A DNA stretch of 64,000 bases from Halostella litorea (lineage in GTDB: Archaea; Halobacteriota; Halobacteria; Halobacteriales; Natronoarchaeaceae). Position 1 is the stretch's first letter, and each line of letters starts with the position of its first letter. The stretch covers positions 372,001 to 436,000 of the forward strand of contig NZ_SJER01000001.1 of the NCBI RefSeq assembly GCF_004785955.1. The letters run 5' to 3'. The notes under the pieces were generated by a model. The model had not been told where the DNA came from and did not search any database. It worked only from the letters and a program-made list of their open reading frames with translations. The position numbers were made by a program, and so were the translations under genes. Below, one piece after another: positions 1 through 64,000 of this stretch.

Positions 1-285
1 GCCTACGATCTGGACGAGAGCGACGTCTCCTTCGTCACCGGGAGCGGCGAGACGACGAACAAGGTTCAGGGGATCGTCGAGGACGCGCAGGCGCTGCGCG
101 ACGAGGCGATCGAGGACAACGCGGGCGGCGCGTTCGAGGGCGCGGTCCGGGACGCCGCGGCGGACGACCCGCCCGCGGCCGACGACTCCGACGACGGAAC
201 CGCGACGGACGACGCCGGCGAACCCGACGACGCGGGCGACGCCGCCGAGGACGACGGCCAGTCCGGCCTCGACGACTTCATGTGA
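1..285 (+). CDS. rfcL: C-terminal end of a probable replication factor C large subunit
   Basis: This is the last 94 codons of a gene that begins before the window. It would be part of the clamp loader that places PCNA on DNA. What is visible is a short helical stretch (residues 1-50 of the fragment), then an acidic, Ala/Asp-rich disordered tail, ending in QSGLDDFM. That last motif fits a PCNA-interacting peptide (Q-x-x-L-x-x-F-hydrophobic). Haloarchaeal clamp-loader large subunits usually end this way, and the segment with SFVTGSGETTNKVQ resembles their C-terminal region from memory. The AAA+ core is outside the window, so another PCNA client cannot be excluded. Confidence 0.55.
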   Translation, partial: AYDLDESDVSFVTGSGETTNKVQGIVEDAQALRDEAIEDNAGGAFEGAVRDAAADDPPAADDSDDGTATDDAGEPDDAGDAAEDDGQSGLDDFM

Positions 286-503
286 CCGTCCGAGGGTTTA
301 CATCGGAGCGGGCGGCCAGCCCGCGGCGAGACCTGACGCCCGCCGCGGAGCGGTTCGCGGGAGCGCGGCCGACCGCTTCGCGCCAGCCGAGGCCGCCTGT
401 TCGCCACGGTTGCAGTCACGCTGCCCCGTGACGCCGAAGTCGCTGTTCGGATTCTGTACCCAAGGGAGCGATAGGACCGTGAAACGGCCACGTGGGGGCG
501 GCG

Positions 504-1583
504 TCAGTCGCCGCCCGCGGCACGCCCGGCCGACGCCCCGGAGCCGTCGAGCCGGGCGCTCAGCCGGTAGACGGCGACGGCGACGCCGAGCACGACGACG
601 TTGAGCACGGCGAGCACCGTCGTCGTGTCCACGGAGAACAGGACGCGGCTGACGACCAACTGGACCGCGAGGAGCCCGGCCGCGGCGAACGCCCCGAGCC
701 GGACCGTCCGGAGCGAGCCGTCGGCGTCCGCGTCCGCGACCCAGAGCCCGGCGGCCAGCAGCGCGGCGAGCGCGGCCAACGACGCGGCGTAGTAGGCGAT
801 GGTGCCGGACAGCGTCGCGGCGAGGAGGCCGGGCGTGAGCGCGACACCGGCGACGAGGAGGACGAGCGCGCCGCCGGTCGCCGTGCGCGCCCGGGACGGG
901 CGGCTCCGGGCGGCGAGCGCCCGCACCGCCGGCCCCGACGCGAGCGAGGCGACGCCAAGCGGCAGCGCGGTGCCGGCGACGAGGCCGACACGCTCGGCGA
1001 CGGAGCCGTCGGGGAGCGTCCAGGCCGCGACGGCGATGGCGGCCGCGAGGAGCACCGGCGGGACGCCGGCGTACCAGCCCAGGCGGTCGGCCGCGTCGCT
1101 CGCCCCGTCGACGGCCCAGGCGGCGACGGCGACGAGCGGGAGGAAGATGAGCAGGGCGGTCGTGAAGTGCGCGGCGAGGATCAGCAGTTCGTACTCCGTC
1201 ACGGTCAGCGCGCCGAGGATTATCTGGCTCGGGAGGACGAGCGTGGCAAGCGCCGTCGCGTATCGCACCCGGCGCGGGCGGCCGCCGCGCCAGGCCGACG
1301 CGGCCAGCCCGAGGATCATGAAGCCGGCGGTCATCGCCACGAGGCGGTGGAACCACTCGACGAAGCTGCCCCAGTTCGCCGGGAACAGCCCGAACACCGC
1401 GCCGTCACAGAGCGGCCAGCGCGTCTCGCAGGTGAGGCCGAAGCCGGCGGACGCGGTGTAGATGCCGATCAGGATCAGCAGGAACGTGGTGATCGCCGTC
1501 GCGACGGCGAGGCCCCGGAAGCGGTCGTCGCCGCCCGACCCGGCGGTGGCGTCGCCGTCTGCACCGGAGGTTGCGAGGGACAT
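504..1583 (-). CDS. ctaA: Heme A synthase-like membrane protein (CtaA/COX15 family)
   Basis: Predicted to convert heme O to heme A for terminal oxidases, in the cytoplasmic membrane. The 359-residue protein has about ten hydrophobic segments. The N-terminal half carries the expected family features: a Cys pair C52/C59 in the first outer loop, E76 and H79 in EWFHR, and H139 in the fourth helix. The C-terminal half has no histidine at all, although two-repeat bacterial CtaA proteins use a second His pair there. The ATG at 1583 is preferred to an in-frame upstream start ten codons earlier, because the extra residues are polar and not family-like. It is divergent from the M24-like gene. The structural oxidase genes lie about 24 kb away. 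Confidence 0.85.
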   Translation of the reverse strand: MSLATSGADGDATAGSGGDDRFRGLAVATAITTFLLILIGIYTASAGFGLTCETRWPLCDGAVFGLFPANWGSFVEWFHRLVAMTAGFMILGLAASAWRGGRPRRVRYATALATLVLPSQIILGALTVTEYELLILAAHFTTALLIFLPLVAVAAWAVDGASDAADRLGWYAGVPPVLLAAAIAVAAWTLPDGSVAERVGLVAGTALPLGVASLASGPAVRALAARSRPSRARTATGGALVLLVAGVALTPGLLAATLSGTIAYYAASLAALAALLAAGLWVADADADGSLRTVRLGAFAAAGLLAVQLVVSRVLFSVDTTTVLAVLNVVVLGVAVAVYRLSARLDGSGASAGRAAGGD

Positions 1584-1712
1584 CCGTTCCCCGAAACTCG
1601 GGTGCTCGCGCACTTAGGTCGCCCGGTTCGATCGTCGAACGGGGGCTGACGGGGCGAGCGGGAGCCGCGGCGTTGCGGTGGGTTCAAGAGCGGGTGCACG
1701 CAGGTTCCGGGT

Positions 1713-2789
1713 ATGAGAGGGGCGCGACTCGACGAGTACCTGACAGCGAACGACCTCGAATCAGTCTGGTTCGCGCGGCCGAACGGGTTCGCGTGGCTCA
1801 CCGGCGGCTCGAACGTCGTCGACCGGGAGGGCGACGTGGGTGTCGCGGCGGCGGGCTACGACGGCGACGGCGTGACGGTCGTCACGGACAACATCGAAGC
1901 GCCGCGGCTCGCCGCGGAGGAACTCGACGACGGGGTCGACGTGGTCGAGACCGACTGGTACGCCGACTCGCTGGCGGCCGGCGTGAAGGCCCACGCCGAC
2001 GAGCCGGCCGCCGCGGACTTCGACGTGCCCGGGTTCGAGGCGGTCGACGCGTCCGCGCTCCGGCAGCCGCTGACCGACGACGACGTGGAGAACTACCGCG
2101 AACTCGGGCAGACGGCGGCCGCCGCGGTGGAGGCGGTGTGCGACGAGCTCCAGCCGGACGACACCGAACACGAGGTCGCCTCCGCCCTGCGCGTCGCGCT
2201 GTCGGCCCGGGGCATCGAGGCCCCGGTGGTCCTCGTCGGCGGCGCGGAGCGCGCCCAGCGGTACCGCCACTACACGCCGAAGGGGGAGCCGCTCGGCGAC
2301 TACGCGCTGCTGTCGGTCACCGCGGAGCGCGACGGGCTCCACGCCAGCCTCACCCGGACGGTCGCGTTCGACCCGCCGGAGTGGCTGGCGGACCGCCACG
2401 ACGCAGCGATGACCGTCGAGGCGACGGCGCTGGCGGCGACGCGGGAGGCGGCGGCGAACGGCGACGATGCCGGCACCGTGTTCGAGGCGGTGCAGGACGC
2501 GTACGCCGCCGTCGGCTACGAGGGCGAATGGCGCAGGCACCACCAGGGCGGCGCGGCGGGCTTCGACGGCCGCGAGTGGATCGCCACGCCCGACAGCGAC
2601 GCCCCCGTCACGACGCCGATGGGCTACGCTTGGAACCCGACCGTGCAGGGCGCGAAAAGCGAGGACACGGTGCTGGTCACCGAGGACGGGTTCGAGACGC
2701 TCACCCGGACCGGCCGGTGGCCGACCGAGGAGGTCGAGGCGGTCGACCGCGACGCGACGGTGGAACGCCACGCCCTCCGCACGCCCTGA
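1713..2789 (+). CDS. M24 (Xaa-Pro peptidase/creatinase fold) family protein with degraded metal site
   Basis: The 358-residue protein has the two-part layout of aminopeptidase P relatives: an N-terminal creatinase-like domain (about 1-115) and a C-terminal pita-bread domain (about 120-350). The segments that normally carry the five metal ligands can be aligned by eye. Where two Asp are expected (about 200-215, ending in SLTRTV) there is none. The His position is kept in HHQGG (277). The first Glu position reads WNP (N308) and the last Glu is kept in KSEDTV (E317). It therefore probably does not hold a normal dinuclear metal centre. It could be a binding protein or a peptidase with altered chemistry. 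It starts 129 bases from the divergent ctaA start. Confidence 0.75.
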   Translation: MRGARLDEYLTANDLESVWFARPNGFAWLTGGSNVVDREGDVGVAAAGYDGDGVTVVTDNIEAPRLAAEELDDGVDVVETDWYADSLAAGVKAHADEPAAADFDVPGFEAVDASALRQPLTDDDVENYRELGQTAAAAVEAVCDELQPDDTEHEVASALRVALSARGIEAPVVLVGGAERAQRYRHYTPKGEPLGDYALLSVTAERDGLHASLTRTVAFDPPEWLADRHDAAMTVEATALAATREAAANGDDAGTVFEAVQDAYAAVGYEGEWRRHHQGGAAGFDGREWIATPDSDAPVTTPMGYAWNPTVQGAKSEDTVLVTEDGFETLTRTGRWPTEEVEAVDRDATVERHALRTP

Positions 2790-2823
2790 GTTCGACGACC
2801 GTCGAACTGTTTCTTCGACAAAA

Positions 2824-2830
2824 TTTATAT
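2824..2830 (+). promoter_or_regulatory. TATA box of the malic enzyme gene
   Basis: The AT-rich element TTTATAT stands out in a GC-rich background, 26-32 bases before the ATG at 2856. That spacing predicts a leaderless or nearly leaderless transcript. Confidence 0.7.
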
Positions 2831-2855
2831 CGGCCGCTGGTGTCGTTCTCCATCC

Positions 2856-5114
<2,259 letters not shown>

Positions 5115-5214
5115 CCCGCCCTCCGTCGCCGGTCGCACCGCTCCCGCCCATAACCTATCCTACAGGAACGCGTTTCAGGGAACACCTATGTCGGGGCTGT
5201 GAGTGGATCGGCGT

Positions 5215-5730
5215 ATGCCAGGACCAGCGTTCGCGACCGGCGACACGGTCTCCCTCCACCCGGTCGAGGAGGAGGACTACGAGTTCGTCCAGCGCGGCCG
5301 GAACGACCCGAGCACGCGGGTGCCGCTGACCGACACGACCATCCGCACGCGCGACGACGTCGCGGAGATGTTCGAGGACAGGGAGTACCACTTCCTCGCC
5401 TGCGTCGACGGCGATCCGGTCGGCGTCGTCGCGTTCGCGTACGTACAGGAGGACAGCGGCTTCGGGAGCCTGATGTACTGGGTCGCCCCGGAGCACCGGG
5501 GCGAGGGGTACGTCACGGAGGCGACTTCGCTGTTTCTCGACTACGCCTTCGGGGAGTGTGGCTTCCACAGGGTCGGCGCCCGCGTCCTCGTCACGAACGA
5601 GGCGTCGACCGCCGCCCTCGAATCGCTCGGCTTCGAGCGCGAGGGGCGGCTCCGCGACACCTGCCGCCTCGACGGCGAGTGGGTCGACTCCTACCAGTAC
5701 AGCCTGCTCGCGCCCGAGTGGCTGGAGTAG
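5215..5730 (+). CDS. GNAT-family N-acetyltransferase (RimJ/RimL-like)
   Basis: The 171-residue protein matches the RimJ/RimL type of acetyl-CoA-dependent N-acetyltransferase. Visible elements are an N-terminal TVSLHPVEEEDYEFV strand-helix start, the central YWVAPEHRGEGYVTEA segment containing the acetyl-CoA pyrophosphate-binding loop (R/Q-G-x-G type, here HRGEGY), and the C-terminal NEASTAALESLGFEREG motif typical of this group. The substrate cannot be told: protein N termini, ribosomal proteins, antibiotics or small amines are all possible. The ATG at 5215 is chosen over a GTG four codons upstream because MPGPAFATGD fits family starts better. Confidence 0.85.
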   Translation: MPGPAFATGDTVSLHPVEEEDYEFVQRGRNDPSTRVPLTDTTIRTRDDVAEMFEDREYHFLACVDGDPVGVVAFAYVQEDSGFGSLMYWVAPEHRGEGYVTEATSLFLDYAFGECGFHRVGARVLVTNEASTAALESLGFEREGRLRDTCRLDGEWVDSYQYSLLAPEWLE

Positions 5731-5751
5731 GCGACGGGTCCGGGTCGTCGG

Positions 5752-5967
5752 CTACCCGAGGCGGCGGGCCGGAACGACCACCGCCTGCGGCAACACGAGC
5801 ACGAGGAGCCCCGAGGCGATGAGCGCCGTCGTGACCGCGCCGTGTACCGCCGTCTCCAGGCGGAGCGCGTAGCCGACCGTCGCGACCGCCAGCCCGGTCA
5901 GCCGGAGGAAGATCCGGGGCCGGTCGGAGAGCGTCGCGGTCAGTTCGAGGAGGTCGAACGGGTCCAT
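5752..5967 (-). CDS. Small two-helix membrane protein, unknown function
   Basis: A 71-residue hydrophobic protein starting MDPFDLLELTATLSDR, followed by two predicted membrane segments (about 18-37 and 41-62) and a short basic tail. No recognised family motif is seen. It lies 85 bases downstream of the RNase HI gene on the same strand, so the two could be co-transcribed. A GTG-type extension four codons upstream is possible. Reality as a gene is supported by the clean two-helix pattern and by coding-like third-position GC. Confidence 0.5.
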   Translation of the reverse strand: MDPFDLLELTATLSDRPRIFLRLTGLAVATVGYALRLETAVHGAVTTALIASGLLVLVLPQAVVVPARRLG

Positions 5968-6052
5968 CCGTCCGCCCACGCGGACCCGAACGGCTTAGTT
6001 CGTGCGGCCGCGGGCCGTGGACCGCGGCGTCGGGCCGGGTGCGGGGCCGCCG

Positions 6053-6697
6053 CTAGTCCGAGGCTTCGTTCGCGTGGCGGTCGGCCCGCGACGGCGGCGG
6101 GAACTGGCCGTCGCCCGCCGGCTCGGGGTCGGGCGTCTCCGGGAGGACACAGCGCGGGGCCTCGCGGTTGACGTGGGCGTAGCTGTCGGGCGAGTTGGCG
6201 AGCGGGTGAGCCGGGTTCTCGCGGCTGCGGAGGCGCGCGGCCCGGACCTCGTCGAACCGGGCGAGTCGGGCGCGGATGCCGCGCCAGTGGTTTGCGCTCG
6301 CCGCCGGCACCGAGTAGGGTCGCGGCGGCTCGTGGTCGGGGTGGCCGGCCGCGAGCACCGCGGCGTTGACGTTCTCGGCGAGCTGGTCGTGGTCGAGGAG
6401 GACGCCGACGCGGGCGTCCGGCGGGGCGCGGGCCGCCAGCACGTCCAGCCCGAGGTGGAGCGCGCGGTACTCGGCCACGTTGTTGTCCGGCACGCCGTCC
6501 GGCACGGAGAGCCGCGTCACTTTCGTCCCGTCGCGAGTCTCGATGACGACGCCCAGCCCGCCCGACCCCGCGGCTCGGAAGGAGCCGTCCGTGGCGACGT
6601 AGAAGTCGCGGTGATGGGTCTCGGGGGGATGTGCGATGTGGGGCGTCGGCGACTCGTCGAAGAGGTCCCGTAACGCGGGTCGGCCATAAACGGCCAT
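6053..6697 (-). CDS. rnhA: Ribonuclease HI family protein
   Basis: Predicted to cleave the RNA strand of RNA-DNA hybrids, for removal of primers and R-loops. The 214-residue protein has an N-terminal extension of about 30 residues and then the RNase H fold: ATDGSF with catalytic D37, NNVAEYRAL with E76, LLDHDQL with D102/D104, and a late NSPD (N168-D171) as the fourth metal-site position. The C-terminal 35 residues are Pro/Asp-rich and probably disordered. A TTTAAG element 24-29 bases before the start suggests a leaderless message. It is divergent from the EamA transporter. Confidence 0.85.
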   Translation of the reverse strand: MAVYGRPALRDLFDESPTPHIAHPPETHHRDFYVATDGSFRAAGSGGLGVVIETRDGTKVTRLSVPDGVPDNNVAEYRALHLGLDVLAARAPPDARVGVLLDHDQLAENVNAAVLAAGHPDHEPPRPYSVPAASANHWRGIRARLARFDEVRAARLRSRENPAHPLANSPDSYAHVNREAPRCVLPETPDPEPAGDGQFPPPSRADRHANEASD

Positions 6698-6720
6698 ACG
6701 CGTTGTCCGCCGTTCGTGAA

Positions 6721-6726
6721 CTTAAA
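6721..6726 (-). promoter_or_regulatory. TATA-like box ahead of the RNase HI gene
   Basis: On the minus strand this reads TTTAAG, 24-29 bases before the ATG at 6697, in otherwise GC-rich sequence. Confidence 0.5.
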
Positions 6727-6855
6727 TTCAATGGGCGAACGTCAACGTTTGTCACGGATCCGACCGGGACCCGACCCGGCGGCGGGCGTCGTGCGGGGCC
6801 TGGCAACCGTGTTGCGAACCGAAACATTCAGCCCGGTGCCGCGGAAACGGCGACT

Positions 6856-7782
6856 GTGACCCGTTACCGGAACTTCGCGCTGTTCCTCGCGCTCGCGGCC
6901 GTCTGGGGGTCGGCGTTCATGGCGATCAAGGCCGGGCTGGCGTACTTCCCGCCCGTCCTGTTCGCCGCCGTCCGCTACGACATCGCGGGCGTGTTGATGC
7001 TTGCCTACGCGGCCTACGTCGTCGACGACCCCGTGCCGCGCGGCCGCGGGCAGTGGGCGCTGGTCGCCGTCGGGGCGACGCTGATGATCGCCGCGTACCA
7101 CGCGTTCCTGTTCGTCGGCGAACTGAACACGACCAGCGCGGCGGCGGCCGTCGTCGTCTCGCTGTCGCCCGTGCTGACGACCGGCTTCGCCCGCCTGCTG
7201 CTCCCCAGCGAGCGGCTGACGGTGGCCGGCGTCGTCGGCCTCCTGCTCGGCCTGCTCGGCGTCGGCATCCTCGTCCAGCCCGACCCCTCGAACCTGCTGG
7301 CCGAGGACGCGGTGGCGAAGGGGCTCGTCTTCCTCGCCGCGACGGCCTTCGCGCTGGGGAGCGTCCTGACGCGGCGCATCGACGCGGAACTCCCCATCGA
7401 GACGATGGAGGCGTGGTCGATGGTGTTCGGCGCGCTCCTGATGCACGTCGTCAGCGCCCTGCTCCCCAACGAGTCGCTGGGCGCGGTCGTCTGGACGGCC
7501 GAGTCGGTCGCCGCCCTGCTGTACCTCTCGGTCGTCGCGAGCGCCGCCGGGTTCCTGGTGTACTTCGACCTGCTGGAGCGGCTCGGCCCGATAGAGATCA
7601 ACCTCGTCTCCTACGTCGCGCCCGTGTTCGCCGCCCTCTCGGGGTGGCTGTTCCTGGAGGAGGTGATCGGCGTGGCGACGGTGGTCGGCTTCCTCGTCAT
7701 CTTCGCCGGCTTCCTGCTGATAAAGCGCCGGACGCTGGTCGAGGAGTTCGGCTGGCTGCGGCGGTCGGTCGCCGAGCGCTGA
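6856..7782 (+). CDS. EamA/DMT-family transporter
   Basis: A 308-residue integral membrane protein with ten hydrophobic segments arranged as two EamA repeats of about 140 residues, typical of drug/metabolite exporters in the cytoplasmic membrane. It begins TRYRNFALFLALAAVWGSAF, the usual first helix of the family, and the second repeat carries the common GPIEINLVSYVAPVFA motif. The GTG at 6856 is chosen because the upstream in-frame sequence is polar and unrelated. The substrate is unknown. It is divergent from RNase HI with 158 bases between the starts. Confidence 0.88.
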   Translation: MTRYRNFALFLALAAVWGSAFMAIKAGLAYFPPVLFAAVRYDIAGVLMLAYAAYVVDDPVPRGRGQWALVAVGATLMIAAYHAFLFVGELNTTSAAAAVVVSLSPVLTTGFARLLLPSERLTVAGVVGLLLGLLGVGILVQPDPSNLLAEDAVAKGLVFLAATAFALGSVLTRRIDAELPIETMEAWSMVFGALLMHVVSALLPNESLGAVVWTAESVAALLYLSVVASAAGFLVYFDLLERLGPIEINLVSYVAPVFAALSGWLFLEEVIGVATVVGFLVIFAGFLLIKRRTLVEEFGWLRRSVAER

Positions 7783-7817
7783 GCGGTGCGGCCGTCGGGG
7801 AGTGCGGGGCCGACGAA

Positions 7818-8084
7818 CTACTCGGCGTTGTAGGAGTGGCCGAGCAGCAGCGCGACGAGGTTCAGTCCGAGCAGGGCGAGGAACGTCGTCGTCTCCGAGG
7901 GAGTCGTCAGGCCGGTCGCGAGCAGCGGCACGTGGAGGAAGGGGAGCGCGACGGCGGCCCAGAAACTGACCATCCGGACCGGGGTGGCGAGGCCGGCGTT
8001 CGCGAGGCGGCCGGCCCGACCGTTCCGCTCGTCGCCGGTCTCGGCGGAGGGGCGTTCGTTGTGGAAGGGGGAGGGGCGTGACAT
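7818..8084 (-). CDS. Small membrane protein, unknown function
   Basis: An 88-residue protein with a polar N-terminal third (MSRPSPFHNERPSAETG) and two predicted membrane helices (about 41-59 and 64-82), ending GHSYNAE. No recognised family. The ATG at 8084 is supported by a TATA-like TTATAT on the minus strand around 8121-8127. It is convergent with the EamA transporter, 35 bases from its end. Confidence 0.55.
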   Translation of the reverse strand: MSRPSPFHNERPSAETGDERNGRAGRLANAGLATPVRMVSFWAAVALPFLHVPLLATGLTTPSETTTFLALLGLNLVALLLGHSYNAE

Positions 8085-8219
8085 GGTGGGTGGGCTACTC
8101 CAGCCTACGCGAGTGGACCCCATATAACCGGGAGAGCGTTCGCCATATTTCGCCCCGTTTTACCGGAATTATCGGACCCCTTCGACGTTTCACGACCGGT
8201 CGAGACCGGACGAAAATAT

Positions 8220-9824
8220 TTACAACGCGATCTGTGCCGGTAACGGTGCGATCGACGCCGTTTCGTTCGCCGCCGTCACGACGACCGGCCGGTCGACCGT
8301 GCCGTCCTCGGCGACGACGGCGTGGCGGTACTCGCCCGGTTCGACGTCCTCGGGCACGGTCGCCTCGAACGCGACGGTCTCGGACTCGCTGGGGTCGAGG
8401 GCGACGTACTCCCGGTCGAGTTGCTGGCCGTCGAAGCGGTACGCCAGCCACTCGCCGCCGGGTTCGTTGCCGTCGTTCGTCACGTTCAGCGTGACCGTCA
8501 CCCGCTCGCCGGCGGTCACTTCGTCGGGCGCGTCGAACGCCGACAGCGAGTAGTTCGACCCGCGGACGGTGACGAGGACGCTCCCACGGTTGAACGTCTC
8601 GGTGGCCGTGTCCGGCCGGTGACCCTCCACGAGGAACTGTCCCGGGTCGTCGAACGGCACGACCGCGGTGCCGTTCGCGTCCGTCGGCACGGCGGCCCCG
8701 TCGACGGCCAGCGTCCCGTTGACGGCCGCTCCGGTGTCCGAACGCCTCAGGGCGAACTCGATCGCCTCGCCCTTGTCGACCCCGCTCCGGTTGGCCGCGA
8801 GCGACAGCGAAACCGGCCGGCGGTCGACGGTCACGGTCCGGTTGACGGGCCTGAACGTGACCGCCGGCGTGTCGGGGGCCGTCGCCGTCAGGTCGAGGTC
8901 GCCGATCCGGTCGACGGTGACGTTGACGAGCCCGTTCGATCCGGCGTCGTACGGCTCGCCGCCGACCCCGACAGTCGCCGGGGCCGGCTCCCCGGTGTCG
9001 TTTCGCGTCACCCGGACCCGGAACGGCTCGTGGGCGACGGGGTCGGAGTCGTTCAGGGCGACCGCGAGGCCGGCGGTCCGGCGGCGGACGTCGACGTCGA
9101 CCGCGTCGCGCTCGTACCGGCGGGTCGGCGTCCGATCCTTCCGGACGGTCGCCGTGAACTCGCCCGCCTCCGGGAAGGTGACGACCGCCGACCCGCCCTC
9201 GGTCTCGTACCGGGTCCCGTCGACGCGAAGCGTCGCGTCGATCGGGTCGGACCCGTCGGTGACGGTGAAGCGGACGGCGTCCCCGGCGGTCGCGTCGGTC
9301 GCGTTCGCCGACAGCGAGAGGTTCGTCACGTACCGCTCGACGGCGACGGTCGTCTCCGCGTCCGCGAACGTGACGTTGTCGCCGCCGGTCGCCGACGCCG
9401 TGGCGGTGTACTCGCCGGCGGCGTCGAACCGCACCGCGACCGCCCCGTCGGTGACCGGATACGTCTCGCCGGCGACGCTCACGGTCGCGCCGTCGACGGT
9501 GCCCCCGTCCGCTCTGGCGACCGTGAAGCCGACGGCGTCGCCGGGCCGGACCGCGCTCCGGTTGGCGTCGATCCGGAGGTCGACGGTCGACGCGCCGTCG
9601 CCGCCGCCGCCGTCGTCGTCGAACCACTCGGGGATCGGGAAGACGGGGCCCGAGTCGTTGCCGCCGACGACCGCCGGCCCGCCGAGGCCGACGACCATCG
9701 CGAGGACCGCCCCGACGACGATGACGAGCAACACGAGGACCGTCGGGTCACGGAGGGCGCTGTACGGGTCCTCGCCCGCGTCGACGTCTTCGTCCGCGGG
9801 GTCGGGTGGCGATGGTCCCGGCAC
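8220..9824 (-). CDS. Large membrane-anchored surface protein with Ig-like repeats
   Basis: A 534-residue acidic protein. An N-terminal cytoplasmic tail (about 1-27) is followed by one membrane helix (about 28-48), and the rest is predicted to be outside the cell. The outer part is built from about five Ig-like beta-sandwich units, each of the form 'Ala-Asn-x-Ser/Thr, Gly-Asp-x-x-x-Phe, ... Val-Asp-Gly ... Phe-x-x-x-Gly-x-Phe/Tyr'. The last unit resembles a CARDB-type domain (VTVTLNVTNDGNEPGGEW). Several N-x-S/T sites suggest glycosylation. The start is a GTG at 9824, with a minus-strand TTTATT box near 9853-9859. T-rich sequence just after the stop (8205-8219) could terminate transcription. 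Function is unknown; adhesion or envelope structure is inferred. Confidence 0.7.
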   Translation of the reverse strand: MPGPSPPDPADEDVDAGEDPYSALRDPTVLVLLVIVVGAVLAMVVGLGGPAVVGGNDSGPVFPIPEWFDDDGGGGDGASTVDLRIDANRSAVRPGDAVGFTVARADGGTVDGATVSVAGETYPVTDGAVAVRFDAAGEYTATASATGGDNVTFADAETTVAVERYVTNLSLSANATDATAGDAVRFTVTDGSDPIDATLRVDGTRYETEGGSAVVTFPEAGEFTATVRKDRTPTRRYERDAVDVDVRRRTAGLAVALNDSDPVAHEPFRVRVTRNDTGEPAPATVGVGGEPYDAGSNGLVNVTVDRIGDLDLTATAPDTPAVTFRPVNRTVTVDRRPVSLSLAANRSGVDKGEAIEFALRRSDTGAAVNGTLAVDGAAVPTDANGTAVVPFDDPGQFLVEGHRPDTATETFNRGSVLVTVRGSNYSLSAFDAPDEVTAGERVTVTLNVTNDGNEPGGEWLAYRFDGQQLDREYVALDPSESETVAFEATVPEDVEPGEYRHAVVAEDGTVDRPVVVTAANETASIAPLPAQIAL

Positions 9825-9904
9825 GCGTGATACGGCGGCTACGTATCAGGAGAATAAAACGGTTGCCGTCGCCGCCGACGGGGCACCGGAGCCGCCCGGG
9901 GCGG

Positions 9905-12130
9905 TTACTGGAAGCCGATCCGGCCGCCGGTGCGGTCGCGGCTCGGGTCCGCCGCGCCGCCGCGGAACTCCTCTTCCATCCGGTCGTAGTAGTCGAGGAT
10001 GTCGTCCGTGATCGTGGGGCGGACGTTGTCGATCGCCTGCCGGAAGTGGCGCATGTCGACGGCGGTCGCGTCGTCGTCCTCGCGGAGCGCCTCGATGGCG
10101 GCCTCGCGGGCGATGCTCTCCAGGTCGCTGCCGACGTAGCCGTCGGTGATCTCCGCTATCTCGCGGAGCGACACGTCGGCCGACAGCGGCGTGTCGCCCG
10201 TGTGGATCTGGAGGATCTGCTCGCGCCCGTCGACGTCGGGCTGGCCGATCATCACCATCCGGTCGAACCGCCCGGAGCGGATCAGCGCCGGGTCGATCAT
10301 GTCCGGCCGGTTGGTCGCGCCGATGACCATCACGTCCTCCATGTCCTCCAGCCCGTCGAGTTCGGTCAGGAGCTGGTTGACGACGCGCTCGCTGACGTTG
10401 CTCCCCATCTCGCCGCCGCGGCTGGGCGCGAGGCTGTCGAGCTCGTCGAAGAAGATGACGGTCGGGGAGACTTGCCGGGCCTTCCGGAACGTCTGCCGGA
10501 TCGCCTTCTCGGACTCGCCGACCCACTTCGAGAGCAACTGCGGGCCGCGCACGCTGATGAAGTTGGCGTTGGTCTCGTTGGCGACGGCCTTGGCCATCAG
10601 CGTCTTCCCGGTGCCGGGCGGGCCGTACAACAGGACGCCGCTGGGCGGGTCGATGCCCAGCCGCTCGAACTTCTCGGGCTGGCTGAGCGGCCACTCGACG
10701 CTCTCCTGGACCTGCTCCTTGGCGGTTTCGAGGCCGCCGACGTCGTCCCAGGATATCTTCGGGAGTTCGACGAGCACCTCCCGCATCGCCGAGGGCTCGA
10801 CCTCGTTCAGCGCGCCGCGGAAGTCCTGGCGCTTGACGATCATCCGGTCGATGAGGCTCGGCGGGATGTCCTCCTCGTCTAGGTCGATCTCGGGGAGGTA
10901 GCGCCGCAGCGCCTTCATCGCGGCCTCCTTCGTGAGGCTCTCGATGTCGGCGCCGACGAAGCCGTGGGTCTCGTCGGCCAGATGCGAGAGGTTCACGTCG
11001 TCGGACAGCGGCATCCCGCGGGTGTGGATCTGGAGGATCTCCTCGCGGCCCACCTCGTCGGGGACGCCGATCTCGATCTCGCGGTCGAACCGGCCGGGGC
11101 GACGGAGGGCGGGGTCGACGCTGTCGACGCGGTTCGTCGCGGCGATGACGATGACCTGCCCGCGCGATTCGAGGCCGTCCATCATCGTCAGGAGTTGGGC
11201 GACGACGCGGCGCTCGACCTCGCCGGTGACGTCCTCGCGCTTGGGCGCGATGGAGTCGAGTTCGTCGATGAAGATGATGGAGGGCGACTCCTCGGTGGCG
11301 TCCTCGAATATCTCCCGTAGTTGCTGTTCGGACTCGCCGTAGTACTTCGAGATGATCTCCGGTCCCGCGATGGAGAAGAAACTCGCGGAGGTTTCGTTGG
11401 CGACGGCCTTGGCGAGGAGGGTCTTCCCGGTGCCGGGCGGCCCGTGCAACAGCACCCCCTGGGGCGGCTCGATCCCCAACTTCTTGAAGATCTGCGGGTG
11501 CTTCATCGGGAGCTCCACCATCTCCCGGACCCGCTGGATCTCCGACTGGAGGCCGCCGATGTCCTCGTAGGTGATCCCCCCGCCGGTCTTCTCGAAGCCG
11601 GAGATCGGCTCCTCGCGGAGCTCCACGTCGGTGTCCTCGGTGATGAGGACGACGCCCTCGGGTTCGGTCTCGACGGCGATGAGCGGGATCGCCTGCCCCG
11701 GCGAGCGCATGAACGGGTGGTTCGTCGAGGACATCACGGGGACGATGTCGCGCTCGACGACCGGCCGTTTGAGTATCTGCCGTTTCACCATGCCGGCCGC
11801 GTCGCTGCCGAACTGGACGCTGGCCTCCTCGGGCGGCGCGAGCACCAGCGAGTCGGCCTTCGTCGCCTCCGCCTTCCGGATCGTCACGCGCTCGCCGATG
11901 CCCACGTCGGCGTTCTGTCGCGTGAACCCGTCGATGCGAACCGTGTCGGTGTTCCAGTCCTGCCGGTCCGCGCGCCACACCTTCGCCGCGGTCGTGTCGG
12001 CCCCCTCTATCTCGATGATGTCGCCCGGACTCAGCTTCAGGTGGAGGAGCGTGTCCGGGTCGAGGCGTGCGATGCCGCGCCCCGAGTCGTTCGGGTACGC
12101 CTTTGCGACCTCTAGTTGGACTTCATTCAT
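9905..12130 (-). CDS. cdc48: Cdc48/VAT-type AAA+ ATPase
   Basis: Archaeal p97 homologue: a hexameric unfoldase that extracts and unfolds proteins, often upstream of the proteasome. The 741-residue protein has the full layout: an N domain (about 1-175; double-psi barrel start [19 protein letters not shown]), D1 AAA domain with Walker A GPPGTGKT (230-237) and Walker B IIFIDE (285-290), D2 AAA domain with Walker A GPPGTGKT (503-510) and Walker B VIFFDE (558-563), and a short C-terminal tail rich in Gly/Asp/Arg. Arginine-finger regions ([15 protein letters not shown]) are intact. No intein is present. Both ATPase sites look functional. Confidence 0.95.
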
Positions 12131-12319
12131 GATTTCACACTAGCTGGGGATGTTACTTGTTCGGACGCCGGTCCCGATATGTCTTTTGTTACGGGGGGTG
12201 ATCCCCCGACGAGTGGCGTGTCGTGGCACTTGTTAGCATCCGATATTGCGGGGACGGACACATAGGCGTGTCGCTCCCGGACCCGAAGGTTCAACGCCCG
12301 CGGCCGCCGACGGTACGCC

Positions 12320-13726
12320 ATGATGACACTCGCGTTCGACGGCCGGATGGGAGCGAGCGGGGACATGATCCTGGGGGCGCTGGTCGCCGCCGGGGCCGAC
12401 CCCGACGCCCTCGCCCCCGTCGAGGCCGCGCTCCCCGTGCGCTACGAGGTGAGCGAACGGACGAAAAACGGCATCGCGGCGACCGACGTCCGCGTACTGA
12501 CGACCGGCGACGGCGACGATGACGCGAGCCATTCGCACAGCCACGATGAAGACGATCACCACCACCCGGACGGCGACCACTCGCACGACCACGGCGGGGA
12601 CGACCACGACGGTCACCAGCACGACCATGGCCACGACCACGGCGAACACCAGCACGACCACGACCACGGTCACGGGGAACACTCCCACGACCGCGCGGAG
12701 GGGGCCGGCCCGCTCCGCACCTACGAGGAGGTCGTCGGGATCGTCGAGGGGATGGACCTCCCCGAGGGCGTCGAAGCCGACGCCAGAGCCGCCTTCCGGA
12801 TCCTCGGGGAGGCGGAGGCGGCGGTCCACGGGACGGACCTCTCGGGGACGCACTTCCACGAGGTCGGGGCCGACGACGCCATCGCGGACGTGGTCGGCGC
12901 GGCGCTCCTGCTGGACGACCTCGGCGTCGACCGCGTCGTGACCGGGCCGGTCCGGGCGGGCGGCGGCGAGGTGGAGATGAGCCACGGCGTCTACCCGGTC
13001 CCGGCCCCGGCGGTGGTCGAGATAGCCGAGCGGGCCGACTGGGCGCTGCGGGGCGGCCCCGTCGAGGCCGAACTGCTCACGCCGACGGGCGCGGCGGTGC
13101 TCGCGCGGTTCGCCGAGGGCGTCGACGAACTGCCGTCGCTCGACGTGACGGCGGCGGGCTACGGCGCGGGCGGCTACGAGTTCCCGGACCACCCGAACGT
13201 CCTCCGGGCGGTCGTCGGCGAGGAGTCGACGGGGGACTCGACGGCCGACGCCGCCGACCGCGGGTCGCTCGTCCGGGACGACGTGGCGGTCCTGGAGACG
13301 AACGTCGACGACGTGGCCCCGGAGGTGCTGGGGAGCCTGCAGGAGACGCTCGCCGACGCCGGCGCGCGGGACGTGACGATACTGCCGACGACGATGAAGA
13401 AGTCCCGACCGGGCCACCTCGTGAAGGTTATCGCAAAGCCCGAGGACGCGCGAGCGGTCGCGCGCCGCCTCGCCGAGGAGACGGGCACGCTCGGCGTCCG
13501 CGAAGCCGGGGCGAGCCACCGGTGGATCGCCGAGCGGGCGTTTGAGACGGCCGCCGTCACGGTCGACGGCGACGAGTACGACGTCCGCGTGAAAGTCGCC
13601 AGCGACGACGCCGGCACGGTGTACGACAGGAGCGCCGAGTACGACGACGCGCTGGCCGTGGCCCGCGAGACGGGACTCCCCGTCCGCGAGGTGCTAGAGC
13701 GGGCCGAGCGGGCCGTCGACCGGTAG
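12320..13726 (+). CDS. larC: LarC-like nickel insertion protein with large His-rich insert
   Basis: Homologue of LarC, which inserts nickel into the pyridinium dithiocarboxylic acid precursor of the nickel-pincer cofactor of lactate racemase. The 468-residue protein starts with MTLAFDGRMGASGDMILGAL, the family signature, and keeps THFHEVGADDAIAD, SHGVYPVPAPA and LETNVDDVAPE later on. Residues 71-123 form an insert with 22 His among Asp, Glu, Gly and Ser, a probable metal-binding sponge. No LarA (racemase), LarB or LarE is visible in this window, so the client enzyme is elsewhere or different. It is divergent from cdc48 and convergent with the manganese catalase, whose stop codon abuts. Confidence 0.88.
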   Translation: MMTLAFDGRMGASGDMILGALVAAGADPDALAPVEAALPVRYEVSERTKNGIAATDVRVLTTGDGDDDASHSHSHDEDDHHHPDGDHSHDHGGDDHDGHQHDHGHDHGEHQHDHDHGHGEHSHDRAEGAGPLRTYEEVVGIVEGMDLPEGVEADARAAFRILGEAEAAVHGTDLSGTHFHEVGADDAIADVVGAALLLDDLGVDRVVTGPVRAGGGEVEMSHGVYPVPAPAVVEIAERADWALRGGPVEAELLTPTGAAVLARFAEGVDELPSLDVTAAGYGAGGYEFPDHPNVLRAVVGEESTGDSTADAADRGSLVRDDVAVLETNVDDVAPEVLGSLQETLADAGARDVTILPTTMKKSRPGHLVKVIAKPEDARAVARRLAEETGTLGVREAGASHRWIAERAFETAAVTVDGDEYDVRVKVASDDAGTVYDRSAEYDDALAVARETGLPVREVLERAERAVDR

Positions 13727-14548
13727 TTACCCGTCGTCGGTCGGGTGGTTGTTCACGGACTCGTCGGCCATGCCGACCCCCGGCTCGCCGCCGCCGGGCT
13801 GCTCGCTCAGGAAGGAAAACTCCCCTTTCCCGTCGGACGACTCGCCGGAGGTCCACGGCGTCCCGGGGTCCTCGTGTGGATCCCGCGAGGTCGACATGAA
13901 CGAGTAGTTGAACTCGTCGTTTTCCTTCTCCTGCGGGAAGCTCGCGGGCACCGGCAGGTGGTCGTCGAACGTGTCGAGCACTTCGAGCCACTGGTTCTGG
14001 TGCATCGTGTCGCGGGCGATGAGGTACGCCAGCATGTCCTTCATCCCCTCGTCGTCGGTGCGCTCGTACAGCCGGGTCGCGAGCAGGCGACCCGTCGACT
14101 CGGCCATCACGTTCGCGTACATGTCCGCCGCGAGGTTGCCCGACGCGACGATGCAGCCCGCGTCGAACGGGACGCCGTTGCTGTCGACCGGCATCGCCGA
14201 CATCCCCGCCGAGAGCACCTGCCGGGGGCTCTGTCCCGTCATCGCGGCGTCGACGGCGGCGTCCTGCCGCGCCTCCTCGCGGACCTCGCGGGGCGCGCCG
14301 CGGAGGTTCTTCGTCACCGCCGTCGCCAGCATCTCGATGTGGCCGAGTTCCTCGGCCGCCGTCTCCATCAGCATGTGGCGGTACTCGCTCTGTTCCTCGG
14401 GCACCGCCATCGCCTGGAACATGTACTGCAGCGCGACGCGCATCTCCCCCTCGACCCCGCCGATGGCCTGCTGGAGCAGCTTCGCGAACTGCGGGTCCGG
14501 TTCCTCGACCTCGACCTCGTACTGGAGTTCGCCGTTCTGGAAGAACAT
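13727..14548 (-). CDS. Manganese catalase
   Basis: Dimanganese catalase that disproportionates hydrogen peroxide in the cytosol. The 273-residue protein has the ferritin-like four-helix fold with the expected ligand set: E35 (VEGEMR), E67 and H70 (EELGH), E150 (MAEST) and H183 (DTMHQNQW). The N terminus MFFQNGELQYEVEVEEPDP is typical. The C-terminal 60 residues are Ser/Gly/Asp-rich and end in NNHPTDDG. The ATG at 14548 is chosen over a longer in-frame start because it has GGAGGG 5-10 bases upstream (14553-14558 on the plus strand) and a TTTATG box near 14583-14588. It is therefore likely a leadered message. Confidence 0.93.
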   Translation of the reverse strand: MFFQNGELQYEVEVEEPDPQFAKLLQQAIGGVEGEMRVALQYMFQAMAVPEEQSEYRHMLMETAAEELGHIEMLATAVTKNLRGAPREVREEARQDAAVDAAMTGQSPRQVLSAGMSAMPVDSNGVPFDAGCIVASGNLAADMYANVMAESTGRLLATRLYERTDDEGMKDMLAYLIARDTMHQNQWLEVLDTFDDHLPVPASFPQEKENDEFNYSFMSTSRDPHEDPGTPWTSGESSDGKGEFSFLSEQPGGGEPGVGMADESVNNHPTDDG

Positions 14549-14741
14549 CGTTCCCTCCGGCCGTGCTGGCCACGAGCACCGGCATAAACCCCGTGAGGAG
14601 CAGTTGGACGCCACGTCGGAGGTTCACGGAGGTACTCCGACCGTCGTGGCAACCAAGTCATAACCGGTCGGCCCGGGCCGCGGAAAGCATCGGAAAACCG
14701 GGGTCGGTCGCGGACGTTGCGCCCGGCGCGCCCTGCCGCCG

Positions 14742-15482
14742 TCAGCCGTCGCGGTGCTCGTCCAGCGCCTCGTCGATGGTCAGGTCGCCGCTGGCGACCC
14801 GCCGGGCCAGGTCCTCGTCGATGGCGCGGTTCCGCTCGGACCGCTCGCGGGAGCGGTCCTTGATCACCTTCAGTTCGCCCTCGGTCGGCTCTATCTCGCG
14901 CTGGTCGACCGCGTCGCCCTCGATGCGCGCGATGTTCACGGCGGCGAGCACGTCGCCCATGCCCCGGGCCCCGGTGCCGAGATACGGCGTCGTCCCCGTT
15001 TCGTCGACGAGTTCGACGCGCACGTCGTCGAGTTCGTTGACGATCGTGGCCCCCTGCAGGCGCGCACCGTCGCCGACCCGGACGACCGGGTCGGGCGCGT
15101 CGGCCACCTCCTCGCGGACGGTGTCGACCGCGTCCGACAGCGGCACGTGGAACGCCGCGACGACCGTCTCGCCCGCGAGGACGGCGATGCCCGGCCGCGT
15201 GCCCGGGTCGACGCCGACGACGGTCCGCCCGCCCTCGCCGCGGAGGGCGGCCAGCGCCGACTCGACGGCGCGGCGGGCCCCGTCCGGGCTGGCGGTGACG
15301 ACGGTCACGTCGCCCGGGAGTTCCGCCGGCGAGACGGCGTCGTCCTCGCCGGTGACGAGCACGTCGGTCCCCTCGGGGAGCGGGTCGTCCGGTTCGACGG
15401 TCGTGAACGTCACCCCGCGGTCGCGGAGCTCGTTGACCACCCCGTGGTACAGCTCGAAGTCCCCCGTCGCGACGACTATCAC
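14742..15482 (-). CDS. RNase H/RuvC-like fold protein, unknown function
   Basis: A 246-residue protein. The N-terminal part (about 1-85) reads like a small alpha/beta domain. The centre contains VVGVDPGTRPGIAVL (about 90-104), the first-strand signature of RuvC/RNase H-like nucleases and related ATPases. The C-terminal 60 residues are charged and helical (IKDRSRERSERNRAIDED). The start is a GTG at 15482; the upstream in-frame codons are Pro/Arg-rich and unlikely. It is divergent from radB with about 130 bases between, which hints at DNA metabolism but proves nothing. Whether all catalytic acids are present cannot be settled by eye. Confidence 0.6.
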   Translation of the reverse strand: MIVVATGDFELYHGVVNELRDRGVTFTTVEPDDPLPEGTDVLVTGEDDAVSPAELPGDVTVVTASPDGARRAVESALAALRGEGGRTVVGVDPGTRPGIAVLAGETVVAAFHVPLSDAVDTVREEVADAPDPVVRVGDGARLQGATIVNELDDVRVELVDETGTTPYLGTGARGMGDVLAAVNIARIEGDAVDQREIEPTEGELKVIKDRSRERSERNRAIDEDLARRVASGDLTIDEALDEHRDG

Positions 15483-15610
15483 TCCCGGCGGTTCGGTCCC
15501 GCGGCAGTTAAGCGCTTCCGCGGGCCGCGGAGGGGGCCGGCCCACGAAGCCGGGCCGGCGTTCGCACCCGGACCGGGGGCTTTTTGCCCGGAACGCGCCT
15601 ACCTCGCGGC

Positions 15611-16312
15611 GTGAACGACGAGACGCCCGTCCCGACCGGCTGCGGCCCCGTCGACGACCTGCTGGACGGCGGCTTCGAGCGGGGAACCGTCACCCAGGTG
15701 TACGGCCAGCCGGCGGCGGGCAAGACGAACCTCGCGCTCTCGGCGGCGGTGGAGGTGGCGGCCCGCGACGGCCTCGCGGTGTACGTCGACACCGAGGGGC
15801 TGTCGCTCGACCGCTTCGAACAGCTCGCCGCGGCCCGGGCCGGCGACCGGGACGTCGAGGACCTCACCTCGCGGATCGTCGTCGAGACGGCCTACGACTT
15901 CGACGAGCAGGCCGAGGCGGTCCGCGACGCCGGCGAGTTCGCCGACGAGGCGGACCTGATCGTGCTCGACAGCGCCACCGGCTTCTACCGGCTGGAGCGC
16001 ACCGGCGACGGCGACGACGGCGAGGCGCTCCGGGACGTCGCCCGGCAGGTGACCCACCTGCTGTCGCTGGCCCGGCGACACGACCTCGCCGTGGTCGTCA
16101 CGAACCAGGTGTTCACGGACCCCGACAGCGACCGGACGCGGCCGCTGGGCGGGCACACGCTGGAACACTGGACCGGGACCGTCCTCCGGGTCGACCGCTT
16201 CCGCGGCGGGAACCGGCGGGCGACCCTCGAGAAGCACCGCGCGAAGGCGGCCGGCGAGTCCGTCCAGTTCCGGATCGAGGACGCGGGGCTGGTCGCCGCC
16301 GAGGAGCCGTAG
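15611..16312 (+). CDS. radB: DNA repair and recombination protein RadB
   Basis: Archaeal RecA-family paralogue that assists RadA in homologous recombination. The 233-residue protein is the bare ATPase core, as usual for RadB, with Walker A GQPAAGKT (32-39) and a Walker B strand LIVLDSATG. It lacks the N-terminal helix-hairpin-helix domain of RadA. The GTG at 15611 matches the usual RadB start shortly before the PTGCGPVDDLLDGGFE motif. A weak CTTTTTG element about 25-30 bases before the start may be its TATA box. Confidence 0.92.
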   Translation: MNDETPVPTGCGPVDDLLDGGFERGTVTQVYGQPAAGKTNLALSAAVEVAARDGLAVYVDTEGLSLDRFEQLAAARAGDRDVEDLTSRIVVETAYDFDEQAEAVRDAGEFADEADLIVLDSATGFYRLERTGDGDDGEALRDVARQVTHLLSLARRHDLAVVVTNQVFTDPDSDRTRPLGGHTLEHWTGTVLRVDRFRGGNRRATLEKHRAKAAGESVQFRIEDAGLVAAEEP

Positions 16313-16375
16313 TCACACCGACCCGCGGGAAGCCGCCCGCGAAGAAAAACCGCCCTGTGGGAGCCGTCGCCCGGC

Positions 16376-17536
16376 TTACAGCTCGCCGAGCTTCCGGAGG
16401 AGCTGGCCGCGGTACTCCTCGTCGCTTTGCATCCCCTTCTGTTCGAGGACGTTGCGCTCCAGTTTGTCGAGGGCGACGTGGAACGCCTGCTGTGCGCCGT
16501 ACCCCTCGCCCGTGCCGGCCATCTGGCCGCGGTTGGTCCGCAGCCGGATCTGACAGAGGATGAGCGGGGTGCCCCGGAGCTTCTCCTTGTGCTCGTGGAG
16601 GCGCACGTGGGCGTGGCGGACCTGCATCTCGCTGTACTTGTCCGCGACCTGCTCGATGCTCTCGCGGATGTCCTGCCGCGAGATGGTGTCGAGGAGGTTG
16701 ATGTTGGTGATCTGGACGTCCATGTGCTCCTCCTCGGTGTAGGTCAGCGCGCGGAGCACGTCGGTCTTGGTGAGGACGCCGCCGACGACCCGGTCGTCGT
16801 CCTCCGGCGTGACGACGAGCCCGGAGTAGTCGTTGTCGAGCATCCGCGCGACGGCGTCGCGGACGCTCTCGTCGACCGTCGTCGTCGCGACGGGGCTGGA
16901 CATCACGTCGTAGACCGGGAGGTCGAGCATCCGGTCCGTGTCGCCGGCCCGGTCGCCCTTGCCGGTGATCCGCTGCTCGTTGCGGGTGACGAAGTCGACG
17001 ATGTCGTGGGTCGTCACGACGCCGGAGAGCATGCCGTCGTCGTCGACGACGGGGAGCCGCGAGATCCCGTTTTCCCGCATCAGGTTGATCGCCTTGCCGA
17101 GGCCGTCGTCCTCGGTGACCGTGAACACGTTCTCGCTATAGATCTGTCCGACGTCGAGCGCTTCGAGGTTCTCCAGGACGGCCTCTAGGATCGCGTCCTC
17201 GGTGATGATCCCCCAGAGGTCGCCGCCCTCGAACACCGGGGCGACCTTCGTGCCGCCCTCGACGAGCACGCGGGCGGTCTCGCGGATGTCCTCCGTCCGC
17301 TCGACCTTCGGCGCGGGCGCGTTCCGGCTGGGCTTGACCAGCGCGGCCACCTTCGTGTCGTCCTCCACGTGGGACTGCAGAAGCTGGCGCTCGCCGACGA
17401 CGCCCTCGTACGCCCCGTTTTTGGTGACGATGATCCCTTTCGGGTTCTCCTCCTCGAACACCGACCGTACCTTCCCGAGGCGCGTTCCGGCATCGACCTC
17501 GACGTACTCCCGGGTGGCAATATCAGCAATATCCAT
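16376..17536 (-). CDS. Four-CBS protein with ribosome-hibernation-factor-like C-terminal domain
   Basis: The 386-residue protein has four CBS domains in tandem (about 5-65, 70-128, 131-190 and 205-270), which normally bind adenine nucleotides. The last 110 residues begin with MDVQITNINLLDTISR and contain alternating strands with charged His/Arg, then HVALDKLERNVLEQKG. This is the beta-alpha-beta-beta-beta-alpha pattern of HPF/RaiA ribosome hibernation factors. A role in putting ribosomes to sleep according to energy state is inferred. The ATG at 17536 is preferred; a GTG three codons upstream is possible. It is convergent with radB and divergent from the lycopene-cyclase-like gene. Confidence 0.8.
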   Translation of the reverse strand: MDIADIATREYVEVDAGTRLGKVRSVFEEENPKGIIVTKNGAYEGVVGERQLLQSHVEDDTKVAALVKPSRNAPAPKVERTEDIRETARVLVEGGTKVAPVFEGGDLWGIITEDAILEAVLENLEALDVGQIYSENVFTVTEDDGLGKAINLMRENGISRLPVVDDDGMLSGVVTTHDIVDFVTRNEQRITGKGDRAGDTDRMLDLPVYDVMSSPVATTTVDESVRDAVARMLDNDYSGLVVTPEDDDRVVGGVLTKTDVLRALTYTEEEHMDVQITNINLLDTISRQDIRESIEQVADKYSEMQVRHAHVRLHEHKEKLRGTPLILCQIRLRTNRGQMAGTGEGYGAQQAFHVALDKLERNVLEQKGMQSDEEYRGQLLRKLGEL

Positions 17537-17633
17537 CGTGCTCACACGTGGAACTTCACACCCGACGGCCTTGAAAGTTCACACACCGCTAGCGGCCCGC
17601 ACCACTTAGGGCCGGGCGCACGAACGTCGTGAC

Positions 17634-17945
17634 GTGCTACCGGACATCGGCGTCTTCGGCCCGTACACGTACCTCGTCACGGAGGTCGCCTTCGGGAGCG
17701 TCGCGCTGGCGCTGCTGGTCCGGGCGGACGCCCTCCGGCGCGCCGCCCGGACGGTCGCGGCGCTGTACCCGATCGCGTACGTCTGGGACTGGTACACGCT
17801 CCGCGTCGGGGTGTTCTCGATCGAGCTCCGGACCGGCGTCGACCTCCTCGGGATCCCGGTGGAGGAGCACCTCTTCATGGTGGTCGTCCCGGCGCTGGTC
17901 GTCGGGTTCCACGAGACGGTCAACGGCCCGCCGGAGGGGGAGTAA
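17634..17945 (+). CDS. Single lycopene cyclase-like domain membrane protein
   Basis: A 103-residue membrane protein with three hydrophobic segments (about 12-30, 40-60 and 75-95). It matches one repeat of the CrtYcd-type lycopene beta-cyclase family: a YVWDWY segment with W/D in the middle helix, and GIPVEEHLF, the P-x-E-E motif associated with catalysis. Known haloarchaeal cyclases carry two such repeats fused; here only one is present, so it would have to act as a dimer or has another role. The start is a GTG at 17634. It faces the 950-residue PAS/GAF regulator, tail to tail, 25 bases apart. Confidence 0.72.
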   Translation: MLPDIGVFGPYTYLVTEVAFGSVALALLVRADALRRAARTVAALYPIAYVWDWYTLRVGVFSIELRTGVDLLGIPVEEHLFMVVVPALVVGFHETVNGPPEGE

Positions 17946-17970
17946 GCGCCGACGCCCGGAACCGCGTCGG

Positions 17971-20823
17971 TTACTCCTCGTCGAACAGCAGCGTGAGCAG
18001 CTTGCGCTGTGCGGCCCGGAGGTGGTTGTTGAACGTGGGCTGGGAGACGCCGAGCGAGTCGGCGATCTCGCTCCCGGTCCGGTCCCGCGGCGTCGAGAAG
18101 AAGCCGCTCAGGTACGCGCTCCGGAGCACCTCGGCCTGCCGGTCGGTGAGCCGCCCGTCGAGTTCCGCACGGAAGCTCGCGCCCGTGCGGACCGACCGGT
18201 CGCGCTCGCGCCGGCGGACGAGTTCGGCGGTCTCGTACCGCGACCGGAACGCCTCGGCGAACTCGCGCACGTCGGCGTCCGTCCCGAGGTCCACGACGAG
18301 GCGGATGTCGCCGTCCGACGCCGTCATCGCCCGGGGGACCCCGCCGTGGTCGAGCACCGTCCGGGTGATGCTGTCCCCGGTCAGGTCCGCCTCGTACAGC
18401 GCGCCGTCCCCGCGCTCGGCGACCAGCGAGAGGTTGGTGATCTCCAGGGCCTCCCGGGCGAACTCCCCGACGCGCTCGGGCGGGGTGCCGGCGACGGTGA
18501 AGAAGAGCCGCCCGTGGTCGTCGTTCGGGACGACGCCCTGGAACTCGAAGCGCCCGTCCTCCTCCTCCAGCGCCCGCGAGAGGGTCAGGTCCGGGTCGTT
18601 GATCCGGAACTCCAGTTCGACGGCCGCGTCGCTGACCAGCGCGTTCTTCGCCTCGACGGCGTTTATCGCGTGGGCGACGGTGTCGCCCAGCTCCGCGAGC
18701 ACCTCCCGTTCGGTCCCGTCGAACACGCCGGGGCGGTCGGTGGCGACGGTCAGGACGCCGTACGTCGACTCGTCGTACCGGAGCGGGATGCCGACGATGG
18801 CGCTGAACCCGCGGGTCAGCGCGGCCTGTCGCCAGCTCTCGAACGGCGGGTCGCTCATCAGGTTCGTCTCGACCTGTAGCTCGCCGCGCCGGAGCGCCCG
18901 GGCGGACGGCGGCAGTTCCGCCACCGGCCCGTCCAGCGGCAGGGGGACGGCGTCGAGATACCCGTCGTCGGACCCGGCGCGCTCCCGCGGCTCGACGCGG
19001 TTCGAGGCGGGGTCGCTGTCGCCGACCCAGGCCAGCGAGTAGGGGGACGCGGCGGCGAGTTCCGAGCAGACGGCCGTCTCGATCTCGGCCCGGGTCGTCG
19101 CGCCCACAAGGGCGCGCTGGACGTTCCGGATCACCTCGTTGATGCGGTTCGTGCGTTCGAGCGCGGCGTTGCGGTCGGCGAGCTCGGCCTCCTGCTCCCG
19201 GAGTTCCCGGTCCCGCTCGGCCCGGTCGAGCGCCGCGCGGAGGGTCGCCGCCAGCAGCGACGCCGTCTCCGTCGTCGAGCGGTCGACGGCTCCCCCGTTC
19301 CTCGTCCCGGCGACGAACACCCCGTGCCGGCCGAGCGGCACGGCCACGCCGTCGGTGAACGGGCTGTCGTCGCCGTCGCGGTACCGCAGCTGCTCGCTCT
19401 CGACGAACGCCGACCAGGCGGTCCCGGAGCCGTCGACCGACCCGCCGTCGTCGACGCCCGCGATCCCCCCGGTGACCGGATCGAGGTGACCGCGGCCGTC
19501 GTACAGCGCGACCGCGGTCTCCGGGAGGCCGAGCACCTCCCCGGCCCGGTCGGTCGCGACCTCGGCCATCTCGACCGCGCTCTCGGCGTCCATCAGCTCC
19601 CGCGCGATCCCGTTGAGCGACCTGAGCCCCGCCTCGCGCCGCCTGCGCTCCGTGACGTCTTCGAGCGTCAACACGACGCGGTCGAGTTCGTCCTCCGGAT
19701 CGTACAACTGCGTCCCGTTGACCGACAGCCAGACGCGGTCGCCGTCGGGGCGGGCGACGCCGATCACCTGGTCGACGAACTGCTCCTCGGCGTCGACCGC
19801 GCGCCGGAACGGGAGCCGGTCGTCCGGCAGCGGCTCGCCGTCGGGGCCGACGATGTCCCACTCCTCGGCGTTGTACCGGAGTTCGCGGATCGTATCGCGG
19901 GACCGCCCGAGCAGTTCCTCGGCGTACTCGTTGGCGAACTGGAACCGTCCCCCCGAGTCCAGCACCGTGATGCCGACCGGGCTCGTCTCGACGATCCGCC
20001 GCTTGAGCGCGCGCTCCTCGCGGAGCTCCGCCTTCAATCGCTCGCGCTCGGTCACGTCGCGGAAGTACACCGACAGGCCCGTCGGCGAGGGGTAGGCGTG
20101 GACCTCGAACCAGGCCGACAGCGGCGGGAAGTACTCGGTGAAGCTGACGGTCCGCTGTTCGGCCGCCGCCTCGCGGTACTTCTCCTCGAACGTCGTCCCG
20201 ACGGCGTCCGGGAACGCCTCCCAGATCGACCTGTCGATGAGCTCCCCCGCGGACCGCCCCAGCACAGTCTCTGCGCGGTCGTTGACGTACGTGAACCGCC
20301 AGTCCCCGTCGAGCGCGAAGAACGCGTCGGTGACGCGGCCAAGCACCGCCCGGGCCGTCGGCGAGACGGGGTCGGCCCCGTCCCCCGCCTCCGACGCCGC
20401 GCGTTCCCCCGACGAGACCGCCCGGAACCCCCGGACGCTGGCGGCGAGCGCGACGAACTGGCCGTCGCCGTCCCGGGCGACGTAGTCCGTCGCCGGGTAG
20501 TCGTACAGCACCCGGAGCGTCGACGCCCCGGGGCGCTCCGCGAACAGGACGAACGGGACCGCCGACACCTCGCGGAGCCGGTCGAGCAGTTCGGTGGCGG
20601 TGCCGTCGGGCAGGTCCGGCTCGCTCACCACGCAGTCGACGCCGCCGCCCTCAACGCGTGTGACCGCCGCGTCGACGCCGACGCTCGGCTCCGCGCGGAG
20701 GCCGGCGAGTTCCGACTCGACCCGCGCGGCCGCCGTCTCGGTCCCCCCCGGATCGGCCCCCACGTAGAGAAGCGTCGCCGAGTCGCTCGTCGTCGATCGG
20801 TTCACGTCCGTGATCGCCGGCAC
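17971..20823 (-). CDS. Multi-domain PAS/GAF transcription regulator of the bacterioopsin-activator type
   Basis: A 950-residue soluble sensor-regulator. Domains in order: receiver-like (about 15-135), PAS (about 155-265), PAS (about 280-395), GAF (about 400-540), a short coiled segment, GAF (about 575-720), a bacterioopsin-activator-associated GAF/PAS domain (about 735-885) and a C-terminal HTH_10 helix-turn-helix (about 890-945; LTDRQAEVLRSAYLSGFF, then SEIADSLGVSQPTFNNHL). In the receiver, the usual phospho-acceptor Asp is replaced by Glu (E68 in VVSEPDLPDG). Signals could be redox, light or small molecules. The start is a GTG at 20823, with no better ATG nearby. Targets are unknown. Confidence 0.85.
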   Translation of the reverse strand: MPAITDVNRSTTSDSATLLYVGADPGGTETAAARVESELAGLRAEPSVGVDAAVTRVEGGGVDCVVSEPDLPDGTATELLDRLREVSAVPFVLFAERPGASTLRVLYDYPATDYVARDGDGQFVALAASVRGFRAVSSGERAASEAGDGADPVSPTARAVLGRVTDAFFALDGDWRFTYVNDRAETVLGRSAGELIDRSIWEAFPDAVGTTFEEKYREAAAEQRTVSFTEYFPPLSAWFEVHAYPSPTGLSVYFRDVTERERLKAELREERALKRRIVETSPVGITVLDSGGRFQFANEYAEELLGRSRDTIRELRYNAEEWDIVGPDGEPLPDDRLPFRRAVDAEEQFVDQVIGVARPDGDRVWLSVNGTQLYDPEDELDRVVLTLEDVTERRRREAGLRSLNGIARELMDAESAVEMAEVATDRAGEVLGLPETAVALYDGRGHLDPVTGGIAGVDDGGSVDGSGTAWSAFVESEQLRYRDGDDSPFTDGVAVPLGRHGVFVAGTRNGGAVDRSTTETASLLAATLRAALDRAERDRELREQEAELADRNAALERTNRINEVIRNVQRALVGATTRAEIETAVCSELAAASPYSLAWVGDSDPASNRVEPRERAGSDDGYLDAVPLPLDGPVAELPPSARALRRGELQVETNLMSDPPFESWRQAALTRGFSAIVGIPLRYDESTYGVLTVATDRPGVFDGTEREVLAELGDTVAHAINAVEAKNALVSDAAVELEFRINDPDLTLSRALEEEDGRFEFQGVVPNDDHGRLFFTVAGTPPERVGEFAREALEITNLSLVAERGDGALYEADLTGDSITRTVLDHGGVPRAMTASDGDIRLVVDLGTDADVREFAEAFRSRYETAELVRRRERDRSVRTGASFRAELDGRLTDRQAEVLRSAYLSGFFSTPRDRTGSEIADSLGVSQPTFNNHLRAAQRKLLTLLFDEE

Positions 20824-20925
20824 TTGGCCCCGGGGCGGTAAGAACCTCAGTGAACGATTCCGGACAGGTACCGGCGAGCGACGCGTTCGTCGCCGGATGA
20901 GGCTACACGCCCCACGCGGCCGTCG

Positions 20926-21492
20926 TTACCGGTCGGCGGGGACCTCGGGCGTGTCGAAGTCGTGGAAGTGCTCGCCTTTCTCCTTGGTGAGGACGTTCAG
21001 CGCGGCGGCCGCGCCGTCGCCCGCGGAGATGACCGCCTGCCACTCCTCGGCGCGGACCATCGCGCCCGTGGCGTAGGCGTCGTCGACGCTCGTCTCCATG
21101 GTCACGTCCACGTCGACGACGTCCTCGTCGGTGAACGCACAGCCCAGTTCCTCCGCGAGGTCGCGGTTCGCGCCGGTCGCGAGCACGAGGTAGTCGGCCT
21201 CGTGGTCCTCGCCGTCGGCCGTCACGACGAACCCGTCGCCGGCCTGCTCGACCGCCGTCACCTCGACGCCCTCCTGCAGGTCGACGCCGTGGTCCGTCGT
21301 CGCCTGCTCGCGGGCGCGGTCCATGAACACGTCGCCGTCCATGCTCCGGATGCCGAGGTAGTTGTACAGGTGGGCCTTGTGCATCCACGTCTTGTCGGTG
21401 TCGAACACCGTCGTCTCCAGGCCGTTCTTGCTCGTGAACAGTGCCGCGCTCAGGCCGGCGGGACCGCCGCCGACGACGATTACGTCCGTCAT
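20926..21492 (-). CDS. Compact one-domain FAD-dependent oxidoreductase, thioredoxin reductase-like
   Basis: A 188-residue protein with the FAD-binding core of thioredoxin reductases: VIVVGGGPAGLSAALF (4-19, dinucleotide-binding G-G-G-P-A-G), YLVLATGA in the middle and an end segment similar to the family's ATG-type flavin motif (AYATGAMVRAEEW, then SAGDGAAAALNVL). The NADPH-binding insert domain and the CxxC redox pair of true thioredoxin reductase are missing, so it is about 60 percent of normal length. The start is supported by a minus-strand CTTTTACT element 22-30 bases upstream. The electron donor and acceptor are unknown. Confidence 0.8.
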   Translation of the reverse strand: MTDVIVVGGGPAGLSAALFTSKNGLETTVFDTDKTWMHKAHLYNYLGIRSMDGDVFMDRAREQATTDHGVDLQEGVEVTAVEQAGDGFVVTADGEDHEADYLVLATGANRDLAEELGCAFTDEDVVDVDVTMETSVDDAYATGAMVRAEEWQAVISAGDGAAAALNVLTKEKGEHFHDFDTPEVPADR

Positions 21493-21614
21493 CGCTATCG
21501 ACTATGTTCCGGGGAGTAAAAGGCCTAGTACAACCGGCAGGCCGGGCGAGCGAACGTGCCGGGGAGCCGTCATCCACGGGACGGCCCGGGCTCCCGGACG
21601 GCCGACGACACCGG

Positions 21615-23984
21615 TCACGCCACCGGCCGCGAGGAGTTCGCGACGACGAGCAGGCTGCTCGTCCCCATCGCGACGGCCGCGAACAGCGGGTTCAACAGCC
21701 CGAACGCCGCGAGCGGTATCGCGACCGCGTTGTAGAGGAACGCCCAGCCGAGGTTCCGCCGGATCCGGCGGTTCGTCCCGCGGGCGACCGCGAACACGTC
21801 CGCGACCGCCCCGAGGTCGTCCCGGACGAGCACGGCGTCGGCGGCGTCGCAGGCGACGTCGGTGCCCGTGCCGAGCGCGATGCCGACGTCGGCCGCCGCG
21901 AGCGCCGGGGCGTCGTTGCTCCCGTCGCCGACCATCGCGACCGTCCCGCGGGAGCGCAGGCGCTCGACCGTCTCCCGTTTGGCCTGGGGCGGCACGCCCG
22001 CGAACACCTCGTCGACGTTCGGGTCCGAGCGGTACCGGGAGGCGGCCCGCTCGTGGTCGCCGGTCAGCACGACCACCTCCCGGTCGGCCGCGAGGTCGGC
22101 GACGACCGATTCCCAGCCGTCGCGGGGGGCGTCCCCGACGACGACCACGCCGCGGACGCGGCCGTCCCAGCCGACGACGACCGGCACGTCCCCCTCGTCG
22201 CGGGCGGCCGCCACCGCGTCGTCCGTCGCCGGCGTGGAGTCCAGCCCGCGTTCGTCGGCCAGGAGCGGGTGGCCGACGACGACCGTCTCGCCGTCCACGA
22301 CGCCGGTCACGCCCCGGTCGTGGGTCTCGACGGCCGACGCCTCGGGCGGTTCGTCGGCCGCCGACGCTATCGCCGACGCGATGGGGTGCGACGAGAACCG
22401 TTCGAGCGCGCCGGCGTGCGCGAGCACCGACGGCGGGTCGTCGGCGACGACGTCGCGGACGGCCATCCGGCCGTCGGTGAGCGTGCCGGTCTTGTCGAAG
22501 GCGACCACGTCCGCGTCGGGGGCGGTCTCGAACACCTCGTCGGAGGCGACGACGACCCCGCGGTCCGACGCGTCCCGGACGCCGGCGGCGACCGCGAGCG
22601 GCGTCGCCAGCCCCAGCGCGCAGGGACAGGAGACGATGAGGACCGTGAGCCCGGCCAGCAGCGCGTCGGTGGCGGGCGCGCCGACGAGGAGCGGATAGGC
22701 CGCGGCGACCGCCGCGAGCGCGAGCACCGTCGGCACGAACAGGGTCGCAAGCCTGTCGGCGAGGCGCTGGACGCCGGACCGCGAGCTCTGGATCGTCCAG
22801 AGGCGGTCCACGAGGCGGTCGAGCGTGCTCGTCGCGTCGTCGCCGACCGCGACGACGAGTGCGTCGTCCGTGACGACCGTCCCGCCGAGCACCCGGTCGC
22901 CCGGCCGGCGTGTCTCGGGCACGGCCTCGCCGGTGATGAGCGACTCGTCGACGGCGGCGCTCCCCTCGACCACCTCGCCGTCGACCGGGACGCGCTCGCC
23001 CGGCCTGACGAGCACGCGGTCGCCGGGGGCGAGCGACCCGACGGGCACCGTCTCGTGGTCGCCGTCGGCCGTCACGCGGGTCGCCGCCTCGACGCGGGCG
23101 TCCGTCAGCGCCGAGAGGCCGCTGGCGGCCCGCCGCTTGATCCGGTCCTCGTAGTAGTTGCCGAGCGTGACCACGAGCACGATGGCGACGGTCACGTCGA
23201 AGTACACGTGGGTCCGGCCGGCGAGGACCGCGACCGTGCTGTACAGGTACGAACTCGCGGCCGCGACCGACACCAGCAGGTCCATGTTCGGCCGGCCCGC
23301 GCGCAGGCTGACGACCGCGCCGCGCAGGATGGGGTAGCCCGTGTAGAACAGCACGATGGAGCTCATGAGCCAGACGTTGCCGAACAGGTAGAGGCCGTCG
23401 AAGCCCCCGAGGTCGACCAGCGGCTCGTAGCCCAGATACGTCGGGTACAGGAAGAGGGCGTACCACAGCATGGCCATCATCCCGAACACGCCGCCGCCGA
23501 TGAGAAACCGGGCCAGCGCCGCGTCCGACCGGTCGTCGGCGTCGCCGTCGGCGGGGCCGGCGACGTCGTAGCCGTACCGCGACAGCGTCGCGTCGAGCGC
23601 GTCGAGGCTGCCCCCGTCGCCGTCGTGGGTCACCCGCAGCATGTCGGTCGCGTAGCTCGCCTCCGCGCCGTACACCCCGTCGACGTCGGCCGCGACCGAC
23701 TCGATGAACGCCTCGCAGGTGGCACAGTGCATCCCGTCGACGGAGCGGAACGAGTGCTTGGCGTCGGCCGGGGCGTCGTCGCCGTCGGCCCCGCGGTCCT
23801 CCCGGACCGCCTCGGCGTCGGCCGCCGCTACGTCGTCGAGCGTCCGGGCGACTTCGAGACACCCGCGACAGCAGTAGCCGCCCTCGACGTCCGCGTCGGT
23901 GACCGGGGGGTCCGGCGTCGGGAGGCCACAGAGTGTACACTCGTCGGCGCTGCGGTCGTCGGCCGTGGTGACAGTTCGGCTCAT
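21615..23984 (-). CDS. Copper-type heavy-metal P1B-ATPase (CopA/FixI-like)
   Basis: A 789-residue membrane ATPase. The N terminus has a Cys-rich zinc- or copper-binding patch (C16, C19, C38, C39, C42), then a heavy-metal-associated domain with MHCATC (C87, C90). Eight membrane helices are expected; the sixth has CPC (453-455), the class signature of copper-type pumps. Catalytic parts are intact: TGE (351-353), DKTGT with phospho-Asp 497, SHP near 533 and GDGSND in the hinge. The Cys-rich leader before the HMA domain is typical of FixI/CcoI pumps that load oxidases. Its start overlaps the stop of the upstream SafE-like gene (ATGA), so the two form one operon divergent from the oxidase genes. 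Confidence 0.92.
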   Translation of the reverse strand: MSRTVTTADDRSADECTLCGLPTPDPPVTDADVEGGYCCRGCLEVARTLDDVAAADAEAVREDRGADGDDAPADAKHSFRSVDGMHCATCEAFIESVAADVDGVYGAEASYATDMLRVTHDGDGGSLDALDATLSRYGYDVAGPADGDADDRSDAALARFLIGGGVFGMMAMLWYALFLYPTYLGYEPLVDLGGFDGLYLFGNVWLMSSIVLFYTGYPILRGAVVSLRAGRPNMDLLVSVAAASSYLYSTVAVLAGRTHVYFDVTVAIVLVVTLGNYYEDRIKRRAASGLSALTDARVEAATRVTADGDHETVPVGSLAPGDRVLVRPGERVPVDGEVVEGSAAVDESLITGEAVPETRRPGDRVLGGTVVTDDALVVAVGDDATSTLDRLVDRLWTIQSSRSGVQRLADRLATLFVPTVLALAAVAAAYPLLVGAPATDALLAGLTVLIVSCPCALGLATPLAVAAGVRDASDRGVVVASDEVFETAPDADVVAFDKTGTLTDGRMAVRDVVADDPPSVLAHAGALERFSSHPIASAIASAADEPPEASAVETHDRGVTGVVDGETVVVGHPLLADERGLDSTPATDDAVAAARDEGDVPVVVGWDGRVRGVVVVGDAPRDGWESVVADLAADREVVVLTGDHERAASRYRSDPNVDEVFAGVPPQAKRETVERLRSRGTVAMVGDGSNDAPALAAADVGIALGTGTDVACDAADAVLVRDDLGAVADVFAVARGTNRRIRRNLGWAFLYNAVAIPLAAFGLLNPLFAAVAMGTSSLLVVANSSRPVA

Positions 23985-24793
23985 TGCGACAGTGCGGTCA
24001 GCGGGTACTCCGGCGACGGGAGCGGCAGCCTCGGCCGGGGGAGCGACACCCCGAACGCGTCGAGGCCGTGCGCGAGCAGTACGTAGCCGAGGACCAGAAA
24101 GAGGACCCCGAGCGCCTGGTTCGCGCGCTTGCTCGCCGACAGCGACCCGAAGACGGTCCCGTACACCAGCAGGGTCGGGAGCGTCCCGAGGCCGACGAGC
24201 GAGAGCAACGCGGCGGCGCGGGCGGGCTCCCCGGTCGCGAACGCGTATGCGTACGCGGGGTACGTTATCGGACACGGGAGCAGGGCGTGGACGACGCCCA
24301 ACCCGGCGATCCGAGCGTCCCCGACGAACGCGTCGACCCGGCGGGTGAGCAGCCCGCTCACGCGCCCGAAGTGGTCGTCGAGCGGCCCGAGCGACGGGTG
24401 GGTCGCCGTCCCGCCGACGTACGTGAGGCCGCTGACGGCGACGAACCCGCCCGTGAGGACCGCGGTGGCGCCCTGGACGCCCCGCCCGACCGCGAGCAGA
24501 TCGCTCGCCGCGCCCACCGCGACTGCCCCGACGGCGGCGACGACGGCCCCGACGGCGGCGTAGCCCGCCGTCCGGCCGAGGTTGAACAGGAGGTGCTGGC
24601 GCACCTGTCGGACGGTGAGACGCGACTCGGCCGTCCCCTCGCGTGCGCGGAGGCGGTCGGCGTAGACGCTCACGAGCGGGCCGCACATCCCGAGACAGTG
24701 CGCGCCGCCGAGCACGCCGACCCCCAGGAACACGAGCACGTCGACGTCGCCCGCCGGGGCCGCCATCACCCCTCCGTGAAGCGGGACGGACAT
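23981..24793 (-). CDS. SafE/UreH-like membrane protein, probable copper-handling partner
   Basis: A 270-residue protein with about six or seven membrane helices. The first helix contains GGAHCLGMCGPLV (H32, C33, C37), the hallmark of the TauE/SafE 'sulfite exporter' subgroup that sits beside FixI/CcoI pumps and cytochrome oxidases in many bacteria. A second conserved patch, HALLPCPITYPAYA (near 170), adds another Cys-Pro pair. Sulfite export is unlikely as the true role; metal transfer into the oxidase is the better inference from context. Translation is coupled to the P-ATPase by a four-base overlap. Confidence 0.82.
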   Translation of the reverse strand: MSVPLHGGVMAAPAGDVDVLVFLGVGVLGGAHCLGMCGPLVSVYADRLRAREGTAESRLTVRQVRQHLLFNLGRTAGYAAVGAVVAAVGAVAVGAASDLLAVGRGVQGATAVLTGGFVAVSGLTYVGGTATHPSLGPLDDHFGRVSGLLTRRVDAFVGDARIAGLGVVHALLPCPITYPAYAYAFATGEPARAAALLSLVGLGTLPTLLVYGTVFGSLSASKRANQALGVLFLVLGYVLLAHGLDAFGVSLPRPRLPLPSPEYPLTALSQ

Positions 24794-24798
24794 CCCGC

Positions 24799-24999
24799 TC
24801 AGGCCGCGTGGTCGACGTCCTCCCCGCCGTGTTCCGTCTCCGTCGGGGACACGAGGAGGTAGATGCTTCCGAAGATGAGCACGACGTTGACCGCCGTGAT
24901 CGCGCCGGCGTACGCGCTCACGGACGCCGCGAACGCCATCGCCGGGAGCAGTGCGAGCAGCGCCACAACGCTTACCGCCCGTGGCGACCGATTCGCCAT
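24799..24999 (-). CDS. Small two-helix membrane protein beside the oxidase genes
   Basis: A 66-residue protein (MANRSPRAVSVVALLALLPA...) with two membrane helices (about 8-27 and 31-50) and an acidic His-containing tail ending EDVDHAA. It ends five bases before the SafE-like gene starts on the same strand, so it probably leads that operon. A longer version from an ATG at 25038 is possible; the AT-rich run between 25003 and 25015 lies inside that extension. The family is not recognised; similar small proteins accompany haloarchaeal ba3 oxidases. Confidence 0.55.
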   Translation of the reverse strand: MANRSPRAVSVVALLALLPAMAFAASVSAYAGAITAVNVVLIFGSIYLLVSPTETEHGGEDVDHAA

Positions 25000-25107
25000 C
25001 GCCTTTTTAAGTACTGTGTCGGTTCCGGTAGAGACCATACATCCGGTTCGAGCGGGGGGTACTACGGCGTTTTCGCCGTTCTCAGTATCTGGGAATTCGG
25101 CTGTCCA

Positions 25108-25115
25108 ATATATAC
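25108..25115 (+). promoter_or_regulatory. TATA box of the ba3 oxidase operon
   Basis: AATATATA lies 22-29 bases before the ATG at 25137. The strength of this element and the lack of a ribosome-binding site suggest a leaderless operon message. Confidence 0.75.
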
Positions 25116-25136
25116 CCCTTATTCGTACCAAGATTT

Positions 25137-25367
25137 ATGGCGATAGAAACGGAGACCGACTCGTCGTCCGGACGTGACCCGGAGCGTCCGAAGGGGTACG
25201 TGGTCGGATCCGCGCCGGCCGACGCCGAACGCGAACTGTCACACGACGAGTTCGACCCGGTGGGAACGCTGACGGTCATTCTGGTGTACTTCCTCATCCT
25301 GGTCGGGATGTGGGTGTTCATGTACTTCGTCGAGTTCCTCGGCAACGAACTCACGGTGGTGGGATAA
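25137..25367 (+). CDS. Small single-helix subunit of the ba3-type oxidase
   Basis: A 76-residue protein with a polar N-terminal 40 residues and one membrane helix (about 43-68: LTVILVYFLILVGMWVFMYFVEFL). Its position directly before subunit II, with one base between stop and start, and its shape match subunit IIa of ba3 oxidases, which supplies the helix missing from a short subunit II. Haloarchaeal ba3 operons carry such small genes; the exact name (a cba-type small subunit) is inferred from order, not from sequence motifs. Confidence 0.72.
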   Translation: MAIETETDSSSGRDPERPKGYVVGSAPADAERELSHDEFDPVGTLTVILVYFLILVGMWVFMYFVEFLGNELTVVG

Positions 25368-25368
25368 C

Positions 25369-25884
25369 ATGGAGATCCACGAGTACGAGAAGCTCTGGCT
25401 CGCCGGGGCCTTGCTCCTCATCGTCGGGTTCATCGCCACCGTCGCCTACGGGGCCGTCGGCGCGGGAGTCGCGATGGTCGACGACGAGAACGGGACCGTC
25501 GACCCGGACGCGCTCGACGAGCATCCGAAGTTCAGCGACCCCGGGGTGTACGAGTCGGAGGACGGCGGGTACGACGTGTACGTGGTCGCGCGACAGTACA
25601 TGTTCCAGCCGGGCACCCAGCAACCGATCGAGGTGCCGGCGAACAGCACCGTCACCTTCCACGTCACCTCGGCGGACGTGATCCACGGCTTCGAGGTGGT
25701 CGGGACGAACGCCAACACGATGGCGATCCCCGGCGAGGTGGCGACGATCACGGTCGAAGTCGGGGGGCCACAGGAGTACGGGCTCCTCTGTCACGAGTAC
25801 TGCGGCAGCGGCCACCACGGCATGGAGGGGACGGTGCGGGTCGTCCCGCGGAGCCAGTTCAACGCAACGGGGGTGAGCGCCTGA
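25369..25884 (+). CDS. cbaB: ba3-type cytochrome c oxidase subunit II (CuA domain)
   Basis: Electron entry subunit of the terminal oxidase, with the CuA centre outside the membrane. The 171-residue protein has one N-terminal membrane helix (about 11-33) and a cupredoxin domain. The CuA ligand set is complete: H106 (VIHGFEV), C141, E143, C145, H149 and M152 in CHEYCGSGHHGM. The single helix is typical of ba3 enzymes. It is the second gene of the operon; stop and next ATG are one base apart. In halophiles the donor is probably a halocyanin, not cytochrome c. Confidence 0.93.
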   Translation: MEIHEYEKLWLAGALLLIVGFIATVAYGAVGAGVAMVDDENGTVDPDALDEHPKFSDPGVYESEDGGYDVYVVARQYMFQPGTQQPIEVPANSTVTFHVTSADVIHGFEVVGTNANTMAIPGEVATITVEVGGPQEYGLLCHEYCGSGHHGMEGTVRVVPRSQFNATGVSA

Positions 25885-25885
25885 G

Positions 25886-27598
25886 ATGGCGACGTACGTC
25901 GACCGATACCCGGACGAGGCCGGCGTGGTCAAGGCGACGTTCGCGGTGGCGTTCGCCGCGCTCGGCGTCGGCGCGCTGTTCGGCCTCGTGCAGGCGCTGC
26001 ACCGCACGGGCTACCTGCGGGTCATCGACTCGACCGACTACTACACGGTGCTCACCGGCCACGGGGTGCTCCTCGCGCTCGTGTTCACCATCTTCTTCCT
26101 GCTCGGCCTGTTCACGTGGGCGATAACGCGCAGCCTCGAGCGGCCCCTCCCGAACATCAAACTCACGTGGGCGTGGTTCGGCCTCACGACGACCGGCGCG
26201 GTGTTCGCGGCGGTCGCCATCGTCGCGGGGCTGTTCCCGAGCCTCGACATGAGCGCCGACGTCCTGTACACCTTCTACGCGCCGCTGCAGGCCCATCCGC
26301 TGTTCTACGTCGGCCTCGCGATGTTCATCATCGGCACGTGGATCGCGGGCGTGGACTGGTTCCTCGCGTACCGCGAGTGGCGGGCCGACAACCCAGACGA
26401 GCGGATCCCGCTGCAGGCGTTCATGGTGCTGACGACCACGCTGATGTGGTACCTGTCGACCCTCGGCGTCGCCGTCTCCGTGGTCGTCTTCCTCATCCCG
26501 TGGTCGCTCGGGTTCATCGACACCGTCAACCCACTTCTCACGAGGACGTTGTTCTGGTACTTCGGCCACCCGGTGGTGTACTTCTGGCTGATGCCCGCCT
26601 ACATGATGTGGTACACCGTCCTCCCGAAACTCGCCGGCGGCAGGCTGTTCAGCGACCCGCTCGCCCGGGTCGTGTTCGTGCTCTTCCTCCTGCTGTCGAC
26701 CCCGGTCGGGATCCACCACCAGTACCTCGACCCGGGCATCGCCGAGGGGTTCAAGTTCATCGCCATGACGAACACGATGTTCCTGCTCCTGCCGAGCCTG
26801 CTGACGGCGTTCACCGTCGTCGCGAGCATGGAACACGGGGCGCGCCAGCGCGGCGGTGAGGGGTATCTCTCCTGGCTCGGGGCGCTCCCGTGGCGCGACC
26901 CGGCGTTTACCGGCATGGCGCTGGCCGGGATCATGTTCGCCGCAGGCGGGTTCTCCGGCATGATCAACGCCGGCATGAACATCAACTACCTCGTCCACAA
27001 CACGCTGTGGGTGCCGGGACACTTCCACCTGACCGTCGGGACGGCGGTCGCGCTGACGATGATGGCCGGCTCCTACTGGCTCGTCCCCCAGCTAACCGGC
27101 CGGCGGCTGTACAGCCGTCCGATCGCCCTGTTCCAGGTCGTGCTCTGGTTCGTCGGCATGGTGTTCATGTCGAACGCGATGCACCGGGCCGGGCTGCTCG
27201 GCATCCCGCGCCGGACCGCCGAGCCGCAGTACCAGAGCTTCGACTTCTCGGCGACCGTCGGCTCCGTCAGCGAGCTGCGGATCCAGATGGCCGTCGGCGC
27301 CACGCTGCTGTTCGTCTCGGTGGTGCTGTTCCTGTTCAACGTCCTGCTGTCGGCCATCGAGGACCCGATCGAGATGCCCGTCGACGACAGCCTCCCCGCC
27401 CCGCTGTCCGGCGCGGACGGGAGCCCGGTCGTCCTCGACAACCTGCGCCTCTGGACGGCCATCGCCGTCGTCCTGGTGGTCCTCGCCTACTCGCTCCCCC
27501 TGGCGAGCATCGTCACCGACGGCGGGCTGTTCGGCGAGAGCGGGGCGTTCCCGGTGTTCGTCGACGCCGTCTATCGGGTCGCGGGGGTGGTCGCATGA
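25886..27598 (+). CDS. cbaA: ba3-type heme-copper oxidase subunit I
   Basis: Catalytic subunit reducing oxygen to water and pumping protons. The 570-residue protein has 12-13 membrane helices. Ligands visible: low-spin heme H59 (LTGHGVLL) and H381; CuB site H228, H277, H278 with Y232 as the cross-linked Tyr candidate (FGHPVVYFW); high-spin heme H379 (PGHFHLTVG). The K-channel-type pattern with no E286-like Glu in helix VI fits the B-type family. The C-terminal helices match the longer ba3 form. Confidence 0.95.
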   Translation: MATYVDRYPDEAGVVKATFAVAFAALGVGALFGLVQALHRTGYLRVIDSTDYYTVLTGHGVLLALVFTIFFLLGLFTWAITRSLERPLPNIKLTWAWFGLTTTGAVFAAVAIVAGLFPSLDMSADVLYTFYAPLQAHPLFYVGLAMFIIGTWIAGVDWFLAYREWRADNPDERIPLQAFMVLTTTLMWYLSTLGVAVSVVVFLIPWSLGFIDTVNPLLTRTLFWYFGHPVVYFWLMPAYMMWYTVLPKLAGGRLFSDPLARVVFVLFLLLSTPVGIHHQYLDPGIAEGFKFIAMTNTMFLLLPSLLTAFTVVASMEHGARQRGGEGYLSWLGALPWRDPAFTGMALAGIMFAAGGFSGMINAGMNINYLVHNTLWVPGHFHLTVGTAVALTMMAGSYWLVPQLTGRRLYSRPIALFQVVLWFVGMVFMSNAMHRAGLLGIPRRTAEPQYQSFDFSATVGSVSELRIQMAVGATLLFVSVVLFLFNVLLSAIEDPIEMPVDDSLPAPLSGADGSPVVLDNLRLWTAIAVVLVVLAYSLPLASIVTDGGLFGESGAFPVFVDAVYRVAGVVA

Positions 27599-27786
27599 GG
27601 CTCACGCGCGGCGGCGTCCTCGTCCTCGCGGCGGTCAGCCTGCCGATCGTCTTGGAGCTGCGGACGCTGTTTGGCTTCTTCGCGGTCGAACTCCCGCTGG
27701 CCGCCGTCGCCGGCCTGGAGCTGCTGGCCCTGGTCGCCATCCTCGTCGCGTACGACCGGACGAACGCGTCGGCCGCGGGCAACTGA
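27595..27786 (+). CDS. Small hydrophobic protein of the ba3 operon
   Basis: A 63-residue protein with two membrane helices (about 7-28 and 33-53), starting MRLTRGGVLVLAAVSLP. Its ATG overlaps the stop of subunit I (ATGA), so translation is coupled and it is very likely a real operon member. No family motif is seen. An accessory subunit or assembly role is inferred only from position. Confidence 0.65.
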   Translation: MRLTRGGVLVLAAVSLPIVLELRTLFGFFAVELPLAAVAGLELLALVAILVAYDRTNASAAGN

Positions 27787-27788
27787 GG

Positions 27789-28454
27789 ATGCCGGCGACG
27801 CTCGGGCCCGCGGACGACCCGTCGCTCGGGTCCCGCGCCCGTACGGCCCGGGCGCTCGTCGTCCTCACCGCGGCCGAGGCGCTGGTCGTCGCCGCCTACT
27901 TCGCGGCGACGGACGCGCGGGTGCTCTCGGCGCGCTACCTGGCGTACCCCTTCGTCTGGATGAACGTGGCGGTGCTGGCGGTCGCACGGACGCGCCGCCC
28001 CGGCGTTTCGGACCGCCGGACCGGGGCGGCAGCCGTCGTCGCAGCGGGCTACTTCCTCCTGCTCGCCTGGGCCGGCGGGCTCGTCGCGCCCGGCTCCGGG
28101 GCGGGGGTCGGCGACGCGGTGGTCCACGCCGCGCCGCCCGGCTGGGGACCGATACTCCTCGTGACGGGCGGGTGGGTCTCGCTCACGCTCGTCCCGTTCA
28201 AGGCCGTCGGCTACGCCGGGCTCGCGGCGCTCGTGTACGCGATGCTGGCGGACGCGAGCCGGTCGGCGGCGTCGGGCCTGCTCGGATTCGTCACCTGCGT
28301 GAGCTGTACCGGCTCGGTGCTGGGGACGCTCCTCGCGGGGACCGTCGGCGGTTCCGTGGCGGCCGCCTCGGCGCTTTTCGTCCAGTCGTACGACGTCTCG
28401 ACGGCGGTGTTCCTGCTCACCGTCGCGGCGCTGTGGGCGGGACTGCGTCGATAG
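27789..28454 (+). CDS. Polytopic membrane protein at the end of the ba3 operon, with intramembrane CxxC
   Basis: A 221-residue protein with about six membrane helices. Near the fifth helix it carries FVTCVSCTGSV (C170, C173), a CxxC in a hydrophobic setting that could pass or bind copper. It begins three bases after the preceding small gene, so it belongs to the same transcript. No named family is recognised. A role in metal insertion or oxidase assembly is inferred from context and the Cys pair. Confidence 0.65.
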   Translation: MPATLGPADDPSLGSRARTARALVVLTAAEALVVAAYFAATDARVLSARYLAYPFVWMNVAVLAVARTRRPGVSDRRTGAAAVVAAGYFLLLAWAGGLVAPGSGAGVGDAVVHAAPPGWGPILLVTGGWVSLTLVPFKAVGYAGLAALVYAMLADASRSAASGLLGFVTCVSCTGSVLGTLLAGTVGGSVAAASALFVQSYDVSTAVFLLTVAALWAGLRR

Positions 28455-28505
28455 AACTGGTCGAACCGCGCGGCCAGGAGCAGTTTCGGCCCGACGAACG
28501 ACGCC

Positions 28506-28742
28506 TCAGCGGTCCTGCCCCGGTCGACGGTGGGAGAACTCCCGCGAGAGGGCGACGGCGACCACGACCAACGCGAGGCCGGTGACCGCCGCGGACGCGG
28601 CGCTGGCCGAGAACTCCAAGCCGGCCACGGACCCGGTCGTCGACAGCACCGCGTAGCCGCCGACGCCCGTCATGACGATTCCGAGAACGATGAACACGCC
28701 GAGTGCGATCCGGAGTGGGTCGATCGAGTTGCGTAACGTCAT
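28506..28742 (-). CDS. Small two-helix membrane protein, unknown function
   Basis: A 78-residue protein starting MTLRNSIDPLRIALGVFI, with two membrane helices (about 10-32 and 43-63) and a basic end (REFSHRRPGQDR). It is convergent with the last oxidase-operon gene, 51 bases away. A GTG two codons upstream is an alternative start. The family is unknown. Confidence 0.55.
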   Translation of the reverse strand: MTLRNSIDPLRIALGVFIVLGIVMTGVGGYAVLSTTGSVAGLEFSASAASAAVTGLALVVVAVALSREFSHRRPGQDR

Positions 28743-29140
28743 ACCCACGTAGCGGTCCCACCGCGGACCATATCAATCGGCTTCCGATTCCCGAATACTG
28801 AAAACACGCGGCTCGCAGGGTGAACGAACGTCCACTCGAACCGGCGTCGGCGTCGAACCGCACCCTCCCGCTGGGCGTCCCGAAACGGGAGGCCGTTCCC
28901 CTCGCGGCGTGGTCCCCTGTGACCCGGCGGCGGATCCGTGGCCGCCGGTCGTCGTGACCCGGCGCTCCTATCCGGGTGGGTGATCGTCTCATCGGTCGAA
29001 TATATGATTGGTGCCAAAAATATTAGGTCGGGAACGGCACGCCGTGGATCGGGGCACGTGGAGGTGCTACCGTCGGTATGGGTAATTCGGTCGGGACGGA
29101 AGACACGGGCGGCGCTGAGAAGCGGCGTCGGAAGGAAAGT
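28743..29140. other. 398-base intergenic region before tRNA-Val
   Basis: No convincing gene is seen here. The only notable part is an AT-rich island at about 28996-29027 (with AATATATGA and AAAAATATTAGG) in an otherwise GC-rich stretch. It could be a TATA box for a short plus-strand transcript or, read on the minus strand, part of the 3' end of the tRNA-Val transcript. A 107-codon plus-strand open frame here runs across the tRNA on the opposite strand and is not believed to be coding. Confidence 0.5.
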
Positions 29141-29214
29141 GGGTTTGGGCAGATTTGAACTGCCGGCCTCCTCCATGTCAAGGAGGTGTCATAACCAGAC
29201 TAGACCACAAACCC
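29141..29214 (-). tRNA. tRNA-Val (anticodon GAC)
   Basis: Read on the minus strand it folds as a complete cloverleaf of 74 nt. The acceptor is GGGTTTG with CAAACCC, the anticodon stem CCTCC with GGAGG around the loop TTGACAT (anticodon GAC, decoding GUC/GUU), and the T stem GGCAG with CTGCC around TTCAAAT. CCA is not encoded, and there is no intron. Confidence 0.95.
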
Positions 29215-29317
29215 GGTCTGGCGCTTGCCTGCACTCACACGTATCCGGGGGACGTAATTGAAGGTTTCGAAGTCGGCCGCCGTATGCGGATCGGCCACAG
29301 CCACGCCGGACGACAGG

Positions 29318-29344
29318 CTTAATACGATGTACTGATTTGTACAT
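29318..29344 (+). promoter_or_regulatory. trp operon promoter with overlapping inverted-repeat operator
   Basis: A TATA-like CTTAATA is at 29318-29324. Directly after it, 29327-29344 is a perfect inverted repeat, ATGTAC-N6-GTACAT, lying between the TATA box and the expected start of transcription (about 29347). A repressor bound here would block initiation. The TGTAC core resembles the TGTACA box bound by TrpY in methanogens; use by a TrpY-like protein here is inferred. Confidence 0.65.
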
Positions 29345-29376
29345 TGCAAGACGAAGTAGTTCATTGGTGCCTACTC

Positions 29377-30381
29377 ATGCAAGACCACATCGAACGCGTC
29401 GCGGACGGGGAGGACCTGACACAGGAACAGGCGCGCGAGGCGGCGTCGGCCGTCTTCGAGGACGCCACGGAGGCACAGATCGGGGCGCTGCTGACGGCGC
29501 TCCGGGCGAAAGGCGAGACGGAGACGGAGATCGCCGGCTTCGCCGAGGGGATGCGCGAGGCCGCCCGGACGATAACGCCCGACCGAACGCCGCTGGTCGA
29601 CACCTGTGGGACGGGCGGCGACGACTACGACACGATCAACGTCTCGACGACCAGCGCCATCGTCGCCAGCGGGGCGGGCGTGCCGGTCGCCAAGCACGGC
29701 AACTACTCCGTGTCGTCCTCGTCTGGCAGCGCCGACGTGCTCGAGGAGGTCGGCGTGAACGTCGAGGCCGAGCCGCCGGCCGTCGAGGAAGCCATCGAGG
29801 CCGACGGCATCGGCTTCATGCTCGCCCCCGTGTTCCACCCGGCGATGAAGGCCGTCATCGGCCCGCGCAAGGAACTCGGGATGCGGACGGTGTTCAACGT
29901 GCTCGGCCCGCTGACGAACCCCGCCGGCGCGGACGCGCAGGTCGTGGGCGTGTACGACCCCGAACTCGTCCCCGTGCTCGCCCGGGCGCTCGCCCGGATG
30001 GACGTCGAGCGCGCGCTGGTCGTCCACGGCTCGGGCATGGACGAGATCGCGGTCCACGACGAGACGACCGTCGCGGAGGTTCGGGGCGACGAGACCGAGG
30101 AGTACACGCTCTCGCCGGCCGACCTCGGGCTGGAGCGCCACGACATCGAGGCGGTGGCCGGCGGCACGCCCGCCGAGAACGCAAAGGACATGCGCGGCAT
30201 CGTCGAGGGCGACGTGACCGGCGCGAAGCGGGACATCATCCTCGCGAACGCGGGCGCGGCGATCTACGTCGCCGGCGAGGCCGAGACCCTCGACGCCGGC
30301 GTCGAGGCCGCCCGCGAGGCGATCGACTCCGGCGCGGCCGCCGAGAAGCTCGCGGACCTGCGCTCGGTCGTGGCGAAATGA
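29377..30381 (+). CDS. trpD: Anthranilate phosphoribosyltransferase
   Basis: Second step of tryptophan synthesis, joining anthranilate to PRPP. The 334-residue protein has the family motifs VDTCGTGGDDYDTINVST (PRPP-binding glycine loop), VAKHGN and SSSSGSADVLEE, and GPRKELGMRT with NVLGPLTNP later. The ATG at 29377 is chosen because HIERVADGEDLTQEQA is the normal N terminus. A longer TTG-initiated frame would start at the operator. First gene of a four-gene operon with translational overlaps throughout. Confidence 0.95.
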   Translation: MQDHIERVADGEDLTQEQAREAASAVFEDATEAQIGALLTALRAKGETETEIAGFAEGMREAARTITPDRTPLVDTCGTGGDDYDTINVSTTSAIVASGAGVPVAKHGNYSVSSSSGSADVLEEVGVNVEAEPPAVEEAIEADGIGFMLAPVFHPAMKAVIGPRKELGMRTVFNVLGPLTNPAGADAQVVGVYDPELVPVLARALARMDVERALVVHGSGMDEIAVHDETTVAEVRGDETEEYTLSPADLGLERHDIEAVAGGTPAENAKDMRGIVEGDVTGAKRDIILANAGAAIYVAGEAETLDAGVEAAREAIDSGAAAEKLADLRSVVAK

Positions 30382-31034
30382 CGCGGGCGAAGGTCTGTGG
30401 CATCACGCGGGAGGCGGACCTCCGGGCGGCCGTCGAGGCGGGCGCGGACGCCGTCGGCGTGGTCTGTGACGTGCCGGTCGACACGCCCCGTGAGGTGTCG
30501 CCCGAGCGCGCCGCCGACCTCGTCGCCGCCGTCCCGCCGTTCGTGACGAGCGTGCTGGTGACGATGCCCGACAGCGCCGCCGCGGCCGCCGACCTCGCCG
30601 GGCGCGTCGGGCCGGACGCGGTGCAGGCCCACGGCGACCTCGCCCCCGACGCGGTCGCGGACCTGGCCGACGCGGTCGACGCCGCCGTGATCAAGTCCGT
30701 CGACGCCGCAAAGCCCGAGCGCGCCGCCGACTACGACGGCGTCGCGGACGCGCTGCTCGTCGACTCCGTGGACGACGCGGGCGGGGGCGGCACCGGCGAA
30801 ACCCATGACTGGGAACGCACCCGCGCGGCGACCCGGGACCTCGACGCGCCGCTCGTCCTCGCGGGGGGACTTACGCCGGACAACGTCGCCGACGCCGCCC
30901 GGACGGTCGAGCCGTTCGCGGTGGACGTCGCCAGCGGCGTCGAGGCCGAACCGGGCCGGAAGGACCACGACGCGGTCCGCGCGTTCGTCGCGCGGGCGAC
31001 CGGCGCGACGGCCGAGCGGGGTGTCGAGCCGTGA
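30378..31034 (+). CDS. trpF: Phosphoribosylanthranilate isomerase
   Basis: Third step of tryptophan synthesis: Amadori rearrangement of phosphoribosylanthranilate. The 218-residue TIM barrel begins TRAKVCGITREADLRAA, with the catalytic Cys in KVCGIT. VQAHGDL, LLVDS and LAGGLTPDNV (phosphate-binding) follow, and the catalytic Asp is in AVDVASGVE. Its ATG overlaps the trpD stop by four bases. Confidence 0.93.
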   Translation: MTRAKVCGITREADLRAAVEAGADAVGVVCDVPVDTPREVSPERAADLVAAVPPFVTSVLVTMPDSAAAAADLAGRVGPDAVQAHGDLAPDAVADLADAVDAAVIKSVDAAKPERAADYDGVADALLVDSVDDAGGGGTGETHDWERTRAATRDLDAPLVLAGGLTPDNVADAARTVEPFAVDVASGVEAEPGRKDHDAVRAFVARATGATAERGVEP

Positions 31035-32668
31035 ACGTCGACCGCGCCGAGTTCGTCGGCCTCGCGGACGCGGACGGGCCGGTCGTCGTCCGGGCTGCCG
31101 CGGAACTCGACGCCGACGCGTCGCCCCTGTCGGCCTACGCCGCGCTGACCGGCCGGACGACCGACGCCGAGCGGGCGGACTACTCGTTCCTGCTGGAGAG
31201 CGCCGAGAAGACCGCCTCCAGCGACCCCGACGGGGCCTTTCGCCCGACGAGCGCGGAAACGGACCGCCACGCGCGGTACTCGTTCGTCGGCTACGACCCC
31301 GTCGCCGCGGTGACGGTCGACCCCGAGGGGACGGCCGTCGACGTGCTCGCCGCCGACCGCTACGGCGACCTGATCGCGCCCAACGGCGGCGACACCGTGG
31401 ACACGCTCCGGGCGGCCCTGCCGGACGCCGAACTGCGTGGCTTTCCCGACTCGGACCGCCAGCATCTCGAAGGGGGGCTGGTCGGCTTCCTCGCGTACGA
31501 CGCCGTCTACGACCTCTGGCTGGACGAGGTGGACGTCGAGCGGCCCGAGTCGCGCTACCCGGACGCGCAGTTCGTGCTGAACACGAAGACGCTGGTGTTC
31601 GACGAGGTCGCCGGGACGCTTGAACTGGTCTGCACGCCGGTCCTCCGGCCCAACGACGACGCCGGCGCGGCGTACGACGACCTGCTCGCGGAGGTCGAAC
31701 GCGTCGAGTCGCTGCTCGGGGCCGCCGCCGACCCGGACCCGGGTGGGTTCCGGCGGGAGGCCGAGACGGCCGGCGCGCGCGATGCCTACGAGGAGAGCGT
31801 GCGGACGGCCAAGGAACACGTCCTCGACGGCGACATCTACCAGGGCGTCGTCTCCCGGACGCGGGAGCTGTACGGCGACGTGGACCCGCTGGGCCTGTAC
31901 GAGGCGCTCCGCGAGGTGAACCCGTCGCCGTACATGTATCTGTTGGGCTACGACGACCTGCACGTCGTCGGGGCCAGCCCCGAGACGCTCGTCTCGGTGC
32001 GCGGCGACGAGGTGATGGCGAACCCCATCGCGGGCACCTGCGAGCGCGGCGCGAGCCCCGTCGAGGACCGCCGCCTCGCCGGCGAGATGCTCGCCGACGG
32101 GAAGGAACGCGCCGAGCACACGATGCTGGTCGACCTGGCGCGCAACGACGTGCGCCGGGTGAGCGAGTCCGGCAGCGTCCGCGTCGACGAGTTCATGAAC
32201 GTGCTGAAATACAGCCACGTCCAGCACATCGAGAGCACGGTGACGGGGACGCTCGCCGACGACGCCGACTGCTTCGACGCGACGCGGGCCTCGTTCCCGG
32301 CGGGCACCCTCTCGGGCGCGCCGAAGATCCGCGCGATGGAGATCATCGACGACCTCGAACCGGAGCCACGCGGCCCGTACGGCGGGGGGGTCGGCTACTA
32401 CTCGTGGACCGGCGACGCCGACTTCGCCATCGTCATCCGGACGGCGACGGTCGAGCGCGACGCGCCCCTGCCGGCCGGCGACGGGGCCGCCGACCGCGTC
32501 ACGGTGCAGGCCGGCGCGGGCATCGTCGCCGACAGCGACCCCGGCGCGGAGTACGAGGAGACCGAGAAGAAGATGGGCGGCGTGCTGGACGCGCTGGAGG
32601 CGATCGAACGCGGGGGGCGCGCCGCGGACGCCCCGCCCGAGGCGACGCCGGGAGGTGGCGACGCGTGA
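31031..32668 (+). CDS. trpE: Anthranilate synthase component I
   Basis: Converts chorismate to anthranilate using ammonia from TrpG. The 545-residue protein has an N-terminal regulatory domain (about 1-220) and a C-terminal chorismate-binding domain. The latter carries GDIYQGVVSR, NPSPYMYLL, ASPETLVSV, NPIAGTCERG, the HTMLVDLARND motif and FPAGTLSGAPKIRAME. The start is a GTG overlapping the trpF stop. The N-terminal Ser-rich feedback motif region (about 45-60, YSFLLESAEK) is present, so tryptophan inhibition is likely. Confidence 0.95.
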   Translation: MNVDRAEFVGLADADGPVVVRAAAELDADASPLSAYAALTGRTTDAERADYSFLLESAEKTASSDPDGAFRPTSAETDRHARYSFVGYDPVAAVTVDPEGTAVDVLAADRYGDLIAPNGGDTVDTLRAALPDAELRGFPDSDRQHLEGGLVGFLAYDAVYDLWLDEVDVERPESRYPDAQFVLNTKTLVFDEVAGTLELVCTPVLRPNDDAGAAYDDLLAEVERVESLLGAAADPDPGGFRREAETAGARDAYEESVRTAKEHVLDGDIYQGVVSRTRELYGDVDPLGLYEALREVNPSPYMYLLGYDDLHVVGASPETLVSVRGDEVMANPIAGTCERGASPVEDRRLAGEMLADGKERAEHTMLVDLARNDVRRVSESGSVRVDEFMNVLKYSHVQHIESTVTGTLADDADCFDATRASFPAGTLSGAPKIRAMEIIDDLEPEPRGPYGGGVGYYSWTGDADFAIVIRTATVERDAPLPAGDGAADRVTVQAGAGIVADSDPGAEYEETEKKMGGVLDALEAIERGGRAADAPPEATPGGGDA

Positions 32669-33297
32669 GCGACCCGACGGTGCTGTTCGTCGACAACTTC
32701 GACTCCTTTACGTACAACCTCGTGGAGTACGTCAGCGAGCACGCCGACACCGAGGTGCTGCGCAACACCGCCACGCTGGAGGACGTGCGGGCGGTCGACC
32801 CGGACGCCGTCGTGATCAGCCCCGGTCCGGGCCACCCCGAGAACGACCGCGACGTGGGCGTGACGAACGACGTGTTGCTGGAGGTCAGCCCCGACGTGCC
32901 GACGCTCGGCGTCTGTCTCGGCCTCGAAGCCGCCGTCTACGCCTACGGCGGTTCGGTCGGGCGCGCGCCCGACCCCATCCACGGCAAGGCCTACCCCGTC
33001 CACCACGACGGCGAGGGCGTCTTCGCCGGCCTCGACCAGGGCTTCCGCGGCGGGCGCTACCACTCGCTGGTCGCGACCGAGGTGCCGGACTGCTTCGCGG
33101 TGACGGCGACGACCGACCACGGGGCGGGGGAAGGCGACGGGGCGGCGTCGGGCGACGCGTCGGCCGACGGCGGCACCGAACTCGTCATGGGGATCCGCCA
33201 CCGCGAACATCCGATCGAGGCGGTGCAGTTCCACCCGGAGAGCGTGCTCACGGCGGCAGGGCACGACGTCATCGAGAACTTCCTCGCGGGCGTGTGA
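32665..33297 (+). CDS. trpG: Anthranilate synthase component II (glutamine amidotransferase)
   Basis: Supplies ammonia to TrpE. The 210-residue class I amidotransferase begins with VLFVDNFDSFTYNLVEYV. It has the nucleophile Cys in GVCLGLEA, ISPGPGHPEN, RYHSLVA and the catalytic His-Glu in FHPESVL. Usual family members read GVCLGHQA; here LEA replaces HQA after the nucleophile, a variation that does not touch catalytic residues. An Ala/Gly/Asp-rich loop (about 155-172) is an acidic halophile insert. The GTG start overlaps the trpE stop. Confidence 0.93.
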   Translation: MSDPTVLFVDNFDSFTYNLVEYVSEHADTEVLRNTATLEDVRAVDPDAVVISPGPGHPENDRDVGVTNDVLLEVSPDVPTLGVCLGLEAAVYAYGGSVGRAPDPIHGKAYPVHHDGEGVFAGLDQGFRGGRYHSLVATEVPDCFAVTATTDHGAGEGDGAASGDASADGGTELVMGIRHREHPIEAVQFHPESVLTAAGHDVIENFLAGV

Positions 33298-33349
33298 GCC
33301 GGCGGCGGGCGGCGACCCGGGCCTTCGGGAAACCGCGACGCCCGGCCGA

Positions 33350-33547
33350 TTACATCACCAGGCTGGCACCGTACAGCGCCGCGACGACGACGCCAGCGAC
33401 CATCAACAGTTTCCAGGCGATGCTCAACACGATCCGCCCGACCAGCACGATGACGATCAGGGCGACGATGGCGGCGAGCAACTGGCCGAGCTGGGAGTCG
33501 AGCAGGCCGCCGAGCTGGAGCGGGACCAGCGGCAAGGCGTTGTACAT
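33350..33547 (-). CDS. Small membrane protein, unknown function
   Basis: A 65-residue protein with an amphipathic start (MYNALPLVPLQLGGLLDSQ) and two closely packed hydrophobic segments (about 23-41 and 44-64). On the minus strand an ACTTATGG element about 30 bases upstream fits a TATA box with a leaderless start. It is convergent with the trp operon, 52 bases from trpG. The family is unknown. Confidence 0.6.
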   Translation of the reverse strand: MYNALPLVPLQLGGLLDSQLGQLLAAIVALIVIVLVGRIVLSIAWKLLMVAGVVVAALYGASLVM

Positions 33548-33965
33548 ACGTCACACCCCTCACTCGCTCACCATAAGTTTGCTGTCGGGTTTGCCGGACA
33601 GCTAACAGGCTCCGTGACGTACCCGGAGGTATGATCCGGTCGACACCGCGGTCGGAGCCGGGACCACTCCCACCAGGGAGGGAACCGCCAGTCACGGGAT
33701 GGCGCGAGCGTCCGCGCGCTTCACTTTCCCATTTGCACAGAATTATAACGCGGCCGCTCACAGTAAGGTCCGGAAGCCAGAACCGTCGAACCGGGGGAGG
33801 TCCGCGCCGCCGACACGAACCGAGTAGTGGCATCTGTTTTTGAAAGCATGGTTGAATAAAACAAAGGTAGCTTTAATTACCAGGCTCCAGTATGTATCCC
33901 TCGTCACGAATGATCCCGACAACGACGTTCAGATGCGGTGTAATCGCGAGTCGGAGGTGGGCAGC
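33548..33965. other. 418-base intergenic region with several AT-rich promoter elements for nrdJ
   Basis: No gene is supported. Plus-strand TATA-like elements lie at about 33740-33747 (GAATTATAA), 33852-33861 (TTGAATAAAA) and 33871-33880 (CTTTAATTAC). The last two would give a leader of about 60-80 nt, the first about 200 nt. Together with the ribosome-binding site at 33953-33959, this suggests nrdJ is transcribed with an untranslated leader from one or more promoters. Confidence 0.5.
33953..33959 (+). promoter_or_regulatory. Ribosome-binding site that fixes the nrdJ start
   Basis: GGAGGTG lies 6 bases before the ATG at 33966. It decides that start over an in-frame codon 42 residues upstream, whose extra residues do not look like an enzyme N terminus. 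Confidence 0.8.
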
Positions 33966-36900
33966 ATGAGCGACGCGGAGCTCTCCGCCGACGAGATCAC
34001 CCTCCCGATCAAGCGCACCGAGGGCGACACGCTGGAGGAGCGCCTGACGGGCAACGCGTACCACAACATCCTGCCCGCGCGCTACCTCCGGAAGGACGCG
34101 AACGGCGACCTCATCGAGGAACAGGAGGACCTGTTCGACCGCGTCGCCCGCAACATCGCGCTCGCCGAGGCCGTCTACGAGGCCGAGAAGCGCGACGAGG
34201 AGGTCACGGTCACGCCCGACCAGCTGAAGCCCGACCACCCGCGCCGCGACGAACTCGCCGAGGAAGTGTTCGGCAAGGGGGTCAGCGCCGACGACGACGC
34301 CGAGGCGACCCTCTCGGTGTACAACGTCAACAAGTTCGCCTACGAGACGGTCGTCCCCGAGCTCCCCGACGGCGTCCGCGAGCACGTCGAGTCGGTCGCC
34401 GACGAGTTCCGCGGGATGATGGAGAACCTCGACTTCATGCCGAACTCGCCGACCCTGATGAACGCGGGCGACGAACTCCAGCAGCTGTCGGCCTGCTTCG
34501 TCGACTCGCCGGAGGACGACATCGACGACATCCACCAGACGGCCAAGGAGGCCGCGCAGGTGTTCCAGTCCGGCGGCGGCATGGGCTATGCGTTCTGGCG
34601 GCTCCGCCCCTACGGCGACGCGGTCGGCTCGACCGGCGGCATCGCGTCGGGCCCGATCACCTTCATGCGCACCTACGACCAGATGTGCGAGACGATCGCC
34701 CAGGGCGGCGCGCGCCGCGGCGCGCAGATGGGCGTCATGCGGATCTCCCACCCGGACGTCATCCAGTTCATCCACGCGAAGAACAAGGACGTCTCGCTGG
34801 CCCACTCGCTGCGCCTGAACGACCCCGACGACTACACGCACAACTCCTTCAAGGACGCCCTAGAGGAGGCCCGCGAGCTCATCACCGACGACGGCAAGGT
34901 GCCGAAGCACCTCCGCAACGCCGCCGAGGGCCACCTCTCGAACTTCAATATCTCCGTCGGCGTCACCGACGACTTCATGGAGGCCCTGGAGAACGGCGAG
35001 GAGTTCACGTTCACGAACCCCCGCACCGGCGAGCCCCACGTCGCCACCGAGGAGACCAAGGAACTGTACGAGATGTTCGACCTCGGCGAGTACGTCGAGG
35101 TCGGCGAGGAGCTGTCGGTCCCCGCGGAGGTCGTCTGGGACGACATCGTCGCGGGCGCACACGAGAACGGCGAGCCCGGCGTCATCTACCTCGAACGGGT
35201 GAACAAGGAGCACTCCTTCGACGTGGAGGAACATCCCGACCACCGCATCCTCGCGACGAACCCCTGCGGCGAGCAGCCCCTGGAGGAGTACGAGGCCTGT
35301 AACCTCGGCCACATCAACCTCTCGACGCTCGCGGACTTCGACGCGCCGGACTGGCGGGTCTGGTCCGAGGAACACGCCGACGAGTACGACAGCCTGGAGG
35401 CGGCCGTCGACGACTTCCTCGACGAGGCCCTCGACGTCGCGGAACTGGACCGCCGCATCGAGAAGGGGACCCGGTTCCTGGAGAACGTCGTCACGATGTC
35501 GGACTTCCCGGTCAAGGACATCGAGGAGAAGGTCCGGGAGATGCGCAAGATCGGCCTCGGCGTCATGGGGCTGGCCCAGCTGTACATCCAGCTGGGCATC
35601 GAGTACGGCAGCGAGGAGGGCAACGAGGTCGCCCGCCAGGTGATGCGCCACATCAACCACGGCTCGAAGCGCGCCTCCCACGAACTGGCCACGGAGCGCG
35701 GGAGCTTCGAGGAGTGGGACAAGTCGAAGTACGCGAACCCCACCGAGTACCGCGAGTGGTTCGAGAAGCAGACCGGCGAGGACGCCGACGACTGGGCGGA
35801 CGGCTACCCCATCCGCAACCACAACACGACGACCATCGCGCCGACCGGCACCACCTCGATGGTGGGCAACACGACCGGCGGCTGCGAACCGATCTACAAC
35901 GTCGCCTACTACAAGAACGTCTCCGACGACGTGCAGGGCGACGAGATGCTCGTCGAGTTCGACGACTACTTCCTCCGCACGCTGGAGGACAATGATCTAG
36001 ACGTCGACGCGGTCAAACAGGAGGCCCAGGAGCAGATGGCCGCAAACGAGTTCGACGGCGTCGAGGGACTTGAGACCGTGCCGGACCCCATCGGCGAGCT
36101 GTTCGTCGTCACGAGCGACCTCTCGGGCAAGGACCACGCCGCCGTGCAGTGTGCCTGCCAGGAGGGCGTCGACTCGGCCATCTCGAAGACCTGCAACTTC
36201 CCGAACGACGCCACGCCCGGCGAGATGGACGAGGTGTACCGCTACATCTACGAGAACGGCGGGAAGGGCGTCACCGTCTACCGCGACGGCACCCGCTCGA
36301 AGCAGGTGCTGACGACCCGCGCCGAGAACAAGGAGTTCGCCGACGAGAGCGAGGCCGCCGAGGCGCTCGTCGAGCAGATCAACGACGTGTTCGGCGGCGT
36401 CGACGCGTTCCTGGGCAACGAGGACGTCCGCGCGGCGCTGGACGAGGAGGTCGACGAGATCCTCGGCAGCGCCGACGGCACCGGCGACGCCTACGCGAAG
36501 GAGCGCCCGCGCCCGGACGTGCTCCACGGCGTCACCCAGCGCATCGACACCGGCTACGGCAAGCTGTACGTCAACATCAACGAGGACGAGAACGGCGAGC
36601 CGTTCGAGCTGTTCGCCAACATCGGCAACTCCGGCGGCTTCACCGCCTCCTTCACGGAGGCGCTGGCGAAGATCATCAGCTTCGCCCTGCGCTCGGGCGT
36701 CGACCCCCACGAGATCGCAAACGACCTGCAGGGCATCCGCTCGCCGAAGGTCGCCTGGGACAAGGGCGAGCAGATCCAGTCCATCCCGGACGCCATCGGC
36801 ACCGGCCTGCGGCGCTACCTCGACGGCGAGATCGAGAAGACGTACCCGCAGCAGAAGAACCTCACCGAGATCGACGACGAGGAGGCGGCCGTCGAACCCG

Positions 36901-37109
36901 AACCCGACGGCGGCGCACAGGTCGAATCCGGCGCGGACGCCGGCGCGGCGGTCGACGCTGACGGACCGGCGGCCGACGCGGGCCAGTCCGACCAGCAGGA
37001 CCTCATCGACGCCGGCGAGAGCCCCGAGTGTCCGGACTGTGGCTCGATGAGCCTCTACTACTCCGAGGGCTGCAAGACCTGCGAGTCCTGCGGCTGGTCG
37101 GAGTGTTGA
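33966..37109 (+). CDS. nrdJ: Class II (adenosylcobalamin-dependent) ribonucleotide reductase
   Basis: Makes deoxyribonucleotides from ribonucleotides using a coenzyme B12 radical, independent of oxygen. The 1047-residue protein has an N-terminal helical domain (about 1-130) and the ten-stranded barrel, with NSPTLMNAG (160-168), LSACFV (C177), NPCGEQPLEEYEACNLG (radical Cys and partner) and APTGTTSMVGNTTGGCEP. A TSCPD-type C-terminal domain follows (about 850-960), then an acidic Ala/Asp linker and a zinc ribbon in the last 25 residues (CPDC ... CKTCESCGW). That end Cys set may also re-reduce the active site. No intein interrupts it, although intein insertion is common in haloarchaeal nrdJ. 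Confidence 0.95.
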   Translation: MSDAELSADEITLPIKRTEGDTLEERLTGNAYHNILPARYLRKDANGDLIEEQEDLFDRVARNIALAEAVYEAEKRDEEVTVTPDQLKPDHPRRDELAEEVFGKGVSADDDAEATLSVYNVNKFAYETVVPELPDGVREHVESVADEFRGMMENLDFMPNSPTLMNAGDELQQLSACFVDSPEDDIDDIHQTAKEAAQVFQSGGGMGYAFWRLRPYGDAVGSTGGIASGPITFMRTYDQMCETIAQGGARRGAQMGVMRISHPDVIQFIHAKNKDVSLAHSLRLNDPDDYTHNSFKDALEEARELITDDGKVPKHLRNAAEGHLSNFNISVGVTDDFMEALENGEEFTFTNPRTGEPHVATEETKELYEMFDLGEYVEVGEELSVPAEVVWDDIVAGAHENGEPGVIYLERVNKEHSFDVEEHPDHRILATNPCGEQPLEEYEACNLGHINLSTLADFDAPDWRVWSEEHADEYDSLEAAVDDFLDEALDVAELDRRIEKGTRFLENVVTMSDFPVKDIEEKVREMRKIGLGVMGLAQLYIQLGIEYGSEEGNEVARQVMRHINHGSKRASHELATERGSFEEWDKSKYANPTEYREWFEKQTGEDADDWADGYPIRNHNTTTIAPTGTTSMVGNTTGGCEPIYNVAYYKNVSDDVQGDEMLVEFDDYFLRTLEDNDLDVDAVKQEAQEQMAANEFDGVEGLETVPDPIGELFVVTSDLSGKDHAAVQCACQEGVDSAISKTCNFPNDATPGEMDEVYRYIYENGGKGVTVYRDGTRSKQVLTTRAENKEFADESEAAEALVEQINDVFGGVDAFLGNEDVRAALDEEVDEILGSADGTGDAYAKERPRPDVLHGVTQRIDTGYGKLYVNINEDENGEPFELFANIGNSGGFTASFTEALAKIISFALRSGVDPHEIANDLQGIRSPKVAWDKGEQIQSIPDAIGTGLRRYLDGEIEKTYPQQKNLTEIDDEEAAVEPEPDGGAQVESGADAGAAVDADGPAADAGQSDQQDLIDAGESPECPDCGSMSLYYSEGCKTCESCGWSEC

Positions 37110-37201
37110 GGTAGCCGGCTTTCTTCGCGCCCCGTCCTCCGTTTCGGCGCGTATCCCGACTTCTCGAAGCACTTAGCACGGTGGGAACGGAACGTCCCTC
37201 C

Positions 37202-37336
37202 ATGGAGGACGACCGGGGTGGCGACGGCGGCCGGCCCTGCCCGCGGTGTGAGACACCCATGTACCGCCGGCACTGCAAGTACGTCTGCCCGCAACACGGC
37301 GTCGTGATGGACTGCAGCGACACGTTCTGGCAGTAG
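37202..37336 (+). CDS. 44-residue zinc-finger protein (haloarchaeal HVO_2523-like)
   Basis: A tiny acidic-to-basic protein with CPRC (C13, C16) and a second set in HCKYVCPQHG (C24, C28) plus CSDTFW at the end, arranged like a zinc ribbon. The core PMYRRHCKYVCPQHGVVMDCSD is, from memory, characteristic of a family of very short haloarchaeal zinc-finger proteins. A CACTTAGC element 26-33 bases upstream may be its TATA box. It lies 92 bases after nrdJ. A regulatory or RNA/protein-binding role is possible; the function is unknown. Confidence 0.72.
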   Translation: MEDDRGGDGGRPCPRCETPMYRRHCKYVCPQHGVVMDCSDTFWQ

Positions 37337-37345
37337 CGGGCCGTC

Positions 37346-38002
37346 TCAGGAGGCCGCGGTCCGCGCCCCGAGATACTGGTACGCCGGCCCGGCGAGCAGC
37401 AGCGCCGCAGCCGCGATGCAGGCGACGATCAGCGGGAGGGAGACGTCGCCGAGGCCGCGGGCGGCGACCGACTCCGCGGAGTGTCCCAGCACGACGGCGG
37501 CGACGGTCCACGGGAGTTCGCCGAACACGGTGCCGAGGGCGAAGGCCGGCAGCGGGACGCCGCTGGCCGCAGCGGTGCAGGTGACGGCGTCGGCCGGGAT
37601 CGGCAGCAGGCGCGCGGCGGTGACGCCGCGGACGTGGCCGGTCGACCCGAGGAAGCGGTCGCCGGCGTCGCCGAGGCGGCTCCAGAACCCGCCCGCCCCG
37701 GCGAACCAGCGCACGCCGAGAAACGGCGGCAACGAGGTGAGCACCGCGCCGGCGAGCGCCACGGGGACGCCGACCGCGACGCCGTAGCCGTAGCCGACGA
37801 CGATGGCGACGAGCGTCGTCGGCCACGCGAGGAAGGGTCGGACGAGATAGAGGCCGAGGACGGCGACGCCGAACAGCAGCGGGTCCGCGGCGGTCCGCTC
37901 GGCCGCGTCGACGGCCGCCGCCGGCGAGGAGAGCAGGCTCGCGGCGACGACCGCCCCGAGGACGGCTGCCCCGGCGACGGTGCGGCGGTCGAGCGACGGC
38001 AT
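37346..38002 (-). CDS. TVP38/TMEM64-family membrane protein
   Basis: A 218-residue protein with about six membrane segments and the SNARE-associated/DedA-like core: a re-entrant GYGYGVAVGVPVALAGAVL stretch, then ARLLPIPADAVTCTAAASG, where the R-x-x-P-x-P pattern is typical of the family. Members are thought to move lipids or act in envelope maintenance. The ATG at 38002 directly follows GC-rich sequence without an obvious TATA box. Confidence 0.78.
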   Translation of the reverse strand: MPSLDRRTVAGAAVLGAVVAASLLSSPAAAVDAAERTAADPLLFGVAVLGLYLVRPFLAWPTTLVAIVVGYGYGVAVGVPVALAGAVLTSLPPFLGVRWFAGAGGFWSRLGDAGDRFLGSTGHVRGVTAARLLPIPADAVTCTAAASGVPLPAFALGTVFGELPWTVAAVVLGHSAESVAARGLGDVSLPLIVACIAAAALLLAGPAYQYLGARTAAS

Positions 38003-38115
38003 CGCTTCCCGCTTTGCGGGCCTCCTACGAACCCTTTGTGGTCGGCCGGGTCGGGAGCGGCGGGCCGCCCGGCGTCGAGCAACCGTTAAGGGGGTCGCGG
38101 GGCGACGGACGACCG

Positions 38116-38469
38116 ATGGACGAGACGGTCGAACTCGGCGTCGAACTCCTGCGCAACCTCGAACACGAGGAACTGTCGGTCGCCGAGGCCGTCGACCGGA
38201 TCGAGACGATCACCACGAACCCGACGCTCACGCGGACGATTTTGGACGAGGCCGAGAAGCGCGGCGTCGTTGAGCGCGAGGACGGGATCATCCGCCCCAC
38301 CGGCGGCGCGTTCGTCCGGTACGAGCGGCAGGTCGTGCAGAAGGAGGGCGAGTTCACCTGCGAGCGCTGCGGCGCGGGGCTGTCGACGGGCCACTTCATC
38401 CGGTTCGAGTCGGGCGAGGTCGGCCCGTTCGGGAGCTCCTGCATCCGGAAGGTGACGGGCCGGGAGTGA
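38116..38469 (+). CDS. Winged-helix plus zinc-ribbon protein (DUF5830-like)
   Basis: A 117-residue protein. Residues 1-65 look like a small winged helix (ELLRNLEHEELSVAEAVDRIETITTNPTLTRTILDEAEKRGVV in pieces). Residues 75-117 form a metal-binding end with CERCGAGLSTGHFI and a later Cys in GSSCIRKV. The shape agrees with a haloarchaeal family of unknown function, remembered as DUF5830. The ATG at 38116 is chosen as the first in-frame ATG before the helix. DNA binding is inferred only. Confidence 0.65.
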   Translation: MDETVELGVELLRNLEHEELSVAEAVDRIETITTNPTLTRTILDEAEKRGVVEREDGIIRPTGGAFVRYERQVVQKEGEFTCERCGAGLSTGHFIRFESGEVGPFGSSCIRKVTGRE

Positions 38470-38499
38470 CCGACCCGTCGGGGTGCGGTACGCCCGCCG

Positions 38500-39519
38500 T
38501 CACCGCCCGCGGCTGAGTTCCTCGATCAGCTGTTCGATGGTTGCCTGCTGCTGTTCCAACAGCTCGTTTTGCGCCTCCACGGTCTCACGGAGGTCCGCGA
38601 CTTCGGCCGCCAGGTCGCCGTCGTCCGCCTCGGCGTCGCCGTCGGCCGTCGACTCCGCGGGCTGGAAGCCGGCCTCGTCGAACTCGTCGTCGCCGTTGTC
38701 CGCCTCGGCGTCGCCCGCCGCGACGGTCCCGACCCGTGAACTTCCCGCGTCCTCGGCGGCGTCGTCGGCCGCCGGCTCCCGACCGGACTCGTCGACCGTC
38801 GGCGGGTCGGCGTCGAGCGGGTCGACGCCCTCGCCGAAGTCCATCTCGTCGCTCGCCGCCGCCTCCTCGGGTTCGTCGTCGGAGGCGAGCGCCTCGGCCA
38901 GCGCCGCCTCGCTGGCGACGTCGTAGTACGTACACAGCGCCTCGACGAGCCGCTGGCGCACCTCGTCGATGCTGTCGTTGGGGGCCTTGATCCGCTGTGG
39001 CCGGCCGTTTACCTCCAGTACGATCTGGGTGGCGACGCTGCCCTCCTCGAAGTCGAGGCCGGTCACGTCCTCGAAGCGGTACTCCTCGTAGTCCTCGTCC
39101 CAGACGACTTCGCCGACGTGCTTGACGAGGCGGTCGCTGGTGATCACGAGCGTCAGTTCGCTGAACCGGAACGTCTGGTTGACCGACTCGCCCGGCTCCG
39201 TGACGCCGCTGGCGTTCAACACGCCCGCCAGCACGGGGTGGAGCGCCTGGTCGGCCTCCGCCGACGGAAGCGTGAACTCCCGCTCGCCGTCGATGGGGTA
39301 CTCCAGCTGGATCTTCGTCTTGCGGCGGCCCTCGGAGAGGCTTAGCCGCTCGGCGTCGTGCGGGTACTCGTTGACCGTCTCGTCGCTCAGGAGCCCGTCG
39401 GCTCGGTAGATAAGCGTCCGCGTCGGCGTGACGAACAGCTCGTCCTCGCCGCCGATCGACACCCGGGCGGCGACGCTCTCGTCGCCGAGGGTAGACTCCA
39501 CGATACCGGGAACGTCCAT
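38500..39519 (-). CDS. Haloarchaeal protein with PH-like N-terminal domains and C-terminal coiled coil
   Basis: A 339-residue acidic protein. The N-terminal 200 residues contain two beta-rich units of similar character (ELFVTPTRTLIYRADGLLSD and LTLVITSDRLVKHVGEVVWD), resembling bacterial PH/GRAM-like folds. Residues about 210-300 are a disordered Ala/Asp/Glu linker, and the last 40 residues are a coiled coil (LRETVEAQNELLEQQQATIE). The ATG at 39519 is fixed by a TTTTAAGATA box about 27 bases upstream on the minus strand. The function is unknown; a scaffold role is inferred. Confidence 0.7.
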   Translation of the reverse strand: MDVPGIVESTLGDESVAARVSIGGEDELFVTPTRTLIYRADGLLSDETVNEYPHDAERLSLSEGRRKTKIQLEYPIDGEREFTLPSAEADQALHPVLAGVLNASGVTEPGESVNQTFRFSELTLVITSDRLVKHVGEVVWDEDYEEYRFEDVTGLDFEEGSVATQIVLEVNGRPQRIKAPNDSIDEVRQRLVEALCTYYDVASEAALAEALASDDEPEEAAASDEMDFGEGVDPLDADPPTVDESGREPAADDAAEDAGSSRVGTVAAGDAEADNGDDEFDEAGFQPAESTADGDAEADDGDLAAEVADLRETVEAQNELLEQQQATIEQLIEELSRGR

Positions 39520-39590
39520 GGAGATACTGTTCGCAGGATGTATCTTAAAACCGAGGGCCACGCCCCGAACCCGTCGCCGGATATGAGAAG

Positions 39591-39597
39591 TTTAAAG
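39591..39597 (+). promoter_or_regulatory. TATA box of the tRNA-Met gene
   Basis: TTTAAAG is placed 27-33 bases before the first tRNA base at 39624. It shares an AT-rich divergent region with the promoter of the gene on the other strand. Confidence 0.7.
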
Positions 39598-39623
39598 GCT
39601 ACCAGCGGACAACGAGGGAGTGA

Positions 39624-39774
39624 GCCCGGGTGGCTTAGCTGGACATAGCGCCGCACTCATAGGGTTCTGAGATTCGGTGCGGTACCGCCTTGGAAGCTCT
39701 CCGTGTCCCTGAGGCCCGCCGAGCCTCGAACCTGGGACATGCGGAGATCGAGGGTTCGGAGCCCTCCCCGGGCA
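39624..39774 (+). tRNA. Elongator tRNA-Met (anticodon CAT) with a 77-base intron
   Basis: Exons are 39624-39661 and 39739-39774, giving a 74-nt mature tRNA. The acceptor stem is GCCCGGG with CCCGGGC, the anticodon stem CCGCA with TGCGG, the anticodon CAT (39658-39660), and the T stem GAGGG with CCCTC. The discriminator is A and CCA is not encoded. The intron follows position 37, the canonical archaeal site, so it should be cut by the splicing endonuclease at a bulge-helix-bulge. TTTT directly after the gene (39775-39778) is a likely terminator. The elongator identity rests on similarity to known haloarchaeal intron-bearing tRNA-Met. Confidence 0.92.
39662..39738 (+). other. tRNA-Met intron
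   Basis: A 77-base insert between positions 37 and 38 of the tRNA. It contains GTGCGGTACCGC and GGCCCGCCGAGCC, which can form internal hairpins. Boundaries are chosen so that the anticodon stem (CCGCA/TGCGG) pairs; they could shift by a base. Confidence 0.8.
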
Positions 39775-39812
39775 TTTTCCCACCTGCCACGAACCTCGTG
39801 TGAGTGGCGTCG

Positions 39813-40277
39813 CTACGCCGTTCCGCAGTCGACTGTCCGTCGCCGCGTCGGCCCCCAGTCCTCCGGAATCGATTCGACGGCTGTCACGGCCGTCGGTGCT
39901 CCGTCCCGGAACTCGAACGTCGCCTCGTAGGCCACTGACCCCATCCCCTGCGTACACGGGCCGTCGCCCTCGAACGTCCCGACGACGACTTCGAACCGAC
40001 CGTCCTCCAGCGACATCGAGTCGACCCCAACCTCGGTACACGTGTTTCCGCTCCACATCCGGCCGGAAACCCGAACGCCGCCGTCCGCGGCCGAACACGA
40101 GACGGTCGGTTTGCCGTCTTTCTCCCCGTCCGGGTTCTCCTCGACGACGGAGAACTCGTAGTTGGCGACGCCGTCGACGGCGGTCGCGGTGTCGGGGCCG
40201 GACGGCGTGAGGGTGGCGAGACAGCCCGCCGTCGAAGCGACGGCTCCGACGCCGACGATGACCGATCTGCGGTCCAT
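39813..40277 (-). CDS. Small secreted lipoprotein, unknown function
   Basis: A 154-residue protein starting MDRRSVIVGVGAVASTAGCLA: twin Arg, a short hydrophobic stretch and a lipobox with Cys 19, so a Tat-type lipoprotein anchored outside the membrane. The mature part has a beta-rich pattern with four further Cys (near TVSCSA, NTCTEV, GPCTQG and VDCGTA) that could form two disulfides. No family is recognised. It is convergent with tRNA-Met and in the same direction as the downstream-lying phosphatase gene, 77 bases apart. Confidence 0.72.
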   Translation of the reverse strand: MDRRSVIVGVGAVASTAGCLATLTPSGPDTATAVDGVANYEFSVVEENPDGEKDGKPTVSCSAADGGVRVSGRMWSGNTCTEVGVDSMSLEDGRFEVVVGTFEGDGPCTQGMGSVAYEATFEFRDGAPTAVTAVESIPEDWGPTRRRTVDCGTA

Positions 40278-40354
40278 ACGATATGCCGTTCGGGGAGTGA
40301 AAAGAAGCTGTGGACGGCCGGGCCGGACGTTGCGGGTCAGCGACCTCCCCCGAA

Positions 40355-40861
40355 CTACGACCGCGCCGCCAGATACACCACCGCTAGCTCGTGAAGCGCC
40401 GGGTTCGGCATCGCGAACGGGCGAGCGTCCTGAACGATGGCCAGCGCCTCGCGGAACCGCCGGTCCTCCTCGGCCGCGATGGTCGCCGCGAGGAGCGTGG
40501 CGCTCCGGGAGACCCCGGCCTTGCAGTTGACCAGCACCGACCCGTCGCGGCGGTACAGCGTCCGGGCGGTGTCGACGGCCGCCGCGAACGCCGCCCACTC
40601 GTTGCCCCGCCCGTCGACCAGCGGGCGGTGGTGGGTGGTCAGCGGCAGTTCCTCCGCCGTCGCCGAGAGGACGAAGTCGAACGAGCGCCCGTGGGCGTCG
40701 GGGTCGGCCGCGAGCGCGTTGCCGAGGTAGCAGTCGCGGTCGCCGATCCGTCTGACCACGGCCTCGTCGGCGACGAAGCCCTTCGGGCGGATGAGGGGGT
40801 CCGGCGGTTCGCCGTCGTCCGGGGTGCCGTTCCGGGTCACGTCGGTCCGGATTCGCGCCAC
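40355..40861 (-). CDS. Dual-specificity phosphatase-like protein
   Basis: A 168-residue cysteine phosphatase-fold protein. The P-loop reads VNCKAGVSRSATLL: the CX5R signature is intact (C113 to R119), but the invariant-type His before the Cys is Asn (N112). A general-acid Asp candidate is D83 in RPLVDGRGNEW. It may dephosphorylate proteins or small phosphate compounds. The start at 40861 is the first ATG of a continuous family-like N terminus. Confidence 0.82.
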   Translation of the reverse strand: MARIRTDVTRNGTPDDGEPPDPLIRPKGFVADEAVVRRIGDRDCYLGNALAADPDAHGRSFDFVLSATAEELPLTTHHRPLVDGRGNEWAAFAAAVDTARTLYRRDGSVLVNCKAGVSRSATLLAATIAAEEDRRFREALAIVQDARPFAMPNPALHELAVVYLAARS

Positions 40862-40879
40862 GGCACTAAAGTTTCGCGG

Positions 40880-41089
40880 CTACCCGGCGACGTACACGCG
40901 CTCGTCGGGCCACACGTCGGCCCACCAGCTCGCGTCGCAGTCGTCGCAGGTGTAGTGCTCGCGCTTGACGACCGTCTGCCCGTTGTCGAACGTCTCGCGG
41001 GCCTCGCCGCGGCGGGTCACGTTCCGGCTGCCGCAGGACGGGCAGGCGGCGTCCGCGCCGTCCGTCCGGGTGGGCCGTCCGAGTCGCAT
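40880..41089 (-). CDS. Small zinc-ribbon protein
   Basis: A 69-residue protein with two Cys pairs: CPSC (16-19) and CDDC (48-51), with NVTRRGEARETFDNGQ between, the classic zinc-ribbon spacing. It ends WWADVWPDERVYVAG. It lies 18 bases before the phosphatase-like gene on the same strand, so the two are probably co-transcribed. DNA, RNA or protein binding is possible. Confidence 0.7.
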   Translation of the reverse strand: MRLGRPTRTDGADAACPSCGSRNVTRRGEARETFDNGQTVVKREHYTCDDCDASWWADVWPDERVYVAG

Positions 41090-41123
41090 GCCCGGCGTAC
41101 CACGCCGACCGTGTTAACTGCCC

Positions 41124-41810
41124 GTGTCGGGTTCCGGAGACGAGGCCACCGGGCTTTTCGCCGCCGGCGGCCAACGGCCCGGCGTGCACGACGTTCGGCG
41201 CTGTCCCGACCACGGCGTCTTCGCGGCGGCGGCGTGTCCCGACTGCGGGGCGTCCGGCGACAGGGTACTTTCGGCGGACCGCCGCCGCCGGCTGTCGAAG
41301 TTCGTCAGCGGCGCGCTCCGGCACTTCCCCGACGATGCGGGGCTGTCGCTCAACGGGGCGGGCTGGACCGGCTATGACGCCCTCGTCGCTGCGGTGACGG
41401 AGAAGTACGAGTGGGCCGACGCGACGGCACTGGCCGGCGTCGTGGCGACGGACCCGAAGGGGCGCTTCGAGCGCGACGGCGGCCGGGTCCGCGCGGCGTA
41501 CGGCCACTCCGTCGACGTGTCGCTGGAGCCGACCGACGCGCCGGTCCCGGCCCGGCTGTATCACGGCACCGCGCCGGGGAACGTCGACCGCATCACCGCG
41601 GAGGGCCTGCGGCCGATGGGCCGGCAGGCCGTCCACCTCTCCGGGTCGGTCGAGGCGGCGCGGGCGGTCGGCGAGCGCCACGCCGCCGACCCGGTCGTGC
41701 TGGTCGTCGACGCCGACGCGATGGCCGCCGAGGGTCGACGGATCACCAAGCGGGGCCGGGACACGTACACGACCGACCGCGTCCCGCCGCGGTATCTGTC
41801 CCGGCGTTAG
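41124..41810 (+). CDS. kptA: RNA 2'-phosphotransferase (Tpt1/KptA) with N-terminal zinc finger
   Basis: Transfers the internal 2'-phosphate of RNA to NAD+, releasing ADP-ribose 1'',2''-cyclic phosphate. The 228-residue protein has an N-terminal metal-binding extension (CPDH at 27-30 and CPDC at 38-41). The catalytic module then follows: LSKFVSGALRHFP with R66-H67, YGHSV (H128), LYHGT (about 146-150) and the NAD-binding HLSGSVEAARAVG segment. The start is a GTG at 41124. It lies 1.3 kb from the intron-containing tRNA-Met. Confidence 0.9.
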   Translation: MSGSGDEATGLFAAGGQRPGVHDVRRCPDHGVFAAAACPDCGASGDRVLSADRRRRLSKFVSGALRHFPDDAGLSLNGAGWTGYDALVAAVTEKYEWADATALAGVVATDPKGRFERDGGRVRAAYGHSVDVSLEPTDAPVPARLYHGTAPGNVDRITAEGLRPMGRQAVHLSGSVEAARAVGERHAADPVVLVVDADAMAAEGRRITKRGRDTYTTDRVPPRYLSRR

Positions 41811-42160
41811 CGCTCCATCCGCTCGGCCGTGTCGAGGTACGGCTCGGTCGCCTCGACCCGGCAGTCGACGACCAGCTTCGACTCGGGGTCGTACGTGACG
41901 ACGCCGGCGTCGTCGAGCTTCGGCAGGTCGCGGTGGTGGAGCCCGGTCTCCAGTTCCCGCTTGCTCCCCGCCGCCTCCCCGTCGTCCGCCAGCTCGCGGG
42001 CGAGCCGGCCGGTCGAGACCGGCGGGTCCCCCTCCCGGAGCCGTCTGAGTATCAGCCGCCTGCGCTCGTCCGCGAGCGCCTCGAACACGTCGTCCAGCGG
42101 GACGTCGGTGCTCGTGTCGATAGAGTGCGTGCGGGTGAACGGCTGCGTTTGCTCCACCAT
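41807..42160 (-). CDS. Winged-helix (ArsR-like, DUF7344-type) regulator
   Basis: A 117-residue protein with a single winged-helix domain: VFEALADERRRLILRRLREG, then STGRLARELADD, then LHHRDLPKLDDAGVVTYD with the DNA-facing His-His motif common to many haloarchaeal regulators of this group. The ATG at 42160 is used; an in-frame ATG at 42181 is equally possible since T-rich and TAAA elements lie on both sides. Its stop overlaps the end of kptA (convergent). Target genes are unknown. Confidence 0.75.
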   Translation of the reverse strand: MVEQTQPFTRTHSIDTSTDVPLDDVFEALADERRRLILRRLREGDPPVSTGRLARELADDGEAAGSKRELETGLHHRDLPKLDDAGVVTYDPESKLVVDCRVEATEPYLDTAERMER

Positions 42161-42252
42161 GTCCGTCCGAACGACGGGCATGAAAAAAAGAGGGGTGCCA
42201 AATTCTTTAGGCCGCCGGAAGACCCAAACCGCGGCCGCGTGTAGCGCGGCCC

Positions 42253-42837
42253 ATGAGCGGCGAGGACGAGCGGCAGTGGGGGTACGTGGAGGGCGTGTCC
42301 GCCGACCGCCTGCTGGCGGCGTTCGAGGGGGCCCGGCCGCTGACCGCCGCCGAGATAGCCGACGCGGCGGGCGTCTCCGAGCAGACGGCCCGGGCCGAAC
42401 TGGCCCGGCTACGTGACGACGGGCTGGTCCGCCGGAAGGCCGTCGCCGGCGTGACGGTGTGGTTCCGGCCCGTGACGGCGTTCGGCGCGGACGACGACGC
42501 CGGCGGGCGGTCGCCCGGCGACGCCGTCGCCGACCTGGACGTGCCGGGGACCAGCGACATGATGCGGGACTGGCGACGCACCGCCGTCCGGGCCGCCTAC
42601 GACTTCCTCGCGGACGAGGCTCCCGTCGAGGAGCCGACGTTCGTCGAGGAGGTGTTTCCGTCCCACTCCGCGGGGTACGACGACCCCGACGCGTGGTGGG
42701 GGATGGTCCGGCCGCGCCTGCGGACGCTCCCGGGCGTCGACGCGCCCACCTGGCGCTCGGAGACGACGTGGCGGTTCGAGCGCGCCGCGGTCCCGGGGGA
42801 GGCCGGGGAGGGGGCGGAGTCGGGGCCGACTCAGTAG
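42253..42837 (+). CDS. HTH regulator-like protein, unknown target
   Basis: A 194-residue protein. The N-terminal 75 residues hold a MarR/ArsR-like helix-turn-helix (LTAAEIADAAGVSEQTARAELARLRDDG in pieces). The C-terminal part contains Trp/Phe-rich segments (DAWWGMVRPRLRTLPGVD) with no recognised family. Its end overlaps the end of phoU by seven bases, convergent. It may sense a ligand through the C-terminal part, but this is inference. Confidence 0.68.
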   Translation: MSGEDERQWGYVEGVSADRLLAAFEGARPLTAAEIADAAGVSEQTARAELARLRDDGLVRRKAVAGVTVWFRPVTAFGADDDAGGRSPGDAVADLDVPGTSDMMRDWRRTAVRAAYDFLADEAPVEEPTFVEEVFPSHSAGYDDPDAWWGMVRPRLRTLPGVDAPTWRSETTWRFERAAVPGEAGEGAESGPTQ

Positions 42838-43508
42838 ATCAGTTCGTCGTCGTTCTCGACCATGTACAGCGTCCGGGCGCAGATGTTGACGGCGTGGTCG
42901 CCGACGCGTTCGAGGTCGCGGATCGTAAGCAGCAGCCGCGAGACGTCCTGCAACAGGCGCTCGACGTCCTCGTCGTCGGTCGCGTCCAGTTCACGCTCGA
43001 TGAGGTCCCGGACGACGGTCTCGCTGGCCCGCTCGCAGAGCCCGTCGAGGTCGTCGTCGGCCGCGGCGATCTCGCGGCACAGGTCGGTGTCCTCACGGGC
43101 GTAGGCGTCCATCGACTCCTCGATCATGTCCAGCGTGATCGTGCCGATCTCCTGAACGTCGACCTCGGGGAACACGTCCTGGTTGGCGTCGAGCGTGTAC
43201 TCGCCGATGTTGGTCGCCAGGTCGGCGACGCGTTCGAGGTCGGTGATGATCTTGAACGTCGCGGCGATGAAACGCAGGTCGCCGGCGACCGGTTGCTGGA
43301 GCGCGAACAGGTCGATGCAGTCCTGCTCCAGGTCGAGGTACATCCGGTTTATCTCGTCGTCGCCGTCGATGACCTCCCAGGCCATCTCCTCGTCTTTCCG
43401 CTCCAAGGCGTCCAGCGACAGCCGTAGCCGTTCGAGGACGACCTCGCTCATGTAGAGGACGTCCTCCTCCAGTTCCTCGAGTTTCTCCTGGTAGTTCTGT
43501 CTGGCCAT
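42831..43508 (-). CDS. phoU: Phosphate transport regulator PhoU
   Basis: Regulator that restrains the Pst transporter when phosphate is plentiful. The 225-residue protein has two three-helix PhoU repeats with the metal-binding E/D-x-x-x-D signatures (DLERVADLATNIGEY near 90-104 and DLERVGDHAVNICAR near 195-210). It is the last gene of the pst operon, seven bases after pstB. Confidence 0.93.
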   Translation of the reverse strand: MARQNYQEKLEELEEDVLYMSEVVLERLRLSLDALERKDEEMAWEVIDGDDEINRMYLDLEQDCIDLFALQQPVAGDLRFIAATFKIITDLERVADLATNIGEYTLDANQDVFPEVDVQEIGTITLDMIEESMDAYAREDTDLCREIAAADDDLDGLCERASETVVRDLIERELDATDDEDVERLLQDVSRLLLTIRDLERVGDHAVNICARTLYMVENDDELIY

Positions 43509-43514
43509 ACTGCG

Positions 43515-44381
43515 TTATCCGAACTTCCCGGTGATGTAATCTTCGACGCGCTGGTGTTCGGGGTTCTCGAAGATCCGGTTCGTGTCGCCGAACTCGACGA
43601 GTTCGCCGCCGGTGAGGAACACGGCCGTCTTGTCGGAGATGCGCGCGGCCTGTTGCATGTTGTGGGTGACGATGACGACGGTGTACTCCTCGGCGAGTTC
43701 CTCGATGAGGTCCTCGATCTGGGAGGTGGCGACGGGGTCCAGCGCGCTCGCGGGCTCGTCCATCAGCAACACGTCGGGGTCGGGCGCGATGGCCCGGGCG
43801 ATACAGAGGCGCTGCTGCTGGCCGCCCGACAGGTCGAGCGCGCTCTCGTCCAGCCGGTCTTTCACCTCGTCCCACAGCGCCGCCCGCTTGAGCGCCTGCT
43901 CGACCCGTTCGTCGAGGTCCTCGGTGTCGTCCTGGATCCGGAGGCCGTAGGCGACGTTGTCGTAGATGCTCTTCGGGAACGGGTTCGGGGCCTGGAACAC
44001 CATGCCGATGCGCCGGCGGAGCGCGACGGGGTCGACGTCGTCGTCGTACACGTTCTTCCCCTCGAACCGGAGTTCGCCCTCGACGCGGGCCGAATCGACC
44101 AGGTCGTTCATCCGGTTGATACACCGCAGGAACGTCGACTTCCCGCAGCCCGACGGCCCGATGATCGCCGTCACGCGCTGTGCCGGGATCCCGATGTCGA
44201 TGTCCTGGAGCGCCTGCTCGTCGCCGTAGTAGACGGCGAGGTCGCGCGTCTCGATGACGTCCCTGGTGGACGCAGTCGCGTCGGCGGCGCTCTCCGTCAC
44301 CCCGTCGGAGCCGGGGGTCGGGCGGGCGGTCGAACCGTCGTCTGTGCCGGATTCGGATGTCGTCACGTCTTGCTGTGTCAT
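43515..44381 (-). CDS. pstB: Phosphate ABC transporter ATP-binding protein
   Basis: ATPase that powers phosphate uptake. The 288-residue protein has a Ser/Thr/Asp-rich N-terminal extension (about 1-40). The ABC module follows: Walker [11 protein letters not shown]-loop [10 protein letters not shown], signature LSGGQQQRL, Walker [13 protein letters not shown] and H-loop VTHNM. The ATG at 44381 overlaps the pstA stop (ATGA), so translation is coupled. Confidence 0.95.
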
Positions 44382-45253
44382 TGTCGGGTCTGATAGCGGT
44401 TGCGCACGAGGATCGCAACGGAGTTGATCGAGAGCAGTACCACCAGTAGCGTCACCACGCCGGCGGCGACGACCCCGTACTGGAACGCCTCGTCGGGGTA
44501 CGACGCCCACGTGTAGATCTGCATCGGCATCGCACTGATCTTGGCGAACGGGCCGTTCGGGACGCCGAACACGGTCGTCGGCGCGCCGATCATGATGAGC
44601 GGCGCGGTTTCGCCGATCGCCCGGCCGAGCGCCAGGATGGTGCCGGTGAGGATGCCGGGCAGCGACTCGGGCAAGACGACGTTCTTTATCGTCTGCCACT
44701 TCGTCGCGCCCATGCCGTAGGACGCCTGCCGCATCGAGTCAGGCACGGCCTGGATCGCCTCCTGCGCGGAGATGATGACGATCGGCAGGATGAGCAGGGA
44801 GATGGTGAAGCCGGCGACGAGCAGCGTCCCGTACCCCAGGCTGACGAACTGGACGAACAGTCCGAGCCCGAGGAGGCCGTACACGACCGAGGGGACGCCC
44901 GCCAGGTTCGCGATGTTGAGCTGGATGAAGGCGGTCGCGCGGTTGTCCGGCGCGTACTCCTCCAGGTAGACGGCCGCCCCGACGCCCAGCGGGAACGTGA
45001 CCAGCGCGATGAGCAACATCAGGAAGATGGAGCCGACGAGCGCCGGGAAGATGCCGGCCTGCTCCGGCACCGGGTGGGGCGGGCTGGTGAGGAACTGCCA
45101 GTCGAGCCAGCCGACGGCGTCGACCGCCACGTAGGCGAGCAACACGGCCAGCGCGACGATGCCAAGCAGCGTCGCGCCGAGCGTCAGATACTCGAAGGCG
45201 ACGTCTTTCGTCCGGCTGATCCGCCCGAAGGCGGTGGAGTCGTCGGTCGTCAT
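44378..45253 (-). CDS. pstA: Phosphate ABC transporter permease
   Basis: Membrane subunit of the phosphate importer. The 291-residue protein has six helices and the permease coupling motif ([26 protein letters not shown]-type loop, in pieces). The ATG at 45253 shares one base with the pstC stop (TAATG), which makes it the right start over a longer in-frame one. Confidence 0.94.
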
Positions 45254-46188
45254 TATCTGTACTCCTCCCTGTACCGCGATGCGATCCACTCACTGACGAG
45301 GTTCATGGCGAAGGTGATGACAAACAGCGTGAGCCCGACCGCGAAGAGGCTCTTGTACGACAGCGACTGGCCGGTCACGTCGCTCGCGCCGAGCTGGACC
45401 ATCGCCGCGGTCATCGTCTGGATGGAGTTGAGGAACACGCCCGCCGGGTCGGTCAGGTCGACCAGCCGGGGGGTGTTGCCCGCCGCGATCGTGACCGCCA
45501 TCGTCTCGCCGATGGCCCGCGAGAGCGCGAGGATGTACGACGAGGCGATGCCCGAGATGGAGGCCGGCACGACGACGCTCGTCGAGACGGTGAACTTCGT
45601 GGCTCCCAGCCCGTAGCTCGCGTTCCGGAGCGAGTCCGGCACCGCGCTCATCGCGTCCTCGCTTATCGAGGAGACCATCGGGATGATCATGATGCCGACG
45701 ATGATGGAGGCCGAGAGCGCGTTGAACGTGTCGATGGAGGGAAAGAGGACGCCCAGCGCCGGCGTGATGTACACCAGCGCGAAGTAGCCGTAGACGACCG
45801 TGGGCACGCCCGCAAGCACCTCCAGCGCGGGCTTCAGCACCTTCCGGGCGCGCTCGCTGGCGTACTCGCTGAGGTAGATCGCCGTCAGCAGGCCGATCGG
45901 CAGCGCCACGACGGCCGCGCCGAACGTGATCACGAGCGTCCCCGTCACCAGCGGCAACACGCCGAACTGGATCGGGTCGTTGGCCGGGCTCCAGGTCGTC
46001 CCGGTCAGGAACTCGACGGGGGACACCTCCGAGAAGAACGTTACCGAGTCCCCGAGCAGCGTCAGCAGGATGCCGACGGTCGTCAGCACGGAGAGGACGG
46101 CACAGGTGAAGAAGACGACCCGTATCACGGCCTCCCGCCTGCTCCGGCCCCCGTCGCGGGAGAGGTCGGGCGCGTTCGCGCCGCTCAT
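45253..46188 (-). CDS. pstC: Phosphate ABC transporter permease
   Basis: Partner permease of PstA. The 311-residue protein starts with a 20-residue polar, basic tail and has six or more helices with the coupling loop EDAMSAVPDSLRNASYGLGA. It is separated from pstS by 43 bases. Confidence 0.94.
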   Translation of the reverse strand: MSGANAPDLSRDGGRSRREAVIRVVFFTCAVLSVLTTVGILLTLLGDSVTFFSEVSPVEFLTGTTWSPANDPIQFGVLPLVTGTLVITFGAAVVALPIGLLTAIYLSEYASERARKVLKPALEVLAGVPTVVYGYFALVYITPALGVLFPSIDTFNALSASIIVGIMIIPMVSSISEDAMSAVPDSLRNASYGLGATKFTVSTSVVVPASISGIASSYILALSRAIGETMAVTIAAGNTPRLVDLTDPAGVFLNSIQTMTAAMVQLGASDVTGQSLSYKSLFAVGLTLFVITFAMNLVSEWIASRYREEYR

Positions 46189-46231
46189 CGGGACACCCCC
46201 GTCGCGGATGCGCGTCGGCGCGGAGCCGTGG

Positions 46232-47206
46232 TCATCCGTCCACCTCCGCGATGGCGGCGTCGAGTTTGTCCAGGTTCTCCTGGAGTTGGTCCTCGGTGAT
46301 GGGCACGTAGCCGACCTCCGAGACGAGGTCGGTCGCCGCCTTCTCCAGGTAGAACCGGACGAAGTCGCGCACGGCGGGGTCGGTCAGCGACTCCTTGGCG
46401 ACGTAGGTGAAAAGCGGCCGGGAGAGGGGCTGGTAGCGGCCCTCCTTGGCGTTTTGCAGCGACGGTTCGACGCAGCCGTCGCCGTTGTCGATGGCGAGGG
46501 CCTTGATCGAGTTCGGGTTCTCGCTGTAGTAGGCGAACCCGAAGTAGCCCATCGCGTACTTCGACCCCTGGACGCCGCGGACGATGGTGCGGTCCTTCTC
46601 GGTCGCCGAGTAGTCGTTCCGGTGGGTCCCCTCCTCGCCGATGACCGTCTCCTTGAAGTAGTCGAACGTGCCGCTGACAGTCGCGGCCCCGAACAGGTCG
46701 AACGGCTCGTCCGGCCAGTCGTCCCGGACGTCGCTCCACTGCTGGGCCCCGTCGGCCATCCAGATCTGGCGGAGTTCGTCGACGGTCACGCAGTCGACCC
46801 AGTCGGCCTCCGGGTTGACGACGACGGTGAGCGCGTCGGTCCCGACGACGAACTCGATCGGCTCGACGCCGTTGTCGGCACACTGGGCCTGCTCCTCCTC
46901 GGCGATGGGGCGACTCGCGTTGTTGAGGTCCGTCATCCCCGGACAGAAGAAGTTGGAGAAGCCGCCGCCGCTGCCGGTCTTGCTGATCGCGACGTTCACC
47001 GTGGGGTTTTGCTGCGTGTAGTCGGAGGCGACCGCCTCCGCGATCGGAAACACCGTGCTGCTGCCCGCGATGTTCACCTGCCTGTCCTCCCCGCCCATGA
47101 CCCGGGCACACCCTGTCAAGCCGGCCGCGCCCGCCGCACCCGCCGCGGCCAAGATCCGCCGCCTAGAGACCCGTGGCGGTCGGCGTGGCGTGTCTTCCGA
47201 CATCAT
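46232..47206 (-). CDS. pstS: Phosphate-binding lipoprotein
   Basis: Captures phosphate outside the membrane and delivers it to PstCA. The 324-residue protein has a Tat signal (SRRRILAAAG) and a lipobox LTGC (C33), then the PBP fold with NIAGSSTVFPIAEAV and SKTGSGGGF at the phosphate-binding site, and GTDALTVVVNPEADW later. Two adjacent ATGs (47206, 47203) are possible. Upstream lies a TATA region containing a 14-base palindrome. It heads a pstSCAB-phoU operon, divergent from the AbrB-PhoU regulator. Confidence 0.94.
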   Translation of the reverse strand: MMSEDTPRRPPRVSRRRILAAAGAAGAAGLTGCARVMGGEDRQVNIAGSSTVFPIAEAVASDYTQQNPTVNVAISKTGSGGGFSNFFCPGMTDLNNASRPIAEEEQAQCADNGVEPIEFVVGTDALTVVVNPEADWVDCVTVDELRQIWMADGAQQWSDVRDDWPDEPFDLFGAATVSGTFDYFKETVIGEEGTHRNDYSATEKDRTIVRGVQGSKYAMGYFGFAYYSENPNSIKALAIDNGDGCVEPSLQNAKEGRYQPLSRPLFTYVAKESLTDPAVRDFVRFYLEKAATDLVSEVGYVPITEDQLQENLDKLDAAIAEVDG

Positions 47207-47245
47207 CCGAAAGTGGGGATATGAGCGGTAAGTACCCTGCTATGT

Positions 47246-47259
47246 TATCTATATAGATA
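47246..47259 (-). promoter_or_regulatory. Perfect 14-base palindrome over the pstS TATA region
   Basis: TATCTATATAGATA reads the same on both strands and lies 40-53 bases before the pstS start. Its TATATAGAT half recurs at 47455-47463 near the divergent regulator's promoter. It is a candidate site for phosphate-responsive control, and may also serve as the TATA box. Confidence 0.55.
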
Positions 47260-47454
47260 TACGTATGACACCGATCCGAACAGGAAATTGTGTAGCCGAG
47301 CGCGCCGGCTCGACCCGCGATTCGCACCGCTCACTGCCGGTTTCGTCGGAGTTTCGGAAGGCAGGAGAGCGGCCGGATCGACGCCGTCGACGGTCGGTAG
47401 CGGACGGGAACCGCGGGTCAGTACGGCTCCGTTCCCTACCGGATAGAACTGTGG

Positions 47455-47480
47455 TATATAGATGGGGATAGTTTTATAGT
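47455..47480 (+). promoter_or_regulatory. Promoter of the AbrB-PhoU regulator with shared TATATAGAT element
   Basis: TATATAGAT (47455-47463) is followed by a second AT-rich box, TTTTATAGT (47472-47480), 22-30 bases before the ATG at 47502. The downstream box is the likely TATA element; the upstream copy of the pstS motif sits where an activator or repressor could act. Confidence 0.55.
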
Positions 47481-47501
47481 ATCGTGTACGTGGTTCCGGA
47501 T

Positions 47502-48497
47502 ATGGAGACCCGCAAGGTGCAGGTGACGGGCGGATCGACGTACACCGTCTCGCTTCCGAAGTCCTGGGCGACCGAGAACGGGGTCAGCGCCGGCAGCGAA
47601 GTCGAGTTCTACCCGGAGGAGGACTCGCTGCTGTTGACCCCTCGGAGCGAGGACGAGCGGACCGAGGGGGCGCTCGACGTCTCCGACCTGGCGGGCGAGA
47701 AGCTGACGCGTGCGGTGATGACGATGTACGTCAGCGGGTTCGACATCATCGCGCTGGAGGCGAGCCGGATCACGACCGACCAGCGGCGGGCGATCCGCGA
47801 GGCCGTCCAGGGGCTGGTCGGCGTCGAGGTGCTGGAGGAGACCAGCGAGCGGGTCGTCCTGCAGGACCTGCTCGACTCCTCGGAGCTGTCGATCGAGAAC
47901 GCGGTGACGCGGATGCGGCTCATCTCGCGGTCGATGCTCGACGACGCCGTCACCGCCCTGGTCGAGAACGACGACGACCTCGCGCGGGACGTGATAGAGC
48001 GCGACGACGACGTCGACCGCCTCTGGTTCGTCGTCTCCCGGATCTTCCGTGCGACGCTGCGCTCCCCGCGGGCCGCCAAGGAACTGGGGCTGCCCCGGGA
48101 GACGTGTTTCGACTACCACTCCTGTGCGCGCCAGCTGGAGCGGATCGCCGACCACGCCGCGAAGATGGCCCACCTCGCGCTCCAGCTCGACACGGTGCCC
48201 GAGGACGTCGCCGAGGCGCTGGCGGCGGCCCACGAGGACTCGGCGGCCGTGATCGACAAGGCAATGGACGCCCTGCTGACGACCGAAAACGAGGGGTCGA
48301 CGACGCTGGCGAACGACGCCCGCGAGTCGATCCTGACGATAGACGACCACACCCGCGACCTGCGGGAACTGCTGCGGGACTTGGACCCCGCGGAGGCCCA
48401 GCTGCTCGGGCTGGTCGCCGACTCGCTGTCGCGGAGCGCCGACTACGGCGGCAACATCGCCGAGACGGCGCTCCAGAAGGCCGCGCCGCGGCCCTGA
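47502..48497 (+). CDS. AbrB-domain PhoU-family transcription regulator
   Basis: A 331-residue protein combining an N-terminal SpoVT/AbrB DNA-binding domain (about 1-50; METRKVQVTGGSTYTVSLPKSWA) with a PhoU-like helical region (about 95-325; ARQLERIADHAAKMAHLALQ is the metal-binding repeat). The architecture suggests that it binds DNA and senses the state of the Pst system or phosphate. It is divergent from pstS with 295 bases between starts, so auto- and cross-control are plausible. The ATG at 47502 fits a leaderless start. Confidence 0.9.
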   Translation: METRKVQVTGGSTYTVSLPKSWATENGVSAGSEVEFYPEEDSLLLTPRSEDERTEGALDVSDLAGEKLTRAVMTMYVSGFDIIALEASRITTDQRRAIREAVQGLVGVEVLEETSERVVLQDLLDSSELSIENAVTRMRLISRSMLDDAVTALVENDDDLARDVIERDDDVDRLWFVVSRIFRATLRSPRAAKELGLPRETCFDYHSCARQLERIADHAAKMAHLALQLDTVPEDVAEALAAAHEDSAAVIDKAMDALLTTENEGSTTLANDARESILTIDDHTRDLRELLRDLDPAEAQLLGLVADSLSRSADYGGNIAETALQKAAPRP

Positions 48498-48540
48498 CTC
48501 GCCGCGTGCGGTCCGCCGGCCTCGGGCAGCCAGGGGCCGC

Positions 48541-49752
48541 TTACGCCGACCACTCCCAGTCCTGTACCGCGACCGTCTCGCCCGCGGCGACGCCCTCGCG
48601 GCCGTCCGCTATCTCGACCCAGCCGTCGGCCAGCGCGACGCTCGACAGGACGCCGGAGCCGCTCGCGCGGGTCGGGACGGCGACGCGCTCGCCGTCGCGC
48701 TCCTCCAGCGACACGCGGGCGAACGTCCGGGTGCCCGGCTCGCTCGGTATCTTCCGGTCCAGCCGCGCCTCGACGGTCGGGTGGTCATGCAGGGGAAGCC
48801 GGCCGGCGCGCTTCAGCGCGGGGCGGAGGAACTGCACGGCGTTGACGATGCAGGCGACGGGGTAGCCCGGCAGCATCAGCACGGGCGTGTCCTCGACGAC
48901 GCCGAACGCGACGGGGTGGCCCGGCTTCAGCGCGACGCCGTGGACAAGCACCTCGCCGAGGTCGGCGACCACCTCGGGGATGAGGTCGCGCTCGCCGACG
49001 GAGGAGCCGCCGGTCGTCACGACGACGTCCTTCGTCAGGTCGCGCTGGACCGCCGCCCGCAGCGCCGCCCGGTCGTCGGTGACGACGTCGCGGTACTCGG
49101 CCCGGCCGCCCCAGCGCTCGACGTAGCGCGAGACGGTCAGCCCGTTCGTCTCTATCACCTCGCCGGGGTCGGGGTCGCGCTGGACGAGTTCCTCGCCCGT
49201 CGGGATCACGCCGACCGACGGGCGGTCGTAGACCGCCACCTCGTCGACGCCGACGGACTTCAGCATGCCCAGGTCCGATGGCCGGAGGCGGTGGCCCGGT
49301 TCGTACAGCGTCCGGCCCGCGCTCACGTCCTCGCCGACGGGGGCGACGTTCTCCCCCTCGGCGACGGCGTCGAACACCTCCAGGTCGCCGCCGACCGCCT
49401 CGACGTGCTCCACCATGACGACGGCGTCGGCCCCCTCGGGGAGTTCGCTCCCCGTGTGGACCCGCGTCGCCCGGTCCGGGCCGACCGCGTCGGCGGGGCG
49501 GAGCACCGCCGGGGAGCGGTCGCTCGCGCCGAAGGTGTCGGCCGCCCGCACCGCGTAGCCGTCCATCGCCGCCCGGCGGTAGTGGGGCACCGGCCGCTCG
49601 GCGGTCACCCGCTCGGCGACGACCCGGCCGTCGGCCGCCGTAAGCGGGACGCGCTCGGTCCGGTCCGTCCCCGAGACGGCCTCCCGGAGCGTCGCGCGCG
49701 CCTCGTCCAGCCGGGTCCGGTCCTTGAACCCGGCGTCCGTGGGGTCGCTCAT
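48541..49752 (-). CDS. moeA: Molybdopterin molybdenumtransferase
   Basis: Inserts molybdate into adenylated molybdopterin. The 403-residue protein has MoeA domains in order: N-terminal segment with AMDGYAVRAADT, a beta-rich domain with HTGSELPEGADAVV, the MogA-like domain with VGVIPTGEEL and TTGGSSVGERDLIPEV, KPGHPVAFGV and PGYPVACIVN, and a C-terminal beta barrel. The length is normal. No other molybdopterin gene is nearby. Confidence 0.94.
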   Translation of the reverse strand: MSDPTDAGFKDRTRLDEARATLREAVSGTDRTERVPLTAADGRVVAERVTAERPVPHYRRAAMDGYAVRAADTFGASDRSPAVLRPADAVGPDRATRVHTGSELPEGADAVVMVEHVEAVGGDLEVFDAVAEGENVAPVGEDVSAGRTLYEPGHRLRPSDLGMLKSVGVDEVAVYDRPSVGVIPTGEELVQRDPDPGEVIETNGLTVSRYVERWGGRAEYRDVVTDDRAALRAAVQRDLTKDVVVTTGGSSVGERDLIPEVVADLGEVLVHGVALKPGHPVAFGVVEDTPVLMLPGYPVACIVNAVQFLRPALKRAGRLPLHDHPTVEARLDRKIPSEPGTRTFARVSLEERDGERVAVPTRASGSGVLSSVALADGWVEIADGREGVAAGETVAVQDWEWSA

Positions 49753-49791
49753 GTCGACGCCTTCGTGGCGGCCGCGTGAAAAAGTAGCGGG

Positions 49792-51396
49792 CTACGGGCG
49801 GTAGCGCCACAGTGCCAGCGCGACGACGGCCACGGCGACGCCCGCGGCCGCCGCGACCGGCCCGCCGGGGACGAGCGAGCGGTCGTCGCCCCCGCCGTCG
49901 GTGGCGTCCGTGCCATCGTCGGGGTCCGTGCCGTCGGCATCGGTCGTCCCGTCGGTGCCGTCGGCGGTCGTCGTGCCGGTGGTCGTGGTCCCGTTCGGCG
50001 ACGCCGGCTCGGTCTCGACCGCGCACTCGCCCGCCAGAAGCGTCGCGGAGCCGTTGACGCCCGTCGTGTTCTCGTGGGGCGCGCCGACGAGCGCGTCCCG
50101 CGTTCCCTCGCCCGTCGCGTTCGCGACGAGGCCGACGCGGTAGCCCGACAGGTCGCCCTCGCTCTCGCCGGTCAGCACCCGCGAGGCGTCGCCGTCCGCG
50201 GGGACGAGGTACGTCGCCCCGGCGGTCCCCGCGGCGTACGGCGCGCCGACGAGCAGGTCGGCCCGCCCGTCGCAGGTCAGGTCGCCCGCCGTCGCGTCCC
50301 AGCCGGCGCGCTCGCCCGGCGCGCCGACGAACGCGGGGTCGACGGCCGAGAGGTCCGCGTCCGCCGGCGGGACGACGTACACCGCGCCGGAGTCGCTCCC
50401 GTTCGGGCTCGCGGTCGGCGCGCCGACGACCAGCCCGGCCGAGCCGTTCCGGTCGGCGAGCGCGACGGTCGATCCGGCCCTGTCGCCCGACTCCGCGCCG
50501 CGGATCGTCACGGCGGCGTCGGCCGCCGAGACGGTCCCGGTTTGGTCGGCGGCGACGCCGTACACCGCGCCGGCACCCGACCCGCCGGCGTCCCGGGCCC
50601 CGGCGAACAGCTCCGGCGTCCCGTCGCCGTCGACGTCCCCGCCGGCCACGTCCCAGCCGGCCCGCCCGCTCTCGGCGGTTCCGACGAGCGCGAGGGCCGC
50701 GTCGCCGGACGTGCCCTCCGCGGGGAGGTCCTCGAAGTAGTACGCCGCGCCGGCGTCCGTCGCGCCGGCGTCGCTCCGCGGCGCGCCGACGAGCAGGCCC
50801 GCGCCGTCGCCCGAGCCGTTCGGGACCGCCGCGACGGAGAGGCCGAACTGCTCGTCGCCCTCGCCGGCGAGCACCGCGTCGGCGTCGGCCGGCGTGAGCG
50901 TCCCGGACAGCGACGGTCCGCCGTAGAAGACGTAGACGTAGCCCGTGTCCCGGAGCGGCGCGGTCACGACCAGGTCGTCGACGCCGTCGCCGTTCAGGTC
51001 CGCGAGCGCGACGTCGTAGCCCGTCCACTCGCCGCCGCCGGTCCCCTCAACGGTCACGTCGGCGTCGGCCGCGTCGCGTTCGCCGCCGTCGATGGGGCCG
51101 AAAAAGAGGTACGCCGCCCCGGCGTTCCCACCCGCGCCGTCGGCGAACGGCTGGCCGACCGCCACGTCGCCGGTCCCGTCGCCGTCGGCGTCGCCGCCCG
51201 CGACCGACTCGCCGACGGCCGGCCCCCCGCGCACCGTCGCGTGGGGCGACAGGGGGGCGTCGCTGTCGTTCTCGCTCCCGTTCGACTCCTGCAGTCCGTC
51301 CGCGGTCGCCGACGGAACCGCCGCGCCCGCCCCCGCGGCCGCGACGGCGAGCACCGCGAGCGTCCCGAGGGCCGCCGCCACCGTTCGTGCGTGCAT
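49792..51396 (-). CDS. Exported FG-GAP beta-propeller protein with C-terminal anchor
   Basis: A 534-residue protein with a Sec-type signal (about 1-30), then seven consecutive repeats of about 50-60 residues. Each has the form 'G-x-x-V-A-x-x-D-x-[ND]-x-D-G-x-x-D-L-x-V-G-A-P ... G-A-x-Y', the FG-GAP/integrin-alpha propeller pattern with Ca-binding DxDGxxD loops. Seven repeats make one closed propeller. A Thr/Gly/Asp-rich linker (likely glycosylated) and a final membrane helix (VAAAAGVAVAVVALALW) anchor it. The helix is preceded by VPGG, similar to but not exactly a PGF archaeosortase tag. A GTG two codons upstream is an alternative start. The ligand is unknown. Confidence 0.8.
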   Translation of the reverse strand: MHARTVAAALGTLAVLAVAAAGAGAAVPSATADGLQESNGSENDSDAPLSPHATVRGGPAVGESVAGGDADGDGTGDVAVGQPFADGAGGNAGAAYLFFGPIDGGERDAADADVTVEGTGGGEWTGYDVALADLNGDGVDDLVVTAPLRDTGYVYVFYGGPSLSGTLTPADADAVLAGEGDEQFGLSVAAVPNGSGDGAGLLVGAPRSDAGATDAGAAYYFEDLPAEGTSGDAALALVGTAESGRAGWDVAGGDVDGDGTPELFAGARDAGGSGAGAVYGVAADQTGTVSAADAAVTIRGAESGDRAGSTVALADRNGSAGLVVGAPTASPNGSDSGAVYVVPPADADLSAVDPAFVGAPGERAGWDATAGDLTCDGRADLLVGAPYAAGTAGATYLVPADGDASRVLTGESEGDLSGYRVGLVANATGEGTRDALVGAPHENTTGVNGSATLLAGECAVETEPASPNGTTTTGTTTADGTDGTTDADGTDPDDGTDATDGGGDDRSLVPGGPVAAAAGVAVAVVALALWRYRP

Positions 51397-51548
51397 CGTC
51401 ACGGATGTGTCAGCGTCGATGCTTTGTTATCGGCCGGCAAGCGCGGGGTAAGCGCCGCTTACTCGGCCGTCCGACCGCGGGCCGGACCGCGGAACCGGGG
51501 CCGACGGCCGACGGAACGCTTACGCCCCGGGGCTTTCAACCCGGACGC

Positions 51549-52316
51549 GTGCCCGCAGTCACCCTCGCCACCGCCCTGTTCGCCGCCGTCGCGCTGGTCG
51601 GCGTCGCCCTCCTCGCCGACGCCGGCCGCCACGGCCTGCGCGCGTACCGCGTCCGGTCGAACGAGCCGATCCCCGTCGGAGCGGCCGCCGACGAGTCCGG
51701 CGTCGTCGAGGTCGAGGGCGTCGCCGAGCGCCACGAGCGGTCGCTGGTCGCCCCCTTCTCCGGCGAGGAGTGTCTCGTCTGCGAGTACGAGGTGCTGGAG
51801 CTCCAGTCCTCTGGCAAGACGAGCAGCTGGAACACGATCAAGGCGGGCGGCGGGTCCGTGCCCTTCGCCGTCTCCGACGGGACGGGCCGCCTGCTGGTCG
51901 AGCCGGCCGGCGCGAAACTGGCGCTCGACGAGCACGTGACCCGCGTCGGCGGCGGCGACCGCCCGCCCGAGCGGATCGCCCGCTGGATCGAGGACACGCC
52001 GGACGTCGACTCCGAGGAGAAGACCTGGGACCTGCGCGTGATCGAACTGAAGGCTGGCAACGACCGGAAGTACGTCGAGCGCCGCGTCGACCCCGGCGAC
52101 GCCGTCCACGTGTACGGCGGGAGCGAGTACCGCCGCTGGTCGGACGCCGGGGGCGCGGTCAACGTCGCCATCAGGGACGGCCTCGCGCCGCTGTTTCGCA
52201 TCACGGACGGCGACGAGCGTGCGGCGGTGCGGGGTCTCGCCGTGCCGGCGCTGTACCGGCTCGCCGGCGCTGCGGTCGTGTTCCTGCTCCTGTTGGTGCT
52301 GGTCCCGTCGTTCTGA
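51549..52316 (+). CDS. GIDE-domain-like membrane protein, without RING
   Basis: A 255-residue protein with an N-terminal membrane helix (about 4-24) and a C-terminal one (about 233-252). Between them is a beta-rich module: VEVEGVAERHERSLVAPF, then GEECLVCEYEVLE, then PFAVSDGTGRLLVEPAGAKL. This matches the order of the GIDE domain known from mitochondrial MULAN-type proteins and some archaeal and bacterial relatives. No RING finger is present, so ubiquitin ligase activity is not expected. The start is a GTG at 51549. Confidence 0.7.
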   Translation: MPAVTLATALFAAVALVGVALLADAGRHGLRAYRVRSNEPIPVGAAADESGVVEVEGVAERHERSLVAPFSGEECLVCEYEVLELQSSGKTSSWNTIKAGGGSVPFAVSDGTGRLLVEPAGAKLALDEHVTRVGGGDRPPERIARWIEDTPDVDSEEKTWDLRVIELKAGNDRKYVERRVDPGDAVHVYGGSEYRRWSDAGGAVNVAIRDGLAPLFRITDGDERAAVRGLAVPALYRLAGAAVVFLLLLVLVPSF

Positions 52317-52358
52317 CCGACCGCGGGCTTTTTCGCCCCTGAATCCTTACGCAAACCC

Positions 52359-52718
52359 ATGTCAGCGCTGCGTGATGCCCTGCGAGACCTGCCCGACGCC
52401 GTGTTCGCTGACCTCCTGGAGAGCGACGACGCGTACCTGCTCGTCGTCGACCTGCCCGGGGTCACAGCGGACACCGTCGACGTGGCCGTCGAGGGCGCGA
52501 GGCTGCGTATCGAGGCGCGGCGCGAGAAGGACGTCCCCGCCGACTACCGCTACCACACCGAGGAGCGGTCCCTGTTTCTCGACGCGGACCTGCCGCTCCC
52601 GCCGGACGCCACCGACGACGGGGCGGAGGCGACGGTCGACCGCGGCGTGCTGGAGCTCCGCCTGCCCAAGCGCGGCACCGGGGCCACCGAGGCGACGATC
52701 GAGGTCACCGAGGCGTAG
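52359..52718 (+). CDS. Small heat-shock protein, Hsp20/alpha-crystallin family
   Basis: An ATP-independent holdase chaperone. The 119-residue protein is a short Hsp20 with the alpha-crystallin fold: YLLVVDLPGVTADTVDVAVEGARLRIEARR, then ERSLFLDADLPLP (strands in pieces), then GVLELRLPK (G-x-L-x-[IVL] type) near 93-101. A CTTTTTC box 25-31 bases before the ATG may be the TATA element. The stop lies six bases before the UbiB-like gene, suggesting one transcript. Confidence 0.88.
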   Translation: MSALRDALRDLPDAVFADLLESDDAYLLVVDLPGVTADTVDVAVEGARLRIEARREKDVPADYRYHTEERSLFLDADLPLPPDATDDGAEATVDRGVLELRLPKRGTGATEATIEVTEA

Positions 52719-52724
52719 CGCGGG

Positions 52725-54407
52725 GTGGTGACCCTGGTCAACCTCCGGGCGTACTGGCGGTTCTTCGTCGTCGCGCGCCAGTTCCTCCCGTTGCTCGTCG
52801 CGTACGCGCGGGACCGCCGGCGGTTCCTGCTGTTCGGCGGCGGCCGCCGGGTCGACGCGGAGACGCGTCGCCGCCGCGCCAACCGACTGCTCGACTCGCT
52901 TCTGACGCTCGGGCCGACGTTCATCAAACTCGGCCAGTTGCTCTCGACCCGGCCGGACATCCTGCCGCCGGAGTACATCGAGGAGCTCGCACAGCTCCAG
53001 GACGAGGTGCCGCCGGCCGACTGGGAGCGCGCCCGCGAGGTCATCGAGGCCGAACTCGGCCCCGTCGACGACGTCTTCGACGACTTCGACCCCGAGCCGA
53101 TAAGCGGTGCCAGCCTCGGCCAGGTGTACACCGCGAAGGTCGACGGCGAGGCCGTCGCCGTGAAGGTCCGCCGGCCCGACATCGAGTCGCTCGTCGAGGC
53201 CGACCTGCGGGTGATCCGCTGGTCGCTCCCGATACTGCTGACGTTCATCGACGACTCGCGGTCGTTCTCGCTGGAGAACCTCGCCGACGAGTTCGCGAGG
53301 ACGATCCGCGAGGAGATGGACTACGAGCGCGAGGCCGACATGCTCCGGGAGATCCGGGCGAACTTCGCTGGCGACGAGGCCATCGTCATCCCGCCGGTCG
53401 TCGAGAGCCGCTCCGGGCCGCGCGTGCTGACGATGGAGTACGTCCCCGGGACGAAGATAAACGACCTCGACGAACTCGCCGCGCGGGACATAAACCGGAC
53501 CGAGATCGCGGAGAACCTCCAGCGGGCGTACCTCCAGATGATAATCGAGGACGGGGTGTTCCACGCCGACCCGCACCCGGGCAACCTCGCGGTGACCGAC
53601 GACGGGCGGATCATCTTCTACGACTTCGGGATGAGCGGCCGGGTCGACGAGTTCATCCAGGACAAGATCGTCGACTTCTACGTCGCCGTCGCCAACCAGG
53701 ACATCGACGGGATCCTCGACGCCCTCATCGAGATCGGGACGCTGTCCCCGGAGGCCGACCGGCAGGTGATGGGCGAGGTGATGGAGCTTGCGATCCAGGA
53801 CGTCCGCGGCGAGGACATCGAGCAGTACCGCGTCCAGCAGATCGTCGGCCAGATCGAGGACTCGATCTACGAGTTCCCGTTCCGCCTGCCCAAGAACCTC
53901 GCGCTGGTGCTCCGCGTCGCGACGGTCGTCGAGGGGGTCTGCGTCACGCTCGACCCCGAGTTCGACTTCATCGCCATCGCCACCGACTACCTCACCGAAC
54001 AGGGGTACCGAGAGGAGGGCGTCCGGCAGTTCTTCGAGGACGCGGGCGACCAGGTCCAGCAGTCGGTGCAGTCGGCCGTGCGCGCGCCGCCGAAGGTCGA
54101 GCGGGCGCTGGACCGGATCGACCGCGAGAACTTCCACGTCCGCGCGGGGTTCGAGGACGACGAGGGCGTCTTCGACCGGCTGGCAAAGCGGCTCATCTAC
54201 GGGCTGCTCCTGACCGCCGGCGTCCTCTCGACGTCGCTGCTGTACTCCTTCGCGACGGTCCGCTCGACGGCCGTCGCGGCGGCGTTCTCCGTCGGGATGG
54301 CGTTCCTGCTGTACCGGTCGTTCCGCAGTCGGTCGGGGCTGCGGGCGACGCCGCAGTTCACCCGGCAGAACCTCAAGCAGCGCCAGCGCGGCAGCGACGG
54401 GGACTGA
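52725..54407 (+). CDS. ABC1/AarF/UbiB-family atypical kinase
   Basis: A 560-residue membrane-linked protein of the UbiB family (atypical protein kinase-like ATPases needed for quinone metabolism). Motifs in order: KxGQ in FIKLGQLLSTRPDILP (K68, Q71), SLGQVYTA (the Ala/Gly-rich loop), VAVKVRRP (ATP-site Lys), ADPHPGNLAV (catalytic) and YDFGMSGR (metal Asp). Two membrane helices end the protein. Haloarchaea use menaquinones, so a ubiquinone role is unlikely; menaquinone or isoprenoid handling is inferred. GTG codons at 52725 and 52728 are both possible starts. Confidence 0.9.
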   Translation: MVTLVNLRAYWRFFVVARQFLPLLVAYARDRRRFLLFGGGRRVDAETRRRRANRLLDSLLTLGPTFIKLGQLLSTRPDILPPEYIEELAQLQDEVPPADWERAREVIEAELGPVDDVFDDFDPEPISGASLGQVYTAKVDGEAVAVKVRRPDIESLVEADLRVIRWSLPILLTFIDDSRSFSLENLADEFARTIREEMDYEREADMLREIRANFAGDEAIVIPPVVESRSGPRVLTMEYVPGTKINDLDELAARDINRTEIAENLQRAYLQMIIEDGVFHADPHPGNLAVTDDGRIIFYDFGMSGRVDEFIQDKIVDFYVAVANQDIDGILDALIEIGTLSPEADRQVMGEVMELAIQDVRGEDIEQYRVQQIVGQIEDSIYEFPFRLPKNLALVLRVATVVEGVCVTLDPEFDFIAIATDYLTEQGYREEGVRQFFEDAGDQVQQSVQSAVRAPPKVERALDRIDRENFHVRAGFEDDEGVFDRLAKRLIYGLLLTAGVLSTSLLYSFATVRSTAVAAAFSVGMAFLLYRSFRSRSGLRATPQFTRQNLKQRQRGSDGD

Positions 54408-54465
54408 CGCCGCGGGGTGCGGGCGGATCCCCACTTCCTAAGGCCGTATCGCCCGACGATCCGCC

Positions 54466-55536
54466 ATGGACATCGCCGAGTTCGGGCTGGAGCGGTGGTT
54501 CGCGAAGCACGAGCACGGGGCCGACATCATGCTCGCGGAGAGCGGGATCCGCAGCCTCGACGCCGACCGGTTCGACACGGACCCCGGGGAACTGGGCTAC
54601 GTCATCCCGACGAACGGCGAGCCCGCGTTCCGGGCGGACGTGGCCGACCGCTACGGCCGCGACGCCGACGAGGTGCTTTTCACCTGCGGCGCGCAGGAGG
54701 CGAACTTCCTCACCTTCCTCTCCCTGCTGGACGAGGGCGACCACGCCGTCGTCGTCACGCCGACGTACCAGGCGCTGTACAGCGTCCCCGAGTCGCTCTG
54801 TGACGTGACGCGCGTGCCGCTGTCGCCGCCCGACTGGGAACTGGATCCGGACGCGGTGGCCGACGCCGTGCGCCCGGAGACGAAACTGGTCGTCGTCAAC
54901 AACCCGAACAACCCGACCGGGCGGTACCACCCCGAGGGGACGGTCCGCGCGCTGTACGACATCGCGGCCGACGCCGGCGCGTACCTGCTCTGCGACGAGG
55001 TGTACCGCCTGCTCGCGGAGGACCCGCTCCCGCCGGCCGCCAGTCTCGGGCCGCGGGGGATCAGCACGGCGAGCGCGACGAAGTCCCACGGCCTCGCCGG
55101 CCTGCGGTTCGGCTGGGCCGTGCTGCCCGAGGAACTCGTCGAGACGGCGTGGAACTGGAAGGACTACACCACCATCTCGCCCTCCAAGTTCGGCCAGCAC
55201 GTCGCCCGGCAGGCGCTCGGCGAGCGCGAGGCGGCGATCCTCCGGGAGAACCGCGACCACGCCGCCCGGAACCGCGAGCGGGTCGCGGCGTTCCTCGACG
55301 AGCACGGCCTCGACTGGTACGAGCCGGTCGGCGTCAACGGCTTCGTGACGGTGCCCGACGGGTTCGCGGACGCCCGGGAGTTCTGTACCGCCGTCGTCGA
55401 GGAGGAGAGCGTCGTGCTCGCGCCAGGGGACCTGTTCGGCCACCCGGACCGGTTCCGGATCGGCTTCGGCCTGCCGGCCGACGAACTGGAGGAGGGGCTG
55501 GCCCGCGTCGGCCGGTGTATCGACCGCCGCGCGTAG
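54466..55536 (+). CDS. PLP-dependent aminotransferase, class I/II
   Basis: A 356-residue fold-type I enzyme. Motifs: PNNPTG (147-152), D177 and Y180 in CDEVYR, and the PLP lysine K206 in SATKSHGLAG with R214 in GLRFG. The substrate is not fixed by sequence; aspartate, aromatic amino acids or kynurenine-type are possible. Short total length and the absence of the N-terminal arm typical of aspartate aminotransferase place it in a less characterised archaeal group. A CCTAAGG element lies about 30 bases before the ATG. Confidence 0.85.
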   Translation: MDIAEFGLERWFAKHEHGADIMLAESGIRSLDADRFDTDPGELGYVIPTNGEPAFRADVADRYGRDADEVLFTCGAQEANFLTFLSLLDEGDHAVVVTPTYQALYSVPESLCDVTRVPLSPPDWELDPDAVADAVRPETKLVVVNNPNNPTGRYHPEGTVRALYDIAADAGAYLLCDEVYRLLAEDPLPPAASLGPRGISTASATKSHGLAGLRFGWAVLPEELVETAWNWKDYTTISPSKFGQHVARQALGEREAAILRENRDHAARNRERVAAFLDEHGLDWYEPVGVNGFVTVPDGFADAREFCTAVVEEESVVLAPGDLFGHPDRFRIGFGLPADELEEGLARVGRCIDRRA

Positions 55537-55650
55537 CCGACTCCTCGGCGGCGAAAGCACCGCCGCGACGGCGTCGCCCGCGCCGTCCGCCGGACTTCGT
55601 GTCGAGAAGCGAAAACGTAACAACCGACGCTGACGAAAGGCGTAGATCAC

Positions 55651-57162
55651 ATGGTGAAGGTTGATACCAGCTCCGCCGAGGAGCCGGATATCGACGAGTT
55701 GGACATCGCCCCGGACAACGGGTGGAACGCGCTGTACGTCGACGGCGAGTGGGAACCCGCCGGCGACCGGGACGTCATCGAGGTGGAGAACCCCGCCACG
55801 CGGACGACGCTGACGACCGTCCCATCGGCGACGGAGGCGGACGTCGACGAGGCCTACGAGGTCGCTGACGCGGCCCAGGAGGCGTGGGCCGACCGCCCGC
55901 CGCAGGAACGGGCGGATATCGTGGGCCGGGTCGTCGGCCTGATGGACGAGTACGCCGGCGACCTCGCGACGCTGTTCGCCGTCGAGTGCGGCGGCGTCGG
56001 CCTGAAGGCCGGCTTCGAGACCGAACTCGCGCAGGGCACGACCGAGGTCGGGGCCGGCCTGGCGATGCGCAGGACCGGCCGGCACCAGGAGTCGGTGACC
56101 CCGGGCAAGGAGAACATCGTCGTGCGGGAGCCGGCGGGCGTCGTCGGCGTCATCACGCCGTGGAACTTCCCGCTGTACCTCACCAGCCGGGTCGTCGCGC
56201 CCGCCATCGCGCTCGGCAACAGCGTGGTGCTGAAGCCCGACGAGAACACGCCGATAACGGGCGGGCTGGCCCTCGCCGCCCTGTTCGAGGAGGCCGGCCT
56301 CCCCGAGGGCGTGCTGAACGTCGTCCCCGGCTACGGCCACACGATCGGCGACCACTTCTCGGGACACCCCGTCCCGTCGGTGATGTCCTTCACCGGGTCC
56401 TCCGAGGTCGGCCGCGGCGTCGGCCAGCGGGCGATCGGCGAGTACACCGAGCCGGCGCTCGAACTCGGCGGGAACAACGCCCACATCGTGCTGTCCGACG
56501 CGGACATCGAACGGGCGATCGACGCCGGCGCGTTCGGCTCGTTCACCCACCAGGGACAGGAGTGCATCTCGATCAACCGCCACCTCGTCCACGAGTCGCT
56601 GTACGACGACTACGTCGCTGGGCTGGCCGACCGCGCCCAGCAGTTGCCGATCGGTGACCCGCTCGAGGAGGGGACGATCGTCGGCCCGGTCATCAACGAG
56701 TCCCAGCGCGACAAGATCGTCGGCTTCATCGAGGAGTCGGTCGAGCAGGGCGCGACGGTCGAGGCGGGCGGCGACCACGACGGCCTGTTCGTCGAGCCGA
56801 CCGTGCTCTCCGGCGTCACGAACGACATGCCGACGGCCTGCAACGAACACTTCGGCCCGGTCGCGCCGGTCATCTCGTTCGGGAGCGACGCGGAGGCCGT
56901 CGAGATCGCAAACGACACCGAGTACGGCCTCTCCGGCTCGGTCCACTCCTCAGACGTGGCCCGCGCCCGGGACGTGGCCGACGACCTGGAGACCGGCATG
57001 GTCCACATCAACGACCAGCCGCTGAACGACGAGCCCCACGTCCCGTTCGGCGGCGTCGGCGCCTCGGGGATCGGACGGTACAACGACGAGCAGATCCTGG
57101 AGACGCTGACGGAACTCAAGTGGATCTCCGTCCAGCGCGAGCCCCGGGAGTACCCGTACTGA
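55651..57162 (+). CDS. NAD(P)-dependent aldehyde dehydrogenase
   Basis: A 503-residue aldehyde dehydrogenase superfamily member oxidising an aldehyde to its acid. Catalytic and cofactor features: TPWNFPLYL (169-177), KPDENTP (195-201), FTGSSEVGR, general base E271 in LELGGNNA and nucleophile C305 in HQGQECISINR, FGGVGASGIGRY near the end. The subgroup looks like benzaldehyde- or vanillin-type dehydrogenases, but the substrate is uncertain. The ATG at 55651 begins MVKVDTSSAEEP. It is on the same strand as the aminotransferase, 114 bases downstream. Confidence 0.9.
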   Translation: MVKVDTSSAEEPDIDELDIAPDNGWNALYVDGEWEPAGDRDVIEVENPATRTTLTTVPSATEADVDEAYEVADAAQEAWADRPPQERADIVGRVVGLMDEYAGDLATLFAVECGGVGLKAGFETELAQGTTEVGAGLAMRRTGRHQESVTPGKENIVVREPAGVVGVITPWNFPLYLTSRVVAPAIALGNSVVLKPDENTPITGGLALAALFEEAGLPEGVLNVVPGYGHTIGDHFSGHPVPSVMSFTGSSEVGRGVGQRAIGEYTEPALELGGNNAHIVLSDADIERAIDAGAFGSFTHQGQECISINRHLVHESLYDDYVAGLADRAQQLPIGDPLEEGTIVGPVINESQRDKIVGFIEESVEQGATVEAGGDHDGLFVEPTVLSGVTNDMPTACNEHFGPVAPVISFGSDAEAVEIANDTEYGLSGSVHSSDVARARDVADDLETGMVHINDQPLNDEPHVPFGGVGASGIGRYNDEQILETLTELKWISVQREPREYPY

Positions 57163-57222
57163 TCGGTTACGGGCGACGACCGGGCAGGGACGTCGGTCGG
57201 CGCGGGCGCCCAGCCGGCCGGA

Positions 57223-57879
57223 TCAGGTCCAGACGACGCGGTAGGTACAGTGTCCGCCGCCCTCCCGCCGGCACTCGTCGCCGACCTCCTCGACGTCGAC
57301 GAAGCTATCCGTGAACTGCTCGGCGACCCCCCGGAGCAGCCCCTGGTCGAACTCGCAGGGGTAGGGGTTTTCACACACCATCAGCCCCTCGTTGGAGCCC
57401 GTTCGCTCGAACTCGTAGGACCCGATGTCGATGCCGCGGTGGTTGTGCTGGTACGCCTGGTCGACCGAGTGCAACGCGTCCTCGACGCCCTCGATGTCGG
57501 GCGGGAACTCGACGTGTTCGGGGATGTGTCTCCCCATGTTCCGCATGCTGCTCTCCCCGTAGTCGTCCCGCATGTCGTACAGCATCGCGAGGGGCACCTT
57601 CAGCGGATACCACTCGTCGGGGTCGAGTTCGTCGATGCCGTAGTTGGCCATCTTCGTCTTGGTCTGTTTCCCCATGAAGTCGGTGATCGACTCGCTGGCC
57701 GCGATGTACGACATCGGGCTGCGGCCGATGACCTCCGACCCGTCCAGGTTCCCCTCGAACCCCGTCCGGTCGATGACCGTCGGCAACTCGTCGACCTCGC
57801 CGTCGTCCTCGTCGGTGCCGGCCCCGACGAACCGTTTGATCGTATCACTCACGCCGGATAACGAACGTCCGAATACCAT
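57223..57879 (-). CDS. Unknown protein with four late cysteines, possibly V4R/HNOB-like
   Basis: A 218-residue protein. The helical first half contains YIAASESITDFMGKQTKTK and the end has two Cys pairs: MVCENPYPCEF (near 175-185) and DECRREGGGHCTYR (near 200-215). The C-terminal layout recalls the V4R/heme-NO-binding-like fold, where a Cys pair and a GxCxYRV end are common, but heme ligation cannot be shown. The ATG at 57879 is supported by a minus-strand TTTTTGTTA element about 30 bases upstream. It is convergent with the aldehyde dehydrogenase and divergent from aIF5A. Confidence 0.5.
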   Translation of the reverse strand: MVFGRSLSGVSDTIKRFVGAGTDEDDGEVDELPTVIDRTGFEGNLDGSEVIGRSPMSYIAASESITDFMGKQTKTKMANYGIDELDPDEWYPLKVPLAMLYDMRDDYGESSMRNMGRHIPEHVEFPPDIEGVEDALHSVDQAYQHNHRGIDIGSYEFERTGSNEGLMVCENPYPCEFDQGLLRGVAEQFTDSFVDVEEVGDECRREGGGHCTYRVVWT

Positions 57880-58083
57880 TGTACGTAGTACCGACACGCA
57901 TGTAACAAAAATGGTTTTTGGCTTCCCCAAACATTTGGGAGTAGTTCGGGGCGTCGGCCGGCGGTGGCGACCGGCTGGCCGCCGCGGCTGCGGCCCGGAC
58001 GGGGGATGGATCGCGTCGGGAACGGTATTGCCGGAAAAGCGACGCATCAGGCACGTATACCCCCGCTACTCGGTTCCAAATCG

Positions 58084-58090
58084 TTTATAC
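58084..58090 (+). promoter_or_regulatory. TATA box of the aIF5A-agmatinase operon
   Basis: TTTATAC is placed 24-30 bases before the ATG at 58114, giving a leaderless message. A second TTTAAG lies too close to the start (58101-58106) to serve. Confidence 0.7.
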
Positions 58091-58113
58091 TGTTACGTTG
58101 TTTAAGCCGCCCT

Positions 58114-58491
58114 ATGGCGAAAGAGCAGAAGGAAGTTCGCGACCTTCAGGAAGGCAACTACGTGATGATCGAGGACGCGGCGTGCAAGATCAACTCCTAC
58201 AGCACGGCCAAGCCGGGCAAGCACGGCAGCGCCAAGGCCCGGATCGAGGCCGAGGGCGTCTTCGACGGGAAGAAGCGCTCGCTCTCCCAGCCCGTCGACG
58301 CGAAGGTGTGGGTCCCGATCGTCGAGCGAAAGCAGGGCCAGGTCGTCAGCGTCGAGTCCGCGACCGTCGCGCAGGTGATGGACCTGGAAACCTACGAGAC
58401 GATCACCATCTCCACGCCGGAGGACGCCGACCTCTCGCCGGACGACGACATCGAGTACCTGGAGATGGACGAACAGCGGAAGATCGTCTAA
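58114..58491 (+). CDS. Translation factor aIF5A
   Basis: Archaeal IF5A, the only protein modified with (deoxy)hypusine; it eases translation of difficult peptide bonds. The 125-residue protein has the SH3-like N domain with the modification loop [12 protein letters not shown], the target Lys being K36, and the OB-fold C domain. Its stop overlaps the start of the agmatinase-like gene by one base (TAATG), so the two are translated together. Deoxyhypusine synthase is 4.7 kb downstream. Confidence 0.96.
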
Positions 58492-59288
58492 TGTTCCCCG
58501 GGGCCGCCGCCGACCGCGACGAGGCGTCGTACGTGGTCGTCGGTGCCCCGCTCGACGTCTCCACGACGTTCCAGCCCGGCGCGCGGTTCGGTCCGGACCG
58601 CGTGCGGCGCTTCGCCGAACCGTACGACGACTTCGACCGTCGAACCGACACCCGCTTTTCGGAACTCTCCGTCCACGACCACGGCGACGTCCGCGCGTGG
58701 GACGACGCCGCCGAGTACCTCGAATACCTCGATGGCGTGCTGACGGACGCCGTGTGGGACGACGCCGTCCCGCTGACGATAGGCGGCGAGCACACCGTCT
58801 CGGTGGCGGGCGTGCGGGCGGTCGACCCGGACGCCGTCGTCGTCCTCGACGCCCACCTCGACCTGCGCGAGGCGTACGACGGCAACGAACTGAGCCACGC
58901 CACGGCCACCCGCCACGCGCTGGAGGTGGCCGACGAGGCCGTGATACTCGGCGCGCGCACCGGCAGCGAGGCCGAGTGGGAGCGCGCCGCCCGCGACGAC
59001 GTGACCGTCGTGCCGCCCGAGGCGGTCGGCGACTGGTCGCCCGACTTCGACGACGAGTCGGTGTACCTGAGCGTCGATATCGACGCCGCCGACCCGGGCT
59101 ACGCCCCCGGCACCGGGACGATGGAGCCGTTCGGCCTGACGCCCCGCGAGATGCGCGAGGCCGTCCGCGCGGTCGCCCCCCACGCCGACGGGTTCGACGT
59201 AGTCGAGGTGAACGACCGCGACGACGGCCAGGCGGCGGCGCTCGCGGCCAAACTGCTCCGCGAGTTCGTCCGCGAGCACGCCCGGTAG
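58491..59288 (+). CDS. speB: Agmatinase/arginase-family ureohydrolase
   Basis: Dimanganese ureohydrolase. The 265-residue protein has the metal-binding motifs of the family: GGEHT, LDAHLDLRE (D-A-H-x-D), LSHATA and LSVDIDAADP (D-x-D), with GTGTMEPFGL before the last helices. In Haloferax a homologue next to aIF5A has been linked to hypusine formation through an agmatine-derived intermediate; the same gene order here supports that role over simple putrescine synthesis. Translation is coupled to aIF5A. Confidence 0.9.
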   Translation: MFPGAAADRDEASYVVVGAPLDVSTTFQPGARFGPDRVRRFAEPYDDFDRRTDTRFSELSVHDHGDVRAWDDAAEYLEYLDGVLTDAVWDDAVPLTIGGEHTVSVAGVRAVDPDAVVVLDAHLDLREAYDGNELSHATATRHALEVADEAVILGARTGSEAEWERAARDDVTVVPPEAVGDWSPDFDDESVYLSVDIDAADPGYAPGTGTMEPFGLTPREMREAVRAVAPHADGFDVVEVNDRDDGQAAALAAKLLREFVREHAR

Positions 59289-59326
59289 GGGGAGATATTT
59301 ACGCCGCGCCGGCGATAGCCCGGACC

Positions 59327-60229
59327 ATGACCCTCTCGTCGTGTTACTTCTGCGGCACGGCCATCGAGGAGCCGCTATCCGAGTACCCCGTGGTCCCCGA
59401 CGCGCTCTCCCCCGCGCCGGACGAACAGGTGACCGTCGTCCTCTGCCCGTCGTGTCACCGCAAACTGTCGACCGTGCTCGACCGCGTCGCCGCCGCGGCC
59501 GACCGGCAACAGCGCACGCTCGACGACGCGGGCGCTGCCGGCGTCACGCCAGCGTCCGGCGGGAGCGGGGAGAGCGAGGATGACGACGCCGGGGAGGACG
59601 CCGGGACCGAGGCCTCGGACGCCGGCGTGGACGCCGCACAGTCCGCCGGCGAGGCGGCTACGGACCGCTCCGGGGACGACCCGCTTGGGGGCGCTACAGC
59701 GGCCGACGCCGGCGGCGCAGCGCCGGCCGACCCCGACGACTCGGCGATCGGCGACCGGTCGGCCGACGCCGACACGCCCGCCGCGGACGACGCGCTGGCG
59801 ACCGGGTCGACGGCGGACACTGCCGAGGACCCCAGCGGGATCACCGTCGAACAGCCGGACCGGCCCGGGACGGACGAGTCCCGCCGCGACGACGGCGATG
59901 CCGGCGGGACCGGCGACGGGACCGGGGAGGACGACACCGGCAGCGGGACGGACGGCTGGAGCACCGGCGGGAGCAGCGACGGCGGCAAGTCGAGTGACGA
60001 CGGCAGGGCGTCGCCGGCCGGCGCGAGCGACGCGCCGTCGCAGGCGACGTACAACCGGGTCGTCCGCTTGCTCCAGAACCGCGAGTTCCCCGTCGAGCGC
60101 GACGAGATAGCGACGGTGGCGATGAACGCCTACGACATCCCGCCCGAGGACTTCGACGCCGTCATCCAGACGGCGGTCAACCGCGGCGTGCTGGCGGAGG
60201 AGGGGCCGTACCTGAAGAAAGCCGACTGA
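59327..60229 (+). CDS. Zinc-finger protein with long acidic linker and C-terminal winged-helix-like domain
   Basis: A 300-residue protein in three parts: an N-terminal zinc-binding head (SSCYFCGTA at 6-9 and LCPSCHRK near 40-44), a central disordered stretch of about 160 residues made of Asp, Gly, Ala, Ser, Thr and Glu, and an end domain (about 235-300: YNRVVRLLQNREFPVERDEIA, then TVAMNAYDIPPEDFDAVIQTAV) that resembles a small winged helix. The ATG at 59327 is supported by a GATATTTA box 25-33 bases upstream. The function is unknown; nucleic-acid binding is inferred. Confidence 0.68.
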   Translation: MTLSSCYFCGTAIEEPLSEYPVVPDALSPAPDEQVTVVLCPSCHRKLSTVLDRVAAAADRQQRTLDDAGAAGVTPASGGSGESEDDDAGEDAGTEASDAGVDAAQSAGEAATDRSGDDPLGGATAADAGGAAPADPDDSAIGDRSADADTPAADDALATGSTADTAEDPSGITVEQPDRPGTDESRRDDGDAGGTGDGTGEDDTGSGTDGWSTGGSSDGGKSSDDGRASPAGASDAPSQATYNRVVRLLQNREFPVERDEIATVAMNAYDIPPEDFDAVIQTAVNRGVLAEEGPYLKKAD

Positions 60230-60286
60230 CCGGACGACGCCGGGCGGAGCGCAACGCCTACGGCGTCGGCGGAAGAACCGCGGCGC

Positions 60287-61054
60287 ATGGACCTCTCGAC
60301 GTTCGTCGAACGATTCGACGAGGAACTGCGCGTCGACGACTACGCCGACGTGGACGCCGCCGCGAACGGCCTCCAGGTCGGCCCCGAGGAGGGAACCGTC
60401 GATCACGCCGCCTTCGCGGTCGACGCCGCGATCGAGACGATAGACGCCGCGGCCGACGCCGGCGCGGACGTGCTGGTGGCCCACCACGGCGTCTCGTGGG
60501 GCGGGTTCGACCGCGTCACCGGCCGCACGTACGACCGGATAGCGCCGCTGGTCGAGTGCGACCTCGCGCTGTACTCGGCCCACCTGCCGCTCGACGGCCA
60601 CGAGGAGTGGGGCAATGCCGCCGGCGTGGCCGACCTCCTCGACCTGGCCGACCGCGAGCGGTTCGGCGAGGTCGGCCCGGAGTACGTCGGCCTGCGCGGC
60701 CGCGCGGCCGAGCCGTTCGCCGCGGACGACCTCCGGGGGCAACTGGCCGACGCGCTCGACACCGGCGGGCGGGACGTGCAGGTGCTCAACTTCGGCCCGG
60801 ACCGGATCGAGGACGTGGCGGTCGTCACCGGCAGCGGCGCGGACTGGATCGACGAGGCCGACCGGAAGGGCGTCGACGCGCTGATCACCGGCGAGGGCAA
60901 ACAGAAGGCCTACCACATGGCCCGCGAGGCGGGCGTGACGGTGTTTCTCGCCGGGCACTACGCGACGGAGACGTTCGGCGTCCGGTCGCTTCAGGGGGTC
61001 GCGGAGGAGTGGGGCGTGGAGACGACGTACGTCGACCACCCGACCGGGCTCTGA
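60287..61054 (+). CDS. Nif3-like dinuclear metal-binding protein (NIF3/YbgI family)
   Basis: A 255-residue protein of the widespread Nif3 family, toroidal hexamers with a two-metal centre, related to GTP cyclohydrolase I type 2. Metal-site motifs: LVAHHGVSWGG (two His), YSAHLPLDGH, LITGEGKQKAYHMARE near the C terminus, and the final His-Glu in FLAGHYATETFG. It lies 58 bases after the zinc-finger protein on the same strand. The physiological role is unclear for the whole family. Confidence 0.9.
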   Translation: MDLSTFVERFDEELRVDDYADVDAAANGLQVGPEEGTVDHAAFAVDAAIETIDAAADAGADVLVAHHGVSWGGFDRVTGRTYDRIAPLVECDLALYSAHLPLDGHEEWGNAAGVADLLDLADRERFGEVGPEYVGLRGRAAEPFAADDLRGQLADALDTGGRDVQVLNFGPDRIEDVAVVTGSGADWIDEADRKGVDALITGEGKQKAYHMAREAGVTVFLAGHYATETFGVRSLQGVAEEWGVETTYVDHPTGL

Positions 61055-61122
61055 TCTGCCGCGGAGCACCCCGAGACTCCGCGGCTGACAGTCCGGGTCA
61101 GTCCGCTGCGGGCTGTCCTCAG

Positions 61123-61412
61123 TCAGTCCGTGGCCGGCACGCCGCCGTGCGGACGGACCTGTATCGTCCCGTCCTCGTACACGTGAACCACGTACCCCTG
61201 GTATCGAAACATCACTTCGTCCGGGGCTTTCCCGTCCTCGAACAGCGCGTCCAGCCCGTCCGGGTCGACGGCCGTGGCGAGGGGGTCCAGCTGCGTCGGC
61301 TCGACCCCGGCGGCGTCCGCGATGGCGAGGATGACCTCGGTGCTCGGGTCGTCACGCGCGGGTGGAACTCGTCGACCGTGTGGCTGCTCGCGTCGTTCGT
61401 GGCGTCGCTCAT
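61123..61412 (-). pseudogene. HalOD1-type small response protein, frameshifted
   Basis: Read on the minus strand, the first frame gives MSDATNDASSHTVDEFHPR. A different frame then gives DDPSTEVILAIADAAGVEP and, later, FRYQGYVVHVYEDGTIQV up to a TGA at 61123. Together they match the usual small HalOD1 output-domain protein of about 95 residues. The break lies at a (CG)3 run, plus-strand 61355-61360: removing one CG restores an open frame of exactly 96 codons. It is either a recent frameshift, a sequencing slip or, less likely, recoding. A CTTTACC box about 28 bases upstream fits an active promoter. Confidence 0.75.
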
Positions 61413-61459
61413 TGCCCCGAGGTACGGCCCGCCCGGGTAAAGGTCGGCGGGCTAAATAA

Positions 61460-63034
61460 CTAAACGGCGGAGTCAGACGCTCTCCACCGGACGTCCAGAT
61501 ACGTCGAGGCGAGCTTCCGATGGCCGACCCGCAGGTGCTTGTGGAACGTCGGCCCGGAGACGCCGAGCGCCGCCGCTATCTCCTCGCCGGTCCGCTCGCG
61601 CGGCGACTCGTAGTAGCCCGAGAGCAGGGCCATCTTCAGCGCGGTCGCCTGTCGCTCCGTCAGCAGGTCGTCGGCCGGGTCCCGGGTACGCTCGCCCCGG
61701 TCCGCTCGGGTGACGTCGCGGCGCGCGACGAGTTCCGCCGTCGGGTACTCCGCCCGGACCGCCTCGACGAAGCTCCGCACCTCCGTGTCCCGGGGGAGTT
61801 CGACGCGGAACCACGAGCCGTCCCCGGTGGCGACCGCCTCGCGGACGACGCCGCCGTAGCCGGCGCTGATCTCGTAGAACGACTCGTCGGCGAACCGGAG
61901 TTCGACGAGCGGGTCGCCGTCCTCGCGGATCGTCTCGGCCCGGTCGACCGCGTCGCACCCCTCCGCGGCGGCGACGAGCGTCCCGGGGTCGCCGTCCTCG
62001 ACCGCGAACACGCCGAGGATGGCCCCGTCGGCCGCGACCGTCCCCCGCTGTGTGACCCGCCCCGCGACCGCCGTGGCCGCCTCGGCGAGGGCACAGTCCG
62101 GCGCGGAAACCTCGAACTCGACCTCGGTTGCGTCGTCGTCCGCCATCGCGCGTCGGGTCTTGGTCGCGTGGATCGCGTAGCCCGCGATCTCGCCCATCTC
62201 GGCGAGCGTCGACCGCTCGACCGGCCGGACCTCGTGGCTGCGCCGGGTCGCGACCGTCAGCGCCCCGTACGACGTGCCGGCGTACGCCACCGGCACGGCG
62301 ACGACGTCGCGCCCGTCGGCGCGTGCGGTCTGCGGTTCGCCGGTCTCGATCGCGGCCGCGGCGGCCTCGACTCCCGGCTCGTCGCCCCGGTCGAGGCCCG
62401 CGTCGACCGACACGCGACAGCGCGGGTCGACGCTGCCGTCGCCGGGGTGCTGGCCGCCGATCCAGGCGACCCGGAACGGCAGCCCCGAGACGGCCGCCTC
62501 GCACGTCGTCGTCTCGATCTCCTCGCGGGAGTCGGCGGCCACGAGGTCCATCGTCAGGTCCCGGAACGCGATGTGGGCCCTGTCGTGGTGGGCGAGCGTC
62601 GCCCGCTGTGCGGAGAGGTCCCGCTTTCGCTCCGACTGGACGGCGTCGTACACGCCGATCACGATCCCCGCCCCGGCCCCCCAGATCAGCATGTAGCCGG
62701 CGAGAAAGCCCGGCTTAATCGTCCCCTGCAGTTGCTGGAACCCGTACGTCCACGCCGCGACGACGGCGATGCCGGCGGTGCCGGCCAGCCCCCACTTCGC
62801 CACCGCGGTGCCGTCCCCGCTCCGGTCCCACCGCCCGGTCGTCACGGCGACCCCGACCGCGACCACGGCGACGGACAAGCCGAACGGGACCGCGTTCTCA
62901 AGGACCGTCAGCGAGAGCGGGTCGTTCTGGACGAGGAAGTCCTCGTAGACGTCGTACAGGCTGAGCGCCATCACGGTCGCCCCGACGAGCGCCAGTCCCG
63001 CGCCGCCGAGCGCCCGCGCTCGCTTCCCGATCAT
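61460..63034 (-). CDS. Membrane-bound GAF/bacterioopsin-activator-type regulator
   Basis: A 524-residue protein with an N-terminal membrane part of four helices (about 8-30, 42-62, 75-95 and 105-125), a GAF-like domain (about 150-300), a bacterioopsin-activator-associated domain (about 310-455) and a C-terminal HTH_10 (LTERQATALKMALLSGYY, then GEEIAAALGVSGPTFHKHL). It could relay a membrane or redox signal straight to DNA. It ends like the 950-residue regulator at 18-21 kb but lacks PAS domains. The ATG at 63034 starts MIGKRARALGG. It is divergent from deoxyhypusine synthase. Confidence 0.85.
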   Translation of the reverse strand: MIGKRARALGGAGLALVGATVMALSLYDVYEDFLVQNDPLSLTVLENAVPFGLSVAVVAVGVAVTTGRWDRSGDGTAVAKWGLAGTAGIAVVAAWTYGFQQLQGTIKPGFLAGYMLIWGAGAGIVIGVYDAVQSERKRDLSAQRATLAHHDRAHIAFRDLTMDLVAADSREEIETTTCEAAVSGLPFRVAWIGGQHPGDGSVDPRCRVSVDAGLDRGDEPGVEAAAAAIETGEPQTARADGRDVVAVPVAYAGTSYGALTVATRRSHEVRPVERSTLAEMGEIAGYAIHATKTRRAMADDDATEVEFEVSAPDCALAEAATAVAGRVTQRGTVAADGAILGVFAVEDGDPGTLVAAAEGCDAVDRAETIREDGDPLVELRFADESFYEISAGYGGVVREAVATGDGSWFRVELPRDTEVRSFVEAVRAEYPTAELVARRDVTRADRGERTRDPADDLLTERQATALKMALLSGYYESPRERTGEEIAAALGVSGPTFHKHLRVGHRKLASTYLDVRWRASDSAV

Positions 63035-63178
63035 TACCGGGCCTTGGGAGACCACCGGCAAATGTTTCCTGCAATATCTCAGGCGAGCGGGAGTGAAAGG
63101 ATCGACCGGCACGCCGCCCGGCGTGCCCGCGCGCCGGCGATCGCGGCGTTGAAAGCGCTGGGCCGTCCATCCCATCGC

Positions 63179-64000
63179 ATGACCGAGGACCACGAGGACC
63201 CGGAGCGCGAGGAGTTCGCCCACGACCCGGTCGCCCACGCCGAGGCGCGGGCCGGGATGACCGTGGACGACCTCGTCGCGGAGTACGGGAACGCCGGCAT
63301 CGGCGCGACGGCGCTCCACGAGGCAGTCGACGTGTACGCCGAGATGATCGGGTCGGACGACGTCACCAACTTCTTCGGGCTGGCCGGGGCGATGGTGCCC
63401 GCGGGGATGCGCCGGATCGTCGCGGACCTGATCCGGGACGGGCACATCGACGCGCTGGTGACGACCGGCGCGAACCTCACCCACGACGCCATCGAGGCCA
63501 TCGGCGGGAAACACCACCACGGCCGCGACGAGCAGCCGGGCAAGTCGATGCGCGACCACGACGAGCAGCTCCGCGACGAGGAGGTCGACCGCATCTACAA
63601 CGTCTACCTCCCCCAGGAGCACTTCGCGCTGTTCGAGGACCACCTCCGCTCGCGGGTGTTCCCAGAGTGCGAGGGGACGGTGAGTATCCGGGAACTCACC
63701 GCCGAACTCGGCCGCGCGAACGCCGCCGTCAACGAGGCGGAGGGGATCGACGAGGGCGCGGGCATCGCTGCGGCCGCCTCCGAGCACGACGTGCCGATCT
63801 ACTGCCCCGCGATACAGGACTCCGTGCTCGGCCTGCAGGCGTGGATGTACTCCCAGACGAGTGACTTCTCGCTGGACGCGCTCGGGGACATGACGCCGCT
63901 GACGGACCTCGCGTTCGACGCCGACCGCGCCGGCGCGATGGTCGTCGGCGGCGGCGTCCCGAAGAACTTCGTGCTCCAGACGATGCTGGTCGCCCCTTCG
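63179..64000 (+). CDS. dys: Deoxyhypusine synthase, cut by the window end
   Basis: Transfers the aminobutyl (or agmatine-derived) group to the aIF5A lysine, using NAD. The 274 codons seen contain NFFGLAGAMVPAGMRR, VTTGANLTHDAIEAIGG and GGGVPKNFVLQ with catalytic K262. There is a charged insert after the first domain (GKHHHGRDEQPGKSMRDHDE, about 110-129) that looks halophile-specific. The end is outside the window. Located 4.7 kb from aIF5A and the agmatinase-like gene. The ATG at 63179 follows a GC-rich stretch without a clear TATA box. Confidence 0.92.
   Translation, partial: MTEDHEDPEREEFAHDPVAHAEARAGMTVDDLVAEYGNAGIGATALHEAVDVYAEMIGSDDVTNFFGLAGAMVPAGMRRIVADLIRDGHIDALVTTGANLTHDAIEAIGGKHHHGRDEQPGKSMRDHDEQLRDEEVDRIYNVYLPQEHFALFEDHLRSRVFPECEGTVSIRELTAELGRANAAVNEAEGIDEGAGIAAAASEHDVPIYCPAIQDSVLGLQAWMYSQTSDFSLDALGDMTPLTDLAFDADRAGAMVVGGGVPKNFVLQTMLVAPS

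Follow-up and report, generated by a model that had tools for sequence, protein, structure and literature searches.

The analysed window, a 64,000-nucleotide stretch of the Halostella litorea genome, contains a gene, here named hibA (HibA1, class 1), that is encoded tail-to-tail with radB. The features of this locus are listed below, with residue numbers referring to the 386-residue product.

15584..16312, plus strand: radB, the convergent neighbour, 63 bp from the hibA stop (NCBIfam NF006861 RadB, 420.9 bits against a cut-off of 278)
16376..17536, minus strand: hibA (HibA1, class 1), an open reading frame of 386 aa with its ATG at 17536 and its stop at 16376-16378
16733..17536, minus strand: CBS module of four tandem CBS domains, residues 1-268, by Pfam and model match
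17003..17014, minus strand: putative nucleotide-site TxxD motif of CBS3, T175-D178, kept in 82/82 HibA1 rows and also in P. abyssi
16760..16771, minus strand: putative nucleotide-site TxxD motif of CBS4, T256-D259, kept in 82/82 HibA1 rows and also in P. abyssi
16922..16978, minus strand: equivalent of the PTC loop in CBS3, residues 187-205, aligned with P. abyssi 190-207
16439..16723, minus strand: HPF/RaiA-like domain, residues 272-366, from the full model and from the tail modelled alone
16562..16597, minus strand: conserved hairpin H-E-H-K317-E-K319-L-R-G-T-P-L, residues 314-325, with K317/K319 corresponding to K311/K313 of HVO_2384

The reading frame is real and lies on the minus strand, which the initial annotation had not given. 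A longer version, starting from a GTG at 17545, 9 nt upstream of the ATG at 17536, would encode 389 aa; aligned haloarchaeal relatives share the first residue specified by ATG 17536, beginning with MDIADI or close variants, and the originally proposed boundaries are therefore right. The closest named relative, from Halostella pelagica, is 89% identical, and the genome itself carries one full-length hibA copy, with five other matches that are partial and confined to the CBS part. A bacterial-type scan, whose model is unsuited to an archaeon, returned 0 promoters and 0 terminators. Carriage by viruses was considered and rejected: a scan of viral contigs, reaching close relatives only, gave 13 pattern matches and 0 confirmed relatives, and no relative was found among phages at E<=1e-5.

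Around this gene pair, a minus-strand frame of 267 aa (14742-15545) has no family match in NCBIfam or Pfam (E<=1e-5). It turns up again in the flanking sequence of 16 out of 41 hibA loci, at some of which it lies a long way from hibA. Two genes beyond radB lies a manganese catalase gene (13727-14614, minus strand; PF05067, 244 bits), followed by larC (12320-13726, plus strand; LarC1 and LarC2 families), whose product is rich in His and Asp over a long part of its N-terminal third, probably a metal-binding stretch. On the other side of hibA, a lycopene-cyclase-domain gene (17634-17945) adjoins the gene for a 950-aa PAS/GAF/BAT/HTH_10 regulator of the bacterio-opsin-activator type (17971-20823, minus strand).

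The N-terminal part of the protein is a module of four tandem CBS domains, as had been proposed from the raw sequence: Pfam recovers CBS in four stretches (whole-protein E 2.9e-40), and residues 1-268 of a full-length AlphaFold2 model (33 sequences, mean pLDDT 77) resemble known four-CBS modules, with structural matches to MJ1225 (Z 25.3), SriD (24.5), AMPK gamma (22.1) and Dri (22.0). NCBIfam gave, among the matches listed (25 of 29), only CBS-driven ones far under their cut-offs. CBS3 and CBS4 each hold a TxxD pair, which we take to be the CBS nucleotide-site motif; CBS1 and CBS2 have no such pair. Since T175/D178 and T256/D259 are kept at places corresponding to the CBS3/CBS4 site of P. abyssi HibA, the adenylate site is probably real in the window protein, and T175/D178 would contribute to it by analogy with the CBS3/CBS4 ATP site described in PMC13324472. 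CBS3 also contains a long PTC-loop equivalent, a feature of HibA proteins, which is modelled with low confidence (pLDDT <50 at 188-200); its position is that of the P. abyssi loop, and its sequence differs from it, a difference that counts against the hibernation reading preferred below. With a net charge of -25 over 268 aa, the CBS module is strongly acidic; the tail, at -2 over 118 aa, is near neutral, as a domain that faces RNA in a halophile might be expected to be.

The C-terminal tail had previously been assigned to the HPF/RaiA type by pattern, with a predicted fold unlike HPF named as grounds for rejection. Because the best 50 rows of a whole-model Foldseek search were filled by CBS proteins, the tail was modelled alone, and an HPF-like fold was obtained: the best match in VIA-align 2 was E. 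coli HPF from the hibernating 100S ribosome (6h4n_x, Z 12.4, rmsd 2.2 over 93 residues), and HPF/YfiA/pY-type proteins, by title or as chains of ribosome entries, occupy ranks 1-24 in Foldseek and ranks 1-31 in VIA-align 2, where the ribosome-entry chains are taken to be hibernation factors, the chain being unnamed in a few of the titles. The best unrelated structure is a dsRBD at Z 8.0. The structural matches listed for the whole model and for the tail, from a library closed in April 2026, include no 9sr or 9l entry. In the full model, DSSP assigns strands at 273-277, 306-320, 323-334 and 337-346 and helices at 287-300 and 348-366. Pfam Ribosomal_S30AE scores 18.9 bits over residues 288-368 and 21.5 bits on the tail alone, both under the PF02482 gathering cut-off of 23.7 that marks a bacterial-type HPF/RaiA; among haloarchaeal tails in the alignment, 31/32 match S30AE at E<=0.1, the best at 2.9e-6. 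A tail-only profile finds the P. abyssi HibA chain 9sr9_H at E 9.4e-12, and the two stretches at the places of the archaeal-specific HPF insertions can be aligned with the P. abyssi HibA sequence.

These domains place the protein in the HibA family, described by Madru et al. (Nat Commun, April 2026, PMC13324472) as a four-CBS module followed by an HPF/RaiA domain and reported there in 47% of archaeal genomes. Fold and family membership follow directly from the computations. The two best PDB matches by sequence are 9l96_a (E 1.3e-67) and 9sr9_H, the P. abyssi chain of the HibA-ATP entry 9SR9; phmmer aligns the latter with residues 3-383 of 386 at E 3e-49, a full-length homology, and by this measure the likeness to P. 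abyssi HibA is far beyond chance. A haloarchaeal member, HVO_2384 of Haloferax volcanii, was described in October 2025 as tandem CBS domains with a ribosome-hibernation domain (PMC12607858). Both publications precede this analysis, so the window protein is a member of a known family, and its novelty at the family level is low.

Our preferred reading, to which we assign a probability of about 0.88, is that the gene encodes the haloarchaeal chromosomal HibA (HibA1), a ribosome hibernation factor. By homology, its HPF/RaiA domain would dock at the decoding centre, inside the 30S mRNA/tRNA channel, and its four-CBS module would swing into empty 50S tRNA sites (PTC, uL5, L1 stalk); HibA1 would keep idle 70S ribosomes joined, stop translation and shield the ribosome from decay until regrowth. 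Docking, inhibition and protection have been demonstrated in P. abyssi and T. barophilus: PMC13324472 reports that HibA is abundant, that its tail occupies the 30S mRNA/tRNA channel with the CBS module in three 50S positions, that it inhibits translation in vitro, and that deletion in T. barophilus costs ~60% of stationary-phase 70S and lengthens the lag. Together with what has been published on the function of this family, the fold of the tail and the full-length match to P. abyssi HibA make the hibernation role originally suggested for the window protein very likely; the likeness of its CBS module to ribosome-bound ones, the retained PTC-loop region and CBS3/CBS4 motifs, the charge pattern and the near-universal occurrence described below speak for it as well. 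The same paper reports that long-term viability is little affected by the deletion, which counts against this reading, as do the low identity between the window protein and P. abyssi HibA (31% overall, 28% in the tail) and the Pfam S30AE score under its cut-off.

The initial annotation had gone further and proposed a direct nucleotide-gated hibernation factor, such that AMP at CBS3/CBS4 would drive ribosome docking and ATP would release the protein. Both TxxD motifs are invariant in the 82 HibA1 rows, and for the P. abyssi construct HibA-CM, with one CBS3/CBS4 site, PMC13324472 gives Kd values of 12 uM for AMP, 65 for ADP and 113 for ATP, together with an extra, weakly populated uL5 state in the presence of ATP. 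Against a direct gate, the same source reports that AMP left ribosome classes and their distribution unchanged, that ATP produced small changes only, and that native hibernating complexes were without nucleotide. The domain reading and the hibernation role are thus supported, and the direct gate is not supported by the published test: P. abyssi HibA binds AMP, yet neither AMP nor ATP did much to alter its positions on the ribosome. We conclude that nucleotides probably do not gate docking directly and regard the gate in this form as unlikely. As the published tests were made at equilibrium and without competition from tRNA or mRNA, nucleotides may act on release, and a gate acting through release or through a sequestering partner may be compatible with them. 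Control of HibA1 by a partner (RadB/RadA) or by acetylation of hairpin lysines is a possibility at most.

The window protein was searched against 391 Halobacteria genomes, an even draw from a larger group, and found a match at E<=1e-15 in 390. The exception, G135 (96% complete), gave partial CBS matches only, even at E<=0.01, and shows no HibA; G133 (98% complete), counted among the 390, has an accessory copy only and lacks HibA1. With the second copy of G001 as query, 140/391 genomes match at E<=1e-60, leaving 251/391 without a HibA2-class match at this threshold. Five of the 140 (G029, G220, G223, G287, G382) show a single match to the window query in tables read by eye, so that the accessory copy is probably their sole copy; subtracting these five and G133 from the 140 gives 134/391 genomes with both classes. 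HibA1 is therefore near-universal in Halobacteria and the accessory class patchy. In a quick tree with long branches, HibA1 (82 rows, support 99) and the accessory class (50 rows, support 97, L137 from G029 included) form sister groups within Halobacteria; the placement of P. abyssi, L171 and L137 is unsure. The sets A1 and A2 comprise 32 and 31 of 41 HibA-like loci. The tree alignment (144 rows, 139 after removal of 5 duplicates) left out products <330 aa and the loci L002-L006, L015, L016, L026, L033, L035, L037, L038, L041, L053 and L055-L073. In one genome, G055, HibA1 and HibA2 genes stand side by side on one contig (L100 308-2715).

Accessory copies are often megaplasmid-borne: at E<=1e-20 the window protein finds matches in 41 plasmid records, and in 40 the identity is <60%. 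H. mediterranei has accessory copies on two plasmids (loci L172 and L173), pHME132 and pHME505, the latter copy lying beside a universal stress protein gene. The pHME505 protein of Haloferax mediterranei, E6P09_RS15450, is the counterpart of the PDB chain 9l96_a, the two agreeing at 96.9% of 383 query letters; as 12 of these letters were X, every visible residue fits. From the chain name, the entries 9l96, 9l98, 9l9c and 9l9v appear to be ribosome complexes. By sequence, then, the haloarchaeal HibA chain in the PDB belongs to the accessory class and not to HibA1, which counts against our preferred reading and could indicate that HibA2/HibA3 are the stress-time ribosome plugs of haloarchaea, HibA1 now being housekeeping or regulatory. 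In line with such a division, the accessory HibA2/3 sequences compared differ at the C-terminal end and have a PTC-loop region that exceeds that of HibA1 by ~20 residues, and a universal-stress-protein match lies within 1.5 kb of 12/30 HibA2 loci vs 0/70 HibA1 loci (8 of the 12 matches covering at least 100 aa, and one locus being the query's own). We nevertheless consider this division of labour very improbable: HibA1 is near-universal, most genomes give no HibA2-class match, and HibA1 has kept the HPF fold and the hairpin motif. The two haloarchaeal classes find no mention in the passages of PMC13324472 covered here, including those on paralogues, duplication and plasmids.

Within 1.5 kb flanks, radB is the convergent 3' neighbour of hibA1 in 57/70 loci, a set that includes the window's own locus, near relatives and the unsure L165. 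By eye, the pairing is present in 9/9 loci of family f1, 16/19 of f4, 25/25 of f5 (15 from one genus) and 7/10 of f2, and in 0/7 of f3, f6, f7 and f10 taken together. In flanks of the same size, no radB match appeared at any of 30 HibA2 loci, nor at 6 loci from outside Halobacteria or 4 on plasmids. Among 40 named haloarchaeal loci, with longer and in some cases incomplete flanks, radB occurs in 14 and is convergent in 13 of these. In G022, radB is unlisted at E<=1e-50, yet tblastn finds it beside hibA (L164, E 8e-90, no internal stop).

This arrangement accords with an older body of evidence. RadB is HVO_2383 (PMC7776575), a locus number consecutive with HVO_2384; according to PMC3820547, P. 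abyssi Pab0961 falls into a high-confidence set with RadB and the Sir2-family deacylase Pab0801, and a personal communication cited there states that Hvo_2384 interacts with RadA and RadB in vivo, the authors having thought the protein to be without a further domain. The HibA paper itself mentions that pull-downs connect HibA with DNA recombination and with the initiation of replication, and it puts forward a partner that sequesters HibA (PMC13324472). The HibA-RadB link is thus old, and the gene pairing adds independent, class-specific support to it, weak when taken alone because the arrangement is convergent and haloarchaeal synteny is high.

Together, these observations raise the possibility that partnership with RadB/RadA is the chief or an equal function of HibA1, with hibernation as one of two jobs, or that RadB sequesters HibA1 during growth. 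Such a role is conceivable and in our view doubtful, for several of the same data cut the other way: convergent genes are not co-transcribed, the lycopene-cyclase-domain gene on the other side of hibA1 is itself kept in 37/70 loci, and the pairing is missing both from the four families above and from all six loci outside Halobacteria. Additionally, as HibA is abundant, its co-purification may be contamination, and in the main-text passages covered, an H. volcanii RadB pull-down paper (PMC5480776) contains neither 'CBS' nor 'HVO_238'.

A second lead concerns the hairpin of the HibA1 tail. HVO_2384 is reported to be acetylated at K311/K313 and to co-purify with Pat2 Y154A (PMC12607858). In all 15 orthologues of genus g22, each 380 aa long, K311/K313 are the lysines of HEHKEKLRGTP, and one of them, L190, which is 68% identical to the window protein, has a mass of 42,520 and a pI of 4.87, against the published 42,521 and 4.87 for HVO_2384 (PMC12607858); from this numbering and this match we assign the acetylated residues to K317/K319 of the window protein. 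In P. abyssi, the beta14-beta15 hairpin contacts uS12 and helps to order decoding-centre bases (PMC13324472), and we take the window hairpin to be its counterpart, as residues 306-320 and 323-334 are strands 2 and 3 of the tail. H316, E318, R321 and G322 are each kept in 82/82 HibA1 and 49/49 accessory rows, whereas K317 is lysine in 56/82 HibA1 and 12/49 accessory rows, and K319 in 71/82 and 22/49.

Acetylation of K317/K319 could weaken docking. Several findings count against this idea: K317 is N or Q in 20/82 HibA1 rows, P. abyssi has N at this place, P. abyssi HibA lacking both archaeal insertions inhibits translation in vitro to an unchanged extent (PMC13324472), and in vitro, wild-type Pat2 did not acetylate HVO_2384, which binds the inactive form of the enzyme (PMC12607858). 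In PMC13324472, the passages covered that contain 'acetyl' are not about HibA regulation, and Sir2, RadB and Pat2 do not occur. The main text of an H. volcanii oxidative-stress acetylome (PMC10294847) does not name HVO_2384, and among the papers found, PMC12607858 is by title the only archaeal one that pairs a HibA-type protein with acetylation.

Combining both leads, one may imagine HibA1 as a meeting point of hibernation and DNA recombination that is switched by acetylation and not by AMP. RadB, encoded tail-to-tail with hibA1, would retain part of the HibA1 pool; acetylation of K317/K319, added by Pat2 and removed by a Sir2-type enzyme, would set its docking capacity; and HibA2/3, which have no radB pairing and are often plasmid-borne, would be a stress-only copy outside such control. 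We hold this combined scheme to be improbable. If it were true, HibA1 would link the shutdown of translation to DNA repair and to the carbon and acetyl-CoA status of the cell.

What is new here is the near-universal HibA1 with a patchy accessory class beside it, the hibA1-radB pairing, and the mapping of acetylated lysines to the hairpin; the pairing and the hairpin acetylation are testable leads. The domain guess made from raw sequence was right for a family described only months earlier. The control of HibA is left open in the parts of the HibA paper covered (PMC13324472), and haloarchaea, with their easy genetics, offer a defined test of whether nucleotides, a sequestering partner or acetylation exerts it. 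Taken together, the radB pairing, the P. abyssi pull-down and the Haloferax communication make a decade-old link between a CBS protein and recombination testable, and the megaplasmid copies suggest that hibernation factors belong to the accessory genome.

Among known systems, P. abyssi HibA (Pab0961; PDB 9sr9 and seven other entries) has the same architecture of four CBS domains and a C-terminal HPF/RaiA domain and shares with the window protein the position of the PTC loop, the TxxD motifs of CBS3 and CBS4 and, in the hairpin, E-x-x-R-G. The window protein differs in its acidic CBS module, in having H316 and K317 in the hairpin where P. abyssi has F and N, and in its neighbourhood, Pab0961 being reported near GINS23 (PMC3820547) and the window hibA having radB as its convergent neighbour. 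The orthologues numbered like HVO_2384 of Haloferax volcanii have 380 aa, compared with 386 aa in the window protein. The H. mediterranei pHME505 CBS protein (9l96_a, 9l98, 9l9c, 9l9v) is built in the same way at 39% identity, and differs from the window protein as a megaplasmid-borne accessory HibA2 with a longer PTC-loop region and a different C-terminal end. Dri of Pyrobaculum and SriA-D of Methanosarcina have CBS modules that are ribosome-bound according to their entry titles and structurally near the window module; an HPF/RaiA domain is not mentioned in those titles or in the related passages covered, and Dri consists of two fused CBS modules, whereas the window protein joins one four-CBS module to an HPF-type domain. 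Bacterial HPF/RaiA/YfiA proteins, finally, share the tail fold, as reflected in the match to E. coli HPF, and are without the CBS module, while the window protein stays under the Pfam S30AE gathering score.
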